A stretch of 64,000 bases of DNA from Pseudomonas allokribbensis (GTDB lineage: Bacteria; Pseudomonadota; Gammaproteobacteria; Pseudomonadales; Pseudomonadaceae): assembly GCF_014863605.1 (NCBI RefSeq), contig NZ_CP062252.1, positions 2,613,001 through 2,677,000 on the forward strand, read 5' to 3'. The notes below the pieces were generated by a model. That model was not told the DNA's origin, did not search any database, and was given only the letters and a program-made list of their open reading frames with translations. Shown here in pieces: positions 1 through 64,000 of the stretch; within the stretch, counting starts at the first letter, position 1, and every line of letters starts with the position of its first letter. The position numbers and the translations under genes are program-made.

Positions 1-1
1 C

Positions 2-2449
2 ATCGGCGGGCAAGGCGTGGCGCTGGGTTACCTCAATCGCCCGGACCTGACCGCCGAGAAATTCCTGCAAGACCCGTTCGGCGATCAACCGGGCGCGTTG
101 CTGTACCGCACCGGCGACCTCGCACGCTGGCTCGCACCGGGGCAACTGGAATGCATCGGTCGTAACGACGATCAGGTGAAGATTCGTGGCTTCCGCATCG
201 AACTGGGGGAAATCGAAAACCGCCTGCTGAACTGCGAAGGGGTCAAGGAAGCCATCGTGCTGGCCCGCCAGGACGGTCAGGAGCCGCTGCGTCTGGTGGC
301 GTATTTCACCGCCGAAGAGGGCATCGACAGCGCCAGCCTGCGCGGTCAATTGCAAGCACGTCTGCCGGAATACATGGTGCCGTCGGCCTGGGTGCAGCTC
401 GACGCGTTGCCGCTGAACAACAACGGCAAGGTCGACCGCAAGGCGTTGCCAGTTCCGACGCAGGATGCACTACTCAGTCGTACCTATGAAGCCCCGGCCA
501 ATCCGCTCGAGGAAACCCTCGCTCAGTTGTGGGCCGAGGTGTTGCAGGTCGAGCAGGTTGGTCGTCACGACAACTTCTTCGAGCTGGGCGGGCATTCGTT
601 GCTGGCGATTCGTCTGGTCAACCTGATGCAACAGAACGGCCTGGAGGTGACGCTGGCCGAGCTGTTCCAGCACGCCAGCATCGAGTCGCTCGGCACGTTG
701 CTCAGCCAGCGCACAGGCGCAGAACAGCAGGATGACGGGCTGGTCGTGGTGCGGGCTGGTGGCGCAGATACGCCGTTGTTCCTGATGCATGAGTTCAGCG
801 GGATGGACGCTTACTTCCCGGCGCTGGGCCTGCACATCGAGGGCGATTTCCCGATCTACGGCCTGCCGGGCATCCCGTTCGGCAAGGCACCGCTGCGCAC
901 CATGGAATGTATGGCGGCGCGCATGGTGGAGATCATCCGTTCGGTGCAGCCGCAAGGGCCTTATCGTCTGGCCGGCTGGTCGTTTGGCGGGGTGCTGGCC
1001 TATGAAGTGGCGATGCAGTTGCTCGGTATGGATGAGGCAGTGTCCTTCGTCGGTCTGATTGACAGTTTCGTGCCGCGCCTGACCGACCAGGGCAAGGCGC
1101 GCTGGAGCGACGAGCATGCGCACAAGCGCCAGTTGTTGCAGCACTGCACGATGTACCAGGCCTCTCTTGGCGACGCGGGACAAGCCGCGCTGGCGCATCT
1201 GGCGGTGTTGCAGACCGAGCTGGAGCAGATCGACTTCCAGCCGCTGTTGCAGCGCTGCCGGGAGGAGCAATTGCTGCACCCGGACATGGCCGCCGCCGCG
1301 CCTCAAGACCTCTGGCATTACCTCGACCGCGAGGTCGCCCACGGGCATGCGCTGGCGCATTACCGGATCAATCCATTGGGCATCCCGTTGCATCTGTTCC
1401 GGGCGCAGGAGCATCCGACAGAGCTGTCTCGTCGTCATCCGACCCTGGGCTGGGCGGACGAGGTGCCGGCCACGCTCCTGCATTGCATCGACGTGCCGGG
1501 CGATCACCAAAGCATGATGCAGGCGCCGCATGTGCACGTGCTCGGTCAGGCGCTGAGTCAGGCATTGCAGGTATCGGCAGTGGTCGAATCCCGGGCGTAT
1601 CAGCCGTTGTTGACGATCCAGACCGGCTACACCGGGCATGCGCCGATTTTCTGTGTGCCGGGGGCCGGTGACAGTGTCACCGGGTTTATCCATCTGACCG
1701 AGGCGCTGGGGCCGGAGTGGCCGATTTACGGGCTTCAACCCCGGGGCCTCGACGGCGCGACGGTGCCGCACAGTCGGGTCGAAAGTGCCGCCATGTTCTA
1801 CCTGCGGGCGCTTGAGCAGTTGTACCCGCAAGGGCCGGTGCATCTGATCGGGCATTCGTTCGGTGGCTGGGTGGCGTACGCCATGGCGGCGCAGTTGCAG
1901 GCTGCGGGGCGCGAGGTGGCGTCCCTGACCCTGATCGACAGCGAATCGCCGGGCGGCAACAGCGTGGTGGGCAAGCCTTACACCACCACGGCAGCGCTGC
2001 TGCGACTGATCGAGTCGCTGCAACTGTCCAGCGGCAAGTCTTTGGGCATTGATGCGCTGGCCTTCGCCGAAGCTGACGACACCACGCAAATGCGCCTGCT
2101 GCATGACGGGATGGTGCACGCGGGTGTGCTGTCTGAACGTGCGTCAACCGATGCGATGCAGGGCCCGGTGCGCACGTTCGCCACCGCGCTGCGCACGGTC
2201 TATCGGCCGGCTCTGGCCTACACCGGGCCGGTGCGTCTGGCGCTGGTGGACGACCCGATGCTGGATGCGTCGGGCAACCAGCGCGAACAGGTTGCAATGC
2301 TCGAAGGCTGGCAGCGCGAGGCCAGGGATCTGGCGGTGTGGTACGGCCCTGGCAACCACTTCACGATTCTCAAGGCGCCCAACGTCTTCAGTCTCGCGGC
2401 GTGGTGGCATGACGGGTTGACGGTGGTGGCTGGCCAAGTGTTGTCCTGA
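2..2449 (+). CDS. NRPS C-terminal part (A-PCP-TE-TE), partial at 5' end
   Basis: The 3' end of a nonribosomal peptide synthetase; the frame is open to the left edge, giving 815 visible residues. Order: the end of an adenylation domain (YRTGDLARW about residue 36, GRNDDQVKIRGFRIELGEIE about 54, NGKVDRKALP about 140), a carrier domain (FELGGHSL, phosphopantetheine Ser about 199), then two thioesterases with nucleophile motifs GWSFGG (Ser about 327) and GHSFGG (Ser about 619), each followed by a His motif (GDH, GNH). Tandem terminal TE domains followed by macA-macB are characteristic of Pseudomonas cyclic lipopeptide synthetases. The adenylation specificity residues lie outside the window, so the last amino acid cannot be read. 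The product is inferred to be a cyclic lipopeptide; the domain calls are secure. Confidence 0.93.
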   Translation: MGGQGVALGYLNRPDLTAEKFLQDPFGDQPGALLYRTGDLARWLAPGQLECIGRNDDQVKIRGFRIELGEIENRLLNCEGVKEAIVLARQDGQEPLRLVAYFTAEEGIDSASLRGQLQARLPEYMVPSAWVQLDALPLNNNGKVDRKALPVPTQDALLSRTYEAPANPLEETLAQLWAEVLQVEQVGRHDNFFELGGHSLLAIRLVNLMQQNGLEVTLAELFQHASIESLGTLLSQRTGAEQQDDGLVVVRAGGADTPLFLMHEFSGMDAYFPALGLHIEGDFPIYGLPGIPFGKAPLRTMECMAARMVEIIRSVQPQGPYRLAGWSFGGVLAYEVAMQLLGMDEAVSFVGLIDSFVPRLTDQGKARWSDEHAHKRQLLQHCTMYQASLGDAGQAALAHLAVLQTELEQIDFQPLLQRCREEQLLHPDMAAAAPQDLWHYLDREVAHGHALAHYRINPLGIPLHLFRAQEHPTELSRRHPTLGWADEVPATLLHCIDVPGDHQSMMQAPHVHVLGQALSQALQVSAVVESRAYQPLLTIQTGYTGHAPIFCVPGAGDSVTGFIHLTEALGPEWPIYGLQPRGLDGATVPHSRVESAAMFYLRALEQLYPQGPVHLIGHSFGGWVAYAMAAQLQAAGREVASLTLIDSESPGGNSVVGKPYTTTAALLRLIESLQLSSGKSLGIDALAFAEADDTTQMRLLHDGMVHAGVLSERASTDAMQGPVRTFATALRTVYRPALAYTGPVRLALVDDPMLDASGNQREQVAMLEGWQREARDLAVWYGPGNHFTILKAPNVFSLAAWWHDGLTVVAGQVLS

Positions 2450-2515
2450 TTGAAGTCTTTATCCTGGAACCCGGCCGCTGGCCGGGCTCAACCCTGAACG
2501 GAATTGTGGTCATTT

Positions 2516-3664
2516 ATGGAACAGTCGAAGTTGCGCAAAGTCGGTCTGGGAATCGCGTTGACGCTGGTGGCCGGGTTGGTCTTCTACACGGTGCAGGCAC
2601 CGGCCGAAGCACCGCAATACCTGACCGCCACGGTCGAACGCGGTGACATTGAAAACGCAGTGTTGGCCACCGGTTTGCTGGAGGGCATCAAACAGGTGGA
2701 TGTTGGTGCCCAGGTCTCGGGGCAGTTGAAGTCGCTCAAGGTCAAGGTCGGCGACAAGGTCAAGAAAGGCCAGTGGCTGGCGGAAATCGACCCGTTGGTG
2801 CTGCAGAACACCCTGCGTCAGGCTCAGGTCGATGAGGAAAACCTGCAAGCCCAGCGCCGGGCGACTCAGGCTCAGCTCCGGCAGACCAAGGCGATCTACG
2901 AGCGCTATCAGAACCTGCAGGAGGATGCCTCGATCTCGCGGCAGGATTTTGAAACCGCACAATCGAACTACGAAGTGCAGCAGGCCAATCTGTTGTCGCT
3001 GGATGCGCAAATCAAGAGCGCGCATATCCAGATCGACACCGCCAAGGTCAATCTGGCCTACACGCGGATCGTCGCGCCCATCGACGGCGACGTGGTGGGC
3101 ATCGTGACTCAGGAAGGCCAGACCGTGATCGCCAACCAACTGGCGCCGATCCTGCTGAAACTGGCGGATCTGGACACCATGACCGTCAAGGCTCAGGTGT
3201 CGGAGGCGGATGTCATACACATCGCGCCGGGGCAGGAGGTGTATTTCACCATTCTGGGCGAGGACAAGCGTTATTACGGCAAGCTGCGCGGCACTGAGCC
3301 GGCGCCGCAGAACTTCCTCGAAACCCCGCCCGCCGGCACGCCAAAACAGAACACGGCGGTGTTCTACAACGCGCTGTTCGAGGTGCCGAACCCTGATCAC
3401 CGCTTGCGCATTTCCATGACGGCCCAGGTGCGGGTAGTGCTCGACACCGCCAAATCGGTGTTGACGATTCCGGTGGCCGCGCTGGGCCCGCGCAACAACG
3501 ATGGCAGTTTTCCGGTGCGGGTGCTGGACGCGAAGGGCCAGGCGCAGTCGCGCAACGTACAGACCGGGATCAACAACAACGTCAAGGTGCAGGTCAACGG
3601 TGGTCTGGCCGAAGGCGACCGGGTGGTGATCGGTGATCCGGTGTCGAAAGTGGCAGGGGCATGA
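2516..3664 (+). CDS. macA: MacA-like periplasmic adaptor of lipopeptide exporter
   Basis: Membrane fusion protein of a tripartite MacAB-type efflux pump, 382 residues from the ATG. An N-terminal membrane anchor (about residues 8-27) is followed by a biotinyl-lipoyl-like half motif (DVGAQVSGQLKSLKVKVGD), a long alpha-helical hairpin rich in Q and A, the second lipoyl half (APIDGDVVGIVTQEGQ) and a beta-barrel region. An in-frame TTG at 2504 could add four residues; I prefer the ATG at 2516. It lies 66 bases after the NRPS and its last codons overlap macB, so the three are probably one transcript. In lipopeptide-producing pseudomonads this pair exports the peptide; PvdR of pyoverdine export is a close relative, so the substrate is inferred from context. 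Confidence 0.93.
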   Translation: MEQSKLRKVGLGIALTLVAGLVFYTVQAPAEAPQYLTATVERGDIENAVLATGLLEGIKQVDVGAQVSGQLKSLKVKVGDKVKKGQWLAEIDPLVLQNTLRQAQVDEENLQAQRRATQAQLRQTKAIYERYQNLQEDASISRQDFETAQSNYEVQQANLLSLDAQIKSAHIQIDTAKVNLAYTRIVAPIDGDVVGIVTQEGQTVIANQLAPILLKLADLDTMTVKAQVSEADVIHIAPGQEVYFTILGEDKRYYGKLRGTEPAPQNFLETPPAGTPKQNTAVFYNALFEVPNPDHRLRISMTAQVRVVLDTAKSVLTIPVAALGPRNNDGSFPVRVLDAKGQAQSRNVQTGINNNVKVQVNGGLAEGDRVVIGDPVSKVAGA

Positions 3665-5625
3665 GCATGACCGAACCTCTGCTGCAACTGACCGGCATCA
3701 GCCGCAGTTTCACCGCGGGCGACCGTGAATTTCTGGCGCTGAAGAACATCGACCTGACGATCAATGCCGGGGAAATGGTGGCGATCATCGGCGCCTCGGG
3801 CTCCGGCAAATCAACCCTGATGAACCTCCTCGGCTGCCTCGACTACGCCACGGCCGGCAGCTACAAGATCAACGGCCGGGAAACCCGCGACCTGGATAAT
3901 CAGGCGCTGGCCGAACTGCGCCGTGATTACTTCGGTTTCATCTTCCAGCGCTACCACCTGCTGCCGCATCTGAGTGCGATGCACAACGTCGAAATGCCGG
4001 CAATATACGCCGGCACACCGGAACCGCAGCGTCATGCCCGGGCCCGTGAGCTGCTGGCACGGCTGGGGCTGGAAGGGCACCTGACTCATCGTCCGAGCCA
4101 ACTGTCGGGCGGTCAGCAGCAGCGCGTCAGTATCGCCCGGGCCTTGATGAACGGCGGCGAAGTGATCCTCGCCGATGAACCGACCGGCGCACTCGACACC
4201 ACCAGCGGCAAAGAGGTGATGCGTATTCTGCTGGAGCTGCACGCCGCCGGGCACACGGTGATTCTGGTGACCCACGACCCCAAGGTCGCGGCCAACGCCG
4301 AGCGCATCATCGAAGTCAGCGACGGCGAAATCCTCAGCGACCGCCGCAACGAGCGCGACACCACGGCGCTGACCAATGAGGACGCAGTGCCGCCCAAGTC
4401 CACGGCGGCGCGGCGTCTGGTGGCCAGCCTCGGGTTGTTCAAGGAAGCGTTCAACATGGCCTGGGTCGCGCTGATCTCCCATCGGATGCGCACCTTGCTG
4501 ACCATGCTCGGGATCGTCATCGGCATCACCTCGGTGGTGTCGATTTCGGCCATCGGCGAAGGGGCCAAGCGCTATGTCCTGAAAGACATCCAGGCCATCG
4601 GCAGCAACACCATCGATATCTATTCCGGCACCAGTTTCGGCGACAGCCGTTCGGCTGCCATCGAAACCCTGGTGCCGGCGGATGTGACGGCGCTCAATCA
4701 GCTCTACTACGTCGACAGTGCCACGCCGGTGGTCGGGCGCAATCTGTTGCTGCGTTACCGCAACATCGACCTCGATGCGCAGGTCAACGGCGTCAGCGAT
4801 CTGTACTTCCAGGTGCGCGGGATCAAGATGGAGTCGGGCATCCCGTTCAGCGAAAGCGATGCAAGGCGTCAGGCGCAAGTGGTGGTGATCGATCACAACA
4901 CCCGCCATCGATTGTTCGGCGAAGGGGTTGATCCGCTGGGGCAGGTGATCCTTATCGGTAACCTGCCGTGCACCGTGATCGGTGTGGCGGCGGAGAACAA
5001 GAACATCTTCTCGTCGAGCAAGTCGCTCAACGTCTGGGTGCCCTATGAAACCGCCGCCGGCCGACTGTTGGGCCAGCGTTATCTGGACAGCATCAGTGTG
5101 CGGATCAAGGACGGCCAGCCGAGCAAGGTGGTGGAAGACAACGTCAACAAGCTGATGCTGCAACGCCACGGCACCAAGGATTTCTTCACCAACAACCTCG
5201 ACAGCGTGATGCAGACCGTACAGAAAACCAGCCGCTCACTGGCCTTGTTGCTGTCGCTGATTGCAGTGATTTCACTGGTCGTGGGCGGCATCGGCGTGAT
5301 GAACATCATGCTGGTGTCGGTCACCGAGCGTACCCGTGAAATCGGCATCCGCATGGCGGTCGGGGCTCGGCAGTCTGACATTCGCCAGCAGTTTCTGGTG
5401 GAGGCGGTGATGGTCTGCCTGCTGGGTGGCGCCATCGGTATCTCGTTGAGTTACGCCATCGGCCACTTGTTCTCGCTGTTCATCAAAGAATGGGAAATGG
5501 TGTTCTCGCTGACCTCGGTGCTCACTGCTGTGCTTTGCTCGACCCTGATCGGCATCGTGTTCGGCTTCGTGCCGGCGCGCAATGCGTCGCGGCTCGATCC
5601 GATCGAGGCGTTGGCCCGGGATTGA
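3661..5625 (+). CDS. macB: MacB-like ABC transporter permease/ATPase
   Basis: Inner-membrane ABC exporter subunit, 654 residues, the normal length for MacB/PvdT. The N-terminal ATPase has Walker A GASGSGKST (about residue 43), signature LSGGQQQR (about 148) and Walker B with DEPTGALD (about 172). A first membrane helix near residue 280 (MRTLLTMLGIVIGITSVVSI) is followed by a large periplasmic domain and three C-terminal helices (from about residue 530), as in the MacB fold. It starts at the ATGA overlapping the macA stop, implying translational coupling. It should dimerise, bind MacA and an outer-membrane TolC-like channel encoded elsewhere, and expel the peptide made by the upstream NRPS. 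Confidence 0.95.
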   Translation: MSMTEPLLQLTGISRSFTAGDREFLALKNIDLTINAGEMVAIIGASGSGKSTLMNLLGCLDYATAGSYKINGRETRDLDNQALAELRRDYFGFIFQRYHLLPHLSAMHNVEMPAIYAGTPEPQRHARARELLARLGLEGHLTHRPSQLSGGQQQRVSIARALMNGGEVILADEPTGALDTTSGKEVMRILLELHAAGHTVILVTHDPKVAANAERIIEVSDGEILSDRRNERDTTALTNEDAVPPKSTAARRLVASLGLFKEAFNMAWVALISHRMRTLLTMLGIVIGITSVVSISAIGEGAKRYVLKDIQAIGSNTIDIYSGTSFGDSRSAAIETLVPADVTALNQLYYVDSATPVVGRNLLLRYRNIDLDAQVNGVSDLYFQVRGIKMESGIPFSESDARRQAQVVVIDHNTRHRLFGEGVDPLGQVILIGNLPCTVIGVAAENKNIFSSSKSLNVWVPYETAAGRLLGQRYLDSISVRIKDGQPSKVVEDNVNKLMLQRHGTKDFFTNNLDSVMQTVQKTSRSLALLLSLIAVISLVVGGIGVMNIMLVSVTERTREIGIRMAVGARQSDIRQQFLVEAVMVCLLGGAIGISLSYAIGHLFSLFIKEWEMVFSLTSVLTAVLCSTLIGIVFGFVPARNASRLDPIEALARD

Positions 5626-5636
5626 AACGGGTGCAA

Positions 5637-5670
5637 AAAAAACCGCCGTCCTTTGCAGGAGGGCGGTTTC
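5637..5670. terminator. Bidirectional terminator between macB and luxR
   Basis: Inverted repeat with AAACCGCC on the left and GGCGGTTT on the right around a TCCTTTGCAGGA core, with an A run on one side and T's on the other. It sits between the convergent macB and LuxR genes and can serve both. Confidence 0.8.
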
Positions 5671-5689
5671 GTTACAGGCGTGTGAACCG

Positions 5690-6472
5690 TCAGGCCGCGT
5701 TCGACGGGCCGCAGGCTGCGGGGCAGTCCTTTGGCGAGTACATCCAGCGCATCAGCGAGTGACGGCCGCTGATACCCAGTTTGATCGCGGCGCGTTTGAG
5801 GTAGCTCTCCACGGTGTTGACCTTCAGTTGCAACTGCTCGGCCAGTTCAGGCGCGGTGCGCCCGGCGAGCAGGCCGACACACACTTCCATTTCGCGGTTC
5901 GACAGGCTCAGCCCCAGTTGCTCCACGCGCTCGCAAAAGCGCAGGCGCAGGGTTTCCAGGCCCAGCAGGGTTGAGTCCGATTGCTCCTGAGATTGTCCCT
6001 GGGCGTCAGTGTTCGCCGGTTGCAGGGCGTTGATGTGTTTCTCGACCATCGGCAGCAGCACTGGAGAAATGTCCTGCAACAAACTGCGCTCGTGGGCGGA
6101 AAAGCGTTTTGACGGGCCGCACCGGTAGACCGAGATCACATAGCGGTAACCGTCCTTGCGCCGGGTCAGATGCAATTGCGAGGCGTCGGTGACCGTCGAG
6201 GGTTCGGGAGTGGGCAATTCATTGGCACTCGGCAGAGTGCTCAACTCGGAATACACCGTTTCAGCCAGCAAGGATGCTTCCTTGACGCATTCGGGCTCAC
6301 TGCGCGGCTGTGCGCGTCCGACCGGTTCCACGCGCATCTGCCGGATGTGCGTGGCGTCCACCGCCAGTTGGGTCAGGATCAGGTCGTGCAGCATCCGTGG
6401 GAAATGTCGGCTGCCAGTGCTGGCGATGACCTTGCCAATGTGAGGAAACAGCTGTGAGTTCATGTCGTTCAT
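5690..6472 (-). CDS. LuxR-family regulator of the lipopeptide cluster
   Basis: Transcription factor with a C-terminal LuxR-type helix-turn-helix (LSNREMEVCVGLLAGRT, then ELAEQLQLKVNTVESYLKRA). The N-terminal half shows no clear acyl-homoserine-lactone domain, which fits the LuxR subfamily found flanking Pseudomonas lipopeptide clusters (relatives of the MassBCR/ViscBCR type). I chose the ATG at 6472 (MNDMNSQLFPHIGK); an upstream in-frame ATG at 6526 and one at 6463 are alternatives, and none has a convincing Shine-Dalgarno site. It is convergent with macB. Its role as activator of the NRPS and macAB is inferred from family and position. Confidence 0.9.
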   Translation of the reverse strand: MNDMNSQLFPHIGKVIASTGSRHFPRMLHDLILTQLAVDATHIRQMRVEPVGRAQPRSEPECVKEASLLAETVYSELSTLPSANELPTPEPSTVTDASQLHLTRRKDGYRYVISVYRCGPSKRFSAHERSLLQDISPVLLPMVEKHINALQPANTDAQGQSQEQSDSTLLGLETLRLRFCERVEQLGLSLSNREMEVCVGLLAGRTAPELAEQLQLKVNTVESYLKRAAIKLGISGRHSLMRWMYSPKDCPAACGPSNAA

Positions 6473-6716
6473 CCATGAGTTGCAGTGTGGTACTCGTGTT
6501 CCTGAACCACCGGAAAACAGCTCCATGCCCGGCGACAGCGAATCAGGAAATTGGATCCTATCCTAGTACAACGTTTCAGCGACGGTTTAATGAAGGGGCT
6601 ATTAGCTCATAACTGACGGTGAGGGGGATGTCGGGATGACAGGTGTCAGTGAAATGCCTTACAGCTGAGAAGGGAAAATTTTATTAAAATCATACAAATG
6701 ACAGTATTTGAAGACA

Positions 6717-6758
6717 AAAAAAGCCCGTTTCAGCCGAAGCCAAAACGGGCTTTTTCCC
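6717..6758. terminator. Terminator downstream of a 32-residue ORF
   Basis: Hairpin with AAAGCCCGTTT and AAACGGGCTTT arms flanked by A's on the left and T's on the right. It is placed 13 bases beyond the stop of the small minus-strand ORF at 6772-6870 and would end its transcript. Confidence 0.8.
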
Positions 6759-6771
6759 GTATCGACAACCG

Positions 6772-6870
6772 TTACTTCAGGTTGTCAAAGTGGTCTCGCA
6801 GGAACTCGTAAAAGCGAAACGCTTGAAACGATCTCCATACGAGGCTCAGCGTACGCAGCAAAAGCTTCAT
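6772..6870 (-). CDS. Putative 32-residue small protein
   Basis: Short ORF beginning MKLLLRTLSLVWRSF and ending in RDHFDNLK. It is basic and amphipathic with many aromatic residues, more like a membrane-associating peptide than a soluble domain. What supports it is the signal context: a strong GGAGG nine bases before the ATG, and a rho-independent terminator directly after the stop. A longer reading frame continues upstream to 7056, but its sequence is not protein-like, so I take the start with the Shine-Dalgarno site. I do not recognise a family. It stands alone between the LuxR gene and glcF. Confidence 0.5.
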   Translation of the reverse strand: MKLLLRTLSLVWRSFQAFRFYEFLRDHFDNLK

Positions 6871-7317
6871 ACGTTTTGGCCTCCAGGTCGGGGGCCAAAC
6901 CTCCAGCGCACTTACCGGACCATGTGTGCCTTCGGACATAAATGTCAGTTCTGTCCATGAGGCGGCCGGTTGTGATCCCTCCGAGCCATCATTCCGGCAC
7001 GGGTGCAAAACCGTGTCGAAGGGCATGAAACCGTTATGGTTCCAGCCAAACCTCACGGATGTACTGGCGAGTGAGCGCTGGCATATTAACCTGTCTTGCG
7101 GCGGGATCTTGAGGATCCTGGATATAGATTTGGTATGTTTTGTAATTCGTTATTTCTGTCAGCATGTTTTGGGATGGTAAACGTCCACCAGAGTCTTCCT
7201 TATCTTCGGATAGGACGCAAAATAACGTTGCAACGAAGACCAAAGATTAATAGTATTCCGGCACGTCAGTTCTGTCCGTGAGACACAACAGGCCCCAGCC
7301 GCAAACTGAGGCTTGCC
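6871..7317. other. Gene-poor stretch with short duplicated motifs
   Basis: No gene is supported here. Two motifs occur twice: an 18-base GTCAGTTCTGTCC-type element at 6943-6961 and 7265-7282, and ATTCCGGCACG at 6991-7001 and 7255-7265. At the right-hand site the two are joined; at the left they are about 30 bases apart in the opposite order. They could be scars of a small mobile repeat. The ORFs in both strands here are short and uncharacteristic. Confidence 0.4.
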
Positions 7318-7351
7318 GAAAAACCGCCCCGCAAAGGCGGTTTTTTTTCGC
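7318..7351. terminator. Terminator of the glc operon
   Basis: Inverted repeat AAACCGCC / GGCGGTTT with a T run on the plus strand and A's on the left, so it works in either direction. It lies about 27 bases past the glcF stop on the minus strand. Confidence 0.75.
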
Positions 7352-7377
7352 CCATCGTTTGCCCCCCGCCAGCAATC

Positions 7378-8610
7378 CTACGCCTCGCTCACCAAGGGCA
7401 ACCCTGCATCCACCAGCTCGATCCAGTGCTTGACCTGCGTGCGTCCCGCGCCGTCGAGGTGGGTCTGGCAGCCGATATTGGCGGTGGCGATGATGTCCGG
7501 ATGACCGCTTTCCAGGGCGTTGAGCTTTTGGTCGCGCAGTTGCCGGGCCAGCGCCGGTTGGGTTATCGAATAGGTGCCTGCCGAGCCACAGCACAGATGG
7601 GCGTCCGGCACGGTCGTGAGGTTGAAGCCCAGCCGGGTCAGCACCGATTCCACTGCGCCGCCGAGTTTCTGTGCGTGTTGCAAGGTACAGGGGCAGTGGA
7701 ACGCCAAGCGCTGATCGGCATGAATACCAAGGGACTCGAGCGGTTCCTCACGCAACACTTCCACCAGATCTTTCGCCAGCGCACTCACGGTTTTCGCCTT
7801 TTCGGCATAGGCCGGATCGGTGCACAGCAGGTGTCCGTAATCCTTGATGAACGCGCCGCAACCGCTGGCGGTCTGCACGATGGCTTCGGCGCCTTGTTCG
7901 ATGGCCGGCCACCACGCATCGATGTTCTGGCGGGCGCGGTCAAGTCCGGTGGCCTGGGCGTCGAGGTGATAGTCCACGGCGCCACAACAGCCGGCATTTC
8001 GCGCCGGTGTAATGCTGATCCCCAATCGATCCAGCACCCGTGCTGCCGCCGCGTTGGTGTTGGGCGACAAACCCGGTTGGACGCAGCCTTCGAGCATCAG
8101 CACCTGACGGGCATGCCGCGTTACCGGGCGGGGTGCGATTGCAGAGGTGCTGCGCGGCAGTTTGGCTTGCAGGCTATCAGGCAGCAGCGCGCGGAAGATC
8201 TGGCCAGCGCTGACCAGTCCTTTGAACAGTCCGGGATTCGGTGCCACACCACGCAAACCTGCCCGCAACACACGTTGACCAATGGGGCGCGGCACAGCGG
8301 CATCAACCACGGCGCGGCCGATGTCGAGCAGGTTGTGATAGTCCACACCCGAGGGGCAGGTGGTTTCGCAATTGCGGCAGGACAGGCAACGATCCAGGTG
8401 CAGCTGGGTCTTGCGGGTAACTTCGTTGCCTTCCAGCACCTGTTTGATCAGGTAGATGCGACCCCGTGGGCCGTCGAGCTCGTCGCCGAGCAACTGATAG
8501 GTCGGGCAGGTCGCGTTGCAGAAGCCGCAGTGCACGCAAGTGCGCAGGATGCTTTCGGCTTCTTCGGCGCGAGGCAGTTGTCGGGCTTCTTCGCTGAGAG
8601 TGGTTTGCAT
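7378..8610 (-). CDS. glcF: Glycolate oxidase iron-sulfur subunit GlcF
   Basis: Electron-transfer subunit of glycolate oxidase, 410 residues, close to the usual 405-407. Two bacterial-type 4Fe-4S motifs are visible: CVHCGFCNATCP (residues about 26-37) and CLSCRNCETTCP (about 75-86). The C-terminal half carries two CCG-type cysteine-rich motifs (AGCCGA, HLCCGSAG) typical of this family. It follows glcE after three bases and is last in the glcD-glcE-glcF operon. The complex oxidises glycolate to glyoxylate at the membrane and passes electrons to the quinone pool. Confidence 0.96.
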   Translation of the reverse strand: MQTTLSEEARQLPRAEEAESILRTCVHCGFCNATCPTYQLLGDELDGPRGRIYLIKQVLEGNEVTRKTQLHLDRCLSCRNCETTCPSGVDYHNLLDIGRAVVDAAVPRPIGQRVLRAGLRGVAPNPGLFKGLVSAGQIFRALLPDSLQAKLPRSTSAIAPRPVTRHARQVLMLEGCVQPGLSPNTNAAAARVLDRLGISITPARNAGCCGAVDYHLDAQATGLDRARQNIDAWWPAIEQGAEAIVQTASGCGAFIKDYGHLLCTDPAYAEKAKTVSALAKDLVEVLREEPLESLGIHADQRLAFHCPCTLQHAQKLGGAVESVLTRLGFNLTTVPDAHLCCGSAGTYSITQPALARQLRDQKLNALESGHPDIIATANIGCQTHLDGAGRTQVKHWIELVDAGLPLVSEA

Positions 8611-8613
8611 GGC

Positions 8614-9678
8614 TCAAAGCTCCGCGTACAGACGACCGGGGTTGAAGATGCCCTGAGGGTCAAGTTGCTGCTTGAGGCGGCGGTGATAGTGCAGGAGGGC
8701 GGGCGGCAGGGGATGGAACGGCGCGTCGATCAAACCATGGCTGTAGCAGGTCGCATGCCCGCCGACGGCCGAAACCACCTTGCGAATCAGTGCCGCCTCG
8801 GCTCCTGACTTGAGCCAACGCTGGGCGCCGCCCCAGTCGAGCATTTGTACACCGGCCAAGGCCAGCGGCGGGGTGTTGTTCGGCACCGACAGGCGCCACA
8901 GGGGCTGGTCCTCATCAAAAAAATCCAGGCGCTGTTCATTCAGATCTGACCAATAAGCGCCATCGAGCATTTCGCCACCGAGGCGATCACGGGCTGCGGC
9001 CACGGAGCCTTCGCCACCCTCCAGACGCAAGTGCAGGCGCTGCCCATCGTGGCAGGCGGCGCTGATCGGCAGCGGCTGTTGACCCCACTCGGCCATACGC
9101 AGCAAGGCCCGCTCGCTGTCCATTTCCAGGCTGATGCTAAGGCACTCGCGCGGTTTGGGCAGGACCTTGAGCGAGACTTCGGTGATTACCCCCAGCGAGC
9201 CGTAACTGCCGGCCATCAGCCGCGACAGGTCATAACCGGCGACGTTTTTCATGACTTCACCGCCAAAGCGCAGATGCTTGCCGTGGCCGGTGATGATCCG
9301 CGTGCCGAGTACGAAATCCCGCACCGACCCCGACCACGGGCGCCGCGGGCCTGACAGTCCGCTGGCGATCATCCCGCCCACCGTCGCGTCGTCGGCGAAG
9401 GCCGGTGGTTCGCACGGCAACATCTGTTGTGAAGCGTCCAGCACCGCCAACAGCTCGGCCAGTGGAGTGCCGCAACGCGCGGTGATCACCAGTTCGGTCG
9501 GGTCGTAGCTGACGATGCCGCGATGGGTGCGGGTGTCGAGGATTTCTCCGGCAACGATCCGCCCCAGAAACGCCTTGCTGTTGGCGCCCTGAATCCGCAG
9601 TGGCGTTGCGTCCTGCAATGCCTGATTGACCTGATCGAGCAGCGCGATGCTGTCGTCGACATCCTTTTCTCGGACCAT
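8614..9678 (-). CDS. glcE: Glycolate oxidase FAD-binding subunit GlcE
   Basis: FAD-binding subunit of glycolate oxidase, 354 residues from the ATG at 9678, matching the family (about 350). The reading frame is open far upstream, but those codons overlap glcD and are not GlcE-like. The start (MVREKDVDDSIALLD) overlaps the glcD stop by one base as TGATG, implying coupling. The N-terminal half is a PCMH-type FAD-binding domain (YDPTELVITARCGTPLAEL; then ATVGGMIASGLSGPRRPWSG). It forms the flavin part of the complex with GlcD. Confidence 0.95.
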   Translation of the reverse strand: MVREKDVDDSIALLDQVNQALQDATPLRIQGANSKAFLGRIVAGEILDTRTHRGIVSYDPTELVITARCGTPLAELLAVLDASQQMLPCEPPAFADDATVGGMIASGLSGPRRPWSGSVRDFVLGTRIITGHGKHLRFGGEVMKNVAGYDLSRLMAGSYGSLGVITEVSLKVLPKPRECLSISLEMDSERALLRMAEWGQQPLPISAACHDGQRLHLRLEGGEGSVAAARDRLGGEMLDGAYWSDLNEQRLDFFDEDQPLWRLSVPNNTPPLALAGVQMLDWGGAQRWLKSGAEAALIRKVVSAVGGHATCYSHGLIDAPFHPLPPALLHYHRRLKQQLDPQGIFNPGRLYAEL

Positions 9679-11177
9679 CAGAAACGCTCCAGCTCGGGGA
9701 AGGGCAGTTGTCCGGCGTGAATATGCATGGCGCCGAATTCGGCGCAGCGGTGTAACGTCGGGATGTTCTTGCCCGGATTGAGCAGACCGCCGGGGTCGAA
9801 CGCGGCTTTGACGGCGTGGAACAGGGTCAACTCGTCGTTGTTGAACTGCGCGCACATCTGGTTGATTTTCTCCCGGCCCACGCCGTGCTCGCCGGTGATG
9901 CTGCCGCCGACCTTCACGCACAACTCAAGGATTTTGCCTCCCAGGGTTTCGGCGCGTTCGAGCTCGCCGGGTTGATTGGCGTCGAACAGAATCAACGGGT
10001 GCATGTTGCCGTCGCCGGCATGGAACACGTTGGCCACCCGCAAGCCGTATTCGGCGGACAACTGCGCAATGGCTTGCAGCACGCCGGGCAGTTCGCGGCG
10101 CGGGATGGTACCGTCCATGCAGTAATAGTCCGGCGACAAGCGCCCCACGGCCGGGAAGGCATTCTTGCGTCCGGCCCAGAAACGCACGCGCTCGGCCTCG
10201 TCCCTGGCTTGACGCACTTCCGTCGCGCCGGCGTTCTCCAGCACCTGGCGGACGCGGATGCAGTCATCGTGGACGTCGGCTTCGACGCCATCGAGTTCAC
10301 AGAGCAAAATGGCTTCGGCGTCCACCGGGTAGCCGGCGTGGATGAAGTCCTCGGCGGCGCGGATGGCCAGGTTGTCCATCATTTCCAGGCCTCCGGGAAT
10401 GATCCCCGCGGCGATGATGTCAGCCACGGCGCGGCCGGCGTTTTCCACGGAATCGAATGCGGCCAGCAAGACTTTGGCTGTCTGAGGTTTGGGCAGCAGT
10501 TTGACCGTGACTTCGGTGATGACGCCCAGCAGGCCTTCGGAACCGGTGAACAGCGCCAGCAAGTCGAAACCGGGGGAATCGAGCGCATCGGAGCCGAGCG
10601 TGAGGTGTTCGCCCTCGACGGTCAGGATCTCGACCTTGAGCAGGTTGTGCACGGTCAGGCCGTACTTGAGGCAATGCACGCCGCCGGCATTTTCCGCCAC
10701 ATTGCCGCCGATGGAGCAGGCAATCTGCGAGGACGGATCCGGCGCGTAATACAGACCGAACGGAGCGGCGGCCTGGGAAATCGCCAGATTGCGAACGCCG
10801 GGCTGAACGCGTGCCGTGCGGGCGTCGGGGTCGATGTGCAGGATGTTGTTGAAGCGCGCCATCACCAGCAGCACGCCTTTCTCCAGAGGCAACGCCCCGC
10901 CGGATAACCCGGTGCCTGCACCCCGGGCCACCACCGGCACGTTTCTCTCATGACAGATTCGCAAAATACCCTGCACCTCATCGAGATGCCGGGGCAGGAC
11001 CACCAGCAACGGCGCGGTGCGGTAGGCGGACAATCCGTCACATTCGTACGGTGCGAGATCCTCGCGCTGATGCAGGACTTCCAGCGTCGGCCACTGGGTG
11101 TGCAATGCCTGCAACAGCGCCGCTTTGTCGACGTCCGGCAGGGCGCCGTCGACCTGCTCGTCGTAGAGAATGTTCAT
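9678..11177 (-). CDS. glcD: Glycolate oxidase subunit GlcD
   Basis: Catalytic FAD-linked subunit of glycolate oxidase, 499 residues, the standard length. The N-terminal FAD_binding_4 domain contains VVARGAGTGLSGGALP and DPSSQIACSIGGNVAENAGG; the C-terminal FAD-oxidase domain contains VFHAGDGNMHP and GSITGEHGVGREK, where conserved histidines and acids for substrate oxidation sit. It is the first gene of the operon. No GlcC regulator is adjacent: the next gene upstream is a glutathione transferase in the same direction, 53 bases away. Confidence 0.97.
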   Translation of the reverse strand: MNILYDEQVDGALPDVDKAALLQALHTQWPTLEVLHQREDLAPYECDGLSAYRTAPLLVVLPRHLDEVQGILRICHERNVPVVARGAGTGLSGGALPLEKGVLLVMARFNNILHIDPDARTARVQPGVRNLAISQAAAPFGLYYAPDPSSQIACSIGGNVAENAGGVHCLKYGLTVHNLLKVEILTVEGEHLTLGSDALDSPGFDLLALFTGSEGLLGVITEVTVKLLPKPQTAKVLLAAFDSVENAGRAVADIIAAGIIPGGLEMMDNLAIRAAEDFIHAGYPVDAEAILLCELDGVEADVHDDCIRVRQVLENAGATEVRQARDEAERVRFWAGRKNAFPAVGRLSPDYYCMDGTIPRRELPGVLQAIAQLSAEYGLRVANVFHAGDGNMHPLILFDANQPGELERAETLGGKILELCVKVGGSITGEHGVGREKINQMCAQFNNDELTLFHAVKAAFDPGGLLNPGKNIPTLHRCAEFGAMHIHAGQLPFPELERF

Positions 11178-11230
11178 GAACGATGGGTGCCCCTTGGTTT
11201 TTGTTATCGGGTGCGGGTTGCGTGGGTTGC

Positions 11231-12070
11231 TCAGCCCAGATCAGCAGCCTCATGTCGTTCCGGTACCTGGCTCGCTTCATCGCCCCAGGTGCGGTTGACG
11301 CGCTGCCCACGAATGACCGCAGGCCGGTTGGCGATCTCCTCGGCCCAGCGCTGGACATGAGTGTATTCATGAGCCGACAGGAACTCGGCCGCCCCGTACA
11401 CATTGTTGCGCACCAGTTGCCCGTACCACGGCCAGACCGCGATGTCGGCGATGGTGTAGTTGTCACCGGCAAGATAAGGGTTTTCAGCCAGGCGCCGGTC
11501 GAGCACATCCAGCTGACGCTTGGTTTCCATGGTGAAGCGGTTGATCGGGTATTCGAGTTTGTCCGGCGCGTAGGCGTAAAAATGCCCGAAACCACCACCC
11601 AGGTAGGGCGCCGAGCCCATTTGCCAGAACAGCCAGTTCAGGGTTTCAGTGCGACCGGCGATGTCGGTGGGCAGGAAGGCGCCGAATTTTTCGGCGAGGT
11701 AAAGCAGGATCGAGCCGGACTCGAAAACCCGGATGGCCGGCTCCACGCCACGATCCAGTAGCGCCGGGATCTTGGAGTTCGGGTTGATCTCGACAAAGCC
11801 GCTGGAAAATTGATCGCCTTCGCCGATGCGGATCAACCAGGCGTCGTATTCGGCCCCGGTGTGCCCCAGCGCCAGCAACTCTTCGAGCAGGATGGTGACC
11901 TTGACGCCGTTGGGCGTGGCCAGCGAATACAGCTGCAACGGGTGCTTGCCGACGGGCAATGCCTTGTCGTGGGTCGGCCCGGCAATCGGGCGATTGATGT
12001 TGGCGAACTGGCCGCCGGACGGCGCGCTGTGTGTCCAGACCCTGGGTGGTACGTAAGGCGTTTTGCTCAT
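11231..12070 (-). CDS. yghU: YghU-type glutathione S-transferase
   Basis: Glutathione transferase of the YghU/Ure2p-like class, 279 residues (E. coli YghU is 288). The thioredoxin-like N-domain carries LYSLATPNGVKVTILLEEL and the glutathione-binding EINPNSKIPALLD and FESGSILLYLAEK; the all-alpha C-domain includes AGDNYTIADIAVWPW. I place the start at MSKTPYVPPRVW (12070), preceded by GAGG; the upstream in-frame extension is not YghU-like. The family reduces organic hydroperoxides or disulfide bonds with glutathione. It may be co-transcribed with glcDEF, though a functional link is not evident. Confidence 0.93.
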   Translation of the reverse strand: MSKTPYVPPRVWTHSAPSGGQFANINRPIAGPTHDKALPVGKHPLQLYSLATPNGVKVTILLEELLALGHTGAEYDAWLIRIGEGDQFSSGFVEINPNSKIPALLDRGVEPAIRVFESGSILLYLAEKFGAFLPTDIAGRTETLNWLFWQMGSAPYLGGGFGHFYAYAPDKLEYPINRFTMETKRQLDVLDRRLAENPYLAGDNYTIADIAVWPWYGQLVRNNVYGAAEFLSAHEYTHVQRWAEEIANRPAVIRGQRVNRTWGDEASQVPERHEAADLG

Positions 12071-12199
12071 GAAGCGAACCTCATCGTCAGCTGCTGAATG
12101 GGCGTGAGCCGGCAGAAAAAACGACCGGCTCCTGACGAACAGAACACCACAGAAGGGCGTTTGAATTCCACCCTGTTGCCCGATCAACGCCTTATATCG

Positions 12200-13699
12200 T
12201 TATTCGATTCGCGGATGCTGCTGCGCCAGATGCTCGCGTTTGGCTTGCAGTTCGGCGATCTCGGCGTCGATGTCTTCGATCTTCTGTTCGATGTTGTCGT
12301 GGTGCTCCTGCAACAGCTCCCGCGCTTCCTCTATGTCGGAAGCCGCCGGTGCCGCGCCTCGCAGGGGTTTGTTCGCGGTTTCTTTCATCGTCAGCCCGGT
12401 CATCAGTCCGATCACGGCAGTCACCATCAGATAGTAGGCGGGCATGTACAGATTCTGCGTACCTTCCACCAGCCAGGCCACGACGGTCGGGGTCAGGCCG
12501 GCGATCAGCACCGAGACGTTGAACGCCCCGGCCAGCGCGCTGTAACGGATGTGGGTCGGGAACATCGCTGGCAGCGTCGAGGCCATGACGCCAATGAAGA
12601 AATTGAGCAGCACGGCCAGTATCAGCAATCCGGAAAAGATCAGGCCGATCTTGCCGCTGTTGATCAGCATGAACGCTGGAATCGCGAGGATGAACAGACC
12701 GACACTGCCGCAGATGATGAAGGGACGACGGCCGATCTTGTCGCTGATGAAGCCGATCGCAGGCTGAACGAACAGCATGCCGACCATGATCGCGATGATG
12801 ATCAGCACCCCGCGATTTTCGCTGTAGTGCAGGTTGTGCGACAGGTAACTCGGCATGTAGGTGAGCAGCATGTAGTAGGTGACATTGGTCGCCGCCACCA
12901 CGCCGATGCAAGTCATCAGGCTGCGCCAGTGCTTGGTCGCGACCTCCTTGAACGACACTTTCGGGCCGCTGGCCAGACCTTCGCGGTCGCCTTGTTCAAG
13001 CTTCTCGACGTGTTGCTGGAACGCCGGGGTTTCTTCGAGCGCGTGGCGCAGGTAGAGCCCGATCATGCCCAGCGGGAGGGCGAGGAAGAAGGGCAGTCGC
13101 CAGCCCCATTCCTGGAATTTTTCTTCGCCGATGATCGTGGAAATCAACACCACCACACCCGCGCCGAGGACAAAACCGGCGATGGAGCCGAAGTCCAGCC
13201 AGCTGCCGAGGAATCCACGTTTGCGATCCGGTGCATATTCGGCAACGAAGATCGAGGCGCCGGTGTATTCGCCGCCGACCGAAAACCCTTGAGCCATTTT
13301 CGCCAGCAGCAGAAGGATCGGCGCCCAGATGCCGATCGAGGCATAGGACGGAATCAACCCGATGGCAAAGGTGCTCAGCGACATGATCACGATGGTCGCC
13401 GCCAGGACTTTCTGTCGTCCGTACTTGTCACCCAGTGCGCCGAAGAACAGGCCGCCCAGCGGCCGGATCAGGAACGGCACCGAGAAGGTCGCCAGTGCGG
13501 CGATCATCTGCACACCGGGATCGGCACCGGGGAAAAACACCTTGCCGAGCACGTAGGCAACGAAGCCATAGACGCCGAAGTCGAACCACTCCATTGCATT
13601 GCCCAGCGCGGCGGCCGTAATGGCTTTGCGCATCTTGGCGTCGTCGACAATGGTGATGTCTTTCAGTCGGATCGGGCTGACGCTTTCCTTTGATTCCAT
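12200..13699 (-). CDS. proP: ProP-type osmolyte:proton symporter (MFS)
   Basis: Twelve-helix MFS permease of the metabolite:proton symporter family, 499 residues, like E. coli ProP (500). Family markers are LGNAMEWFDFGVYGF near the N-terminus, RPLGGLFFGALGDKYGR and the central EETPAF. The C-terminus has a long heptad-repeat tail (about residues 455-495, EARELLQEHHDNIEQKIED) matching the antiparallel coiled coil that tunes osmotic activation in ProP. The ATG at 13699 is favoured; a GTG at 13708 is possible. Predicted substrates are proline, glycine betaine and related compatible solutes. Confidence 0.9.
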   Translation of the reverse strand: MESKESVSPIRLKDITIVDDAKMRKAITAAALGNAMEWFDFGVYGFVAYVLGKVFFPGADPGVQMIAALATFSVPFLIRPLGGLFFGALGDKYGRQKVLAATIVIMSLSTFAIGLIPSYASIGIWAPILLLLAKMAQGFSVGGEYTGASIFVAEYAPDRKRGFLGSWLDFGSIAGFVLGAGVVVLISTIIGEEKFQEWGWRLPFFLALPLGMIGLYLRHALEETPAFQQHVEKLEQGDREGLASGPKVSFKEVATKHWRSLMTCIGVVAATNVTYYMLLTYMPSYLSHNLHYSENRGVLIIIAIMVGMLFVQPAIGFISDKIGRRPFIICGSVGLFILAIPAFMLINSGKIGLIFSGLLILAVLLNFFIGVMASTLPAMFPTHIRYSALAGAFNVSVLIAGLTPTVVAWLVEGTQNLYMPAYYLMVTAVIGLMTGLTMKETANKPLRGAAPAASDIEEARELLQEHHDNIEQKIEDIDAEIAELQAKREHLAQQHPRIE

Positions 13700-13841
13700 G
13701 GGATTCACTCTGCATCTGATCTGTCTTTATGCAAACCGGTAAGCCCGGAGAGGCTTGGGCCAGAGCGGTTTGCCGTGACCGATGCCATCTCCTTGATGGC
13801 ACGGCTTCTTTCAGATCAGATACAAGTGGACACGAAAAAAT

Positions 13842-14687
13842 TCACCACTGATTTCGTTTTTTGCCGATGAAAGAATTGTGACGCGATCCTGTGCGCAATT
13901 GCGCCGGACTCACGCCAAGTCGCTGTTTGAACGCACTGGTCATGTGCGCCTGAGAGTTGAAGCCGCAGGCGAGGGCGATCTCCGACAGGCTGGCCGTGGA
14001 GTCGCGCATCAATGCGCGAGCCCGGGCCAGGCGGCGGTCGATCAGGTAGCTGTGGGGGCTTTTGCCGGTGGCCTGCTTGAAGGCACGAATGAAATAGCCT
14101 TCGGACAATTCCAGCAGTTGCGCCATGGTTTGAAGGCCGAGCGGGCCGTCGAGGCCGGCGTCGATGAACTCGTCGAGCAGGCGCATTCGGCGGCCGGTCA
14201 TCGAGCCTTGGGGCGACGGCGTGTCTTTGCCTTCGGCGCGCTCGGCCAAGGCGAGCGCCCAGCTTTCCCAGTCATCGTCCACTGAGGCATTCAATAACGC
14301 ACGGCGCATTCGCGAGGCGAGGTCAATGGCCTGCGGGTCGATGCGATTGTTGAACGCCTGCTCACCTGCCAGCGCGATGCCGTCGGTGCGGACCACCCGC
14401 AGGTATTCGCCGCCCATGGGTGACTCGGACATCACATCACAGCCGACGGGTACGAACGCCAGACCATTGGGCATGGCATCGAAGGGGCGCACCCGGTCGC
14501 TGCCGATCGCGTGCACGCCGCGCTGGCTGTCGAAGGCAAAACCGATTGCCGACTGCGCTGCCACATAGCGCGTCGCGTAGGCGGCGCCGGGCAGCAATTC
14601 GATCGCCCACGGGCCGGCCTCGATACGACGCACCGGTTCGGGGACGACGGCTGGCTGCTGGCGGTTTCGATGGCTCATGAGCGCCAT
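13842..14687 (-). CDS. AraC-family transcriptional regulator
   Basis: Regulator with a C-terminal AraC-type double helix-turn-helix (LQTMAQLLELSEGYFIRAFKQATGKSPHSYL, then LSEIALACGFNSQAHMTSAFKQRLG). The N-terminal 170 residues match no ligand domain I recognise by eye. The start is uncertain: ATGs at 14708, 14687 and 14678 are all in frame. It is divergent from the dehydratase gene at 14782 with about 95 bases between them, so it may control that gene. Confidence 0.9.
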   Translation of the reverse strand: MALMSHRNRQQPAVVPEPVRRIEAGPWAIELLPGAAYATRYVAAQSAIGFAFDSQRGVHAIGSDRVRPFDAMPNGLAFVPVGCDVMSESPMGGEYLRVVRTDGIALAGEQAFNNRIDPQAIDLASRMRRALLNASVDDDWESWALALAERAEGKDTPSPQGSMTGRRMRLLDEFIDAGLDGPLGLQTMAQLLELSEGYFIRAFKQATGKSPHSYLIDRRLARARALMRDSTASLSEIALACGFNSQAHMTSAFKQRLGVSPAQLRTGSRHNSFIGKKRNQW

Positions 14688-14781
14688 AGTAGTGAAGTGC
14701 GGACGCAAAAGTCAGGTCAGTTTTTTGAAAGCCGACGTGATGTGCCTGTGCCTAGACTGAGTGACGCCCAAGGAGACTCAC

Positions 14782-15738
14782 ATGCACACATTCACTCGCG
14801 AAGACATCGAACACGCTGCCCGCCAGGTTTACCAGGTGATGCCGGCCACCGCTCAGTATCGCTGGCCGTTGCTGGCCGAGCGGCTGGGCTGCACGGTGTG
14901 GGTCAAGCACGAAAACCACACGCCGACCGGCGCGTTCAAGGTGCGCGGCGGCATCACCTTCATGCACTGGCTGCGGCGTGAACATCCCAACGTCAAAGGC
15001 ATTGTCTCTGCGACGCGCGGCAATCACGGCCAAAGCCTGGCGCTGGCGGCGCAAGCGGTAGGGCTGAAGGCATTGATTGTGGTGCCGCAGGGCAATTCGC
15101 TGGAAAAGAACAACGCCATGCGCGGCTTTGGCGGCGAAGTGGTCGAGTACGGGCGTGATTTCGATGAGGCCCGTGAGGAAGCAGCACGTCTGGCGCTGGA
15201 ACACGGGCTCTATCTGGTACCGCCATTCCACACCGAACTGGTCAAGGGCGTGGCGACCTACGCGCTGGAACTGTTCAGTGCGGCGCCGGATCTGCACACC
15301 GTCTACGTGCCGATCGGTTGCGGCTCAGGTATCTGTGGCGTGATCGCCGCGCGTGATGCGCTGGGTCTGGACACCCAGGTGGTGGGCGTGGTGTCCACGG
15401 AAGCGGCCGCCGCCAAGTTGTCCTTCGAGGCGAAAACGATCTGCGAGACCGCCTCCGCCAATACCTTTGCCGACGGCCTGGCCGTACGCAAACCGATTGC
15501 TGAAGCGTTCGATATCTACGGCGCCGGCGCAACAAGGATCGTCGCGGTCAGCGAGGACGAAATCGCCGAGGCGATGCGCGTGTATTACACCGACACCCAC
15601 AACCTCGCCGAAGGTGCCGGCGCGGCTGCGTTGGCGGCACTCATTCAAGAGCGGGAAAGGATGCAGGGCAAAAAGGTCGGGGTGATCCTGTCGGGCGGGA
15701 ACATCGACCGGTCGGTGTATGCGCGGGTGATTGGTTGA
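14782..15738 (+). CDS. Serine/threonine dehydratase, PLP fold type II
   Basis: Pyridoxal-phosphate enzyme of the threonine/serine dehydratase family, 318 residues. The PLP lysine is in TGAFKVRGG (about residue 53), the substrate/PLP Asn loop is TRGNHGQS, the glycine-rich phosphate loop is IGCGSGICG and the C-terminal SGGN binds the pyridine ring. There is no ACT regulatory domain, so it resembles a catabolic enzyme (deamination to a keto acid plus ammonia) or a related racemase more than biosynthetic IlvA. AAGGAG lies seven bases before the ATG. The divergent AraC gene is a likely regulator. Confidence 0.9.
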   Translation: MHTFTREDIEHAARQVYQVMPATAQYRWPLLAERLGCTVWVKHENHTPTGAFKVRGGITFMHWLRREHPNVKGIVSATRGNHGQSLALAAQAVGLKALIVVPQGNSLEKNNAMRGFGGEVVEYGRDFDEAREEAARLALEHGLYLVPPFHTELVKGVATYALELFSAAPDLHTVYVPIGCGSGICGVIAARDALGLDTQVVGVVSTEAAAAKLSFEAKTICETASANTFADGLAVRKPIAEAFDIYGAGATRIVAVSEDEIAEAMRVYYTDTHNLAEGAGAAALAALIQERERMQGKKVGVILSGGNIDRSVYARVIG

Positions 15739-15841
15739 CCAATGACGGCTGGCTGCGTGGCACGGTTTTTCCGCTTGTGATTGGTCCTGACTACCCCTTA
15801 TAAGATCGGCTTTCACTTTCGATATGAAAAGGGTGTCACGC

Positions 15842-17386
15842 ATGAGCAATGCCTGGAACGAAGGTTATTTCACGGACGAGGGCTACACCTACGGGTATAG
15901 CCGGGAGATCAATCCGGTTTTCCAGCGTTATTGTTTGTTGCTGCGCGGTTTTGCCACGCTGGAGAGTACCGACGGTTATCACTGCGAATTGGGTTTTGGC
16001 CAGGGTGTCTCGATCAATATCCATGCGGCAGGCAATCCGGGCGGCTACGTCGGCACGGATTTCCATCCCGGGCAGGCAGCCCATGCCATTGCGCTGGCAA
16101 CCGACTGGGGCAGTGATGCCCGGCTGTATGACGACAGCTTCGAGCAACTGCTGGCTCGCCATGACCTGCCACAGTTCGACAGTATCAGCCTGCACGGCAT
16201 CTGGACCTGGGTCAGTCGTGACAATCACAAGTTGATCGTCGAGTTTGTCCGTCGTCATCTCAAGCCGGGCGGTCATGTGTACATCAGCTACAACTGCTTC
16301 CCGGGCTGGTCGCCGCTGGCGCCGTTGCGTCAGTTGTTCAGCCTGCATGACCGCTTTGCCACGCAAACTTCTGCTCGCCCGGATCAGCGGATCGATGCCG
16401 CGCTGCAATTCTCCGAAGCCCTGCTGGCCGCCAACCCCAACTATGCCAACTCGGCGCCGAATCTGGACGCCAAGCTCCAGAGCATCAAAGGCCAGAATCG
16501 CCAGTACGTCGCCCATGAGTATTTCAACCGTGACTGGAATTGCATGTACTTCACCGACGTGGTCGATGCCCTGGCACCTGCCAAACTCGATTACGCCACA
16601 ACCGCCGTGCCGCTGGACTCGGTGGACCCGCTCAACCTGAGCGCCGAAGGCATGGACTTTCTGGAAAGCATCGAGCATCCGATCATGCGCGAGCAAGCGC
16701 GCGATTACTTCGTCAATCAAAACTTCCGCCGGGACCTTTACATCCGCGGCGCGAACAAGCTGTCCACCAGCGAGCACCGCGAACGCATGCTCAGTACCCG
16801 CTTTGCCCTGTTGCAACTGGCCGACAGCGTAGCGGGCAGCGTCACCGGGCCCGCAGGCTCAGCCACGTTGCAGGCGGAAATTTACGGCCCGGTGCTGGAT
16901 GCGCTGGCGGACGACGCGTATGTACCGAAAACCTTGCGCCACTTGCTGGAAGCCTCGCCTTCATTGAGTTATGGCGATCTGGTGCAGGCGATCAACGTGT
17001 TGATCGGTATGGGCGCCGTGGCGCCATGCCAGAGTGAAACGGCCGAGAAACTGGTGCAGACAACCTGCAACACCCTCAATCTGCAACTGTGCAGACGCTC
17101 GCTGTTCGATCACAAGATCCAGGTCCTGGCCAGCCCGGTGACCGGTGGTGGCGTGACGGTCAGTCGCTTCCAGCAACTGTTCCTGATATCGATCAAACAA
17201 GGCAAAAAGCACCCGGCCGAGTGGGCGCTTCTGGCGTGGGGCATCATCGGCGGCCAGGGTGAAGGCTTGCTCAAGGACGGCAAGGCGCTCACGACTGCCG
17301 AAGAAAACATTGCCGAACTGACCGAGCAGGCCGAGGCATTTGCCGAGCAATCGCTGGTCATTCTCAAGGCCCTGAAAATCGTCTAG
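15842..17386 (+). CDS. SAM-dependent methyltransferase with regulatory domain
   Basis: Protein of 514 residues. The N-terminal part is a class I methyltransferase-like domain (ELGFGQGVSINIHAA as the SAM loop, then GTDFHPGQA as the acidic strand). The middle and C-terminal parts match the predicted methyltransferase regulatory domain family (MethyTransf_Reg) with NRQYVAHEYFN and the later EHRERMLSTRFALLQLADS. The start is the ATG at 15842 after AAAAGGGTG. The substrate is unknown; related proteins occur singly in many Gram-negative genomes and some lie near surface glycan genes, but nothing nearby supports that here. Confidence 0.85.
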   Translation: MSNAWNEGYFTDEGYTYGYSREINPVFQRYCLLLRGFATLESTDGYHCELGFGQGVSINIHAAGNPGGYVGTDFHPGQAAHAIALATDWGSDARLYDDSFEQLLARHDLPQFDSISLHGIWTWVSRDNHKLIVEFVRRHLKPGGHVYISYNCFPGWSPLAPLRQLFSLHDRFATQTSARPDQRIDAALQFSEALLAANPNYANSAPNLDAKLQSIKGQNRQYVAHEYFNRDWNCMYFTDVVDALAPAKLDYATTAVPLDSVDPLNLSAEGMDFLESIEHPIMREQARDYFVNQNFRRDLYIRGANKLSTSEHRERMLSTRFALLQLADSVAGSVTGPAGSATLQAEIYGPVLDALADDAYVPKTLRHLLEASPSLSYGDLVQAINVLIGMGAVAPCQSETAEKLVQTTCNTLNLQLCRRSLFDHKIQVLASPVTGGGVTVSRFQQLFLISIKQGKKHPAEWALLAWGIIGGQGEGLLKDGKALTTAEENIAELTEQAEAFAEQSLVILKALKIV

Positions 17387-17583
17387 GGGCAAAAAAGTCT
17401 TTTGGGGTCCGGTTTTTCATCGAACCGGCCGATCAGCGAACAGTTCATCGAGGGGCCGACACGCCGTTGCTGCGCCTTCGATAGACTGCTTGTATCCTGC
17501 GCGGCCCGGGACATACGGTCGCTGTTGTTGCCCCGGTCCGACAACGGCCGTGACGGAAAACGGACTTTCCAAAAGGTACTGAT

Positions 17584-19119
17584 GTGAAGCGTGATACCCA
17601 CCTCGTGATGCTGTTGCTGTTGATGATCGGCTGCTCCCTGGCGTCGCTGACCATCTGGAAGGTGCTGGGCTCTCGGGAGCGCGCACTGGACGAGGTGAAC
17701 GTCCACGGGTTGAACCTGACCCAGGCGCTGGCGACCTATTCCGAAGGCATCGTCCGGCAGAGCTCGCTGCTCTTGCTCGGGCTCGTCGAGCGTCTGGAAA
17801 CCGAGGGCAGCGGCCCCGCGCAGATCGAACGGTTGAATGCGCTGGTCAACCGTCAGCAGCCGCTGATGCCGCAGCTCAGTGGCATCACCGTTTACGATAA
17901 TCGCGGCCACTGGCTGATGTCTTCCAACCGACCGATTCCGGCCGGGGTCAACAGCAGTGACCGGGACTATTTCATCCATCACCGTGACGATCCTTCCCGC
18001 GAGCCCTTCATCGGCCCGCCCATCCGTAGCCGCTCGAATCAGGAGTGGGTGATTACCGTCAGCCGCCGCTTCAATGACGCGCGCGGAGAGTTCGCCGGCG
18101 TGGTGGCGGTCACCCTGGGGGTCGAGAACTTCCTGCGACTGTTCGGCAAGCTCGACGTGGGGCAGGACGGCGCCATCGGTCTGTCCTACACCGACGGTAC
18201 GCTGCTGGTGCGATATCCCTTTCGCGAACAGGACATGGGGCGCAATTTCTCCAAGTCGCCCATATATGCGAAGTACCTGGTGGACCAATCGGTGGGCACC
18301 GCTTCCTTCACTTCCAGCCTCGACGGGGTGGAGCGGCTCTACGCGTTTCGCAAGAGTGAAAAGCTGCCGCTGATCACCACGGTCGCGCTCGGCAAGCGCG
18401 AAGCATTGGCGGCGTGGCGACTGGAGGCGCTGCTGTCGATTGTGGTGGTCGCATCGTTGCTGGGGCTCACTGGCGTGATCGGCTGGTTTCTCATTCTCGA
18501 TATACGTCGGCGGACTCAGGTGGAAGGGGAGTTGCGGCTCACTCAACAACAGTTGCTCGGATCAAACCGGCAGCTGGAGTTGCTGGCGATGAAGGATGCG
18601 CTGACCGGCCTCGCCAATCGCCGCTGTTTCGATGAAACATTGGCCATGGAAGCGCGCCGGGCTCAGCGGGACGGGGTTTCGCTGGCCTTGCTGATGATTG
18701 ATATCGACTACTTCAAGCTGTTCAACGATTCCCAGGGGCATGTTGCCGGCGACGCCTGCCTGCAACGGGTGGGGAAAGTGCTTGAGGCCTGTGTGCGGCG
18801 ACCGTCGGATCTGGTGGCGCGCTATGGCGGGGAAGAGATGGCGATCATCATGCCCGACACCGATGGCGAGGGGGCGGCGGTCGTGGCGCAACTGATTCTG
18901 GAGCGACTGACGCAAGCGCACATTGCTCATCCGGCGAGCCCGTTCGGTCGGGTGACGGTCAGTATCGGCGTCACCGCGGCGGCCGGTCCGCAACTGGCAG
19001 TGGTACAAGCGCTGATCGAGAAGGCGGATCAGGCGCTGTACCAGGCGAAGACCACAGGGCGGAACCGGATGGCAAGGAAAGCTCCCGGCGACAGTTCCCG
19101 TTCACCACTGCCAGTGTGA
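17584..19119 (+). CDS. Diguanylate cyclase with periplasmic Cache-like sensor
   Basis: Membrane-bound c-di-GMP synthase, 511 residues. A first helix (about residues 6-26) and a second (about 285-305) bracket a periplasmic dCache-like domain (YDNRGHWLMSSNRP, DREYF-like DRDYFIHH, GVVAVTLGVENFL). The cytoplasmic GGDEF domain starts with MKDALTGLANRRCFDE; its active-site motif is RYGGEEM, a permitted GGEEx variant, and an RxxD inhibitory site (RPSD) lies exactly five residues upstream, so product feedback is expected. The start is a GTG at 17584 after AAAAGG. No phosphodiesterase domain is present. Confidence 0.92.
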   Translation: MKRDTHLVMLLLLMIGCSLASLTIWKVLGSRERALDEVNVHGLNLTQALATYSEGIVRQSSLLLLGLVERLETEGSGPAQIERLNALVNRQQPLMPQLSGITVYDNRGHWLMSSNRPIPAGVNSSDRDYFIHHRDDPSREPFIGPPIRSRSNQEWVITVSRRFNDARGEFAGVVAVTLGVENFLRLFGKLDVGQDGAIGLSYTDGTLLVRYPFREQDMGRNFSKSPIYAKYLVDQSVGTASFTSSLDGVERLYAFRKSEKLPLITTVALGKREALAAWRLEALLSIVVVASLLGLTGVIGWFLILDIRRRTQVEGELRLTQQQLLGSNRQLELLAMKDALTGLANRRCFDETLAMEARRAQRDGVSLALLMIDIDYFKLFNDSQGHVAGDACLQRVGKVLEACVRRPSDLVARYGGEEMAIIMPDTDGEGAAVVAQLILERLTQAHIAHPASPFGRVTVSIGVTAAAGPQLAVVQALIEKADQALYQAKTTGRNRMARKAPGDSSRSPLPV

Positions 19120-19167
19120 GCGGTGCTGAACGGGCGGGCGTTGCGCCTTACCGATAATCGGCAGTCA

Positions 19168-20289
19168 TCACGCGTACTCGGGGTAGTCCACATACCCTTC
19201 GGCATGACCACCGTAGACCGTGGCCGGATTCAGTGAATTCAGCGGCCAGTCATTGGCGATGCGCGCAGGCAGATCCGGGTTGGCCATGAACGGACGACCG
19301 AAGGCCACGAAGTCCGCCAGCCCGGAATCGAGCAACTGCGCACCGGTTTCTGCGGTGTAGCGCCCGGCGTAAATGATCGCGCCGCTGAAGGTTTCGCGCA
19401 CTGCCTGGCGGAACGTGAGTGGCATCGCCGGGGCATCGTCCCAGTCGGCTTCGGCGATGGACAGGTAGGCGATGCCCACGTCCTGCAGCACCTTGATCGC
19501 TTCGATGTAAGTGGTGTGCGGATCTTCCTCGACCATGCCCAGGTAGGTACGCGCTTCGTCGGTGGTGGTGAACAGCGGGGCGAAACGCACACCGACTTTT
19601 TCACGACCGATGCACTCGGCAACACCGGACACCACTTCACGCAAAAAGCGCAGGCGGTTGTGCAGCGAGCCGCCGTACTGGTCGGTGCGCAGATTACTGT
19701 GGGCCGAGATGAACTGGTTCACCAGATAGCCGTTGGCGCAGTGCAGTTCGATCCCGTCGAAACCTGCCTCCATGGCATTGCGCGCCGCCTGAATGTACAG
19801 CTGAACCAGTTCCTGCACTTCATCGGTGGTCAGTGCGCGAGGGGCGGACGGTGGCACCAGGGCGCCAGCGCCAGGCGCGGTTTCGATGAACACGCTGACC
19901 CGGTCGGTGGCCACCGCAGAGGCCGAAACCGGTGCGGCACCGTCGGGTTGCAGAGCTGTGTGGGACACGCGCCCCACATGCCAGAGCTGGGCGAAGATCA
20001 CGCCCTCTCTGGCGTGCACTGCTTCAGTGACTTTGCGCCACCCGGCAATCTGCTCGGGTGTGTGAATGCCCGGTGTCCAGGCGTAACCCTGGCCCCGGGG
20101 TTCGATCTGGGTGCCCTCGGTCACCAGCAGACCGGCGCCCGCGCGCTGCTGGTAATACTCGGCCATCAACTCATTGGCAACGTTGCCCGGCTGTGTGCTG
20201 CGCTGGCGGGTGAGGGGCGGCAGGACAATGCGGTTTTTCAGGGTGTGACGACCCAAAGTGCCGGGTTTGAAGAAACTGCTGTGATTCAT
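19168..20289 (-). CDS. Old yellow enzyme family ene-reductase (NemA-like)
   Basis: FMN-dependent alkene reductase, 373 residues. OYE markers: PPLTRQRS with the flavin-contacting Thr, EGTQIEPRGQGYAWTPG, AQLWHVGRVSH, the His-Asn pair of IELHCANGYLVNQF (HxxN substrate ligands), YGGSLHNRLRF and a C-terminal VAFGRPFMANPDLP. It reduces activated C=C bonds (and in this family nitro or maleimide groups) with NADPH. Its promoter contains a TAGACCAGTCGACTAG box also found at the nearby TetR/DJ-1 promoters, so it belongs to that electrophile-response regulon. Confidence 0.95.
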   Translation of the reverse strand: MNHSSFFKPGTLGRHTLKNRIVLPPLTRQRSTQPGNVANELMAEYYQQRAGAGLLVTEGTQIEPRGQGYAWTPGIHTPEQIAGWRKVTEAVHAREGVIFAQLWHVGRVSHTALQPDGAAPVSASAVATDRVSVFIETAPGAGALVPPSAPRALTTDEVQELVQLYIQAARNAMEAGFDGIELHCANGYLVNQFISAHSNLRTDQYGGSLHNRLRFLREVVSGVAECIGREKVGVRFAPLFTTTDEARTYLGMVEEDPHTTYIEAIKVLQDVGIAYLSIAEADWDDAPAMPLTFRQAVRETFSGAIIYAGRYTAETGAQLLDSGLADFVAFGRPFMANPDLPARIANDWPLNSLNPATVYGGHAEGYVDYPEYA

Positions 20290-20313
20290 GGATGTGCCTT
20301 GATCGGAGTTTAT

Positions 20314-20329
20314 TAGACCAGTCGACTAG
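20314..20329. promoter_or_regulatory. TetR/NemR-type operator upstream of ene-reductase
   Basis: TAGACCAGTCGACTAG, matching the NemR-like pattern of TAGACC with inverted half. It lies 25 bases upstream of the ene-reductase start. Near-identical copies are at 21174-21189 and 21251-21266. Confidence 0.75.
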
Positions 20330-20339
20330 TTGTCGGGCC

Positions 20340-20373
20340 AAAAAAAGACGCCGTGCAACACGCGCACGGCGTC
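20340..20373 (-). terminator. Terminator of the DJ-1 family gene
   Basis: Perfect ten-base arms GACGCCGTGC / GCACGGCGTC with a seven-base loop; on the minus strand the hairpin is followed by a run of T's. It lies 24 bases beyond the DJ-1 gene stop. Confidence 0.88.
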
Positions 20374-20396
20374 CGGATTGGTGACGGCTGAAAGCG

Positions 20397-21074
20397 TCAG
20401 CCGAGCAGCTTCAACAGTTTCTCGGCGACAGCGGCGGAGCTGGCTGGGTTCTGGCCGGTGACCAGTTTCCCGTCGGTCACTACGTGTACCTGCCAGTCGG
20501 CGACCTTGGAATAACGAGCGCCGAGGCGCTGGAAATCGTCTTCGACCAGGAACGGCACCACATCCGTCAGACCGACCGCCGCTTCTTCAGAGTTGGTGAA
20601 GCCGGTGACGTCACGATCCTTGACCAAGGGTTTGCCCTCGGCGCCGAGCACATGCCGCAGCACACCCGGGGCATGGCAGACGAAACCATGAGGCTTGTTG
20701 CTGCGGGCGAAAGCTTCGATCAGGGCAATCGAATGCTTGTCTTCGGCCAGATCCCAGAGCGGGCCGTGGCCACCTGGATAAAACACGGCATCGAAATCCT
20801 CGGCGCTGACATCGGCCAGGCGTCCGGTGTTTGCGAGCGCCTGTTGGGCGATCGGATCCTTGCGGAATCGATCGGTCTCGGCGGTCTGTGCGTCGGGTTC
20901 GTCGCTTTTCGGATCAAGCGGTGGCTGGCCGCCGGCAGGGGAAACCAGCGTGATATCGGCGCCGGCGTCCTTGAAGGCGTAGTAGGGCGCGGCGAACTCT
21001 TCGAGCCAGAAGCCGGTTTTCTTGCCGGTGTTGCCGAGTTGATCGTGGGAAGTCAGAACCATCAAGATTTTCAT
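20397..21074 (-). CDS. DJ-1/PfpI family protein (glyoxalase III/chaperone type)
   Basis: 225-residue class I glutamine-amidotransferase-like protein. The nucleophile elbow is GFVCHAPG (Cys about residue 120), preceded by the acidic loop YPGGHGPLWDL. Length and the leading MKILMVLTSHDQLGNTGKKTGFWLEE match the HchA/Hsp31-related subgroup, known for glyoxalase III or deglycase activity on methylglyoxal. I start at MKIL (21074), since upstream codons overlap the promoter. It diverges from the tetR gene and shares its operator, placing it with the ene-reductase in a reactive-electrophile defence regulon. Confidence 0.9.
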   Translation of the reverse strand: MKILMVLTSHDQLGNTGKKTGFWLEEFAAPYYAFKDAGADITLVSPAGGQPPLDPKSDEPDAQTAETDRFRKDPIAQQALANTGRLADVSAEDFDAVFYPGGHGPLWDLAEDKHSIALIEAFARSNKPHGFVCHAPGVLRHVLGAEGKPLVKDRDVTGFTNSEEAAVGLTDVVPFLVEDDFQRLGARYSKVADWQVHVVTDGKLVTGQNPASSAAVAEKLLKLLG

Positions 21075-21173
21075 AGAGCACCTTGGGTGGGTCGGGTGTC
21101 GTGGCTGTGCGAGGGATTCGCACACGATCGACACCGGGGAAAAGGTTGGTCGGGGCGCAGCATAGTTTCCAAT

Positions 21174-21189
21174 TAGACCAGTCGTCTAG
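21174..21189. promoter_or_regulatory. Shared operator between DJ-1 gene and tetR
   Basis: TAGACCAGTCGTCTAG, an inverted repeat (TAGAC...GTCTA) in the divergent promoter region; 15 of 16 bases match the ene-reductase operator. Confidence 0.8.
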
Positions 21190-21250
21190 TAATTTTTTAT
21201 CCGCATGTTTTTCATGGACCGGTGTGGCAAACTCCCGTTCCTTCGAGTTA

Positions 21251-21266
21251 AACGACTGGTCTATTG
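21251..21266. promoter_or_regulatory. Third operator-like site, at tetR
   Basis: AACGACTGGTCTATTG, whose reverse complement shares ATAGACCAGTCG with the other two boxes; the second half-site is degraded. It lies 20 bases before the tetR start, as expected for autoregulation. Confidence 0.6.
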
Positions 21267-21285
21267 CCTGGTAATCTGCGCCCCG

Positions 21286-21870
21286 ATGAAACCGACCTAC
21301 GACGACACCCGCCAACACCTGCTCGACACCGGCCACCGGATGATGGCCGAGAAAGGTTTCACCAGTGTCGGCCTGAACGAGATCCTGCAAACCGCTGGCG
21401 TCCCCAAAGGGTCGTTCTATCACTACTTCAAATCCAAAGAGCTGTATGGCCAGGCGCTGCTCGAGGACTACTTTGTCGGTTACCTCGCCGACATGGAGCG
21501 GCGCCTGACGCTGCCCAGTCTGAATGCCCGCGAGCGACTGATGGATTACTGGCAGGGCTGGCAGGACCGCTGCACGCTGGAAGGGCACGGTGACGAGTGT
21601 CTGGTGGTGAAGCTCAGTGCCGAGGTGGCCGATCTGTCCGAGGCCATGCGCCTCACCTTGCGCGATGGCGCCGAGCGCGTGGTGGCTCGCATCACCACTT
21701 GCATCGAGCAGGGCCAGGCCGATCAATGCCTGCCCGACGGCGATGCCCGGCAACTGGCGGAAACCCTGTATCAGCTTTGGCTGGGTGCCAGCCTTTTGAA
21801 CAAGTTGCAACGGACGGGACAATCGTTGGCTACATCGATGGCGACCACGAAGCGGCTCTTGGGCGTCTGA
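21286..21870 (+). CDS. TetR-family repressor, NemR-like
   Basis: 194-residue repressor. An N-terminal helix-turn-helix (GFTSVGLNEILQTAGVPKGSFYHYFKSKELYGQALL) is typical of TetR. The ligand half has a Cys in HGDECLVVKLSAE, the position of the redox-sensing Cys106 region in NemR, plus further cysteines (DRCTLEG, ITTCIEQ, DQCLP). I start at MKPTYDD; the longer frame would run back through an operator. With three copies of its probable operator at itself, the DJ-1 gene and the ene-reductase, it should derepress all three on exposure to electrophiles or quinones. Confidence 0.9.
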   Translation: MKPTYDDTRQHLLDTGHRMMAEKGFTSVGLNEILQTAGVPKGSFYHYFKSKELYGQALLEDYFVGYLADMERRLTLPSLNARERLMDYWQGWQDRCTLEGHGDECLVVKLSAEVADLSEAMRLTLRDGAERVVARITTCIEQGQADQCLPDGDARQLAETLYQLWLGASLLNKLQRTGQSLATSMATTKRLLGV

Positions 21871-21925
21871 GTGGCATGCGATTACAAGTGATGAATGAAC
21901 AACGGTTCAGTCTCTGGAGTTGACG

Positions 21926-22390
21926 ATGGCGTTCTCCACCACGCTGTGGGAATGGTATGCGCAAGATGAACACAAACGCGTTCTCTCGGTTTGCGAAGCC
22001 ATTGAGGGCCTGACAGTCCTGGCATCGAGCGCTGATGTGCAGCGAAATACGATCCCGGATTGCCCGGCCTGTGAGGTGTGGTCAGCGTCAATGTTGCCGG
22101 TCAATGAGGTGCTCACAGTGTGTGGCAGTGCGATGCCTCATGACGTTCGGGCTCAACTTCAGCAGGTTTGGGCGTTATGTGACTCGCTGCCGGAAGCAGC
22201 TTTTCTCTGCCATGACCAGGAAATTTTTTACCGTATCGAATGGCAAGCCATCCGGCATGCCGCCGCGCAGGCGCTGGAATTGATCGAAGTGGTGAAACTG
22301 ACGCCCTACCTGGATGAGTTGATGTCGTATTGCAGCGATGCTGTGCGCGGACTGAAGGGGCGCGACCGGGGAACGCCTTTCGAATATTGA
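21926..22390 (+). CDS. Hypothetical protein, 154 residues
   Basis: Unrecognised soluble protein rich in Cys and Trp (MAFSTTLWEWYAQDEH, DCPACEV, CHDQEIFYRIEW). A CPAC dithiol motif is present, but no thioredoxin fold signature surrounds it. The start follows TGGAGT by five bases. It lies 55 bases after tetR in the same direction and could be co-transcribed with it; base composition is like its neighbours. No function can be assigned. Confidence 0.65.
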   Translation: MAFSTTLWEWYAQDEHKRVLSVCEAIEGLTVLASSADVQRNTIPDCPACEVWSASMLPVNEVLTVCGSAMPHDVRAQLQQVWALCDSLPEAAFLCHDQEIFYRIEWQAIRHAAAQALELIEVVKLTPYLDELMSYCSDAVRGLKGRDRGTPFEY

Positions 22391-22456
22391 GTTGACCATG
22401 CCTTCCACGCTCAAAGGCCGCGACTGTTTCTGATCAGCTCATACCTGTCGTGGACG

Positions 22457-23722
22457 CTAACCCTCCCGCACCTTGCTGATCGAAAACCGGCGCAACTTCA
22501 GCGCCGTGTCCAGTCGGCTCACCCAGTTGATGTCATTGAGATCCGCGCCCAGCAGGTTCTCGATGCGTCCCGTCCGGTAATTGAGGGTGTTCGGGTGGAT
22601 GCCGAGGGTTTTGGCGGTCTGGGCACGGTGACGGCCACTTGAGAAGAACGCCTCCAGCGTCAGCAGGAGGTCGGGTTCATGGCTGAGCTGTTCGATGAGC
22701 GAAATCAGGTACCTGAGGGTGTTGTCGTTGCTGCGCACGCTGTCTTCGATCAGTACGCTGGAATAGCGTCTGACGAGTTGCTCGGCCCCGTTGAAAGGGA
22801 AGAGGTCGATCGCCTTGATCGCTTCTTCTGCCGTACTGATCCAGCCGGCAATACCTTGGTTCAACAGACCGATACCCACGCCCCGCAGTTGGGGCAGGAG
22901 CGCGGGCAGTGACGCGGCGCTTTCGACCATTCGCTGGTCGCATTGGGTCAGGGTTTCACCTTTGATGCCCGGCAGCCAGATCACCAGTTTGTCGCGGTAC
23001 CAGACGCGGATCAGTTCCTTGACGGGAATCTTCAGGTGCCGGGAAACCTGCAGGGTCAGGCGGTCGAATTCGTCTTCGCGCTGCAATGGCTGGACAGGGC
23101 GCAAGGGCAGTTCCAGTGCGAGCGCCACGCGGGGCGTGCTGGCGTCCAGGCCGAGTGCCGACAGGGTGTCCTCAAATCCCTCGGTATCCTGCGGCGAATG
23201 CAGCAGGAAGTGATAAAGGCGTTGGTGCAGGTGTTCCCTCCAGCGGACTTTCTGAATCTGTTCTTCCAGATACGCCTGGACCACTTCTTCGGCAATATCG
23301 TCGAAGAAGTCGAACATGTAGCCGGAAATCTGCAACAACAACTCTTTGCTTAATGCATCGTCGTCTCTGGCGAGTTCCAGGTAGCCGCTCCAGATTTCAC
23401 GCACCCCCAGACTGAAGCCGCGCATCAGCGATTGCAGGGGCACGCCCTGATGGACCCGCCGGCAACCGATCTCCTTCAGCGTACGACGAGTGTCCTGCGA
23501 CAAGCCCTCGCCGGTCAGCAGCGTTTCGCACCACAGGCGCGCGGTGTAGCTCAGGGAGTTTTCCAGATCCTTGCGGGCTTCGGGCGTGAGGTCCTTGTAG
23601 CCCGCCATCCCGTTGAGCTGGCTGTTGATCTTCGCGGTGAGCAGGGAAGGGGTGTTCGCAAACTCGCGGGTGATCGTTGCAAGTCGAGCGCTGAGGGTGG
23701 GAATGGGCGTCATTGCGTTCAC
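22457..23722 (-). CDS. PucR/CdaR-type transcriptional regulator
   Basis: 421 residues. The C-terminus has the PucR helix-turn-helix (TLEAFFSSGRHRAQTAKTLGIHPNTLNYRTGRIENLLG), the middle is a GGDEF-like PucR domain, and the N-terminal 170 residues are helical and resemble an RsbRD-type sensor (LWCETLLTGEGLSQ..., VPLQSLMRGFSLGVREIW). The family activates nearby or distant catabolic genes. It is divergent from the ytcA-mdtN-mdtO operon with about 240 bases between, making that operon a candidate target. Confidence 0.9.
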   Translation of the reverse strand: MNAMTPIPTLSARLATITREFANTPSLLTAKINSQLNGMAGYKDLTPEARKDLENSLSYTARLWCETLLTGEGLSQDTRRTLKEIGCRRVHQGVPLQSLMRGFSLGVREIWSGYLELARDDDALSKELLLQISGYMFDFFDDIAEEVVQAYLEEQIQKVRWREHLHQRLYHFLLHSPQDTEGFEDTLSALGLDASTPRVALALELPLRPVQPLQREDEFDRLTLQVSRHLKIPVKELIRVWYRDKLVIWLPGIKGETLTQCDQRMVESAASLPALLPQLRGVGIGLLNQGIAGWISTAEEAIKAIDLFPFNGAEQLVRRYSSVLIEDSVRSNDNTLRYLISLIEQLSHEPDLLLTLEAFFSSGRHRAQTAKTLGIHPNTLNYRTGRIENLLGADLNDINWVSRLDTALKLRRFSISKVREG

Positions 23723-23961
23723 CTTTTTGCGCCTGGAAGTGTCGGTTTCACTCGCCGGCGAGTGTCTGTGCGCGCTCTATACTCTTACGTTCACCAGGCC
23801 AGTTCAACAACGCTTTCAGCCCGGTTTTGCGGTTGTTTACTGTCACAACGAAGTTATGTTTTTTTCCAATATCGGGGCCGTGACCGGATCGGTAAGGTGC
23901 GCAGGTCAATTCCTTGCCCAGAGGTTCCGGTTTGCGTCAGTCGTCACTTGCGGAGGTAGAC

Positions 23962-24231
23962 ATGCCTTCATCCGATTCCGTCAGGCTGGCACTGATACCT
24001 GTCGTTCTACTGCTCAGTGGATGCTCCACGTCCCCCTCGCTTGTACTGTTTGGTGCGGCTTTTCCTGACTGGCTGTTCTGCATTGTCGGCGGCGTTCTGG
24101 CGACCACGGCGATCCACGTGATCCTGGGCAGATATTCGCTGCGCGAACGCATTTCTCCTCTGGCACTGAGTTACCCGGCGCTGACCGGACTCCTGGCGAT
24201 GCTGTTGTGGCTCGTCGTCTTCCACGGATGA
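23962..24231 (+). CDS. ytcA: YtcA-family small membrane lipoprotein
   Basis: 89-residue protein with a lipoprotein signal (lipobox LLLSGCS) followed by two hydrophobic segments (DWLFCIVGGVLATTAIHVI and GLLAMLLWLVV). Length and layout match YtcA, which in enterobacteria lies beside mdtN-mdtO-mdtP. GGAGG precedes the ATG by about six bases. Its stop abuts the HlyD gene. Role unknown; the persistent linkage suggests a helper of the FUSC efflux system. Confidence 0.82.
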   Translation: MPSSDSVRLALIPVVLLLSGCSTSPSLVLFGAAFPDWLFCIVGGVLATTAIHVILGRYSLRERISPLALSYPALTGLLAMLLWLVVFHG

Positions 24232-25293
24232 ATGCCCGCCATGAATAAACCCACTGTAAAACCGCATTCAAGCCGTGTGCCGGCGCTGCTGATCGTGCTG
24301 GCGGCGTTTCTGTTGCTGGGTTATGTGCTCTGGCAAACCGAAACCCGACCGAGCACCGATGATGCCTACGTGTACGCCGACACCATCGATGTCGTTCCGG
24401 AAGTAAACGGCCGGATCGTCGAGATGCCGGTGCGCGACAATCAGTTGGTCAAGCAGGGCGATCTGTTGATCCGCATCGACGCACGTCCATATCAGGATGC
24501 GCTGGATCAGGCCAGGGCGCGGCTGGTTACGCTGAATCATCAGATCGGTTTGACTCAACGCAGTGTGAACGCCCAGCAATACGAGGCCGCATCGGCTGTG
24601 GCGTCGGTCGAGCGGGCGCGGGCGCAAGCCACACAGTCCAACGACACCCTTCAGCGTCTGGAGAAGTTGCTCGCCAAGGGCTACGTGTCCGTGGAAGCGG
24701 TAGACCAGGCGCGAACGGCCCAGCGTTCGACGGCTGCCGAACTCAACGCCTCCCGATTGCAGGCACAACGAGCCGGGGCTGCCGTCAGTGGTGTGGATGC
24801 GCTGGTGGCGCAGCGGGCCGAGGTCGAAGCGCAGATTTCCCTGGCCGAACTGAGCCTGGAGTTCACCGAGGTTCGCGCACCTTTCGACGGGCGTATCGCG
24901 TCCTTGCGTACCACGGTCGGTCAGTTCGCCTCGGCCTACAAACCAATCTTCACGCTGATCGATACGCGCCACTGGTACGTGGTGGCGAACTTTCGCGAGA
25001 CCGATCTGAAAGGCATCAAGGCCGGCACGTCCGCCACGCTTTATCTGTTGGGTGACACCGGTAAACGGTTTCAGGGCCGGGTGGATTCGCTCAGTTTCGG
25101 TGTGCTGCCGGATGACGGCGGAACCGTCATCGAAGGCCTGCCGCGCGTCCAGCGCACCATCAACTGGGTCAGGGTTTCGCAACGTTTTCCGGTGAAGATC
25201 TCGGTGCAGGATCCCGACCCGGAGCTGTTCCGTATCGGCGCTTCTGCCGTCGCAGTGCTGCGCCCTGACGAACCGGCCAAGACCGGCCAATGA
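24232..25293 (+). CDS. mdtN: HlyD/EmrA-type membrane fusion protein (MdtN-like)
   Basis: 353-residue efflux adaptor. One N-terminal helix (PALLIVLAAFLLLGYVLW) is followed by lipoyl half motifs (VVPEVNGRIVEMPVRDNQLVKQGD; then VRAPFDGRIASLRTTVGQF) flanking a coiled-coil hairpin. It starts on the base after the ytcA stop and overlaps the FUSC gene by ATGA, so all three are translationally linked. It should connect the inner-membrane FUSC protein to an outer-membrane channel; the third enterobacterial partner, mdtP, is not encoded next to it. Confidence 0.92.
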   Translation: MPAMNKPTVKPHSSRVPALLIVLAAFLLLGYVLWQTETRPSTDDAYVYADTIDVVPEVNGRIVEMPVRDNQLVKQGDLLIRIDARPYQDALDQARARLVTLNHQIGLTQRSVNAQQYEAASAVASVERARAQATQSNDTLQRLEKLLAKGYVSVEAVDQARTAQRSTAAELNASRLQAQRAGAAVSGVDALVAQRAEVEAQISLAELSLEFTEVRAPFDGRIASLRTTVGQFASAYKPIFTLIDTRHWYVVANFRETDLKGIKAGTSATLYLLGDTGKRFQGRVDSLSFGVLPDDGGTVIEGLPRVQRTINWVRVSQRFPVKISVQDPDPELFRIGASAVAVLRPDEPAKTGQ

Positions 25294-27329
25294 AACGCTC
25301 GGCGGAAGACTGGAACAGGGGTGGCCTGGAGCGCCTGTATCGGTTTCTGGTCGATGAACTTCAGCCCTATCCTGGCCGTGTGAACCTGTTGCTGCGCACG
25401 CTGCTGGGCAGTGCGCTGGTGATCATCATTTCGATGACCCTGCAGGTTCCGTTGTTGGCGCTATCGTTGATCGTGGTGTTCTACGTGACGCAGACCAACG
25501 TGGTGCTGACCCGCATGGTCGGGATGCTGTTCCTGGCCGGCGCGACGCTGGCCATCGGCTTGACCATCCTGCTTCTGAAGTTCACCTACGGATACCCGCT
25601 CCTGAGAATTCTGGGGGCGAGCGTGCTGTTTTTCTGCAGTGCGTATCTGATTCGGGTCACGCGGATCGGCGTGGTGTTTTTCGTGGTCGGCATTGTGGTG
25701 ATCTATGCCCAGACTTTCGTCGATCTGACCGATCAGGCTGAGGCGGTTTTGCGTCTGGTGCTGTGGGTGTGGGTGGCGGTCAGTTACGCCATCGCCCTGA
25801 CGCTGTTGGTCAATACGTTGCTGTTGCCGGCGGAGCCTGTCAGGCAACTGAAGAATCATTTGCGCTCCCAGTTGATGACTGTTGCCCGGTGTCTTGGCGG
25901 TGAGCAGAGCGGTGCGGCGCTGGGTGCCGCCGCGATTCAGCGCAGTGTGTTGGCTTCGCAACAGCTGTTGCGGTTCGCCTGCATGCGGGACGCCGATTTT
26001 CGCAGTCAACAGGCGGCGCACCTGGCGCGCATCAGCAGTATTTCCCGGCTGTTGACGCTGGCTGCTCAACTACCGCCGCCAACAGCGAATGCCCGGGCGA
26101 CCGAGTTGTTGCGCCAGGCAGTGCTCGATCTGGAGGCGTCTCTGGATACGGGTCAAGGGCCTGAAGGATTGTCTGCTCTTGATCAGATCGATACGACCGG
26201 TTTGCCCGGCGTGTACGAGGAAATGCGTCTGGAGTTGCTGTCTTTTCTCAATGTGGAAAAGGCTGAGATCCCTCAGGAAACCAAGCCGAAGGACGCCCCG
26301 ATGTGGGTGCCTGATGCCTTTGAAAACCCGGTCTACACACAGTTTGCCGTCAAGACGCTGCTGGCGGCATCGCTTTGCTACCTGTTCTACATGGGCACGG
26401 ACTGGCAGGGCATCCACACCATCATGCTGACCTGCCTGATCGTCGCTCAACCCAGCCTCGGCGCGACCGGGATGCGTGCGACGTTGCGTGTCGGTGGTGC
26501 GCTGGTGGGCAGTGCCTTGGCATTGGCGATGGTGATTCTGGTGGTTCCGCACATCGACGGGATCGTTGGCCTGTTGTTCATGTCATTGCCAGTGATTGCA
26601 TTGGGCTCCTGGATCGCCGCCGGCTCCGAGCGAATCAGCTATGCCGGTGTGCAGATCGTGTTCACTTTCGCGTTGGCGTTGCTGGAGCAATTCGAGCCCA
26701 GCACCAACCTGACCGAGATTCGTGATCGCATCATCGGTGTACTGTTGGGTGTCGGGATTTCCCTGTTGATTCACGCGTTTCTGTGGCCCGAGGCAGAGGG
26801 TGAAACGCTGCGTCAGCGATTGGCGACGCTGGTTGGCCGGCTCGCGGACTCGCTGAAAACCAGACGAACAGCCGACGAGGCGCCCCGTGATTTACGGGTG
26901 TGGAGTGAGTTGGCCGATTGCCAGGCGATGGTGGCCCGAGTGGCGCTGGAGCCAGGATGGCAGGTTGCCGAGAGTCATCAGGAAGTGCTGGTTTTTCGTA
27001 TGCAGGAACTGCTGGTACGGCTTCGCACCATCGCCATGGCAATCGATGCGCTACAGGTGGAGTTGGCTCACGGTCAGTCGCAAGGCGAGGCCTGGCTGGC
27101 ATCGATTGAACTGTGCGACGAAACGGCCGCCGTGCTGGGTGACTACGCGCAACAACTAAAAGGTCAGCAGGGCTTTGCGGTTGCGAGCGGCGATTTGGAA
27201 CGCTTGCGAGAGTACGCAACCGCAAGGTTGGCGGACGCTGTACTGAACGCGCGCTTTCTTGATCTGCTTGCGAGCGTGGAAAACCTGCCTGCCAGTGAGG
27301 CCGGATCAGTGGGGCTGAGTGGCGAATAG
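25290..27329 (+). CDS. mdtO: FUSC-family inner membrane transporter (MdtO-like)
   Basis: 679 residues, as in MdtO (683). Two blocks of hydrophobic helices (about residues 30-175 and 360-510) each precede a cytoplasmic domain, the layout of fusaric-acid-resistance/aromatic acid exporters. The second block contains GTDWQGIHTIMLTCLIVAQPSLGATGMRATLR, typical of the family. The start overlaps the adaptor stop as ATGA. Probable substrates are aromatic acids or phenolics, by family only. It converges on the deaminase gene with 14 bases between them. Confidence 0.9.
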   Translation: MKRSAEDWNRGGLERLYRFLVDELQPYPGRVNLLLRTLLGSALVIIISMTLQVPLLALSLIVVFYVTQTNVVLTRMVGMLFLAGATLAIGLTILLLKFTYGYPLLRILGASVLFFCSAYLIRVTRIGVVFFVVGIVVIYAQTFVDLTDQAEAVLRLVLWVWVAVSYAIALTLLVNTLLLPAEPVRQLKNHLRSQLMTVARCLGGEQSGAALGAAAIQRSVLASQQLLRFACMRDADFRSQQAAHLARISSISRLLTLAAQLPPPTANARATELLRQAVLDLEASLDTGQGPEGLSALDQIDTTGLPGVYEEMRLELLSFLNVEKAEIPQETKPKDAPMWVPDAFENPVYTQFAVKTLLAASLCYLFYMGTDWQGIHTIMLTCLIVAQPSLGATGMRATLRVGGALVGSALALAMVILVVPHIDGIVGLLFMSLPVIALGSWIAAGSERISYAGVQIVFTFALALLEQFEPSTNLTEIRDRIIGVLLGVGISLLIHAFLWPEAEGETLRQRLATLVGRLADSLKTRRTADEAPRDLRVWSELADCQAMVARVALEPGWQVAESHQEVLVFRMQELLVRLRTIAMAIDALQVELAHGQSQGEAWLASIELCDETAAVLGDYAQQLKGQQGFAVASGDLERLREYATARLADAVLNARFLDLLASVENLPASEAGSVGLSGE

Positions 27330-27343
27330 AGCCATCGAGTGGC

Positions 27344-27781
27344 CTACTTGAGGTTGTCAGACCCAAAGTCGCTCGGTAGCAACTCCTTGGCTGTAAAACG
27401 ATGAATTTTCTTCAGATCCGGAGTCGCACACCAGACTTCAATATCCCGCTGCCCAGCATTCGCAACTTCGATCAAAACCTGCCGACAGCGTCCGCAAGGT
27501 GTCACGAGTTGGTCATCGTGCTCATGGCTATCCCGTCCGTGGCCACCCACTACAGCAATTCGAACGATATCCGCGATTTTGCCATCAGCAACGGCTGCCT
27601 GAATGGCGCCTACTTCAGCGCAAGACGTTACGCCATAGGACGCGTTTTCGAAGTTGACGCTGCTGTAAATTGAACCGCAGGAGGTTTCTACGGCGGCACC
27701 AACAAAGTAGGAAGAGTAGGGGGCGTAACAGTTTTTCCGAATGTCGACTGCGGCCTTTAATAGTTTTTCTGGCTCTGTCAT
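27344..27781 (-). CDS. cdd: Cytidine deaminase family protein
   Basis: 145 residues, the size of a homotetrameric cytidine deaminase. Zinc and catalytic residues are intact: NFENASYG then SCAEVGAI (Cys54, Glu56) and TPCGRCRQ (Cys96, Cys99). Such enzymes convert cytidine or deoxycytidine to uridine. Unusually, it follows by seven bases a PycTM-like membrane gene, suggesting a two-gene unit. Codon use is more AT-rich than the flanking genes, which hints at transfer. Whether it acts on free nucleosides or on a signal nucleotide cannot be told from sequence. Confidence 0.88.
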   Translation of the reverse strand: MTEPEKLLKAAVDIRKNCYAPYSSYFVGAAVETSCGSIYSSVNFENASYGVTSCAEVGAIQAAVADGKIADIVRIAVVGGHGRDSHEHDDQLVTPCGRCRQVLIEVANAGQRDIEVWCATPDLKKIHRFTAKELLPSDFGSDNLK

Positions 27782-27788
27782 GACGTTC

Positions 27789-28331
27789 TCAAATTACGAA
27801 TTGGTTGGATAAATAAATCGCGAGGGCGATTATGAATGCAACGGCAGCGAAGAGCGAAAGTCCCCATGCCCATCTGTAGATAAGGGTGCGAATACCAATC
27901 ATTGACTCCAGACGCGAAAACTCTTCGGTGAAGTCAATCGTCTGTCCAGCGATCTCAGTTGCGCTGTCAGGAGTTTTAGGCATCTTCGCCTTGCCCAAGA
28001 ATGGCCAATCCACATTGACAACGAAAAGACATAAAATAATGGAAAGCGTTAAAGGTAGTGCGTTGAATATAATCAATACTTTTATTTGTAATGTAGCCCC
28101 ATGAATCAGCATAAACGTGGTAGTTGCGAGCATTACGCCGTTCAAACGCATTAAAGCAGAAGCCTTGGTGTCAAGAATCGCCAAAACATCGTAAATCCAT
28201 TTCAATAGATTTTCGCCCGAGATCGGTGTGTTTTGAATTGTCGCTTCGAGTTTAGTGTTGTTAATGCCAAAAGCGGTTGAGGATAAAGCCTGTCTTTTCT
28301 TTATATAGTGGGAAAACTTATATTCGGCCAT
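27789..28331 (-). CDS. Three-helix membrane protein, PycTM/DUF5706-like
   Basis: 180 residues. A membrane-proximal motif LAILDTKASALMRLNG (about residues 50-65) runs into two hydrophobic helices (about 65-110), and a third helix lies at about 150-178. DxKA followed by NG at the head of the first helix is what I recall of the Pycsar transmembrane effector family (DUF5706, PF18967) and related SLATT-like proteins. Marked AT-richness sets it apart from neighbours. It precedes the cytidine deaminase by seven bases. No cyclase is nearby. The family call is from pattern memory and is moderate. Confidence 0.6.
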   Translation of the reverse strand: MAEYKFSHYIKKRQALSSTAFGINNTKLEATIQNTPISGENLLKWIYDVLAILDTKASALMRLNGVMLATTTFMLIHGATLQIKVLIIFNALPLTLSIILCLFVVNVDWPFLGKAKMPKTPDSATEIAGQTIDFTEEFSRLESMIGIRTLIYRWAWGLSLFAAVAFIIALAIYLSNQFVI

Positions 28332-28411
28332 GTTGGTATCACTTCAAGTGACAATTGATCAATTGAATCTAGCAGCCATATACCACCCCGTCCAGAAAGC
28401 CAAACTCACTA

Positions 28412-29350
28412 TTAATGCGACGAAACATACTCCGAGGGCATAGTCGGCGCTGGCAAGGCGTACGCCGCCTTCATCCACTCGATCTCCGCCTGCGGTGTCC
28501 TGCCAAAGAAGCGTTTGAACTCGCGACTGAATTGCGAGGCGCTTTCATAACCCACGTTGAACGCCGCTGCCGAAGCGGTCATGGCATTGCGCAGCATTAG
28601 CAGTCGCGCCTGGTGCAGACGTGTCGACTTCAGATATTGCATCGGAGAGGTGTCCGTCACGCTGCGAAAGTGCAGGTGAAAATTCGGCACGCTCATACTG
28701 GCTTCGTGGGCGAGTTGCTCGACGTCCAGGCGCTCTTGGTAGCAACTGTGGATCTTGCGTATCGCCCGAGTCACCTTGCCGAAGTGCCCCTGTCGATTAA
28801 GCGCAGCACGCATCGATCCGCCTTGTTCGCCCGTGAGAATGCGGTAGTAGATTTCCCGCAGCAGCGATGGCCCCAAAATCTGCGCTTCGCCCGGAATGCT
28901 CATCGCTTCAAGAAAACGCAACGTCGAAGTGCGGAGCCTGTCGTCCATCGGCGAAGCGTACATGCCCTTGGGCTGCGCATCGCTTGGGCCGTGAAGGTCA
29001 TCCACTTGCTGCATCAACTCGCTGGCCAACTGGAAGTCGAGGTGCATGTAGATCGCGAGCATCGGCTCGGCCTCGGTGGCATCGGTTTCCATGGAGAAGG
29101 GGATCGGCACGGACACCACCAGATAATGCTGGGCGTCGTAAACGTAGACGTCATCGCCCAGATAACCGCGTTTCTGCCCCTGACAGAGGATCACAATGCC
29201 CGGGTCGTACAGCACCGGTGTGCGGGTCAGCGGCCGGTTCGAACGCAGAAAACGCACGCCTTCAAGCGCACTGAGGTTATAACCCTCGACCGGTGCGAGG
29301 GTTTCCATGAGCTGCACCATGCGCGAGGTACCTGTGTCGGCCTGCTTCAT
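28412..29350 (-). CDS. AraC-family regulator, YqhC-like
   Basis: 312 residues: an AraC_N arm (RTPVLYDPGIVILCQGQKRGYLGDDVYVYD) and a C-terminal double helix-turn-helix (LDVEQLAHEASMSVPNFHLHFRSVT, then SAAAFNVGYESASQFSREFKRFFG). The N-terminal domain type is that of YqhC, an aldehyde-responsive activator of oxidoreductase genes. It sits 21 bases after an SDR gene in the same direction, so the pair is probably one operon with the SDR as partner. Confidence 0.92.
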   Translation of the reverse strand: MKQADTGTSRMVQLMETLAPVEGYNLSALEGVRFLRSNRPLTRTPVLYDPGIVILCQGQKRGYLGDDVYVYDAQHYLVVSVPIPFSMETDATEAEPMLAIYMHLDFQLASELMQQVDDLHGPSDAQPKGMYASPMDDRLRTSTLRFLEAMSIPGEAQILGPSLLREIYYRILTGEQGGSMRAALNRQGHFGKVTRAIRKIHSCYQERLDVEQLAHEASMSVPNFHLHFRSVTDTSPMQYLKSTRLHQARLLMLRNAMTASAAAFNVGYESASQFSREFKRFFGRTPQAEIEWMKAAYALPAPTMPSEYVSSH

Positions 29351-29371
29351 CGCGTCCTCTCTATTGGCCGC

Positions 29372-30205
29372 TCAATGGTCGGTGGAGCGAGTCAACGCTT
29401 CCCACTGATCGATCTCGCCGGCTGCGTGTTTGAGTTTTTCACGCACCAGTCGCAACGCGTCACTGCCCAGGAGCAGGTGCGCCGGCGGTGTCGGGCTGGC
29501 GATGATCTGCAACATCGCCTGGGCCGCTTTTTGCGGATCGCCAAGTTGCTTGCCGCTCTTTTCTTCGCGCGCCTTGCGCACCGGATCGAAACTGGCGTCG
29601 TAGTCGGCAATGCTGCGCGGCGTGCGCTGCATCGAGCGACCGGCCCAGTCGGTTCGAAATGAACCCGGCGCGACGGCGGTCACGAAAATATTGAAGGGCG
29701 CCAGCTCCTTGCTCAGCGTATCGGAGATGCCTTCGAGCGCAAACTTGCTGCCGCAGTAGTAGGCGATGCCCGGCATCGTGATCGTGCCGCCCATCGAGGT
29801 GATATTGATAATGCGGCCGGCACGCCGTTTGCGAAAGAAGGGCAGGAACGCCTTGATCACGACAACGGCGCCGAACACGTTCACGTCGAACTGGCGGCGC
29901 ATGTCTTCCAGAGGCGACTCTTCGAAGATACCTTCGTGACCGTAACCGGCGTTGTTGATCAACACGTCGACCGGGCCGTGCGTGGCTTCAACCTGCGCGA
30001 TGACGCCATCGATCCGCTCGAAGTCCGTGACATCCAGCATCACCCCGTAAGCGTTATCCACGGAGAGTGATTGAAAGGCGTGCAAGTCGGCTTCCTTGCG
30101 CACGGTGCCAATGACACGATGGCCGGCCGCGAGTGCTTCCCTGGCCAGCGCATGGCCGAAGCCGCTGCTGACGCCGGTAATGAAAAGGGTTTTGGTGGTA
30201 GTCAT
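29372..30205 (-). CDS. Short-chain dehydrogenase/reductase
   Basis: 277-residue classical SDR. The nucleotide-binding TGVSSGFGHALA is at the N-terminus, NNAGYG follows the fourth strand, and the catalytic Ser-Tyr-Lys is in ITSMGG...YYCGSKFALEG. The real start is MTTTKTLFITG at 30205; the longer frame covers the promoter and a small divergent ORF. Substrate unknown. Likely co-transcribed with the YqhC-like AraC gene. Confidence 0.92.
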   Translation of the reverse strand: MTTTKTLFITGVSSGFGHALAREALAAGHRVIGTVRKEADLHAFQSLSVDNAYGVMLDVTDFERIDGVIAQVEATHGPVDVLINNAGYGHEGIFEESPLEDMRRQFDVNVFGAVVVIKAFLPFFRKRRAGRIINITSMGGTITMPGIAYYCGSKFALEGISDTLSKELAPFNIFVTAVAPGSFRTDWAGRSMQRTPRSIADYDASFDPVRKAREEKSGKQLGDPQKAAQAMLQIIASPTPPAHLLLGSDALRLVREKLKHAAGEIDQWEALTRSTDH

Positions 30206-30235
30206 GACGGGCTCCGGTGAATGGGGTTTCAGCTC

Positions 30236-30400
30236 ATGGTATCCATCGAAGAAACGCTCACCTATGTCGGTTTGTCTTTGAGCATTGCCTATTCCTATCA
30301 ACGAGGCGAGATGACGGCCGATGAACTTTTTGCGTTGCTCCAGGCATCCAGTCTGGAACAGACCGCAACCGCTGATATCCTGCGCAACAACCGCCGATGA
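30236..30400 (+). CDS. Putative 54-residue ORF coupled to esterase
   Basis: Small ORF (MVSIEETLTYVGLSLSIAYS... ending ILRNNRR) whose TGA overlaps the esterase ATG as ATGA. Composition is protein-like (acidic-helical, MTADELFALLQASSLEQTATADILR) and the coupling argues for a real gene, although the ribosome site is weak (GGGG about eight bases before the ATG). No family recognised. Confidence 0.5.
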   Translation: MVSIEETLTYVGLSLSIAYSYQRGEMTADELFALLQASSLEQTATADILRNNRR

Positions 30401-31380
30401 GCCAGGACGAAATGAAGACATCAACCCGCTGGCCCGTAGACGATAACGAGTTGGCGCAATTACGCGCTTTCAACAAGAAGCTTGCCCGGCTGCCGCGCTT
30501 TCGCATCCGCAATCGCATCACGCCACGGGCGATTCAGTTGCTGTTGCGCCTCAGCCAATGGGGCGGTGCGAGAAAGTTGCTCAAGCACGGACTCGAGGCA
30601 GAGCGCAAAGTGGTGGGCGTCGATGGCGCTTCAGTGCCGGTGCGGATCATTCGGCCAAAGACAAAGGCCAAAGGCGTGGTACTGGATTTTCATGGCGGCG
30701 GCTGGGTCATCGGCAATGCGCAGATGAACGACCACCTCAACATCGGCATGGTGAAAGCCTGCGACGTGGCGGTGGTCTCGGTCGATTATCGGCTGGTGGT
30801 CTCGACACCGATCGAAGGCGTCATGCAGGACTGCCTCACGGCGGCCCGCTGGCTGCTGAGCGATGACTGCCACGAGTTTGCGAACCTGCCCGTCATCGTC
30901 GTGGGCGAGTCTGCCGGCGGCCACCTCGCCGCCGCGACTCTGCTGCAACTCAAACAGTGGCCGCACTTGCTCGAACGGGTGAGCGGGGCGCTGCTGTACT
31001 ACGGCGTCTACGACCTGACCGGAACCCCCAGCGTGCGCAACGCCGGGCCCGATACCTTGCTGCTGGATGGGCCTGGCATGGTTGAAGCGCTGCAAATGCT
31101 TACGCCGGGATTGAGCGATGAAGAACGCCGGCAGCCACCGTTGTCTCCGTTGTACGGTGACTTCACCGGGTTTCCGCCGGCGTTGATGTTTGCGGCGGAG
31201 CTGGATCCGCTCAGGGATGACACGCTTGAGTTGGCTGAGCGTTGGGGTAGGGCGGCGGACGTGGAGGTGCATCTGTTGCCGGAAACGGCGCATGGGGTGA
31301 TTCATTTTCCGCTGGGGTTGGCGGGGAGGGTGCTTGGGTATAGCCGTGCTTGGGTTGCGGGGCGGGTTGATGAGGGGTGA
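30397..31380 (+). CDS. Alpha/beta hydrolase, hormone-sensitive-lipase type
   Basis: 327-residue esterase. The oxyanion motif HGGGWVIG (about residue 98), the nucleophile elbow VGESAGG (Ser about 171) and the C-terminal acid/His (AAELDPLRDD, PETAHGVIHF) form a complete bacterial HSL-family catalytic set. It probably hydrolyses short-chain esters. A decayed second copy lies at 34137-34727 with about 2.8 kb of unrelated genes between them, which suggests a duplication or insertion event here. Confidence 0.9.
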   Translation: MSQDEMKTSTRWPVDDNELAQLRAFNKKLARLPRFRIRNRITPRAIQLLLRLSQWGGARKLLKHGLEAERKVVGVDGASVPVRIIRPKTKAKGVVLDFHGGGWVIGNAQMNDHLNIGMVKACDVAVVSVDYRLVVSTPIEGVMQDCLTAARWLLSDDCHEFANLPVIVVGESAGGHLAAATLLQLKQWPHLLERVSGALLYYGVYDLTGTPSVRNAGPDTLLLDGPGMVEALQMLTPGLSDEERRQPPLSPLYGDFTGFPPALMFAAELDPLRDDTLELAERWGRAADVEVHLLPETAHGVIHFPLGLAGRVLGYSRAWVAGRVDEG

Positions 31381-31767
31381 GTGATGGAGAGAGGATTTAG
31401 TGCTGATTGGTGGGTTTTTATGGAGGGCTTTTTTCGGCCAGAAGCGGCCATTTAGAAATGGTTAGCGAACGCTTCGCATTGCAACACTCATGGTTTTGAT
31501 CGCTTAAAAAACGATGCGGCCTCTTCTACTTGAGCGAGTTTGGTGGCAATCTGCCACGTCTGCCACGTCTGCCACGTCTGCCACGTCTGCCACGTCTGCC
31601 ACGTCTGCCACGTCTGCCACGTCTGGCGCGTCAATTTGGCACCGCTAATTAATAGAACGTAGCTCGATGACACGACGCACTTCTCTGAGGCGTCACGCTT
31701 ACAACTCGGACTGCCTCAATATTTGACCCAAGCACTACCCCTAAGATCTCGACAGTAAGGCTCTATC
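31381..31767. other. Intergenic stretch with repeats, no gene
   Basis: Contains one GGCC-centred repeat (TTTTCGGCCAGAAGCGGCCA at 31431-31450) and the 9-base tandem array at 31552-31623. No convincing gene; a minus-strand frame through the array would be a WQT-repeat peptide. Confidence 0.6.
31552..31623. repeat. Tandem array, 8 perfect copies of a 9-mer
   Basis: Unit TGCCACGTC repeated eight times without mismatch. The period is a multiple of three, and no copy shows divergence, so the array is young or homogenised. It lies in the accessory block between the esterase and its pseudogene copy. Confidence 0.97.
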
Positions 31768-32424
31768 GTGAAAACCATTACAGACGTAATATCAAAGAAG
31801 CAAATGTATGTTCTGGCATTGGCGCCTCATATCACGGTTTGGTTTACGCTCTTTTGTATCATCATGATTGCAGTATGGTATTTATCGAAAAGCGCTCTAA
31901 TTGGTTTTGGATCAGCCATCGCAATCCCCGCATTTTTAATAAAGTGGGGAGTCGATAGGAAAATACTTGTAATAAATAAATTACTGGACGACGTCCGCGC
32001 CAAGTCATTAGCGTCCCTGCAAAATATTGACTATTTTTACTATAATGCTAATGGTTCCATTTCTGTAGATTCTCGCGCTGCCAAAATATCTTATATAAAG
32101 GTTTTACCGACGTTGGAGGTTCTGTCTCCCGTTATTGTCAACGTTGCTGATGTTGTCGAGTTTTACTTCTATGACCCTGGCATGACCACTACGAAGTATT
32201 ACGGTAGGGATATGGCCGTGGCACAGGAAGTGCTCGCCGATAATCTCAAAGCGATCGGTGCGCGTGCGGAAGCACGGGGGGTGCACATAAAATTAGACGA
32301 TCTGCAGCATCCAAAGATTGTCATGAATATGACGGCCAAAGAGGCGGATCACTGGACCGTTATTCTTCGAAAACTAATGGATGGATCACTAGATCCAACC
32401 AACGCTCCAAAACTGATCCCCTAA
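31768..32424 (+). CDS. Two-helix membrane protein of unknown function
   Basis: 218 residues from a GTG with AAGG seven bases upstream. Two adjacent hydrophobic helices (about residues 20-42 and 45-60: VWFTLFCIIMIAVWYL, ALIGFGSAIAIPAFLI) precede a soluble cytoplasmic domain of about 150 residues (VLPTLEVLSPVIVNVADVVEFYFYDPG). Strongly AT-rich codon use compared with the core genes points to horizontal acquisition. I do not recognise the soluble domain. Confidence 0.75.
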   Translation: MKTITDVISKKQMYVLALAPHITVWFTLFCIIMIAVWYLSKSALIGFGSAIAIPAFLIKWGVDRKILVINKLLDDVRAKSLASLQNIDYFYYNANGSISVDSRAAKISYIKVLPTLEVLSPVIVNVADVVEFYFYDPGMTTTKYYGRDMAVAQEVLADNLKAIGARAEARGVHIKLDDLQHPKIVMNMTAKEADHWTVILRKLMDGSLDPTNAPKLIP

Positions 32425-32515
32425 TGGGAGTTTAGATCGAATTGCTTTGAGCACAAAGCCATTCAAAATGTTAACGGCGGCTTGCGTTATTTATCGCGAA
32501 ATGCCTTTCAGCACA

Positions 32516-32572
32516 TGTGCAGAAAAGGGGGCTGATTTATTTTCTGAGAAATACATCAGCCCCCTTTTCTGA
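32516..32572. repeat. Palindromic repeat (GATTTATTTTC type), acts as terminator
   Basis: Inverted repeat with AGAAAAGGGGGCTGAT and ATCAGCCCCCTTTTCT arms around TTATTTTCTGAGAAATAC, followed by T's. It closely resembles a second copy at 50110-50163. Such AAAAGGGGNC-GATTTATTTTC palindromes are, to my knowledge, associated with Y1/REP-type transposases; here no transposase is present. Confidence 0.85.
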
Positions 32573-32628
32573 TTTTTTCAATTACCCTGGAAGGGCCAGC
32601 CTCCGGTTTTTTTCGTCCCTACACCGCG

Positions 32629-33990
32629 TTATTTGTCACCCTCTCGGGATATTGGTGCACTTATGAGCCCATTAAGTTTTACAGTCTGGTCTGGGCTCAG
32701 CAGCGGACTCTGGAAAAACTTTGTACCCAAAATTTCTATACCTCCGCGATTAGTATTGGCAAGAGCAATCTCATAATTGCGGAGCCCGGCTGAAAGCTGG
32801 AGTGAGTAATCTAAGGAAGCTTGGCCTTTCTTAGCCTCGCCACACTCTCCTTCGCTAGGCTGCATTCCAAATGCTTCAGTTGGTTTAAGGGTCCTGAACC
32901 AGCACCGAGCAATTGACCAATTAGCTCCATCTGGAGCAGTCATGCCAGGTGGATTTTTTTGAGCTGTCATGTGACAGGAGAGACAAGACGAGTTTGGGTT
33001 GTCGACTGGTCCGTTCATCCTGCCACCTCGACCGAAATTCCGTTTGAAATCGAATGTTGACAAAACGATCCCTTCTTTCGGTTTTTCCTGATTACTCGCC
33101 ATTTCGTCAGTGAGAGCGTGGTCATTGCCCCACATCAGACCGACGGGCCGCAACTTTTTCCAAGGGTCTGACCCAGGTTGTGTCCCATCGTAGAAGAACG
33201 TTCCAAATACCCAGCCTGATGCATCATTGGCACTACTATCGCGCACACCGATATCAACCTGAAGTAGCCGTAAAGTAGCTTCGATTCTTTTAGCTGGCAC
33301 TCCATTTATATTGTCGGCCGGGCATTTATCATCATCCGGATTGGGATCCTCGATAATTCTAGCCTGAATTGTTGGCGCTCCTGAAAGAGAAGACAGATCT
33401 GTAGTATCTGCTTGTGTGTAAAGGAATTTCACTACCACGGTACCAGGAGGAAATGGCAATGCTGAATAGTCGGGCTCCTGTGAAGTTCCACTCACTATCG
33501 GTGCCCAGAAACGCCCCAATGTGTACCCTCCGAGGGGGTTGTAGAATCCAACTGCCCAGTTTTGCCGGCACTTTGTATGATTGGGCCCAAGCTCTTTTGG
33601 CTGTGACCGGCGCTCAGATGTAAGCCCGTTAATGTACTCGCGCCCCTTCCCGCCAGGCCCCATCCAAGGCGCGTGATACCACTTGCGCACAGGGTTTTTT
33701 TCCACCGCCCACCGGGACCTGTCCTGCCCCTCAAGCGCATATTGCAATACGGCCGCCATATAGAGCTCAGGGTTCAACTTAAAGGAAATTTTTTCCCAAG
33801 GGTGGGGTTCGGCCGCTGGCAATGCTGGAGGAAAATCAAAGCTTGGCTTAAAAACTGGCCCAACATAATTCGGATCTGGAGCCTCCGCTTGGTCCAGATG
33901 ACTGCTTTTAGTTGGCGATTCTGCTACTGCATGATACGAGTAGGAGTTAAGGCTGAGCATTACCAAAAGCATCGCATATCGACTCATCAT
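32629..33990 (-). CDS. Secreted single-haem cytochrome-c-like protein
   Basis: 453 residues with an N-terminal signal peptide (MLLVMLSLNSYSYHAVA, cleavage about residue 23). One haem-binding motif, SCLSCHMTA, lies at about residue 337; most of the rest (PHPWEKISFKLNPELYMAAVLQYALEG...) is not a standard cytochrome c fold. GAAGGGA precedes the double ATG. Base composition is lower in GC than the core. It probably acts in the periplasm in electron transfer or haem-dependent chemistry. It resembles uncharacterised large cytochrome-c-domain proteins; no partner oxidase is adjacent. Confidence 0.78.
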   Translation of the reverse strand: MMSRYAMLLVMLSLNSYSYHAVAESPTKSSHLDQAEAPDPNYVGPVFKPSFDFPPALPAAEPHPWEKISFKLNPELYMAAVLQYALEGQDRSRWAVEKNPVRKWYHAPWMGPGGKGREYINGLTSERRSQPKELGPNHTKCRQNWAVGFYNPLGGYTLGRFWAPIVSGTSQEPDYSALPFPPGTVVVKFLYTQADTTDLSSLSGAPTIQARIIEDPNPDDDKCPADNINGVPAKRIEATLRLLQVDIGVRDSSANDASGWVFGTFFYDGTQPGSDPWKKLRPVGLMWGNDHALTDEMASNQEKPKEGIVLSTFDFKRNFGRGGRMNGPVDNPNSSCLSCHMTAQKNPPGMTAPDGANWSIARCWFRTLKPTEAFGMQPSEGECGEAKKGQASLDYSLQLSAGLRNYEIALANTNRGGIEILGTKFFQSPLLSPDQTVKLNGLISAPISREGDK

Positions 33991-34136
33991 TCATCCCTTC
34001 AGGTCGGCACTTTTAAAGACAAATTGTGTGGAGCGATGGAACTTTCTTCTTTAATTAAAGCTTGGATCACACACAACGCAAGTAGCCATCTAATATGAAG
34101 AGGCTTTGCTCATTACCATCTTCGACTATCAAAAAA

Positions 34137-34727
34137 ATGGGGACGCAGTTACGCGCGTTCAACAAGAAACTTGCCCGGCTGTCGTGCTTTCGCATCCGCA
34201 ATCGCATCGCATCACACCACGGGCGATTCAGTTGCTGTTGCGCCTCAGCCAATTGGGCGGTGCGAGAAAGTTGCTCAAGCACGGACTCGAGGCCGAACAC
34301 AAAGTGGTTGGCGTCGACGGCGCATCAGTACCGGTGCGGATCATTCGGCCAAAGACAAAGGCCAAAGACAAAGGCCAAAGGCGTGGTGCTGGATTTCCGT
34401 GGCGGCTGGGTCATCGGCAATGCGCAGATGAACGATCATCTCAACATCTCCATTGTGAAAGTCTGCGACGTGGCAGTGGTCTCGGTCGATTATCGGCTTG
34501 TGGTCTCGACGCCGATCGAAGGCGTGATGCAGGACTGCCTCACGGCGGCTCGCTGGCTGCTGAGCGATGACTGCCGCGAGTTTGCGAACCTGCCCGTTAT
34601 TGTCGTGGGCGAGTCGGCCGGACGTGGAAGTGCATTTATTGCCGGAAACGGCGCATGGGGTGATTCATTTTCCGCTGGGGTTGGCAGCCGAGCGTGGGTT
34701 GCGGAGCGGGTTGCTGGGGGGCGATAG
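34137..34727 (+). pseudogene. Decayed second copy of the esterase gene
   Basis: Nucleotides match the esterase at 30446-31370 but with several lesions: the start and first ~17 codons are missing, a 5-base duplication (GCATC) shifts the frame near 34205, a 12-base AAAGGCCAAAGA-type duplication lies near 34355, the oxyanion HGGG is reduced to RGG, and about 340 bases are deleted straight after the GESAG codons, joining to the segment DVEVHLLPETAHG. Another deletion lies near the 3' end. Catalytic residues are therefore not assembled. Frames that read through it (210 and 154 codons) are composites. Confidence 0.88.
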
Positions 34728-35092
34728 GTGGGGGATGACTCTTTGCTCTGTTGGCGTTTTTTGAAGGGCTGTTAACAGCCCAAACTGTCATTCGAGCGTC
34801 GTGCCCATTACCCGTCAGGGAGTTGCATGAAGTGCGGGAGTTGCGGTTTGAAAATATTTTTTTCACGCGGAAACTTAGAGTGTGGTGCTCAGTCTGTATA
34901 GATAATGGCACGCTGCCACTTTTGCGGGTTGGAGAGTATCGATAGCGGTCCAGTTTCTCAGGACTTGATCAAGGAGCTTCATTCACTAAATTCCTCATGT
35001 TTTCTTGCTCGCCAATAACTCAAGTGTTCGTGCGTGGTCGCGCGACCTAATGATCTTTCCGGTGATATCGAGTTTTCTTTCAGGGAGTTTTC
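34728..35092. other. Intergenic, no gene seen
   Basis: AT-rich stretch of about 365 bases between the esterase pseudogene and the repeat-protein gene. It presumably holds the promoter of the latter; no RNA gene, repeat or hairpin of note was identified. Confidence 0.5.
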
Positions 35093-35506
35093 ATGAAGCT
35101 TAAGATGGCTTTGTTGGGGGCAGTCTTGTCTGTTATGCCGCTGTATCAAGCCCTTGCAGATTCTTGCAGTGCCAATATCTATGGTGGGTACGAGTGTAGC
35201 TACGATGATGGTACGACCTCTTCCAGCAGCAAGAATATCTATGGCGGACAAGATACCCATTATAGCAATGGCCGCACCTCGCAAAGCAGTGCAAACATTT
35301 ATGGCGGGCAGGACACTCACTACAGCGATGGCACTACGTCGCAAAGCAGTGCCAATATTTATGGCGGGCAGGATACTCACTACAGCAATGGCAGTACGTC
35401 GCAAAGTAGCGCCAATATTTATGGCGGACAAAACACTACCTACAGTAATCGAGGGTCTTCACAAAGTAGTGCCAATATCTATGGTGGGTTCGATACTAGG
35501 AATTAG
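35093..35506 (+). CDS. Secreted protein of 20-residue NIYGG repeats
   Basis: 137 residues: a signal peptide (MKLKMALLGAVLSVMPLYQALA) and then about five and a half tandem 20-residue units with consensus SANIYGGQDTHYSNGTTSQS. After the signal the protein is almost entirely G, S, T, N, Q, Y and D, with one pair of cysteines near the new N-terminus (DSCSANIYGGYECS). Regular N/Q-bearing repeats of this length are what beta-solenoid or amyloid-forming proteins such as curlins show, but the spacing is not the curlin consensus. AGGGAG precedes the ATG; a terminator follows. No family recognised; surface or extracellular structure is inference. Confidence 0.8.
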   Translation: MKLKMALLGAVLSVMPLYQALADSCSANIYGGYECSYDDGTTSSSSKNIYGGQDTHYSNGRTSQSSANIYGGQDTHYSDGTTSQSSANIYGGQDTHYSNGSTSQSSANIYGGQNTTYSNRGSSQSSANIYGGFDTRN

Positions 35507-35524
35507 TAGTTAGTATTGATGTAC

Positions 35525-35588
35525 GGGCCTGGCTGTTGAGTTGAAGCGTTGAGGACGTTTCTTCTTGAGAGTCAGGCCTTTTTTTGTA
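35525..35588 (+). terminator. Terminator of the repeat-protein gene
   Basis: Arms GGCCTGGCT and AGTCAGGCC (one G-T pair) with a long internal loop, followed by seven T's. A second hairpin (GGGGGTAG / CTATCCCC, 35598-35624, then ACTTTTTT) lies just beyond it. Confidence 0.6.
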
Positions 35589-35799
35589 AATGGAGACGGG
35601 GGTAGTGAAAGTAAATCTATCCCCACTTTTTTGGTGCTGAATTTCCTATCTTGAATTTTTTTTGAGAAATTTTACTACGTACGAAACGTTGCATTGCTCA
35701 TCATTCCAAATGCGGCAAATAGTGATTGGCTTTTATAGGTGGCGGACTGTACGACACGCGAAATACCTATTTCCACTTTGCGTTTGCCGCACGAGTCCA

Positions 35800-37011
35800 T
35801 TACAACGCTTTCGTCTGGATGACGATCTGCACACGACGATCCATTGCGAGGCACTCCTTGAGTTCTGACTTGGGAAGATTACGTGCACAACTCGAAACCG
35901 GCTTTTGCGACCCCGCCGCCTTGATATTAATTGGCAATGTGGCCCCAAGGGTTTTGAGCTGCTCGACGACACTTTCTGCCCGGCGACGTGACAGCTGGTG
36001 GTTGCTGTCGTTAGAAGCAAGGACCGGGTTCCGATCAGTATGGCCTGTGACGGTGATCGCGACGACTTGGCGCTTTGACTCTTCCAGGTAACCTTTCACT
36101 TTCGCTGCAAAGGCCGTTAGGGTTGCAGTTCCTTCTGGCGTCAGGGTAGAAGCTAAGCTTTCGAACAGCAAATCATTACCGAGCGTAAAGCACAACGGAA
36201 CACCTGCCTTGTCACCCGGACGTCGAACGACATTCACGCCCGCTCTATTCAATTCGAACTGATACGGAGACCCGCTGCTGTCAGTGAGAAATGGCATCTC
36301 GATCAGTGTGCGTTCGCCCATTCCATGCCAGAGGACATTCACATGGTGCACAACCTGCTCGGGGTGACTGTTGTTCCCACAGCTATTTAGTGTGATGTTT
36401 AGCTCGTCCACGACGCTCTTTACGATGTTCTGATTCGTCGAATCAAGGGTGACCGATACATCCATTTGCCGGAAGCCAAGACGCTGCATGGAGTTGGAAA
36501 TGATGTTCGCTGTTAGGTCGGGTACGACGATTATTGGTAACACGATTGCAATCGTTATGATCAGAATTTTTAAGCGTTGGTGTTCTTGCACTCGCGCCAC
36601 AGGTGTGTAAAGCGGGAGGGGTTTCCAGTACCAAAGAATTATCAAAAGGATCATCGCACCTAGGAGAGGAGCCAATACCTTCACATTTCGGGTTTCCAAG
36701 GCAGCGATGCCGAGTACCAGTGCCGACGCGAGGCCGACAATTAAGAGGCCCCAGTCGAACTTGATCTTTTCCGAACACCAGTGGAAAAGCCCATGTACCG
36801 CCCCCAGTGCGACTAAGTACCAGAGACCGTAGAAGATTCCGAACATCATCGCCGCAAAGACGAAGAGCAAGCTTTCGCTAATCGTTATGCCAGTCGGGTA
36901 AAAATTGATGATGAACGCCCAATAGCTGAAAATCACGATGACGCCAAGGGTAATGGTGACTTGTAGCAATGTGGCGGCATAGGACTTGAACAGATCGAAC
37001 AGATACTTCAA
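35800..37011 (-). CDS. Membrane protein with C-terminal OmpA-like domain
   Basis: 403 residues. About five hydrophobic helices fill residues 12-172; the remainder ends in an OmpA-type peptidoglycan-binding domain (about 275-400) with VTGHTDRNPV and SRRRAESVVEQLKTLG. The start is a TTG at 37011 with AAGGA eight bases upstream; the next in-frame ATG would cut off the first helix. OmpA-domain membrane proteins act as stators or envelope anchors in some defence systems (ZorB is one, but has a single helix). It is divergent from the PLD module with 92 bases between, so it may or may not belong to it. Low GC. Confidence 0.82.
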   Translation of the reverse strand: MKYLFDLFKSYAATLLQVTITLGVIVIFSYWAFIINFYPTGITISESLLFVFAAMMFGIFYGLWYLVALGAVHGLFHWCSEKIKFDWGLLIVGLASALVLGIAALETRNVKVLAPLLGAMILLIILWYWKPLPLYTPVARVQEHQRLKILIITIAIVLPIIVVPDLTANIISNSMQRLGFRQMDVSVTLDSTNQNIVKSVVDELNITLNSCGNNSHPEQVVHHVNVLWHGMGERTLIEMPFLTDSSGSPYQFELNRAGVNVVRRPGDKAGVPLCFTLGNDLLFESLASTLTPEGTATLTAFAAKVKGYLEESKRQVVAITVTGHTDRNPVLASNDSNHQLSRRRAESVVEQLKTLGATLPINIKAAGSQKPVSSCARNLPKSELKECLAMDRRVQIVIQTKAL

Positions 37012-37102
37012 CGGAACATCCTTGTCATTTTTGAATGGCTCTATGCCACTATACCGATGACAATCTGAAAAGCTATCCGGCGTCTTGAAGGATTAAACGT
37101 CA

Positions 37103-38746
37103 ATGAAACTCACCACCGGGTGGTTGAAACCGCCCTACGCAAGTAAAGGGATCGATCACCTAGGCACGCAGGCGCCCTGTGGAATGATCTATGGCCAGTT
37201 GCTCCCAGGCATCACTAACGTGACCGATCGGGCACGTTACTACTCTTTCTATCCTTGGCTGGTTTGGTCATACGACCAGCGCTATTCAAAAGACAACCCT
37301 GCACATTTTGTTGAGCGTTTCCGGCGAGCAGATTGCTTGTTCACGCTGATTGCCGAGCGACACTCCCACGTCGATGATCAAGATGATGAACGACATGGCA
37401 TAGCGATGGTTGGCCGCAACAAGCTCATTACAGCATTGACTCGCTTGAGTGCTGGGGGGGCTCTACGTTTATCTCAGTACGCAACGACCGCAGACTTGGT
37501 GGACCGGTATTTTGTAAACAGGTTGGGAGGGCTTTCTCAGTACTACGCAGGCACCTTGGCCAATCTGATGATCATGCAGTCGTCTACAACCTCATGGACC
37601 AGGTACAGCACGGAATACGGCAGTCTATTGGCGCAAGACTTCGATACAAACGTTGCAGGAAAGCTTTTCTGGGAGAAGATTGAAGGTGACGAGATCACGC
37701 TGGCGGATCTGGATGAACTCAGTGGTTTTTGCGCTTGCAACATCCCTTCAAGTCCCGCGGAGTGCCAGCACCTGACCGATATCTTTTTCGATGGAAAATT
37801 TCGGTATGGAGAGGAGGGCGAGCAACGCCGCCGGAGCTTGGCACTGATCCAGCAACTGGCGAGTGCTCTTCCGGATGACGAGGATCTCTCTGAAGAGGTT
37901 TTTCGTGCTTGCGCCTACACCGGCGTATTGCCCGGAGGGCTGCCCTGGACTATCCCTCCGACGCTGCAAAGTACCTGTGCACTTTGGGTCGTCTATGTGC
38001 GTAACGATCTTCTCTCTGTGGCGTTTCAGACCATCCTCTCGATTTGTTTAACGGAGCTACAGCCGCAGACGTCCGATGAACGAGGGAAGTTCAGCTCGAT
38101 TGAAGCCTTCGCTGATTGGTTTGTTAGCTCTGACAAGATGGATGAAGTCTTGAATGAGCTCGAGTACGAGACCTTCGCAGACCTTGTGGAGCACGCGAGC
38201 GTGTTGGGGCCGACTTTAGCTGATTGGGGAGACATGGGACACGAAATTCAACTCGGCAAGCACTTGATTGCTGGTTGGCGTGGTGGCGTTGAAGCCCCGC
38301 TATTACTCGCCAGAAGCCTTGAGCTATTGGCCATCCTCGTTGCTCGCGATGATTTGACGAAGCAACCCTATTCAGGCTTGGCGATTACTGCGGATTCATT
38401 GCGGGATTACCCAATTAATTTGGTTAGCTTCCGTCATTGTGCCGCCGATTGGCAGACGATGTCAGTGCGGAATGTGACGAGCGATTTGATGCTTTGGTGC
38501 ATGAATACTCACCTGCGTGTGGCGCTGCGCAAACTCAGGCAGTCAGGTCGATCAACGTTCCAGCTTCACCCGTCGGAGCTTGGGGTGGAGGTCGCCTGCG
38601 TTCACGTTCCAGTCCCCACTCAGACCACACCTCGATTCAGGCAGGCAGTACGAATCTTGCGAGACCTGGGGCTGTTGACTCGTGATGGAGGTAGGACACG
38701 ACTCACCGATCCGGGTAGACGTCTGATGGAGGTGGCCAGTGTCTGA
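37103..38746 (+). CDS. Unknown 547-residue protein of PLD-associated module
   Basis: Large soluble protein. The N-terminus (QLLPGITNVTDRARYYSFYP WLVW region, residues about 31-55) resembles in style the F/LPG-T-x-RARY-F-x-PW segment I recall from DUF6361 proteins, which occur beside PLD-domain nucleases. The C-terminal 45 residues look like a winged helix (FRQAVRILRDLGLLTRDGGRTRLTDPGRRL), suggesting nucleic-acid contact. GAAGGATT lies about ten bases before the ATG. Its last eight bases overlap the PLD gene, so the two are a unit. Function unknown; a defence role is inference from architecture and island context. Confidence 0.75.
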   Translation: MKLTTGWLKPPYASKGIDHLGTQAPCGMIYGQLLPGITNVTDRARYYSFYPWLVWSYDQRYSKDNPAHFVERFRRADCLFTLIAERHSHVDDQDDERHGIAMVGRNKLITALTRLSAGGALRLSQYATTADLVDRYFVNRLGGLSQYYAGTLANLMIMQSSTTSWTRYSTEYGSLLAQDFDTNVAGKLFWEKIEGDEITLADLDELSGFCACNIPSSPAECQHLTDIFFDGKFRYGEEGEQRRRSLALIQQLASALPDDEDLSEEVFRACAYTGVLPGGLPWTIPPTLQSTCALWVVYVRNDLLSVAFQTILSICLTELQPQTSDERGKFSSIEAFADWFVSSDKMDEVLNELEYETFADLVEHASVLGPTLADWGDMGHEIQLGKHLIAGWRGGVEAPLLLARSLELLAILVARDDLTKQPYSGLAITADSLRDYPINLVSFRHCAADWQTMSVRNVTSDLMLWCMNTHLRVALRKLRQSGRSTFQLHPSELGVEVACVHVPVPTQTTPRFRQAVRILRDLGLLTRDGGRTRLTDPGRRLMEVASV

Positions 38747-41278
38747 AGCCGTTTCGATTCTGGAAGTGATCAAGCGAGGAGGGTATGAAGCTTCGCTGAT
38801 CACCACCTACAACGCGACACTGCCGTTTTACGAGGAAGTGTTGCTGCGCAAGCTAGTGAGTGCGGGATGTCGACACAATGTGGTGCTGATGGATCGCCAG
38901 CAATGTGCCGTTTCCTGGGGAGTCAAGCCACTCGACCTCGTACGGCTGGATATGCCTACACGCTTTTGCCAATTGGGGTGAGTGGCGCCTTCCACCCAAA
39001 AGTCTGCCTGCTGTTAGGGGTAAAGAAAGCCTCGATCTTGATTGGTAGTCATAACCTTACGCTGTCCGGACTGGGCATTAATCGCGAGATGACCAACTGG
39101 ATTGAAGTGGGAGGCGTGAAGGATGGTGAGGGAGCCGCCATACTCAGATCGCTTTGGCAAATGCTTCGAGAGTGGATCAGCTTGGAGCATGGCAAGGTGC
39201 CGGCGCCGATTATGGAATCTGCATTGGCGATCAGTCGCTTCGTCACACCTTTAATCCCTAACTCGTTACCTACTGTCGTCCAGTCGACTTTGCTAGGACA
39301 GGGCGCTGGCTCTCGTTCACTCATAGACCAAGTTGCCGAGCATCTCACTGCACCGGTGAAAAAGATCGCAGTCTTGGGGGCATTCTTCGATCCCAAGCTA
39401 CTACTAATTCAGGAACTGAATCGTCGCTGGCCTGAAGCTGAGGTTGTAGTCGGTATTGACCCCGAGACGGTGCAGCATCCGGGTGCTTTTGACGTCGAAG
39501 GCGCGCGGCACGTTGATGTGAGTAAGTTGTGGGGACCTCAGGTTCGCTATCTGCATGCGAAGATTTTTTACTTTGAATGCGATCATTCTGCCGGCGACGT
39601 GTTTGTCAGTGGCAGTGCCAACCCCAGTCGTCCAGCTTGGATGGGTGGCGAAGGGGTTGGCAACGTTGAAGCCGTTCTATTGCTGCGCGGTGATCTGGCT
39701 CGCGAGACTGCTAAGTCCACATGGATGAGTAGGCTGTTTGATTTGCCTGAGCTGGATGAAGAGGCATTCGTCCAGATTCGTCAGCGGAATTTGCTCAAAG
39801 AGATAACGCATCAAGACGAGGGGCTGCCGATCCTTTCAGGTGTTTCCGGTCCTCAGGGGCAGATATGCATTGCTGCCCGTGGAACTGACCACAATGTAAC
39901 CGGGGCTGTATTGCTCGATACCAACGGCGAAGTATTGCAGCGAGTCTATGTGATCGACTGTAGCGATGAGGAGATCGCGTTCAGTACGACAGTCAAGTCT
40001 ACGGACATTCGTTCCTGCCTTCTTGAAGAGGATGGCTGCCCTGTTGCTCGTGCAATGATTCTGCATCCCTCCGTGATTGAAGCGGTCGCACATCCTTCCA
40101 GGCGTGAGCAGATTCGTTCAGCGCTTAGCGAATTAGGATCGAGTGATCCCAATATTGCTAAGCTCATTGCCACTGTTGGGCGAGTTATTTTTGCTGATCA
40201 GACTGATCGCGAGATTGAGGAGGCTATCCGTGAACATCGCGCAAGGAAGGATGGCGCTACCGCAGATTTACCACCGGATACCCTGGCGATCGGCATCAGC
40301 GAAATGAACGACAGCAAACACAAACCGCAGCTCTTGAAGTCTGGTGATTTAGCCTTTTTGATCGATATGTTGTTGCGACGTTTGAATGAGGGACTTGAGA
40401 CGCAAAGCAATGGAGTCGATCACGCAGGACGAACCGAAGAAGAGCAGGTGGGGCAGGAGGATGAGCTGTCTGAGAATGACGATGAGCTGCCTGCCGAGGA
40501 ACCCGAGGTTTCAGATACCGATATTGCGTACATAGTCTCGAAGAAGGCTCGATCGTTGTGCAGAAAAATGATCGCACAATTGGAGCTGGCGAGTAGGGAT
40601 GAGTCGCGACAGCTTGTAGCTCCAATTCAATTGATTGCGGTGTTGGCTCTGATTCGAGAGTTGCGCCATTTGGATAAGCTGAAACGGTGGGCGGCCACTG
40701 GGCAATCGTTAGTCGAAGAGGATGACCGCCGCGAACTGCTTGATGGAAGCCTGAAGTATCTGCTGGGATCGGAAACAAGATTGCTTGAGGCGATCGACGA
40801 GGCTGCCGGTGATTCTGCTGAAGAGACGATGCAGCTGAGGGCGTTGCTTGTTTGGCTTGCGTGGGATCTGGGGGACGAAATGACAGATCATTTCAATCCG
40901 ATCTGGGATTACTACGAAAGGACTCCCAAGTTGCAAGCCAACGCTTTGTTTTTGGCGCTCATGCCGGCTATCGCCGCTGATGGGCAAGCGAGTACGGCAC
41001 TGCATGACAGCATCGAACGAACCATCAAGAATACTCCGGTTGCTTCATTGCGGGCGGAGAAGTGGTTGGCGAGACATATGGCTTTTGGAGCGACTTGGTC
41101 GGCAGGTGCAAAGGAGTGTGACGAGATGAAGGTGGGGGGGTATTGTCGAGTGAAAGGCTCGTTCGATGAGCTGCGAGTGGTTGTTGAGGTTTCGCAGGGG
41201 GCGGTGGGGTTTTGGGATTTTGGCCGGACTTCGAAATTTACGCGGGAGAGCGTGGTTGCAATGGTGGCTAATCATTAA
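38739..41278 (+). pseudogene. PLD-family nuclease-like protein, frameshifted near 5' end
   Basis: Two frames together encode one protein of about 846 residues. Frame one begins at a GTG (38739, after GGAGG) with SEAVSILEVIKRGGYEASLITTYN and VVLMDRQQCA; it then stops at 38981. The other frame takes over at about 38905-38930 with FLGSQATRPRTAGYAYTLLP. One missing base there explains the break. Beyond it are two phospholipase-D-like motifs: FHPKV with GSHNLTLSG, and HAKIFYFE with GSANPSRPAW, then a long helical C-terminus. The break may be a real mutation, a sequencing error or, less likely, recoding; no classic slippery heptamer is visible. It overlaps the 547-residue gene upstream. Confidence 0.8.
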
Positions 41279-41330
41279 TTGAAAGAAACGGCTGTATTGT
41301 TTAAACAAAGAGCCGTTCTACGCCAGGAAA

Positions 41331-41411
41331 CTCAATGTCTGCTTTCGGCCAGAAGCGGACATTGACACAACACGACTGTCGGCCGGAAGGCCATGGTCGC
41401 TATTGGCTGCT
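41331..41411. repeat. GGCC-centred palindromic repeat
   Basis: TGTCTGCTTTCGGCCAGAAG continues to CGGACA, forming an imperfect palindrome about GGCC, followed by a second GTCGGCCGGAAGGCC element and a GCTATTGGCTGC piece. Related copies are at 31431, 41993, 42031, 42534, 42613, 46747 and 46784. Confidence 0.75.
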
Positions 41412-41491
41412 AACTATCCAATACAAATACGCGTTGCATTCCTTCATACACAGTGTAAAAAAGCGGGTAATCAATTATTTGGCGCAAAAAA

Positions 41492-41953
41492 ATGACAGGT
41501 GGCGATGTCTTGCGAATACAGCGTCCCGAAGGTGAATTGCTGAATGTCCTCGAGGATCTGGGCGCTCTGGCATGGAGGCGATACGGTTCGCGGATAGCCC
41601 AGACCTGGAATGGTCGCGAATTTGTAGATGTTCCTGGCGGTCTACCTTGGGTGGCCTTTCGTTTCGCACAGGAAGACGATGCCACGATGAAACGCCTGGA
41701 CGCGGCTGTTTCAAGTTATGAAGGCCATGAGCGTTGGCTGCTGATTGCCCATATCAGAGACTCCCTGCCAGGCACCAACTGGGAAATTTGCCTCGAACGC
41801 ACCGGCCTGCTCAAGCGTCAGGCCGCGAATGTGAACCTTCCCGTCTGGCAGTACCTCGAACGAGTCGATCCTGGCTATTTAGATTTGGCATATGAAGATT
41901 TCAATGGACTGACAGCACACGTAAAGGCGTGCCTGGATCTCCATAAAACCTGA
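41492..41953 (+). CDS. Hypothetical protein, 153 residues
   Basis: Unrecognised soluble protein (MTGGDVLRIQRPEGELLNVLEDLGALAWRRYG; ending LAYEDFNGLTAHVKACLDLHKT). The C-terminal part has an acidic, helical character. No Shine-Dalgarno site precedes the ATG, only an A run, so the protein may be leaderless, start elsewhere, or be the tail of a lost gene. It is flanked on both sides by GGCC-type repeats, and its GC is near the genome average. Confidence 0.5.
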   Translation: MTGGDVLRIQRPEGELLNVLEDLGALAWRRYGSRIAQTWNGREFVDVPGGLPWVAFRFAQEDDATMKRLDAAVSSYEGHERWLLIAHIRDSLPGTNWEICLERTGLLKRQAANVNLPVWQYLERVDPGYLDLAYEDFNGLTAHVKACLDLHKT

Positions 41954-41988
41954 TGGGTTTGACACGTGTCTAAGTAGTGACGCCGTGG

Positions 41989-42045
41989 ATCCGCTTCTGG
42001 CCGACTCGCGCCCATCGTAACTGGAAGTGGTCGGCCAGAAGCCGT
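41989..42045. repeat. Inverted pair of GGCC-type repeats
   Basis: GCTTCTGGCCGA (41993-42004) and its perfect complement TCGGCCAGAAGC (42031-42042), 26 bases apart, between two convergent genes where it could also act as a hairpin. Confidence 0.8.
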
Positions 42046-42061
42046 CCTCCCTGTTCAAGCC

Positions 42062-42391
42062 TCAATCCACGATGAACAATCTAGCACCAATGGCGGTCGA
42101 CGACCGGTGAGCCTCTGCGTTGTCGGCCACCTGATAGCTCATTCCTGCAGTCAAAGTGAACGTGCGACCATCATCGAGTTCGGTCTCCAATCGCCCGTCG
42201 AGGCAGAGCAGAATATGCCCTTTGTAGCACCAATGATCGGCAAGATAGCCAGGGCTGTATTCAACCATTCGGACTCTTGCAGTGCCGAATTGACAGGTGC
42301 GCCAGAGCGCCGTACCAGTTTCGCCGGGATGAAAGGTGGGTTCTATTTTCGACCAATCGGTGGTGCCAAATGGAATGTCGGTGAGTTGCAT
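42062..42391 (-). CDS. Small cupin, DHCW-motif family
   Basis: 109-residue single-domain cupin: EYSPGYLADHWCYKGHILLCLDGRL contains the DHxCxxGH-type metal motif 1 region, and FTLTAGMSYQVADNAEAHRSS is the second cupin motif. I recall this as the DHCW-motif cupin family. The start is MQLTDIPFG (42391); the longer open frame upstream runs through repeats. A metal-binding enzyme or sensor; substrate unknown. Confidence 0.8.
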   Translation of the reverse strand: MQLTDIPFGTTDWSKIEPTFHPGETGTALWRTCQFGTARVRMVEYSPGYLADHWCYKGHILLCLDGRLETELDDGRTFTLTAGMSYQVADNAEAHRSSTAIGARLFIVD

Positions 42392-43016
42392 GGTTGTCTC
42401 GGTCCAGGGAGGAGAATGAATCGTAGCGAGGTGGCAAAAACGCGAATAGATACAGATCGGGTTTAATTCTTTAATACTCGCAGAAATGGGGGCGCGCGCT
42501 CCTATGATTGCCGTCCGTGCACGCAACTCTGGCTGACCGCTTTTGGCCGGATACGGCCACATTGCTACTGTCCGTTTATGGCCATCAGCAGTCGTGTAAC
42601 GATGTCCGCTACCGGCCAAAAGCAGACTGTTACGCAGGGTGCCCTAGCAGGCCTCTGTTGAGGCTTAGTAGTATCTACGAAACCCGGGACGATTCAGTCT
42701 GCTAGTTTTGATTAGTTGTTTTTCTGAGGTTTTGAATCTAGTTCGAAATGAACACTTTACCCGATAATTGAAGGCGCCAGTGACCATTAAAAACTAAAAC
42801 CGATCTAAGACATTAATCGCTGGTCGCCGGTATAAAACGTGATTAATGTCCTTGGGGGCGCTAGGGTCTCGCATGATAGCGAAAGGTGGGGTAGTTCAAT
42901 CGTCAGACATCTCACGTTTTGCTGCTTGGCGACACCGCCAGCGTGTTTCCATAAAAGTCATCTTTACCCATGGCGTACTAGAGTCTATGATTGCCCATTT
43001 GGGGGAAGGGATTTCG
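42392..43016. other. Intergenic stretch with GGCC repeats, no gene
   Basis: Two inverted GGCC-type repeats (GACCGCTTTTGGCCG at 42535-42549 and CGGCCAAAAGCAGAC at 42613-42627) flank a third half-element (GTCCGTTTATGGCC). The rest is AT-rich and presumably holds the promoter of the DGQHR/HEPN pair. No gene is supported; the in-frame extension of the next gene back to 42846 lacks protein character. Confidence 0.55.
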
Positions 43017-44045
43017 ATGAGCATTCAGATTTTTACACAAGAATATGACGCAGTAATTAAAAGCGTCGTACTGACTGGGCAAACCACTTACGGGTATGCC
43101 ATTGATCATATTTTTCCTTTGATCAATCGTTTTGCTGCGCAGCGCAAAATTCAGAATCCAGCTTTCTATGATCGGTTGCGTAATGACTTGCTTAAAGGCT
43201 GTTTAATGCCTGCTATTACTCTCGCATTGGTGGATCCAGACACTTCTGCATTTGATTCAGTGCAGAATTCAGAAACCTACGCGAATGAGAATATCGACAA
43301 AGGATATGTCCTGGATGGTATGCAGCGGTTGAATACGCTTAATAGCATTAAGGATGACGAAGATTTTCCGGCCGATAAAGCGCTTTACCTAAGTGTTGTC
43401 ATTTCCGGCAATAAAGATATGCTCTTGTATCGGATGATTACGTTAAATAACGGGCAGCGCCCGATGACTCCTCGACATCAGATTGAAGTGCTCACTGAAG
43501 AGTTGTTTGATTTCGAAGCTTTGGATATCGAAGTCCAGTCGGAAAAAGATAGGGGCGAAAAAATCAAGCGGGGCGCCTTCAATCTTGCGGATATTTCCAA
43601 AGGTTATTTGGCGTTCTTTACAAATAGCGTTCACAATGAAAACAATAAAATCATCAGCGAAAAAATGGATGAGATTATAGTTGGTAATATCATGGCTACT
43701 GCGGTTGTTGAGAACGGGCTTGAGTTTCAGCAGGTGCTTGAGTTAGTGGACAAATTTTCGGTGAACGAAAGTGGGAAGAGCTGGCTAAAAACTCAGAATA
43801 ACTTCATTGGGTTTTGTGTAGGGGTGAAGTCGTCATATGACGCGCTTACGGGAATTAGCGCTGATGAGTTTGGTGAAGCTGTCGAAAAATTTGATGCTGC
43901 GTTTAAGTCGATTGATGCGGCAAAAGTAAACCTTGGCAAGTATCGTCGTGAGCTGAGTAAGAAGTACATTGAGAAGATCAGTGAGCTCAAGGATTCGAGT
44001 GATATTGAGCTTCTTTCGTATTTTTCGGATGAGACAACGGCATAG
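43017..44045 (+). CDS. ParB/DGQHR-like protein (DndB-style)
   Basis: 342 residues from the ATG at 43017, preceded by GGGGGAAGGG (the frame is open to 42846, but that lacks a ribosome site). Key features: LLKGCLMPAITLAL, then GYVLDGMQRLNTLNS (DGMQR at about 100-104, a DGQHR/ParB-Srx-like signature) and LYRMITLNNGQRPMTPRHQIEVL. That order is seen in DGQHR-domain and DUF262-like proteins, including DndB, often found in phage-defence islands. AT-rich. The next gene starts on the base after its stop, so the two form a unit. Activity (DNA binding, nucleotide hydrolysis or none) cannot be read from sequence. Confidence 0.7.
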   Translation: MSIQIFTQEYDAVIKSVVLTGQTTYGYAIDHIFPLINRFAAQRKIQNPAFYDRLRNDLLKGCLMPAITLALVDPDTSAFDSVQNSETYANENIDKGYVLDGMQRLNTLNSIKDDEDFPADKALYLSVVISGNKDMLLYRMITLNNGQRPMTPRHQIEVLTEELFDFEALDIEVQSEKDRGEKIKRGAFNLADISKGYLAFFTNSVHNENNKIISEKMDEIIVGNIMATAVVENGLEFQQVLELVDKFSVNESGKSWLKTQNNFIGFCVGVKSSYDALTGISADEFGEAVEKFDAAFKSIDAAKVNLGKYRRELSKKYIEKISELKDSSDIELLSYFSDETTA

Positions 44046-44954
44046 ATGAAGACTATTAGCTACGAGTTTTCTGAGTGCGCTGGCTCTCCACTTACGGCTG
44101 AATCTCCATTTTTTATTCATCCAGGTGTTGCTGAGTTCCCTGTGATATTTCGTGTTTTGTCGGGAAGTTGTCAAGTCACAAACTTGAACACCGATGAAAG
44201 TATGGTTATTTCAAAGAACTACTTCTACAGTGATGCGCGGCAGAATGATACCTATGATTTGTCCTTTCTAAATGAGTTCGATGAAGGTCTGAGCCTAACT
44301 GATTATGAGCGTCTAATAAAAAAGACGGCCTGGACTAATCGCAAGTTCTATAAGCCTTTCTTAAATGAGTTGGCTAGTTGTATTTATCATGAACAAAACG
44401 AACGCCATACAGCTTCTTTCGTGCATTTGTATCGGGCCTACGAGCATCTTTCATATGCTTTTCCGATGATCTATGCGTCGCGGACTAAGGATTACGTTGG
44501 TACGTTTGAAAATCTCAGAAAATGGATGAGTCATGATTCAGACGGAAATGTTGGTGAGCTAAAATTCCATAAGAATTTTATCGTGAGCCTTTTTAAGGAT
44601 CTTCCTGAACTATCGCGAACCATCGATGTGGAAATTACCACAAGGCAGGAATATAGGGAGCCAATTTTTACGGCTCTAGCGGTGAAAGTTGCCGGTTGGA
44701 ATGCACCAGATAAATACACGGCCACAACAATTCGGCCTGACAGATTGGCTATTCCATTCCTTGAGTATCATAGTTTTTTTGTGACACTTAGAAATAGGTT
44801 TTTCCATTACTCAAACTCTCGCTCCGATAATATTGGGCTAGAGGATATTGTGGATTCTGATTTGTTGTTCTCCTTTGTAAATAAGGTGACGTTAAATTAT
44901 ATTTCTACAATATTCCATGGTGTAATGAAACACCAGATTGCTTCGCTTGACTGA
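44046..44954 (+). CDS. HEPN-like protein paired with DGQHR gene
   Basis: 302 residues, starting immediately after the upstream stop. The mostly helical C-terminal half contains FFVTLRNRFFHYSNS, an Rx4H motif (Arg249, His254) of the kind that forms the active site of HEPN ribonucleases, and an earlier FVHLYRAYEHLSYAFPMIY helix. The N-terminal 100 residues are unlike anything I recognise. As a pair with the DGQHR-like protein this suggests an effector (HEPN) and a sensor or regulator. The HEPN call rests on one motif and helical context, so it is moderate. Confidence 0.6.
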   Translation: MKTISYEFSECAGSPLTAESPFFIHPGVAEFPVIFRVLSGSCQVTNLNTDESMVISKNYFYSDARQNDTYDLSFLNEFDEGLSLTDYERLIKKTAWTNRKFYKPFLNELASCIYHEQNERHTASFVHLYRAYEHLSYAFPMIYASRTKDYVGTFENLRKWMSHDSDGNVGELKFHKNFIVSLFKDLPELSRTIDVEITTRQEYREPIFTALAVKVAGWNAPDKYTATTIRPDRLAIPFLEYHSFFVTLRNRFFHYSNSRSDNIGLEDIVDSDLLFSFVNKVTLNYISTIFHGVMKHQIASLD

Positions 44955-45351
44955 CAATTTTTTTCCGGTTTTTTAGAGTTTGAAGTCGGAAAATTTAACT
45001 ATGTATTGATGGTGCTACTAATTGTTGTTCTTGGTTTTCGTTGGCCAGATTGACGAGCCTGCCCCATAGTTGTGAGACTGCGCCTCTATGGTTTTTTAGT
45101 CGAGCATTTCTTTCGATGGGAAAATAGCCGGTAGGTGTCGGTCCTGGCTCTAGGCTAGAGGGGCGGCAGTCATGTGGTGTGTCTTTTATCGGATGCCCAC
45201 GCCTTGGAAAATTCTACCTTGAACAACAAGTGGAGAAGCAGGTTCAAGCGGCAGTTGGTCGCGTTCTTACTAGTGATAGTCGTATTGTCACGGCGATGGT
45301 TGCCGATATTTTAAAGATCGAGATTCGGCCATATTAAACACTCAATAGAGT
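44955..45351. other. Intergenic, with possible gene remnant
   Basis: About 400 bases. A short plus-strand frame ending at 45337 looks protein-like (listed separately); the rest shows no gene or clear hairpin. Confidence 0.5.
45167..45337 (+). pseudogene. Possible C-terminal fragment of a lost gene
   Basis: Open frame with no good start, reading SFIGCPRLGKFYLEQQVEKQ then VQAAVGRVLTSDSRIVTAMV and a stop after KIEIRPY. Its periodic hydrophobic pattern is more protein-like than chance, and it has no ribosome site, so it may be the tail of a gene removed when the neighbouring genes were inserted. No family recognised. Confidence 0.25.
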
Positions 45352-46446
45352 TTAGATGACGATAATGGAACTTGACTGAGGAGACGCAGCCTCTTCATCA
45401 ATGGAGTAAAGTGGAAACTGATCGGGCATCACAAGAGGCGACGGTCTATACAGAATTTTTTCGCCTACAACTTCTTGGTAGTAGTAATTGTTCGCTGGAG
45501 ATATATAGTCCACAAATAATTCGAGAGTCGAAATTAATTCAAGTATATCCTTGTTCCACCCCGACTTGATCATGTCGAGTATTTTTTGGTGACCAGAATC
45601 CTCGATATCCTCAAGGTGACTGAAATGTCCATCGACTAAACCCTTGAGACTCCGAACTGCGCGCCGATAATCTTTCGCAAAGCAATTAGATTTTGAAAAA
45701 TGCAGGATCCAACGCTCTACAGCCTCGCTTCGATTTAGACTTATTTCACCTTTGATCGAATCATCTCCATGCTTGTTCTTATCAGATACACCAATGCCAA
45801 AGGTGCAATGCTTGTCTTTCATTGGTTTATCTTTGTAGTACGAGGGCAGGAATAAGGATTCGCCGTGATTCCCTTCAACTTCTCCAACAAATCCGATCGT
45901 CTCTTCATCGTTTGAAATCAATATAAACAAATCAGAATTCTTTAAGGTTTCATCCAGACTCAATCCGGGGGTTATAGTTGTTGGATAAGCCTTCACCCCC
46001 CGAGGTAGAAGCATCAAAACTCTTGTTTTGTTATAGTTTCTTTGGGCAAAATGAAATTCAGAATCATTGCCCACCTTAAATATGTTCATTTTGGTTATGT
46101 TAAAGTCTTTAATTTCATACTCGCTCAATACGCTCGCACATAACTCTTTGAAGTATGAGATTCCAGTTTTTGTTTTAAGGAAGTCAACCATGACATATTC
46201 GAATGCATGGTTTAAGACTGTATTTTCCATTTTTCCGAAGAAGCCACTTTCTCTAAGTGCGCCCTTATAGTCTTGTAAGCTTGAACTATAACCCCAATTA
46301 AAAGTAAGGTTTTTCTGATAGCGCACAGTTTTCAATATCGCGCAGTAAAAAGATGCCCAGTAAGAGGCGGTATCCCCAATGATGCCTCTCGCAGCTTGAG
46401 GTAATAGTACGGTAGTGTCAGTATTCAATTTCCACCTCGAAATCAT
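45352..46446 (-). CDS. Orphan protein of unknown function, 364 residues
   Basis: Soluble protein, AT-rich, lysine-rich, without recognised domain. The middle part has LFILISNDEETIGFVGEVEG, an acidic strand-turn-strand (E-x-E) that could belong to a nuclease-like fold but is not diagnostic. Two starts are possible: ATG at 46446 without a ribosome site, or TTG at 46428 with GAGGTG five bases upstream; the second may be the real one. It converges toward the DGQHR/HEPN pair with about 400 bases between. Probably cargo of the same island; function not assigned. Confidence 0.65.
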   Translation of the reverse strand: MISRWKLNTDTTVLLPQAARGIIGDTASYWASFYCAILKTVRYQKNLTFNWGYSSSLQDYKGALRESGFFGKMENTVLNHAFEYVMVDFLKTKTGISYFKELCASVLSEYEIKDFNITKMNIFKVGNDSEFHFAQRNYNKTRVLMLLPRGVKAYPTTITPGLSLDETLKNSDLFILISNDEETIGFVGEVEGNHGESLFLPSYYKDKPMKDKHCTFGIGVSDKNKHGDDSIKGEISLNRSEAVERWILHFSKSNCFAKDYRRAVRSLKGLVDGHFSHLEDIEDSGHQKILDMIKSGWNKDILELISTLELFVDYISPANNYYYQEVVGEKILYRPSPLVMPDQFPLYSIDEEAASPQSSSIIVI

Positions 46447-46821
46447 TGAATTTAGTTATTGGTATACCTATAGGTTCTATTTCGCTATGCGCCCCAACCT
46501 TCGTACATTTAGCTTATAGTTTCTTTTGAAAAAACGGTTTACTGACTAACTCTAGGCCCGACGCCAGCTATTCGTACTTCACTTATACGTTTAGCAAAGT
46601 TTCGTAAAAGCCGTGATGTCTACCGATGAATTCGGCAGCAGCCTAGGACACGCTACTGATTTGCCATCACGCTGTCCACCGCTACTAGTAACCTGTAGCC
46701 GCCTGGGCTGACCATCACCTCCTGGCCGATAGTGATCGCTTGCCAACGTCCACTTATGGCCGGGAGGTGCAGCTCTCAAACGTCCGCTATTGGCCGAAAG
46801 CAGCCGGTCAAAAAACAAAGG
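46447..46821. other. Intergenic with GGCC-type repeats
   Basis: Contains two copies of the GGCC-centred repeat (AACGTCCACTTATGGCCGGG at 46745-46764; AACGTCCGCTATTGGCCGAA at 46779-46798, then AGC). No gene seen. This marks the right-hand limit of the repeat-rich accessory region. Confidence 0.6.
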
Positions 46822-47001
46822 ATGAAGACCGACTTGATCCACCCGTTTAACCATCCCCCCAATCCCCGTTTAAAAGACACCATCCGTTACGCCCTCAAGG
46901 CTACACAACCTTGCGTCATTGCCTACGACTACGCCAGAATCCGCCGGCTTGTGCGTCTGGGGCGCGGGTTTTATCGTTTCCGGGTCACTGAAAAACAGTG
47001 A
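46822..47001 (+). CDS. Putative 59-residue protein
   Basis: Short ORF (MKTDLIHPFNHPPNPRLKDT... ending GFYRFRVTEKQ). It is basic in its second half (YARIRRLVRLGRGFYRFR), and AAAGG precedes the ATG closely. It ends just before the structured leader of the DUF6124 gene. I do not recognise a family; it could be a real small protein or simply open frame. Confidence 0.35.
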   Translation: MKTDLIHPFNHPPNPRLKDTIRYALKATQPCVIAYDYARIRRLVRLGRGFYRFRVTEKQ

Positions 47002-47206
47002 TCGGGTTTGGTAGCCCGGTTTACCTGTCGCATCGCAACACCAGTTTGCAGGGACTCTTTCGTCCTCTGTTTTATGGTGGCCATGCGTAGGGCGTCTTCG
47101 GACGCGCCGGGTATCCAGGTGACCGGTCTACCAACCTCCGTATGGCCACCACCCTCGTTTGGTAGCGAGGTTGATGGCTCCACTTTCTCACCCTGGAGTT
47201 ACATCT
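47002..47206 (+). promoter_or_regulatory. Structured leader upstream of DUF6124 gene
   Basis: About 200 bases of likely cis-acting RNA. Visible structure: a UUCG-tetraloop hairpin (GCGTC-TTCG-GACGC, 47092-47105) enclosed by a perfect long-range stem TGGTGGCCAT (47075-47084) with ATGGCCACCA (47142-47151), a GGGAC/GTCC hairpin at 47051-47065, and a ten-base direct repeat GTTTGGTAGC at 47006-47015 and 47157-47166. The leader ends in CTGGAG before the ATG. I recall similar leaders before such genes in fluorescent pseudomonads, but could not check. Confidence 0.6.
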
Positions 47207-47569
47207 ATGATCAAACCAACACCCAACCCACCCGAAACCGACCCGGTTTCCCCCTACCAATTCCCCGACTCCCGAACCCTCAACGAAGCCGCCGAACGCG
47301 CCCTCGATCACTACCTCACCCCGCAACAACGCATCATGGGCAGCCACCACAAACACGACCCGATGTTCCTGGCCAACCCCGCCTACAACAGCGAATCCCT
47401 CCTGGCCAACGCCAGCGAATCCCTAGGCTCAGTCACCGAAATGCTCAACAACTTCGCCGCCATCCTGGAACCCGCCCATCGCAAAACCGCACTGGGAATC
47501 GCGCAGGTGGTCATGGTTGCGGGGCTGGCGGTGAATCAGGCGCTGGATCATGTCGAGGTGAAGTCGTGA
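47207..47569 (+). CDS. DUF6124 (DUF3077) family small protein
   Basis: 120 residues (MIKPTPNPPETDPVSPYQFP...). The helical C-terminal part with SESLLANASESLGSVTEMLNNFA and RKTALGIAQVVMVAGLAVNQALD is the conserved core of this Pseudomonas family. A good ribosome site (CTGGAG) and a strong terminator bracket it. The function is unknown; members are multi-copy and small, which suggests a regulatory or stress-related role, but this is inference. Confidence 0.85.
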   Translation: MIKPTPNPPETDPVSPYQFPDSRTLNEAAERALDHYLTPQQRIMGSHHKHDPMFLANPAYNSESLLANASESLGSVTEMLNNFAAILEPAHRKTALGIAQVVMVAGLAVNQALDHVEVKS

Positions 47570-47605
47570 TCGGCTGATTGCTGTCGCTCAATAACCAGAA
47601 AGAAA

Positions 47606-47657
47606 ATGGCCGAGGTTGTCAGGCATAACTGACGACCTCGGCCATATCTCTATTTTT
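47606..47657 (+). terminator. Terminator of DUF6124 gene
   Basis: Seventeen-base arms (ATGGCCGAGGTTGTCAG / CTGACGACCTCGGCCAT, one G-U pair) with a six-base loop, then ATCTCTATTTTT. Confidence 0.9.
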
Positions 47658-47755
47658 CCGGCACATCTCAAAACAAAGGCAACAAAACAAAGATGCCTCT
47701 CTGACCGCTCCCGGCCCGATGATAGAATCCGGTTTTTGAAAAGGGAGTTTCATCT

Positions 47756-48136
47756 GTGGTGGCTGGAAAAAAGAATTGTCCCTATTGCGCAGAAGTCATC
47801 ATGGCTGACGCCATTTTATGCAAGCACTGCCAATCCAACCTTGGGCAGAAAGTACGGATTGCGCCGGAAGCGGCACCACGGTCAGAAGGAAAAGTGCGCC
47901 TCCCCAGCAAACTTCTCGTTGGAATCATGACTGCCGTCGCCTTGTACTGGGCTTTTGGTGTTTATCTGAGAGACAAGCCGCAAAACAACGAAGAAGCCCA
48001 AGTCCAGGATGCCATCGACAGATGCCGCCAGGAGGTAGAGAGCTACTCTGGCCCGGCACTCGGAAAAAGCGTAATCGCAGATGCCTGTCAGAAGCTGGAA
48101 CACGAACTGCGCAAGAGTTTTAGCCACGCACCCTAG
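47756..48136 (+). CDS. Zinc-ribbon membrane protein, 126 residues
   Basis: An N-terminal zinc ribbon (CPYCAEVIMADAILCKHC, two CxxC pairs) is followed by a single helix (LLVGIMTAVALYWAFGVYL, about 51-69) and an extracytoplasmic tail with two cysteines. The start is GTG (47756; a second GTG follows directly) with AAGGGAG eight bases upstream. Similar small proteins are widespread and uncharacterised. A terminator follows the stop. Confidence 0.8.
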   Translation: MVAGKKNCPYCAEVIMADAILCKHCQSNLGQKVRIAPEAAPRSEGKVRLPSKLLVGIMTAVALYWAFGVYLRDKPQNNEEAQVQDAIDRCRQEVESYSGPALGKSVIADACQKLEHELRKSFSHAP

Positions 48137-48148
48137 AACAAACCGATT

Positions 48149-48179
48149 ACAAAGCCCGCCGTTGAGCGGGCTTTTTTGT
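48149..48179 (+). terminator. Terminator after zinc-ribbon gene
   Basis: AAAGCCCGC / GCGGGCTTT arms around CGTTGA, followed by a T run; it can also serve the convergent GlxA-type gene. Confidence 0.88.
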
Positions 48180-48216
48180 TCTTGGGATCAGACCGGCATC
48201 CAGTTCGACAGCCTTG

Positions 48217-49197
48217 TCAGTCAGCGAGCTCTGAACTTTCCGCCCGCTTGACCACCACTTGGCGAGCATCCCGCCGCACCGCCTGCGGAGGCACGCCAAA
48301 CCCCCGAATGAACGCTTCACGCATGTGGCGCCGATCGCGAAAACCGGATTCGCTGGCCACCACATCGAGGGAGTGTCGGCTCTGTTCGATCATCAATCGA
48401 GCGGCCTCCAGGCGCAGGCCTTCGATGGCTTTGGCGGGGGATTGGCCGGTTTCTGCGCTGAATATGCGGGTGAATTGGCGAGGGCTCAGGTGCGCCACGT
48501 CGGCCAGTTCTTCGACACTGAGCGGTCGGTTCAAATGCTGTCGTGCATAGTTCAGCGCGCTTTGGATGCGGTCGGACTTGGGGGCGAGGTCGAGCATTTC
48601 CGAATGCTGCGACTGGCCGCCGGAGCGGTGCTGGTGCATCACCAGTTTGTGCGCCACCGAGCGGGCGACGTCGGCGCCCAGATCCTTTTCCACCATGCCG
48701 ACGGCGAGGTCGAGGCCGGCGGTCATGCCCGCCGAGGTCCAGAAGGGGCCGTCGACGATATAGATGCGGTCAACGTCGACGCTGATTTCGGGATGACGCT
48801 TCTGCAAGGCCTGCGCGTAGGCCCAGTGGGTCGTGGCGCGGCGTCCGGTCAGCAGGCCTGCTTCGGCGAGGATGAAGCCGCCGGTGCAGATGCCGACGGT
48901 GCGCCGCGCCTGATTGCCGGCCTGACGCACGAAATCGAGCACCGCAGAGGCCGTATCGGTTTTTACCGGATCGTTGACCCCGACAACGATCCAGGTATCG
49001 GCCAGTCCGGGCGCCTCAAGCGGGCGGGTTTCCATGGCCAGCCCCAGCGAGGAGCGCACCATGCCGCCGTCCGGTGAGAAATTCTCGACGCTGTAGAAGG
49101 GCTCTTCGGTGATCTGATTGGCGAACTCGAAAACGGCTTGAGTCGCCAGGGAGAGCACCTGGAAACCGTCGGTGAGCAAGTAGCCGATGCGATGCAT
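48217..49197 (-). CDS. GlxA-type regulator (DJ-1-like plus AraC domain)
   Basis: 326 residues: an N-terminal DJ-1/PfpI-like domain (MHRIGYLLTDGFQVLSLA, GICTGGFILAEAGLLTGRRATTHWA) fused to a C-terminal AraC helix-turn-helix (LSVEELADVAHLSPRQFTRIFSAETGQSP, ...ESGFRDRRHMREAFIRGFG). I start at MHRIGYLL. Family members (GlxA, ArgR-type, CdhR) respond to small amines or amino-acid derivatives. It is divergent from the SDR gene with about 105 bases between; that SDR is the natural target. Confidence 0.93.
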   Translation of the reverse strand: MHRIGYLLTDGFQVLSLATQAVFEFANQITEEPFYSVENFSPDGGMVRSSLGLAMETRPLEAPGLADTWIVVGVNDPVKTDTASAVLDFVRQAGNQARRTVGICTGGFILAEAGLLTGRRATTHWAYAQALQKRHPEISVDVDRIYIVDGPFWTSAGMTAGLDLAVGMVEKDLGADVARSVAHKLVMHQHRSGGQSQHSEMLDLAPKSDRIQSALNYARQHLNRPLSVEELADVAHLSPRQFTRIFSAETGQSPAKAIEGLRLEAARLMIEQSRHSLDVVASESGFRDRRHMREAFIRGFGVPPQAVRRDARQVVVKRAESSELAD

Positions 49198-49303
49198 GGT
49201 GTTTTCTCGGTTGTCCTGAATCACTACCATATACGTCATTTGAGATATGGCCAAGCCGTCGCATTCTGTTCTCCAGTACTTCCCACAACCCTGGAGACTC
49301 GAC

Positions 49304-50098
49304 ATGACTCAATCCCGCCTCGGTACCGCCCTGATCACCGGTGCTTCGTCCGGCATCGGTGCCATTTACGCTGAACGCCTGGCCCGTCGTGGCCATGACC
49401 TGATTCTGGTCGCGCGAAATCGCGACCGCCTGAATGTTTTGGCTGAGCGCCTGAGTGAAGAAACCGGCCGTCAGGTTGAAGTTCTGGCTGCCGATCTTTC
49501 CGACAGGACCGATCTGGCACGGGTCGAAGATCGTCTCAAAACGGACGCCAACATTTCTCTGCTGGTGAACAATGCCGGGGTTGGCGCGACTCATCCCTTG
49601 CTGGACTCGGACGTCGACAAACTCGAAGACTTGCTCACGCTCAACGTGAACGTGCTGATGCGACTGACTTACGCGGCGGTCCCGGGATTCGTTGCCCGTG
49701 GCGGCGGCACGCTGATCAACATCGCCTCGATCGTAGCCATCGCCCCGGAGGTGTTGAACGGTGTTTACGGCGGCTCCAAGGCTTTCGTCCTGGCGTTCAG
49801 CCAATCCTTGCGTCATGAATTGGCGGACAAGCATGTCCGGGTCCAGGTGGTGCTGCCTGGCGCGACGGCTACCGAATTCTGGAGCGTGGCCGGCACACCG
49901 CTGGAGCACCTGCCGGAAGCGATTGTGATGCGGGCGGACGACATGGTGGACGCTTCGCTGTCCGGCCTCGACCAAGGCGAGTTCGTCACCATCCCGGCAC
50001 TTCCCGAGATCGCCGATTGGAATGCCTACGAGGCGGCGCGCCAGAAGCTGATGCCTGATCTGTCGCGCAGTGAGCCGGCTGCACGCTATCGCAACTGA
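49304..50098 (+). CDS. Short-chain dehydrogenase/reductase
   Basis: 264-residue SDR with TGASSGIGAIYAERLA at the NAD(P) site, LVNNAGVGA, and catalytic Ser...Tyr-Lys in INIASIVAIAP...YGGSKAFV. The start has CTGGAG nine bases upstream; the longer frame has no such site. It closely resembles the DltE/YqjQ-like group of uncharacterised oxidoreductases. A palindromic repeat follows within 20 bases. Confidence 0.93.
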   Translation: MTQSRLGTALITGASSGIGAIYAERLARRGHDLILVARNRDRLNVLAERLSEETGRQVEVLAADLSDRTDLARVEDRLKTDANISLLVNNAGVGATHPLLDSDVDKLEDLLTLNVNVLMRLTYAAVPGFVARGGGTLINIASIVAIAPEVLNGVYGGSKAFVLAFSQSLRHELADKHVRVQVVLPGATATEFWSVAGTPLEHLPEAIVMRADDMVDASLSGLDQGEFVTIPALPEIADWNAYEAARQKLMPDLSRSEPAARYRN

Positions 50099-50109
50099 TG
50101 CTCAAGGCT

Positions 50110-50163
50110 GTGCAAAAAAGGGGACGGATTTATTTTCTGAAAATAAATCCGTCCCCTTTTCTC
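50110..50163. repeat. Palindromic repeat (GATTTATTTTC type), second copy
   Basis: AAAAGGGGACGGATTTATTT and its complement AAATAAATCCGTCCCCTTTT form near-perfect arms. The AAAAGGGG-x-C-x-GATTTATTTTCTGA core is shared with 32516-32572. It lies between two convergent genes and may double as a terminator. Confidence 0.85.
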
Positions 50164-50227
50164 GTTGGCGCGACTCTCCTGTCAGCCAGACAGGGGGCCC
50201 AATGGGCACACAGGTTGGTATGGAAAA

Positions 50228-51340
50228 TCAGGAGTGAACCGGGTAATCCACGTAGCCACGCTGGTCGCCACCGAAGAAGGTGCTCGGGTCTGGGGTATTG
50301 AGCGACAACCCGTCGCGAATTCGCCTTGGCAGATCGGGGTTGGCCAGAAACGGTCTGCCGAACGCGATGATGTCCGCGCGGCCATCAATCAGGGCCTGTT
50401 CCGCCGTCTCGGGGTCGTAGCCTCCGGCGATCATCAGCACGCCATCCCAGGCCGCACGCAACTGACTGATGATGGCATCCCAACGCGGATCGTAGTTTTC
50501 ATCCTTGACGGTGCCTACGACGGCGGGCTCGACCAGATGCAGGTAGGCCAGTTTCCAGCGATTCAACGAACGCACGATATAGCCGAACGTTGCTTCAGGC
50601 GTCTCATCGCCCATGCCCATGAAGCGTCCCATCGGCGTCAGACGAACGCTCACGCGCTCTTCACCGACTTCGTCGACCACGGCGGCGACCACTTCCAGCA
50701 ACAGGCGTGCACGATTTTCCAGGTTGCCACCGTACGAATCTTCACGCTGGTTACTGTTGCTGTTGATGAATTGATCGAGCAGATAACCATTGCCCGCGTG
50801 AATTTCCACGCCATCCATCCCGGCGTTCAGCGCATTGCGCGCGGCCCGGCGGTAGTCGCTGATGATCTCGGCAATTTCCGACGTCTGCAGTGCGCGCGGT
50901 ACCGGCACATCTCCCCAGATACCGTTGCCATCCGCGTCGACGATGAAGGTCTTGCCCGGTACGGGCAATGCGCTCGGGGCCACCGGCAATGCGTTGTTCG
51001 GTTGAAAGCTGGGGTGCGATACGCGACCCACATGCCAAAGCTGCATGAAGATCAACCCGCCGGCCTCGTGTATCTGGCTGCTGACTTCGCGCCACGCTTG
51101 CACCTGTTCATCGCTGTAGATTCCAGGCGTCCAGGCATAACCCTGGCCCTGGCGGGAAATCTGCGTTGCTTCGGTGATGATCAACGCGGCACTCGCGCGT
51201 TGGCGGTAGTACTCGGCGTTCATGGCCGTCGGAATGTCGCCGGGTTGTCCGGCGCGCGAGCGGGTCAACGGCGCCATCGCCACCCGATGGGGGAGTGTGT
51301 AGGGGCCCAGGGCGATAGGGCGGAACAGGTGCTGCGTCAT
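50228..51340 (-). CDS. Old yellow enzyme family ene-reductase (second copy)
   Basis: 370-residue FMN-dependent alkene reductase, with APLTRSRAG, EATQISRQGQGYAWTPG, MQLWHVGRVSHPSFQ, the HxxN ligands in VEIHAGNGYLLDQF, YGGNLENRARL and AFGRPFLANPDLP. It is similar in layout to the enzyme at 19168-20289 but clearly diverged. Its promoter region does not show the TAGACCAGTCG box. It lies next to a molybdenum hydroxylase operon of the same direction, 150 bases apart. Confidence 0.94.
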   Translation of the reverse strand: MTQHLFRPIALGPYTLPHRVAMAPLTRSRAGQPGDIPTAMNAEYYRQRASAALIITEATQISRQGQGYAWTPGIYSDEQVQAWREVSSQIHEAGGLIFMQLWHVGRVSHPSFQPNNALPVAPSALPVPGKTFIVDADGNGIWGDVPVPRALQTSEIAEIISDYRRAARNALNAGMDGVEIHAGNGYLLDQFINSNSNQREDSYGGNLENRARLLLEVVAAVVDEVGEERVSVRLTPMGRFMGMGDETPEATFGYIVRSLNRWKLAYLHLVEPAVVGTVKDENYDPRWDAIISQLRAAWDGVLMIAGGYDPETAEQALIDGRADIIAFGRPFLANPDLPRRIRDGLSLNTPDPSTFFGGDQRGYVDYPVHS

Positions 51341-51493
51341 GAGTGTTCTCCAGTCTTTGAAAAGCGTCGGCAGAGGGTGTCGGACGTTGGGTTGGGTCTG
51401 GCACCGGATGGCCTTACGTTAAGCGGCTGCGCAGCGCTTGATAATCCATGCGTGTCGCTACGCTGCATTGCGTGAAGTGCAACGCTGCGACGT

Positions 51494-53731
51494 TCAGGAC
51501 GGTTGATCCGAGCGGGTCAGAGGAAGGTTCAACCAGCGCCGGCCGGTGGCGTTCGCCACGGCATTGCCGATGGCTGCCGCCATGGGGCCCTGGACGATTT
51601 CGGCAGCCCCCAGAAACGGTTGTCCCGGTTGGTCGAGCAGATGAACGTCGACCTTTTTCGGCACCTGTGGGAAGCGCAGGATCGGGTAGCCACTCCAGTC
51701 GTAGCTGCGTATGCCGCCGGCGTCGTAGGCGACTTTTTCATACAGCGTCCAACTGGTGGACTGGACAATTCCGCCTTCGACCTGGTTGCGCAGCCCATCG
51801 GGATTGACGATCTGTCCCACGTCCACTGCCGTGACGACATGATCGATCTGCACTTCGCCGGTCTGCGGATGCACCCGAAGACGTACGGCGATGGCGCAAT
51901 AGCCCATGATGTTTTTGTAGCGAGCGAATGCGAAGCCGAGGCCCGTGCCAGGCTCGCTGCTTTTTTGCGGCCAGTCGACGGCGTCGCGAACCTGCTCCAC
52001 CACGGCCCGTGCCCGGGGATCCGTCAGGTGCGCAAGGCGCAAGGCAACCGGATCGACCCCGGCCCTGGCGGCGAGCTCGTCCAGGCACGCTTCAATCGCG
52101 AAGATGTTGATGTGTGCGCCCAGCGAGCGCATGGCCGAGGTGCGAAACGGCATCTCGGTGACGAAATTCATGTTGATGCGTTTGGAGGCCAGCGCGTACA
52201 GCGGCACTGCATTGCGATCGCCGTCGCCTTCAGGTTGTGCGATCGGCACCGAAGGCGCGGAGACGAAGGGTCGAGCCAGAAGTCGCGCAGGAAGCAATCG
52301 TCCGGCATTGACGATGCGTTCGTTGTGCGGTGTTGTCCACAGTTCATAATTCCAGTCCTGCATTCTTCCGTGTGCATCAAGGTTGGCTTGCACTTCGGTG
52401 ACCATCGCTGAACTGTAAGGCTCCCAGAGGTTCTCCTGTTCGCGCATCCATTGCACTCGCACCGGCGTGCCCGGCAGGCGCATCGCAATCAACGCCGCGT
52501 CGGCCGCTGCATCGTCTGCGCCGTTGTGGCCGTAACAGCCGGAGCCTTCGGTATGGATACAGCGAACGCGCTCTGGCGGTAATCGCACCATTTCGGCGAT
52601 CCCGGCACGCAGGGGATACACACCCTGGGTGTGGGTCCAGACGGTGAGGGTGCCGTCCTTGAACCAGGCCACGGCGCATGACGGGCCGATGGAGCCGTGC
52701 ATCAGATACTGCTTGGTCACGCGTGCGCGATAGCTGTTGTCGGTCGTACCCCGCGGCGTGCCCTCCTGGCTGATGGGGTAGCGGCGTGAGGGGAGGCTCT
52801 CCAGCAACGCATGAATGTCCTGCGCTTCGGGTATCGCCTGCCCGCCAGTCCAGCGCGCCGATTCGTATCCGCTGCGCATGGCTTTGATTGCTTGCCACTC
52901 GTCACGTGCCACTACGGCCAGATAGTTGCCGTCGCGAATCACCTGCACCACACCGGACTGCGTTTTGATCGACTGCGCGTCGAAGGCTTCCAGCGTGCAG
53001 CCTGGCCGAGGCGGGCGAATGACCCGGGCGTGCAACATGCCCGGCAGCCGTATGTCCTGAACAAACGCGGCGCCGCCGCTGACTTTGGCCGGAATATCCA
53101 GCCGTTGCAGCGAATGGCCGATCACCTTGAATGACGTCGCGGACACGCTCGGCGATTCGGGCTTGGCGTAGAGGTGCAGATCGACGTTTCTGACGGCATC
53201 GGCGTAGGACATTCTTTGTCCGGTGGGGCCGTGAATGATGCCTTCCGAAGTCGTCAGTCGGGCAGGTGCCATCTCCCAGCTTCGCCCGGCCGACGCCAGC
53301 AGCAGCTCACGCACCTGTGCCGCCGCGTTGAACAGCGCGGTTCCGCTGTCGAAAATACTGTGGCTGCCGGCGGTATAGCCCTCGTTTGGCGTCAGTGCGG
53401 TGTCGGCGGTAAGCAGGTTGATCGTTGTCGGGGACACCTCCAGACGTTCAGCGGCAATTTGCACCAAGGCTGTTTTGACGCCGGTGCCCAGTTCAACCTT
53501 GCCGGTGTAGACGGTGATGCCTTCAGGGCCGACGCGGATCCAGGCATCAAGCCAGGGGTTGGTGCGCAGGCTGCCGGGAAGGTCAGGCGCCAGCACCACG
53601 GTGCCAAGCGTATCGACTTCGGTGTCCGCCCAGGCATGGCGCGTTGCGGGCACCAGGGTAAACGCTACCAGCAAGGCGCCTCCACGCAAGAACGCGCGGC
53701 GACTGTGATCGACCTCTTTGACCCCTGTCAT
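51494..53731 (-). CDS. Molybdenum hydroxylase large subunit (IorB-like)
   Basis: 745-residue molybdopterin-binding subunit of an aldehyde/isoquinoline oxidoreductase-type enzyme. A twin-arginine signal (HSRRAFLRGG) at the N-terminus sends the folded enzyme to the periplasm. Family signatures: GKVELGTGVKTALVQIAAERL, YGHNGADDAAADA, MRSLGAHINIFAIEACLDELA and the C-terminal FLGAAEIVQGPMAAAIGNAV with the active-site Glu. The start is at MTGVKEVD (53731), overlapping the small subunit stop as ATGA. With a 2Fe-2S subunit and a cytochrome c it hydroxylates an aldehyde or N-heterocycle and passes electrons to the cytochrome. Confidence 0.93.
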   Translation of the reverse strand: MTGVKEVDHSRRAFLRGGALLVAFTLVPATRHAWADTEVDTLGTVVLAPDLPGSLRTNPWLDAWIRVGPEGITVYTGKVELGTGVKTALVQIAAERLEVSPTTINLLTADTALTPNEGYTAGSHSIFDSGTALFNAAAQVRELLLASAGRSWEMAPARLTTSEGIIHGPTGQRMSYADAVRNVDLHLYAKPESPSVSATSFKVIGHSLQRLDIPAKVSGGAAFVQDIRLPGMLHARVIRPPRPGCTLEAFDAQSIKTQSGVVQVIRDGNYLAVVARDEWQAIKAMRSGYESARWTGGQAIPEAQDIHALLESLPSRRYPISQEGTPRGTTDNSYRARVTKQYLMHGSIGPSCAVAWFKDGTLTVWTHTQGVYPLRAGIAEMVRLPPERVRCIHTEGSGCYGHNGADDAAADAALIAMRLPGTPVRVQWMREQENLWEPYSSAMVTEVQANLDAHGRMQDWNYELWTTPHNERIVNAGRLLPARLLARPFVSAPSVPIAQPEGDGDRNAVPLYALASKRINMNFVTEMPFRTSAMRSLGAHINIFAIEACLDELAARAGVDPVALRLAHLTDPRARAVVEQVRDAVDWPQKSSEPGTGLGFAFARYKNIMGYCAIAVRLRVHPQTGEVQIDHVVTAVDVGQIVNPDGLRNQVEGGIVQSTSWTLYEKVAYDAGGIRSYDWSGYPILRFPQVPKKVDVHLLDQPGQPFLGAAEIVQGPMAAAIGNAVANATGRRWLNLPLTRSDQPS

Positions 53732-54201
53732 GGTGCGCTCCCGTTTTGCCCGGCCACCAGGCTGATCGCTTCGATAATCCGCAAGTGAGTGCCGCAGCGA
53801 CACAGGTTGCCTGCCATGTGCTCGCGAATGGTCTGTTCGTCCGGGTGTGGGTTGCTTTCCAGCAACGCCTGCGCGCGCATCAACATGCCGGCAATGCAGT
53901 AACCGCACTGGGCCGCCTGTTTGTCGATAAAGGCTTGCTGCAAAGGGCCGGGGTGTTCGACGGTGCCGAGGCTTTCGACCGTTCGGACTTTTTTGCCATC
54001 GAGGCCCGCGCAGGGTGTCAGGCAGGAAAAGACAGGCTTGTCATCGACGATGACGGTGCAAGCGCCGCATTGCCCCAGGCCGCAGCCGTACTTGGCGCCG
54101 TTCAACCCCAGATGATTGCGCAGTGCGTAGAGCAGCGGCATGTCAGGTTCCAGCTCCAGAGTCTGGACGGCGCCGTTGACGTTGAGCGTGAGTTGGGTCA
54201 T
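53728..54201 (-). CDS. Molybdenum hydroxylase 2Fe-2S subunit (IorA-like)
   Basis: 157 residues. The plant-type 2Fe-2S motif CGLGQCGACTVIVDDKPVFSC is N-terminal; the second, all-helical cluster domain has QCGYCIAGMLMRA and NLCRCGTHLRI. It starts at MTQLTLNVNG (54201), which overlaps the cytochrome gene stop as ATGA. It has no export signal of its own and should travel with the Tat-bearing large subunit. Confidence 0.95.
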   Translation of the reverse strand: MTQLTLNVNGAVQTLELEPDMPLLYALRNHLGLNGAKYGCGLGQCGACTVIVDDKPVFSCLTPCAGLDGKKVRTVESLGTVEHPGPLQQAFIDKQAAQCGYCIAGMLMRAQALLESNPHPDEQTIREHMAGNLCRCGTHLRIIEAISLVAGQNGSAP

Positions 54202-55478
54202 TTCGTCTCCTGACGCAGTGCTTCGAGGGTGGCAGAAAGGTCGGTCCAGGGCTGGTCGGGTCTGGCTTGTCGACGCAGGTATGTCGCCAGGGCTGTGAGT
54301 TGATCGTTGTCGAGACTGGCGGCAAACGGCGGCATCACCGGCCCGGGCAAACCCGGTGTTGCCGGGACACCTTCGAGTACTGTTTTCAGGAAGTTGCGTG
54401 GGTGTAAGGCTTGCAGCGCTGAGGTGCGATCCAGCGACGGACGCCCGTCGATTTCGCGCATCGGTGCTGCGGAGGCATGGCAACCGGCGCAGGCGCTGGC
54501 GAACAGCAAGGCGCCCGTGGACGGATCTGAAGGGCCTGCATTTGTCGTTGCGACATGCGTTTCGGTGATCGTTTTTTTTGCCGGCAGGCTCAGCAGATAT
54601 TCGGCAATCGCCTGTGCATCACCGACCGGCAAGCTGGCCAGACCGAGGCTGACCGGGCGCATCGGGCCGGCCGCCGTGCCGTGCCCGTCCACCACGTCTG
54701 CCCGCAGGTAGCTCACCAACTGATCGTTGCTCCACGCGTTTGCACGGTGAGCCATGCCGAGCAGCGACGGCGCTTCCCAGCCGTCAACGGCACCGCCCGA
54801 CAGGCTTTCGCCGGACTTTTCGGCACCGATCAGGTTCAACGGAGAATGACAGCCTGCGCAATGGCCGGGCCCTTCGACGAGGTAACGCCCGCGATTCCAA
54901 GCATCAGACTGCTGCGCCATCGGCGTCAGTGGTTTCGCATGCAGGAACAGCAGTTTCCAGAACGACACCAGCGGGCGGATGTTCATCGGGAAATTCATGC
55001 GGTTTTCCCGGGCCGGCGAGTTCACGGCCGGGCCGCTCATCAAATAGGCATACGCATCGGCGATGTCGTCTGCGGTCATGCGCCGGTAGTGAACGTACGG
55101 AAAGGCCGGGTACAGGAAGTGGCCGTCGCGGGCGATTCCTTCACGCATCGCCCGTTCGAACGCCGGCAGCGACCATTGCCCGATGCCGGTCTGCGGATCG
55201 GGTGTGATGTTGGTGCTGTAAAGCGTGCCGAACGGCGTCACGAGGGGCAGTCCCCCCGCCAGGTATTGGCCGCCGGGACGTGTATGACACACCGCACAGT
55301 CACCGGCCTCGACCACTCGCGCACCGCGCTGCAGTTGCTCGGAACTGAATGTTCGCGAGCGTTCGACGGGCGCAATCGCCGGGTGCCACATCAGTACGAC
55401 GGCCCCGATTGCACCGAGCGAGGCGAGGACTACTGCGCTGATCCATAGAGGCCTGGATCTCAAGAGCCTGCTTTTCAT
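54198..55478 (-). CDS. Tri-haem cytochrome c electron acceptor
   Basis: 426 residues with an N-terminal membrane helix (LWISAVVLASLGAIGAVVLMW) and three CxxCH haem sites (GDCAVCHTR, HCAGCHSP, ACAGCHAS). This is the layout of cytochrome subunits that accept electrons from periplasmic molybdenum or alcohol dehydrogenases. The start is MKSRLLRSRP (55478). First gene of the operon, overlapping the 2Fe-2S gene by ATGA. Confidence 0.93.
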   Translation of the reverse strand: MKSRLLRSRPLWISAVVLASLGAIGAVVLMWHPAIAPVERSRTFSSEQLQRGARVVEAGDCAVCHTRPGGQYLAGGLPLVTPFGTLYSTNITPDPQTGIGQWSLPAFERAMREGIARDGHFLYPAFPYVHYRRMTADDIADAYAYLMSGPAVNSPARENRMNFPMNIRPLVSFWKLLFLHAKPLTPMAQQSDAWNRGRYLVEGPGHCAGCHSPLNLIGAEKSGESLSGGAVDGWEAPSLLGMAHRANAWSNDQLVSYLRADVVDGHGTAAGPMRPVSLGLASLPVGDAQAIAEYLLSLPAKKTITETHVATTNAGPSDPSTGALLFASACAGCHASAAPMREIDGRPSLDRTSALQALHPRNFLKTVLEGVPATPGLPGPVMPPFAASLDNDQLTALATYLRRQARPDQPWTDLSATLEALRQETK

Positions 55479-55775
55479 GAGGGGTTGACACACGAGAGAC
55501 GCGCGGCGGGCATTGATGACGGATTCGGGATCATGAACAGCTCCTTGTGCGACCGGGGGAAGGGCGCCGATGGGGAGCCCTGCGCCAGGTGCCCAAGGGT
55601 AGAGAAGGCGCTGGTGTTCGAGTATTGCCGGGCCGCGCAATAGCGTATTGCGCCAACCGCAACGCTCTGGGTGTTGCGGATGGCGCATCACTCAATTGCC
55701 CGAAGGATGGATTCTCGGTGTCGACCGGAGCCCTTAGCCTTGCCATCACTTTTACGAATCAGATGAGGTGTCACC

Positions 55776-56975
55776 ATGCTCACGGGTAACCCGGCTGCGG
55801 CGGCCAAGGCCGAACAATCCGCTTCACTCTCCGGCCTGATGGTCGCGTTCCTGGCGTTTTGCTGTGGCGCGGTCGTGGCCAACCTCTATTACGCTCAACC
55901 TATTGTCGAACTGATCGCGCCGCAGATCGGTCTGTCCAGCGCCAATGCCAGCCTGATCGTTTCACTCACTCAAATGGGTTATGCGTTGGGTCTGTTGTTG
56001 CTGGTGCCGCTGGCCGATCTCATGGAGAACCGACGTCTGGTGGTGGGGTTCACGCTGGCGGCGAGCGTGACCCTGATGTGTGCCGGCCTCACGCATTCGC
56101 CATCGATGTTCCTCGTTTTGTCGTTGCTGATCGGTCTTACCTCGGTGGCGGTGCAGATTCTGGTGCCACTGGCAGCGCATCTGGCGCCCGAAGCAACCCG
56201 TGGCCGCGTGGTGGGTAACATCATGAGCGGTCTGTTGCTGGGCATTCTGCTGTCGCGTCCGCTGTCGAGCCTGCTGGTGGAAGTGTTCGGTTGGCGCGGG
56301 GTGTTTTTCAGCGCGGCGGCACTGATGGCCTTCATCGCCCTGATCACCGCGATTGCGCTGCCGCGTCGTGTTCCGACACATCAGGCGACTTACGTGGCGT
56401 TGATCGGCTCGGTGTTTGCGCTGGTCCGTCGTCATCCGGTTCTGCGCCAGCGCTCCCTGTATCAGGGATTGTTGTTTGCCAGCTTCAGTCTGTTCTGGAC
56501 CCTCGCGCCCATCGAGCTGATGCGTCACCACGGTTTCAGCCAGGTACAGGTTGCGATTTTTGCATTGGTCGGCGCCGTCGGTGCAGTCGCAGCGCCGATT
56601 GCCGGACGCCTGGCCGATGCCGGGCATGGCCGGCGCGGGACACTCGTTGCACTGCTGCTGGCACCGGTCTCATTGCTGATCGCCGCGTTGCCCGGCAGCA
56701 GTTACATCTGGCTGGTGGTCTGTGCGGTGCTGCTGGATTTCGCCGTGCAACTGAACATGGTGCTGGGCCAGCGTGAGGTTTACGCCATCGATCCGCATAG
56801 CCGTGCGCGCCTCAATGCCGTGTACATGACCAGCATTTTCGTGGGCGGGGCGTTGGGATCGCTGGTGGCGAGCCCCCTCTACGAGCATTTCGGCTGGCAC
56901 CTGTCTGCCGTCACCGTGGCATTGCTGCCGGCACTGGCCCTGGCGATGTTCCTGGGGCGCAAGGCCAATGCCTGA
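55776..56975 (+). CDS. MFS transporter (YnfM/YgaY-type)
   Basis: 399-residue permease with twelve predicted helices. Near helix 1 VVANLYYAQPIVELIAP is a typical motif of this drug/proton antiporter-like subgroup; LVPLADLMENRRLVV corresponds to the DRxGRR loop. It is followed by a divergently functional LysR gene in the same direction 100 bases later. Substrate unknown. It is divergent from the molybdenum hydroxylase operon with about 300 bases between, which may hold shared promoters. Confidence 0.92.
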   Translation: MLTGNPAAAAKAEQSASLSGLMVAFLAFCCGAVVANLYYAQPIVELIAPQIGLSSANASLIVSLTQMGYALGLLLLVPLADLMENRRLVVGFTLAASVTLMCAGLTHSPSMFLVLSLLIGLTSVAVQILVPLAAHLAPEATRGRVVGNIMSGLLLGILLSRPLSSLLVEVFGWRGVFFSAAALMAFIALITAIALPRRVPTHQATYVALIGSVFALVRRHPVLRQRSLYQGLLFASFSLFWTLAPIELMRHHGFSQVQVAIFALVGAVGAVAAPIAGRLADAGHGRRGTLVALLLAPVSLLIAALPGSSYIWLVVCAVLLDFAVQLNMVLGQREVYAIDPHSRARLNAVYMTSIFVGGALGSLVASPLYEHFGWHLSAVTVALLPALALAMFLGRKANA

Positions 56976-57075
56976 GGAACTGGCATCGAAGAGTCCGAGG
57001 GGGCACGGTCATACAAGACGCCTGGCGTTCGGTGATGCACAATCATCGCCGTTCCTTTTTGACCGGGTTGCGCTT

Positions 57076-57981
57076 ATGGACAAGTTACTGGCACTGAAGA
57101 TGTTTGTTGAAACCGTGCGGTGCGGCGGATACTCCTCTGCGGCGCGCAAACTCGGTATTTCGACTTCATCGGTGACTCGCCAGGTCGCGGGGCTGGAACA
57201 CGAACTGGGTGCCAGTCTCCTCAACCGCACGACTCGCAACACCAGTGTGACCGTCGCCGGGCAAAACTATTTCGAGAAGGCCGTGGCCATTCTCGATGCC
57301 ATCGACGAGGCTGACGCGGTCGTCGCCGACCGTGGAAGCGAGGCGCAAGGGCGCTTGCGCATCAGCGTTCCGGTGGAGTTTGGTCGAAGGATCATCGCCC
57401 CCCATCTGGGCCGATTGCTCGAGCGACATCCGGGACTGGAATTGAGCATTTCGTTGAGCGATCAGGTCAGCGACCTGCTGAGCGAGCAGATCGATGTGTC
57501 GGTGCGTCTCGGGTCGACAGTGGTCAGTGAAGACATCGTCAGCAAGCGGGTCGGCGCGTTCGAACGCTGGGTGGTGGCCAGTCCGGATTACCTGAGCCGT
57601 CACCCGGTGCCGTGTCATCCCCGTGACTTGCTCGAGCACTCTTGCCTGCGCTTCGATTACGGTGGCCCGCACCAGAACTGGACGTTCCAGGGTGATGAGG
57701 AAACCCTCCAGTTGAATGTGCACGGCCGCCTGCAAAGCAACAATGCCGACATCCTGCGAGAAGCGGCAGTGGCGGGTGGCGGGGTGACATTGCTGGCCGA
57801 TTGGCTGGTGCGCGACGATGTCGCTGCAGGCCGGCTGACGCGATTGCTGGCAGGTTATGAGATCAATCCCGGCAGTGCGAGCAGTTGCATCAATGTGCTG
57901 TATTTGCCCAATCACCGGGGTTCAAGCCGGATCAATGTGTTCATTGATTTTCTTGAAGAGCTTCTTGCGCCAGGTTCATAG
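57076..57981 (+). CDS. LysR-family transcriptional regulator
   Basis: 301 residues. N-terminal winged helix (MDKLLALKMFVETVRCGGYSSAARKLGISTSSVTRQVAGLE) and a LysR substrate-binding domain (GRLRISVPVEFGRRIIAPHL...). Start at 57076; the longer frame lacks similarity. It belongs to the short CrgA/DsdC-like group that often regulates an adjacent exporter, here the MFS gene, by inference. Confidence 0.93.
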   Translation: MDKLLALKMFVETVRCGGYSSAARKLGISTSSVTRQVAGLEHELGASLLNRTTRNTSVTVAGQNYFEKAVAILDAIDEADAVVADRGSEAQGRLRISVPVEFGRRIIAPHLGRLLERHPGLELSISLSDQVSDLLSEQIDVSVRLGSTVVSEDIVSKRVGAFERWVVASPDYLSRHPVPCHPRDLLEHSCLRFDYGGPHQNWTFQGDEETLQLNVHGRLQSNNADILREAAVAGGGVTLLADWLVRDDVAAGRLTRLLAGYEINPGSASSCINVLYLPNHRGSSRINVFIDFLEELLAPGS

Positions 57982-58547
57982 ACCTCACGTACGACATCCA
58001 TGTCCCTTTGATGTCGTCACAGTGGCGTAGGAAGTCTCCGATACTTATTTCGCGGTTTCCTACATTTTGTTTGCCTCTCCAGCAAAAAACGTGGTTATTA
58101 TCCGGCGGCGCTACGGGTCACAAACCCGGCGCCAGAAGATTGCCGTGCGTCTACAGACCCGGCAGTCGCAGCCGATCGGGACCACCCTGGCGCTGTCACC
58201 CACCGCGCAGGTTGTTCCTCGTCGTTGACCCTCAAATGGAAGTCGAGGTTTCAATTGATCACGCGGTTTGCAATCGACGATGCAATGAGCAGGGCGACGG
58301 ACGTCGTCAACGATTCTGTCATCTCTCCAGCCGTTCGCGCTGACCGCGCCACGGTGTTCTTCGCCAGCCTTTCTCCCCCCGGTTTCCTGTGTGTGCCTGC
58401 GTGTGACGCGAGTCTGCACGCGCGCGCCGCGCCATCTTCCTGAATTCGAATGACCGAACCGGTACTTGCTGCCGGGGCCTGACTGGCAGGGCGCGTGCTG
58501 TCTCTGCCTGATCACAAAAATAATGCAGTCATGGACGGTAGCCTCCG
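57982..58547. other. Upstream region of the right-hand NRPS
   Basis: About 565 bases without a convincing gene. A perfect eight-base inverted repeat, ACGACATC (57991-57998) and GATGTCGT (58010-58017), lies just after the LysR gene but has no T run, so it could be a weak terminator or operator. I see no clear iron-starvation sigma box. The rest presumably holds the NRPS promoter. Confidence 0.5.
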
Positions 58548-61500
58548 ATGCTCGACAACACTTCCTTGCGTGGGACGAATCCCGCGCAGCCCGACGTTTC
58601 ATCCTTGATTCCGTTCGACACCGATCTGTGCGTGCACGGTCTGTTTGAAGCGCAGGTGCTGCGCAACCCCGAGGCCATTGCCGTACGCTGGCAGGAGGAG
58701 GCGCTCAGTTACCGCGATCTCAACACCCGCGCCAATCGCCTGGCCCATCACCTGTGCAGCCTCGGAGTCGGGCCGGACGTGCGGGTCGGGCTTTGTCTTG
58801 AGCGCTCGCTGGAGATGCTGGTGGGCGTGCTCGCGGTGCTCAAGGCCGGTGGCGCCTATGTGCCGCTGGACCCGGCGTATCCGACGGCGCGGCTGGCGCA
58901 CATGCTGGCCGACAGCGCGCCGCCGGTGGTGCTGACCCAGAGCCAGGCGCGGCATGTCTTGTTGGCCGCGCTCGAACAATCGGCCACTGCACCGACGGTG
59001 CTCGATCTGGGCGATTCAACACATTGGGCTTCACAGTCAGCTGACAATCCCGATCCCTACGCGACAGGCCTGACACCTCGGCACCTGGCCTATGTGATCT
59101 ACACCTCGGGGTCGACCGGAACCCCGAAAGGCGTGATGGTCGAGCATCGCGGGCTGATCGCGGTGAGCGCTGCCTGGGCACGACTTTATGCCTTGGGCGA
59201 GCCGATCAATCACCTGCAAATGGCCGGTTTTTCCTTCGACGTGTTCAGCGCCGATCTGATTCGTGCGCTGGGGTTTGGCGGCACGCTGGTGCTGTGTCCA
59301 CGGGACACTTTGATGGACCCGCCGGCCCTGTATCGCCTGATGCGGGAAGCGCAGATCGGTTTTGCCGACTTCGTCCCGGCGCTGCTCAACCCTTTGCTGG
59401 TCTGGGTCGAAGAGAGCGGTCATGACTTGTCGTTCCTGCGCACCGTGGTCTGCGGCTCTGACATCTGGACTGCCCACAGCGCACGGCAATTGCGCAGACT
59501 GTGCGGTGAGCGGGTGCAGATCGTCCAGGCCTATGGCGTCACCGAAGCGAGCATTGACAGCACCTGTTTCGAGTTCACCGACGCCAGTCAGGTCGACACT
59601 GTGCTGCCCATCGGCCGGGCACTGCCCAATACCCGGATTTATTTGCTCGATGCTCAAAGTGCACCTGTTGCGGAGGGTGTCGCAGGCGAGCTGTACATCG
59701 GTGGCGTCGGCGTGGCGCGGGGTTATCTGAACCTGCCGCAACTCACCGCCGAGCGCTTCATCGACAACCCGTTCGTGGCGGGTGAACGCGTGTACCGAAC
59801 CGGGGATCTGGCGCGTTATCGGGCCGACGGCCAACTGGAGTTCCTCGGCCGCAACGACTCCCAGGCCAAGTTGCGCGGCCTGCGCCTGGAGCTGGGAGAA
59901 ATCGAAACCCGGCTGGCGGACATTGCGGGCGTGCGTGAAAGTGTGGTGCTGCTGCGTCAGGACGGTCTCGGTGAACCTCGACTGGTCGCTTATTACTGCG
60001 AAAAACCGGGCACAACGCTGAGCCCGCGTTCCTTGCGTGACCAGCTGAAAATCAGCCTGCCGGATTACATGGTACCGACCGCGTTCGTGCGTCTGCATGC
60101 GCTGCCGCTGACCGCCAACGGCAAGGTCGATCGGCCCAATTTGCCGGCACCGGACGTTGAGGCATTCGACCAACGGGATTACCAGGCACCACAAGGCTCG
60201 CTGGAAACCGCGCTCGCCGCGATCTGGGCCGAAGTGCTCGGCGTCGAGCGAGTGGGGCGTGAGGATCAGTTCTTTGCCCTCGGCGGTCATTCGCTGCTGG
60301 TGATGCGCGTGCTGGCGCAGGTTCGCCATACGCTGGGGCTGGAAGTCGCGCCTTCGACACTGTTTGCCGCGCCCGTTCTGGCAGCGTTCGCCGAACGGCT
60401 GCAAGCCAGTCAGGCTGCGGCTCGTCCAGCCATTGCGGCCCTTTCACGGTCGGGCGCGCAAACGTTGTCGTCTGCTCAGCAGCGTCTGTGGTTTCTGGCG
60501 CAAATGGAGGGTGGCAACGCGGCGTATCACATGCCGCTGAACCTGCGTTTGCGGGGTTCGCTGGACGTGGCGGCGCTTGAGCGCAGCTTCAATCAACTGG
60601 TGGCACGCCATGACGCGCTGCGCACCACCTTCATCGCCGTTGAAGGGGAAGGGCGGCAGCAGGTTTCACCGCCCGCGCACAGCATTCGACTGACCGTAAC
60701 CGATCTGCAAGGTCTCGATGCTCAGGAGCGTCTCACCCGGTTGATCGACGAGGAGGGCGCCCTGCCGTTCGACCTGAGCCGCGGACCGCTGATGCGCGTA
60801 AGCCTGGTTCGACTGGCAGCGGATGACCATGTGTTGCTGCTGACCCAGCACCACATCATCTCCGATGGCTGGTCGATGGGCGTGCTCACCCGGGAACTGG
60901 GGCAACTGTACGAAGCGGCGTTGCAGGATCGCGACGATCTGCTGCCGACATTGCCCGTGCAGTACGTGGATTACGCGGTGTGGCAGAAGCAATGGCTGAC
61001 CGGCGAAGTGCTGGAACAGCAAAACCGCTATTGGCGCGAAACCCTCACCGGCGCACCGGTGCTGCTGGAGTTGCCGACCGATCACAAGCGTCCGCCCGTG
61101 CAGGATTACCTCGGCGGTTTTGTGCCGCTGGTCTTTGACGAAGCCTTGACCGCGCGCCTGAAAGCCTTGGGCATGCAGCAAGGCACCACGCTGTTCATGA
61201 CTTTGCTGGCCGGTTTTTCGCTGCTGCTGTCGCGCCTGTCGGGGCAGAGCGATGTGGTGATCGGCGTGCCATCGGCCAACCGTCCGCAGCAGGAACTGGA
61301 AGGGTTGATCGGTTTCTTCGTCAACACCCTGGCCCTGCGCATGACCCGGTCGGGTACGCCATCGGTGGCGCAATGGCTGCAACAGGCGCGACGGGTCGCG
61401 CTGGAGGCTCAAGAACATCAGGATCTGCCCTTCGAGCAAGTGGTGGAGTTGCTTAATCCGCCGCGCAGTCTGGCCCACAGCCCACTGTTTCAGGTGCTGT

Positions 61501-64000
61501 TTGCCTGGGAGCAGGATCAGGATTCCGATCTGCTGCTGACCGGGCTTGAAGTCACGCCGGTCGAGAGCAGTCATCACGTGGCCAAGTTCGATCTGCAACT
61601 GGCGCTCCATGAGCGAGACGGACAGATTGTCGGCGGTCTGGAATACGCCTCTGGCCTGTTTGAACGCGGCACTGTCGAGCAGTTTGTCGAGTACCTGCGC
61701 CGGGTGCTGACGCAGATGGTCGAGGACAGCCAACAGTCGCTGGCGGGGATCAAGCTGTTGAGCGCCGAGCAACACCAGCAGATCGTTTACGACTGGAACC
61801 GTACTTCACGCGATACGTCGTCACTTCCCGATTGCATGGCGCGCTTTGAAACCATTGCCCGGCAAACGCCCGACGCCGTGGCGCTGCTCGCCGAGCGCGA
61901 GCAACTGAGCTACGGCGAACTGAATCGCGCCGCCAACCGTCTCGCGCATTACCTGATCGAACAAGGTGTCAGCCCTGAACATCGCGTCGGCCTGTGTCTG
62001 GAACGCTCGCCGCAAATGGTCATCGGCCTGTTGGCGATCCTCAAGGCCGGCGCGGCATACGTGCCATTCGACCCGGCTTATCCGAGTGAGCGTCTGGCGT
62101 TCATGTTCAGCGATGCCGCGCCGACGATGCTGCTGACGCAATCGAGCCTGATGGCCGGACTGCCGGCCAACGAGACGAAAATCTGCTGCCTGGACACAGA
62201 CGCAGCGCAATGGGCACAACTCCCAACGGCTGATCCGCAAGTCAGTGTGAGCCCGGAAAACCTCGGCTACGTGCTCTACACCTCCGGCTCCACCGGGCGC
62301 CCGAAAGGTGTGGCCCACAACCGTCGCGCGCTGGATAACCTGATCGCCTGGCAACTCGATCAAGCCACGACACCGCAGCGCGTGCTGCAATTCGCCTCGC
62401 TGAACTTCGACGTCTCTTTCCAGGAAATCTGCAGCACCCTGTGCCAGGGCGGCAGCCTGTTGCTGATGACTGAAGACAGCCGCAAGGACCTCGCCGCATT
62501 GCGCCCGACCCTGGTGGCCGAAGGCGTGCAACGGGCGTTCCTGCCTTTCGCCGTGTTGCAGCAACTTGCCGGCCTGACCGAGGCCGATGCACCGATGCCG
62601 GCCGGCGGCTGCGAGATCATCACCGCCGGTGAAGCCCTGCAAATCAACGACGAGCTGCGTGGTTTTGTCCGTGGGCTCGGTGGGGCGCAGTTGCACAACC
62701 AGTACGGGCCGACCGAAACCCATGTGGTCAGCCAGTTCAGCCTTGACTGCAACGGGGCCGAATCCTGGCCGGACGCGCCGCCCATTGGCCGTCCCATCGC
62801 CAACGCGCGGCTGTACGTGCTGGACGAACATCTGAATCCGGTGCCGGTCGGCGTGGCGGGCGAGTTGTACATTGCTGGCACCTGCCTTGCTCGGGGCTAC
62901 CTCAATCGCCCGGACCTGACCGCCGAACGCTTCCTGCCGGACCCGTTCACTGACGAACCGGGCGCGCGGATGTACCGCAGCGGTGACCTCGCGAAGTTCC
63001 AGGCCGACGGCAACGTGCAGTACCTGGGTCGTATCGATCAACAGGTGAAACTGCGCGGCTTCCGCATCGAGCTCGGCGAGATCGACAGCCTGTTGCACCA
63101 GCAACCCGGCGTGCAGGAAGCCGCCGTGCTGTTGCGCGAAGACGTGGCCGGGGACAAGCGTCTGGTGGCCTATGTGGTCGGCTCCGCGACCAGTGAATTC
63201 TTGCGTGCCGAACTGCAACGCCAACTGCCCGAACACATGATCCCGAGTGCCTGGGTTCGGCTTTCGCAACTGCCGCTGACCCGCAACGGCAAGCTCGACC
63301 GACAGGCGCTGCCGGCACCGGAACGCAGCGCCGGGGCGACGTACGAGGCGCCGCGCGATGACATTGAACGGCAGATGGCCGAAATCTGGGCCGAAGTGCT
63401 CAAGTGCGAACGGGTCGGCATCCACGACAACTTCTTCGACCTCGGCGGCCATTCGCTGCTGGCAACTCGGATGATCTACGCGATCAACCAGCGCATGGGC
63501 GCGCAGCTGTCACTGAGCAGCCTGTTCCAGACCCCGGTGTTGCTGGATCTGGCTGCGCAGGTCTCGCGTGATGACCAGAGCATTGAACCTGCGTTTATCC
63601 AGATCGAGCCGGATCGTGGCAATCGACATGAACCATTCCCCCTGACCGATATCCAGCAGGCCTACTGGTTCGGTCGCGAGGCCACGGTTAGCCTCGGCGG
63701 CGTCAGCGCCCACGGCTACGAAGAACTGCGCATTCCTGAATTCGATGCCGAGCGTTTCGAGCAAACACTTAACCGCATGATCCTGCGCCACGACATGCTG
63801 CGCGTGGTGTTCCTCAGCGACGGCACGCAACAGGTGCTGGCGCAGGTGCCGACCTATCGCATGCCCCGCAGTGATCTGCGCGGTCTGCCCGCCGACGTGG
63901 CGCAACGCACCCTTGAAGCAACCCGCGAACGCCAGTCCCATCAGGTGCTGGATGCCAGTCGCTGGCCGCTGTTCGAGTTCAGCCTGTCGCTGCTCGACGA
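58548..64000 (+). CDS. NRPS starting with an A domain, A-PCP-C-A-PCP-Cy..., partial
   Basis: Large synthetase with no stop before the window end, 1817 residues visible. Order: A1 (YTSGSTGTPKG about 185; GDLARY about 418; NGKVDR about 525), PCP1 (ALGGHSL, Ser about 582), C (HHIISDG about 768), A2 (YTSGSTGRPKG about 1245), PCP2 (DLGGHSL, Ser about 1636), then a domain starting FPLTDIQQAYWFGR (about 1697) with RHDMLRVVFLSDGTQQVL, which is the Z1/Z2 signature of a heterocyclization (Cy) domain. Stachelhaus-type residues by eye: A1 DVADVGAID (acidic 278 and 331, favouring a basic residue such as Arg), A2 DVQFIAQVV (close to the Pro code). An A-first start without a starter C domain is unlike the lipopeptide synthetases. 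Whether Cy is active is unknown because its DxxxxD motif lies outside. Confidence 0.93.
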   Translation, partial: MLDNTSLRGTNPAQPDVSSLIPFDTDLCVHGLFEAQVLRNPEAIAVRWQEEALSYRDLNTRANRLAHHLCSLGVGPDVRVGLCLERSLEMLVGVLAVLKAGGAYVPLDPAYPTARLAHMLADSAPPVVLTQSQARHVLLAALEQSATAPTVLDLGDSTHWASQSADNPDPYATGLTPRHLAYVIYTSGSTGTPKGVMVEHRGLIAVSAAWARLYALGEPINHLQMAGFSFDVFSADLIRALGFGGTLVLCPRDTLMDPPALYRLMREAQIGFADFVPALLNPLLVWVEESGHDLSFLRTVVCGSDIWTAHSARQLRRLCGERVQIVQAYGVTEASIDSTCFEFTDASQVDTVLPIGRALPNTRIYLLDAQSAPVAEGVAGELYIGGVGVARGYLNLPQLTAERFIDNPFVAGERVYRTGDLARYRADGQLEFLGRNDSQAKLRGLRLELGEIETRLADIAGVRESVVLLRQDGLGEPRLVAYYCEKPGTTLSPRSLRDQLKISLPDYMVPTAFVRLHALPLTANGKVDRPNLPAPDVEAFDQRDYQAPQGSLETALAAIWAEVLGVERVGREDQFFALGGHSLLVMRVLAQVRHTLGLEVAPSTLFAAPVLAAFAERLQASQAAARPAIAALSRSGAQTLSSAQQRLWFLAQMEGGNAAYHMPLNLRLRGSLDVAALERSFNQLVARHDALRTTFIAVEGEGRQQVSPPAHSIRLTVTDLQGLDAQERLTRLIDEEGALPFDLSRGPLMRVSLVRLAADDHVLLLTQHHIISDGWSMGVLTRELGQLYEAALQDRDDLLPTLPVQYVDYAVWQKQWLTGEVLEQQNRYWRETLTGAPVLLELPTDHKRPPVQDYLGGFVPLVFDEALTARLKALGMQQGTTLFMTLLAGFSLLLSRLSGQSDVVIGVPSANRPQQELEGLIGFFVNTLALRMTRSGTPSVAQWLQQARRVALEAQEHQDLPFEQVVELLNPPRSLAHSPLFQVLFAWEQDQDSDLLLTGLEVTPVESSHHVAKFDLQLALHERDGQIVGGLEYASGLFERGTVEQFVEYLRRVLTQMVEDSQQSLAGIKLLSAEQHQQIVYDWNRTSRDTSSLPDCMARFETIARQTPDAVALLAEREQLSYGELNRAANRLAHYLIEQGVSPEHRVGLCLERSPQMVIGLLAILKAGAAYVPFDPAYPSERLAFMFSDAAPTMLLTQSSLMAGLPANETKICCLDTDAAQWAQLPTADPQVSVSPENLGYVLYTSGSTGRPKGVAHNRRALDNLIAWQLDQATTPQRVLQFASLNFDVSFQEICSTLCQGGSLLLMTEDSRKDLAALRPTLVAEGVQRAFLPFAVLQQLAGLTEADAPMPAGGCEIITAGEALQINDELRGFVRGLGGAQLHNQYGPTETHVVSQFSLDCNGAESWPDAPPIGRPIANARLYVLDEHLNPVPVGVAGELYIAGTCLARGYLNRPDLTAERFLPDPFTDEPGARMYRSGDLAKFQADGNVQYLGRIDQQVKLRGFRIELGEIDSLLHQQPGVQEAAVLLREDVAGDKRLVAYVVGSATSEFLRAELQRQLPEHMIPSAWVRLSQLPLTRNGKLDRQALPAPERSAGATYEAPRDDIERQMAEIWAEVLKCERVGIHDNFFDLGGHSLLATRMIYAINQRMGAQLSLSSLFQTPVLLDLAAQVSRDDQSIEPAFIQIEPDRGNRHEPFPLTDIQQAYWFGREATVSLGGVSAHGYEELRIPEFDAERFEQTLNRMILRHDMLRVVFLSDGTQQVLAQVPTYRMPRSDLRGLPADVAQRTLEATRERQSHQVLDASRWPLFEFSLSLLD

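Follow-up and report, generated by a model that had tools for sequence, protein, structure and literature searches.

Within the window, the whole stretch of 64,000 nucleotides from Pseudomonas allokribbensis analysed here, a gene for a 547-residue protein (A) is followed by an interrupted gene for a PLD-type protein (B; Table 1). The original prediction of a two-gene module was right about the 547-residue ORF, the eight-base overlap, and both PLD motif pairs, but not about a single B frame of ~846 residues. In tblastn comparisons, residues 1–60 of B relatives fall in 38739–38918 at 85–97% identity, in another frame than the rest, and the break at 38918/38921 was placed alike by all six relatives compared (five full-length, plus P0126 with 774 residues). 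The longest local B ORF (803 residues) begins at an internal ATG, position 38867, and misses the N-terminal 60 residues that relatives conserve. Programmed frameshifting was rejected, since 114 of the 120 listed B relatives are 839–865 residues long. With B interrupted in this genome, the local A-B copy is probably inactive, barring an assembly error at the break. Several copies have a disrupted or truncated B or A (the one in the window, P0126, P0100, L020, and L046).

Table 1 Features of the A-B locus, with positions counted from the first nucleotide of the window.
Feature	Position	Strand	Description and basis
Gene A	37103..38746	+	ORF, 547 aa, intact; N-terminal motif common with DUF6361/ZacA, winged-helix-like C-terminus
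A residues 16–61, conserved block around GIDHLGTQAP...LLPGITNVTDRARYYSFYPW	37148..37285	+	60-row alignment A3; stretch common with ZacA
A residues 505–541, winged-helix-like end	38615..38725	+	Sub-threshold HemN_C match
Gene B, first 60 residues	38739..38918	+	GTG start at 38739; 8-base overlap with end of A
Frame break in B	38918..38921	+	Six relatives compared; intact copies among relatives
Gene B, remainder	38921..41278	+	Both motif pairs in PLD part, followed by ~500-residue extension without family
First PLD motif pair, HPK...GSHN	38993..39055	+	Read from sequence
Second PLD motif pair, HAK...GSAN	39554..39622	+	Read from sequence

Both of the HxK...GSxN motif pairs that mark the PLD superfamily are present in B and in 118 of 120 listed relatives. 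Across the 68 rows of alignment A2, H86, G103, S104, N106, and E117 of the first half and H273, K275, G292, S293, N295, and E311 of the second are kept in every sequence, and K88 in 67, with an arginine instead in L034. The PLDc_2 domain scores just under the Pfam cut-off (26.3 vs. 27 bits, E 7.2e-6). Among defence-system models, B matches ZacB (E 1.8e-9 over 61 residues, vs. 6.9e-155 for a true ZacB), PDC-M27B (E 3.3e-6), and, weakly, DrmC (E 0.0018, 40 residues), and profile comparison extends the ZacB similarity to 298 columns at a probability of 98.6. Matches to solved structures are sub-threshold only (E 0.33 and 0.58). Among 8000 candidates scored, 378 were relatives of B at E ≤ 1e-3. 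B is thus predicted to be a PLD-superfamily protein with two putative active-site halves in one chain.

At E ≤ 1e-3, 908 of 8000 scored candidates were relatives of A, and the NCBI names shown for those listed are “hypothetical protein”. Many columns in residues 16–61 are invariant or near-invariant across the 60 rows of alignment A3. The ZacA model matches A at E 9.6e-4 over residues 32–76 (45 residues), compared with 4.8e-102 for a true ZacA, and a profile match to a five-row ZacA alignment covers 49 columns (probability 71.7, E 3.5e-5). A Pfam scan returned no DUF6361 match for the window A, and matches under the cut-off for two relatives (L040 and L049). At the other end, residues 509–541 resemble HemN_C (PF06969; E 0.0033, under the Pfam cut-off), and R511 and D521 are invariant in all 60 rows of A3; this one sub-threshold match suggests that the C-terminus is winged-helix-like. 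No solved structure related to A by sequence was found.

A and B form a conserved two-gene module. We scanned 50 related loci, retrieved with two peptide patterns and thus biased toward that motif, of which 40 had an A of at least 500 residues. The expectation that homologues would be adjacent was borne out in all 40, where B or part of B adjoins A on the same strand. Both genes have normal length in 35 of these; three others are cut by a contig end (L013, L036, and L038), one is shortened (L020), and one is split (L046). The ten remaining loci comprise one with both genes (L030), three ending in A at a contig edge (L043, L045, and L050), and six fragments or very distant matches. In whole-genome searches, all seven strong matches outside the window had B adjacent (L053, L054, and L075–L079), L054 being a repeat of L039 and L075 probably one of L006. 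Distances of A and B co-vary across 35 loci (r = 0.956; 0 of 2000 permutations as high), a correlation to which shared descent contributes. Both genes are under purifying selection, with dN/dS ratios of 0.098–0.149 for A (six pairs) and 0.139–0.160 for B (three pairs); window comparisons, in which synonymous sites are saturated, and three L003 B comparisons in the wrong frame were left out. A constant third gene was not found: a same-strand ORF lies within 60 nt after B in only 10 of 35 loci, four of these being HsdR and no other cluster being seen twice. The candidates for such a component (c11, of 226 residues in three loci, HsdR, PDC-S14, and others) were rejected, each recurring in few loci only.

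Across loci, A precedes B with an overlap or almost no gap between them, as far as ORFs called by length, and hence approximate overlaps, can indicate. Since antitoxin genes commonly precede their toxin genes, A-B could be a toxin-antitoxin-like abortive infection pair, in which a harmful nuclease B is restrained by A and released on infection. We regard this as quite unlikely, as gene order is opposite in the relatives L067 and L068, and A and B are much larger than the proteins of usual toxin-antitoxin pairs. That the window retains A without an intact B fits this and other models alike.

Linked A-B pairs occur in Pseudomonas and as far afield as metagenomic Acidobacteria and Omnitrophota, with a patchy presence. 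Within the genus, a full-length A is carried by 3 of 398 genomes (own genome included), and within the phylum 8 of 398 have an A match at E ≤ 1e-3, counting the own genome and one DUF6361 gene. Eleven of 72,556 plasmid records match A, one of them (Undibacterium sp. YM2) over 95%. No A match was detected in 50,697 phage records, none of 22 pattern matches in viral contigs was confirmed, and E. coli genomes held no DNA match to 37103–41100. The low-GC, repeat-rich accessory setting originally described was upheld in part. GC content is lower in A (0.538) and B (0.531) than at 20–28 kb (0.591) and 50–60 kb (0.62), and the left flank (28413–31381) aligns at 88% in the best-matching of four relatives, L071, in which no alignment to the module was found across the 19.5 kb compared. 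This conservation without the module was seen for the left flank only; the two flanking regulator genes gave many paralogues as queries. Repeats lie nearby but none inside the module: a 9-bp tandem repeat is found at 31541 and a 60-bp coding repeat at 35168. A broken esterase copy lies near the module at 34144–34685.

A-B is frequently flanked by type I restriction or DISARM-like genes. Recurrent neighbour clusters, each named after a single representative, include HsdM, HsdS, HsdR, a DrmMI/IIG-like methylase, a DrmD/DpdE-like helicase, Fic, AAA, and PDC-S14, and defence-labelled clusters lie near A-B in 23 of 50 loci and in 18 of the 40 with a full A. At E ≤ 1e-15, the 71 nearest neighbours match 129 PADLOC models, with up to four members each, whereas 71 control proteins match 31 models with one member each; these are counts of models rather than of proteins, as several models can match one protein and near-identical neighbours (L002 and L003) are counted twice. 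The controls were 71 of 107 proteins drawn from 37 of 40 contig-start stretches of the same genomes, and proteins were cut at 700 residues. Three of nine further neighbours (L044, L026, and L039) had no PADLOC match at E ≤ 1e-6. The suspected link to defence thus gained support, the surroundings of A-B being richer in defence genes than the control set. A pair that serves DNA processing or repair and sits in accessory regions by chance would be compatible with the 27 of 50 loci from which the recurrent labelled clusters are absent, and with the defence models that control proteins match too. This non-defence reading is nevertheless highly unlikely given the patchy presence of the pair and its defence-rich neighbourhoods.

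Taken together, conserved linkage, co-divergence, purifying selection, PLD motif conservation, and a defence-rich neighbourhood, in a module without ZacC, point towards a two-gene anti-phage system, with B as the nuclease effector and A recognising the target or switching B on, a reading to which we assign a probability of roughly 0.6. The winged-helix-like end of A would probably be its nucleic-acid-binding part, with A and B acting jointly; during infection, their complex, which lacks a dedicated helicase motor, would cleave either foreign DNA or the infected cell's nucleic acid. The nuclease activity, its target, the sensor role of A, and protection against phage are inferred.

The nearest named system is Azaca. 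All five DUF6361/ZacA loci carry a PLD-like gene and then a gene for a ~1050–1130-residue protein downstream; all four of the latter proteins scanned are ZacC and both PLD proteins scanned are ZacB, so the original hunch that DUF6361 proteins accompany PLD-helicases was close. Around A-B, ZacC adjoins B in 0 of 35 loci, and none was detected among the scanned window neighbours. The ZacC profile matches 4 of 601 ORFs in the 50 loci, all partial and DrmD/DpdE-like, and recovers the true ZacC on the contig of L025, which lies outside the stretch scanned. On that contig, a complete ZacA-ZacB-ZacC lies 8.9 kb downstream of A-B, with ZacC following its own ZacA-ZacB; standing apart on one contig, the two are separate systems, although the helicase may be shared there. 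As predicted, neither a helicase nor a methylase is a constant part of A-B in the 35 to 50 loci considered.

A-B might instead be a diverged Azaca served in trans by a helicase from a separate Azaca or from neighbouring restriction or DISARM-like genes. The homology of B to ZacB, the ZacA N-terminal motif in A, the HsdR genes directly after B in four loci, the DrmD/DpdE-like helicases in five, and the Azaca near A-B on the L025 contig would all fit, as would some ZacC-model match in 22 of 41 A-B genomes. However, all but two of these 22 have partial matches only, matches also occur in 6 of 14 control genomes, the four profile hits near A-B are partial, the one full-length ZacC detected goes with its own ZacA and ZacB, and the alignment of A (~550 rather than ~400 residues) to ZacA spans about 50 residues. 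We consider this explanation unlikely, and favour a two-gene module that is probably an unnamed, helicase-less, anti-phage relative of Azaca.

More tentatively, and with more doubt than confidence, A-B may constitute an immunity class of its own: a PLD nuclease of two proteins and no motor, with A itself reading the target, that serves as a plug-in for type I restriction operons, insertable between their genes, and is spread over Pseudomonadota, Acidobacteria, Myxococcales-type, and Omnitrophota genomes, many of them metagenomic. Azaca, a reverse-order pair (below), and A-B would then be three branches of one sensor-plus-PLD core, the helicase having been gained later or lost. Should A-B prove to be an immune system, present annotation has missed a widespread module, DUF6361-like proteins, a Pfam family of unknown function, occur in a second genetic arrangement, and a ZacA/ZacB-like core can persist without ZacC, in one case beside a complete Azaca. 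Such a core makes the helicase contribution in Azaca directly testable.

As far as the libraries checked and the literature searched go, A-B is undescribed: A and B fit no family beyond PLDc_2 in PADLOC (2023 set), Pfam, NCBIfam, or PHROGs. The claim that it matches no named system therefore survives as to membership, Azaca and DISARM both having been rejected, while it had missed Azaca as the nearest relative. A-B and Azaca share the PLD part of B and ZacB, the N-terminal motif block of DUF6361/ZacA, and the order of a DUF6361-like gene and then a PLD gene. Membership was rejected because A is not a ZacA (DUF6361) protein and the module lacks ZacC; furthermore, the ~500-residue extension of the ~850-residue B is not alignable to ZacB, and model scores of A and B lie far under those of true ZacA and ZacB. 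B also resembles PDC-M27B of the PADLOC candidate PDC-M27, but PDC-M27C models match ZacC-type helicases, and no such gene is constant near A-B. DISARM likewise contains a PLD-type protein (DrmC), and DISARM-like genes neighbour A-B in several loci, but the DrmC match of B is weak and DrmA, DrmB, and the methylase are not part of the module. The PLD-type restriction endonucleases BfiI and R.NgoFVII share the active-site motifs; the RE_NgoFVII model scores above its cut-off in L040, a distant relative of B, and the ZacB profile gives sub-threshold matches to 4rct and 2c1l. These enzymes have one motif pair per chain and, to our knowledge, no partner of the A kind, whereas B combines two pairs with a partner gene. 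Finally, L067 and L068, in the same genus, carry a pair B'-A' for whose A' no PADLOC family was found; a 272-residue gene after the L067 A' was rejected as a component, being a solute-binding protein. A' and A are alignable over 478 columns (probability 97.4), and B' and B over 292 columns (probability 99.6), with a gene order opposite to that of A-B.

A and B, the two adjacent genes under study, form a module of two genes, not three. In the locus set, a scan of species genomes that yielded 50 loci, B adjoins A in whole or in part on the same strand in all 40 loci in which A reaches at least 500 aa, which bears out the two-gene module originally suggested. These comprise 35 normal-length pairs, three pairs truncated by a contig end, one shortened (L020) and one split (L046). 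Among the remaining ten, L030 carries both genes, A runs into the contig edge in L043, L045, and L050, and L019, L023, L042, L047, L048, and L051 are fragments or very distant matches, with broken pieces of both genes in L048. Whole-genome searches gave seven strong A matches beyond the window, all seven with B adjacent (at least one repeats a known locus); B was not found in the short stretch examined beside the distant A-like matches L080 and L082. Pairwise distances of A and B were strongly correlated (r = 0.956 over 35 loci, as high in 0 of 2000 permutations), with common descent contributing to this value, and dN/dS was 0.098–0.149 for A (six pairs) and 0.139–0.160 for B (three pairs). 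A toxin-antitoxin-like pair is a less likely alternative reading of how the module works.

Coordinates of the genes and related features.
Feature	Sequence	Coordinates	Strand	Description
A	window	37103-38746	+	intact ORF, 547 aa
B	window	start GTG 38739	+	8-base overlap with A; frame change ~38918
Esterase-like gene	window	30397-31380		
Second esterase-like copy	window	34144-34685		broken, ~3.7 kb downstream; pieces 89–94% identical
Repeat ORF	window	35093-35506		137 aa; 60-bp (20-residue) repeats, SANIYGG units
OmpA-domain gene	window	35800-37011	-	403 aa, OmpA domain C-terminal
DzbA-like gene	window	42846-44045		PADLOC DzbA E 3.4e-46; GmrSD_N weak
Gene after DzbA-like	window	44046-44954		302 aa, no match; carries RNRFFH
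Unmatched ORF	window	45352-46446	-	364 aa, GC 0.40; no match in Pfam, PADLOC, NCBIfam, PHROGs
A-B	L025	248-4448		
ZacA-ZacB-ZacC	L025	13311-19502		complete
PLD-like ORF	L124	12091-13302		403 aa; B profile E 1e-11; on the contig of L025, just upstream of the complete ZacA-ZacB-ZacC
B'-A'	L067	7828-11900		reverse order
B'-A'	L068	6834-10912		reverse order
Shortened or interrupted copy	L020	11622-12878		
Shortened or interrupted copy	L046	3648-6193		

Residues 1–60 of the window's B lie in one frame and the remainder in another, judging from all six relatives compared. The predicted length of 846 residues holds for relatives (839–865 aa in 114 of the 120 listed) but not for the window, where the longest B ORF is 803 aa. 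This frame change may be a mutation or an assembly error; the source genome is one 6.57 Mb contig, in which the 803-aa ORF matches a single place. Other interrupted or shortened copies of B or A occur in L020, L046, and the protein relatives P0126 and P0100, and disruption of the module looks frequent.

Protein searches with 8000 scored candidates each (120 listed) returned at least 908 relatives of A and at least 378 of B at E ≤ 1e-3. PLDc_2 falls slightly below the Pfam cut-off in the window's B and above it in all six relatives scanned, and the window's B matches the PADLOC models ZacB (E 1.8e-9), PDC-M27B (3.3e-6), and DrmC (0.0018). Across 68 aligned relatives, H86, G103, S104, N106, E117, H273, K275, G292, S293, N295, and E311 are invariant, and position 88 is K in 67. 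Glutamates of the kind conserved at E117 and E311 are important in Nuc and BfiI. No family matched the ~500 residues of B that follow the PLD part (from ~residue 340). For A, there was no NCBIfam or PHROGs family, the sole Pfam match was a sub-threshold HemN_C, and the ZacA model gave E 9.6e-4.

The helicase-less form anticipated from the sequence was recovered, with no constant helicase: the ZacC profile matched 4 of 601 ORFs of the 50 loci, each partially and each DrmD/DpdE-like. In 35 loci the ORF downstream of B was visible, and in 10 of them it lies on the same strand within 60 nt; four of these ORFs are HsdR, and no other cluster occurs twice. As an alternative, A-B could borrow a helicase encoded elsewhere. 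ZacC model matches were present somewhere in 22 of 41 pair-carrying genomes (controls, 6 of 14), nearly all being short helicase stretches, with one full-length and one half-length. The half-length match (G757) is on a different contig from the pair (L022) and hence not linked to it. The full-length match belongs to a complete Azaca 8.9 kb downstream of A-B on the L025 contig, so that the two can coexist side by side as separate operons. Another PLD-like ORF, of 403 aa, lies just before this Azaca on that contig (L124).

Recurrent neighbour clusters, labelled from one representative each, were HsdM, HsdS, HsdR, a DrmMI/type IIG-like methylase, a DrmD/DpdE-like helicase, Fic, an AAA protein, and PDC-S14. 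They are present in 23 of 50 loci, including 18 of the 40 loci whose A is full-length, Fic being the sole one in L015 and L023; in L002 and L003 the pair, preceded by two genes, lies between HsdS and HsdR. Nine further neighbours included Mokosh MkoA, Dsr1, DpdF/GajB-like, PDC-S11, and AbiE, and three had no match; a Dsr1 is also found upstream of A in L010. Defence genes look enriched around A-B, since at E ≤ 1e-15 the 71 nearest neighbours matched 129 PADLOC models (top models with four members each) versus 31 for 71 control proteins (one member each), these being counts of models, with near-identical neighbours counted twice and a control above zero. A function outside defence is an alternative, less likely reading. 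The motifs, linkage, selection, and neighbourhood are observations, and we infer cutting, its target, and the roles of A and of its winged-helix-like end: most likely, A would recognise foreign or damaged nucleic acid, which B would then cut.

Several other window features were observed. The OmpA-domain gene is divergent from A, with 91 bases between start codons, and also matches ZorB models (E 1e-10); ZorA had no match among the neighbouring ORFs scanned. The DzbA-like gene and the 302-aa gene directly after it may be a variant of Dazbog in which the partner differs; the RNRFFH stretch resembles an Rx4-6H HEPN motif. At the accessory region's left side, the esterase-like repeat is a duplication or insertion scar; the stretch fetched from a relative (G016) has one copy.

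Consistent with the original prediction, PADLOC-DB 2.0.0, Pfam, NCBIfam 20.0, and PHROGs 4 assign the window's A and B to no family beyond the PLD domain. No such pair is named in passages of PMC10952713, PMC12278908, PMC12629846, and PMC12839542 or in the largely open-access literature searched, and PMC8565338 gave no match. A-B is thus probably a variant of the Azaca kind without a previous name in the literature so covered. Azaca is listed with a PLD-like domain (PMC10952713) and ZacC is counted among SF1/SF2 helicases (PMC12278908). All five DUF6361/ZacA loci fetched have the order DUF6361, PLD-like, and a ~1050–1130 aa protein; the four large proteins scanned were ZacC and the two PLD proteins ZacB. 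Membership in Azaca itself was rejected for A-B. Two other genomes of the genus carry the reverse-order pair B'-A', which aligns to both A and B and adds a third arrangement of this core, also without a name. In profile comparisons, B aligns to ZacB over 298 columns (probability 98.6) and A to ZacA over 49 columns (probability 71.7, E 3.5e-5); A-B is likely an Azaca-like system that works without a motor.
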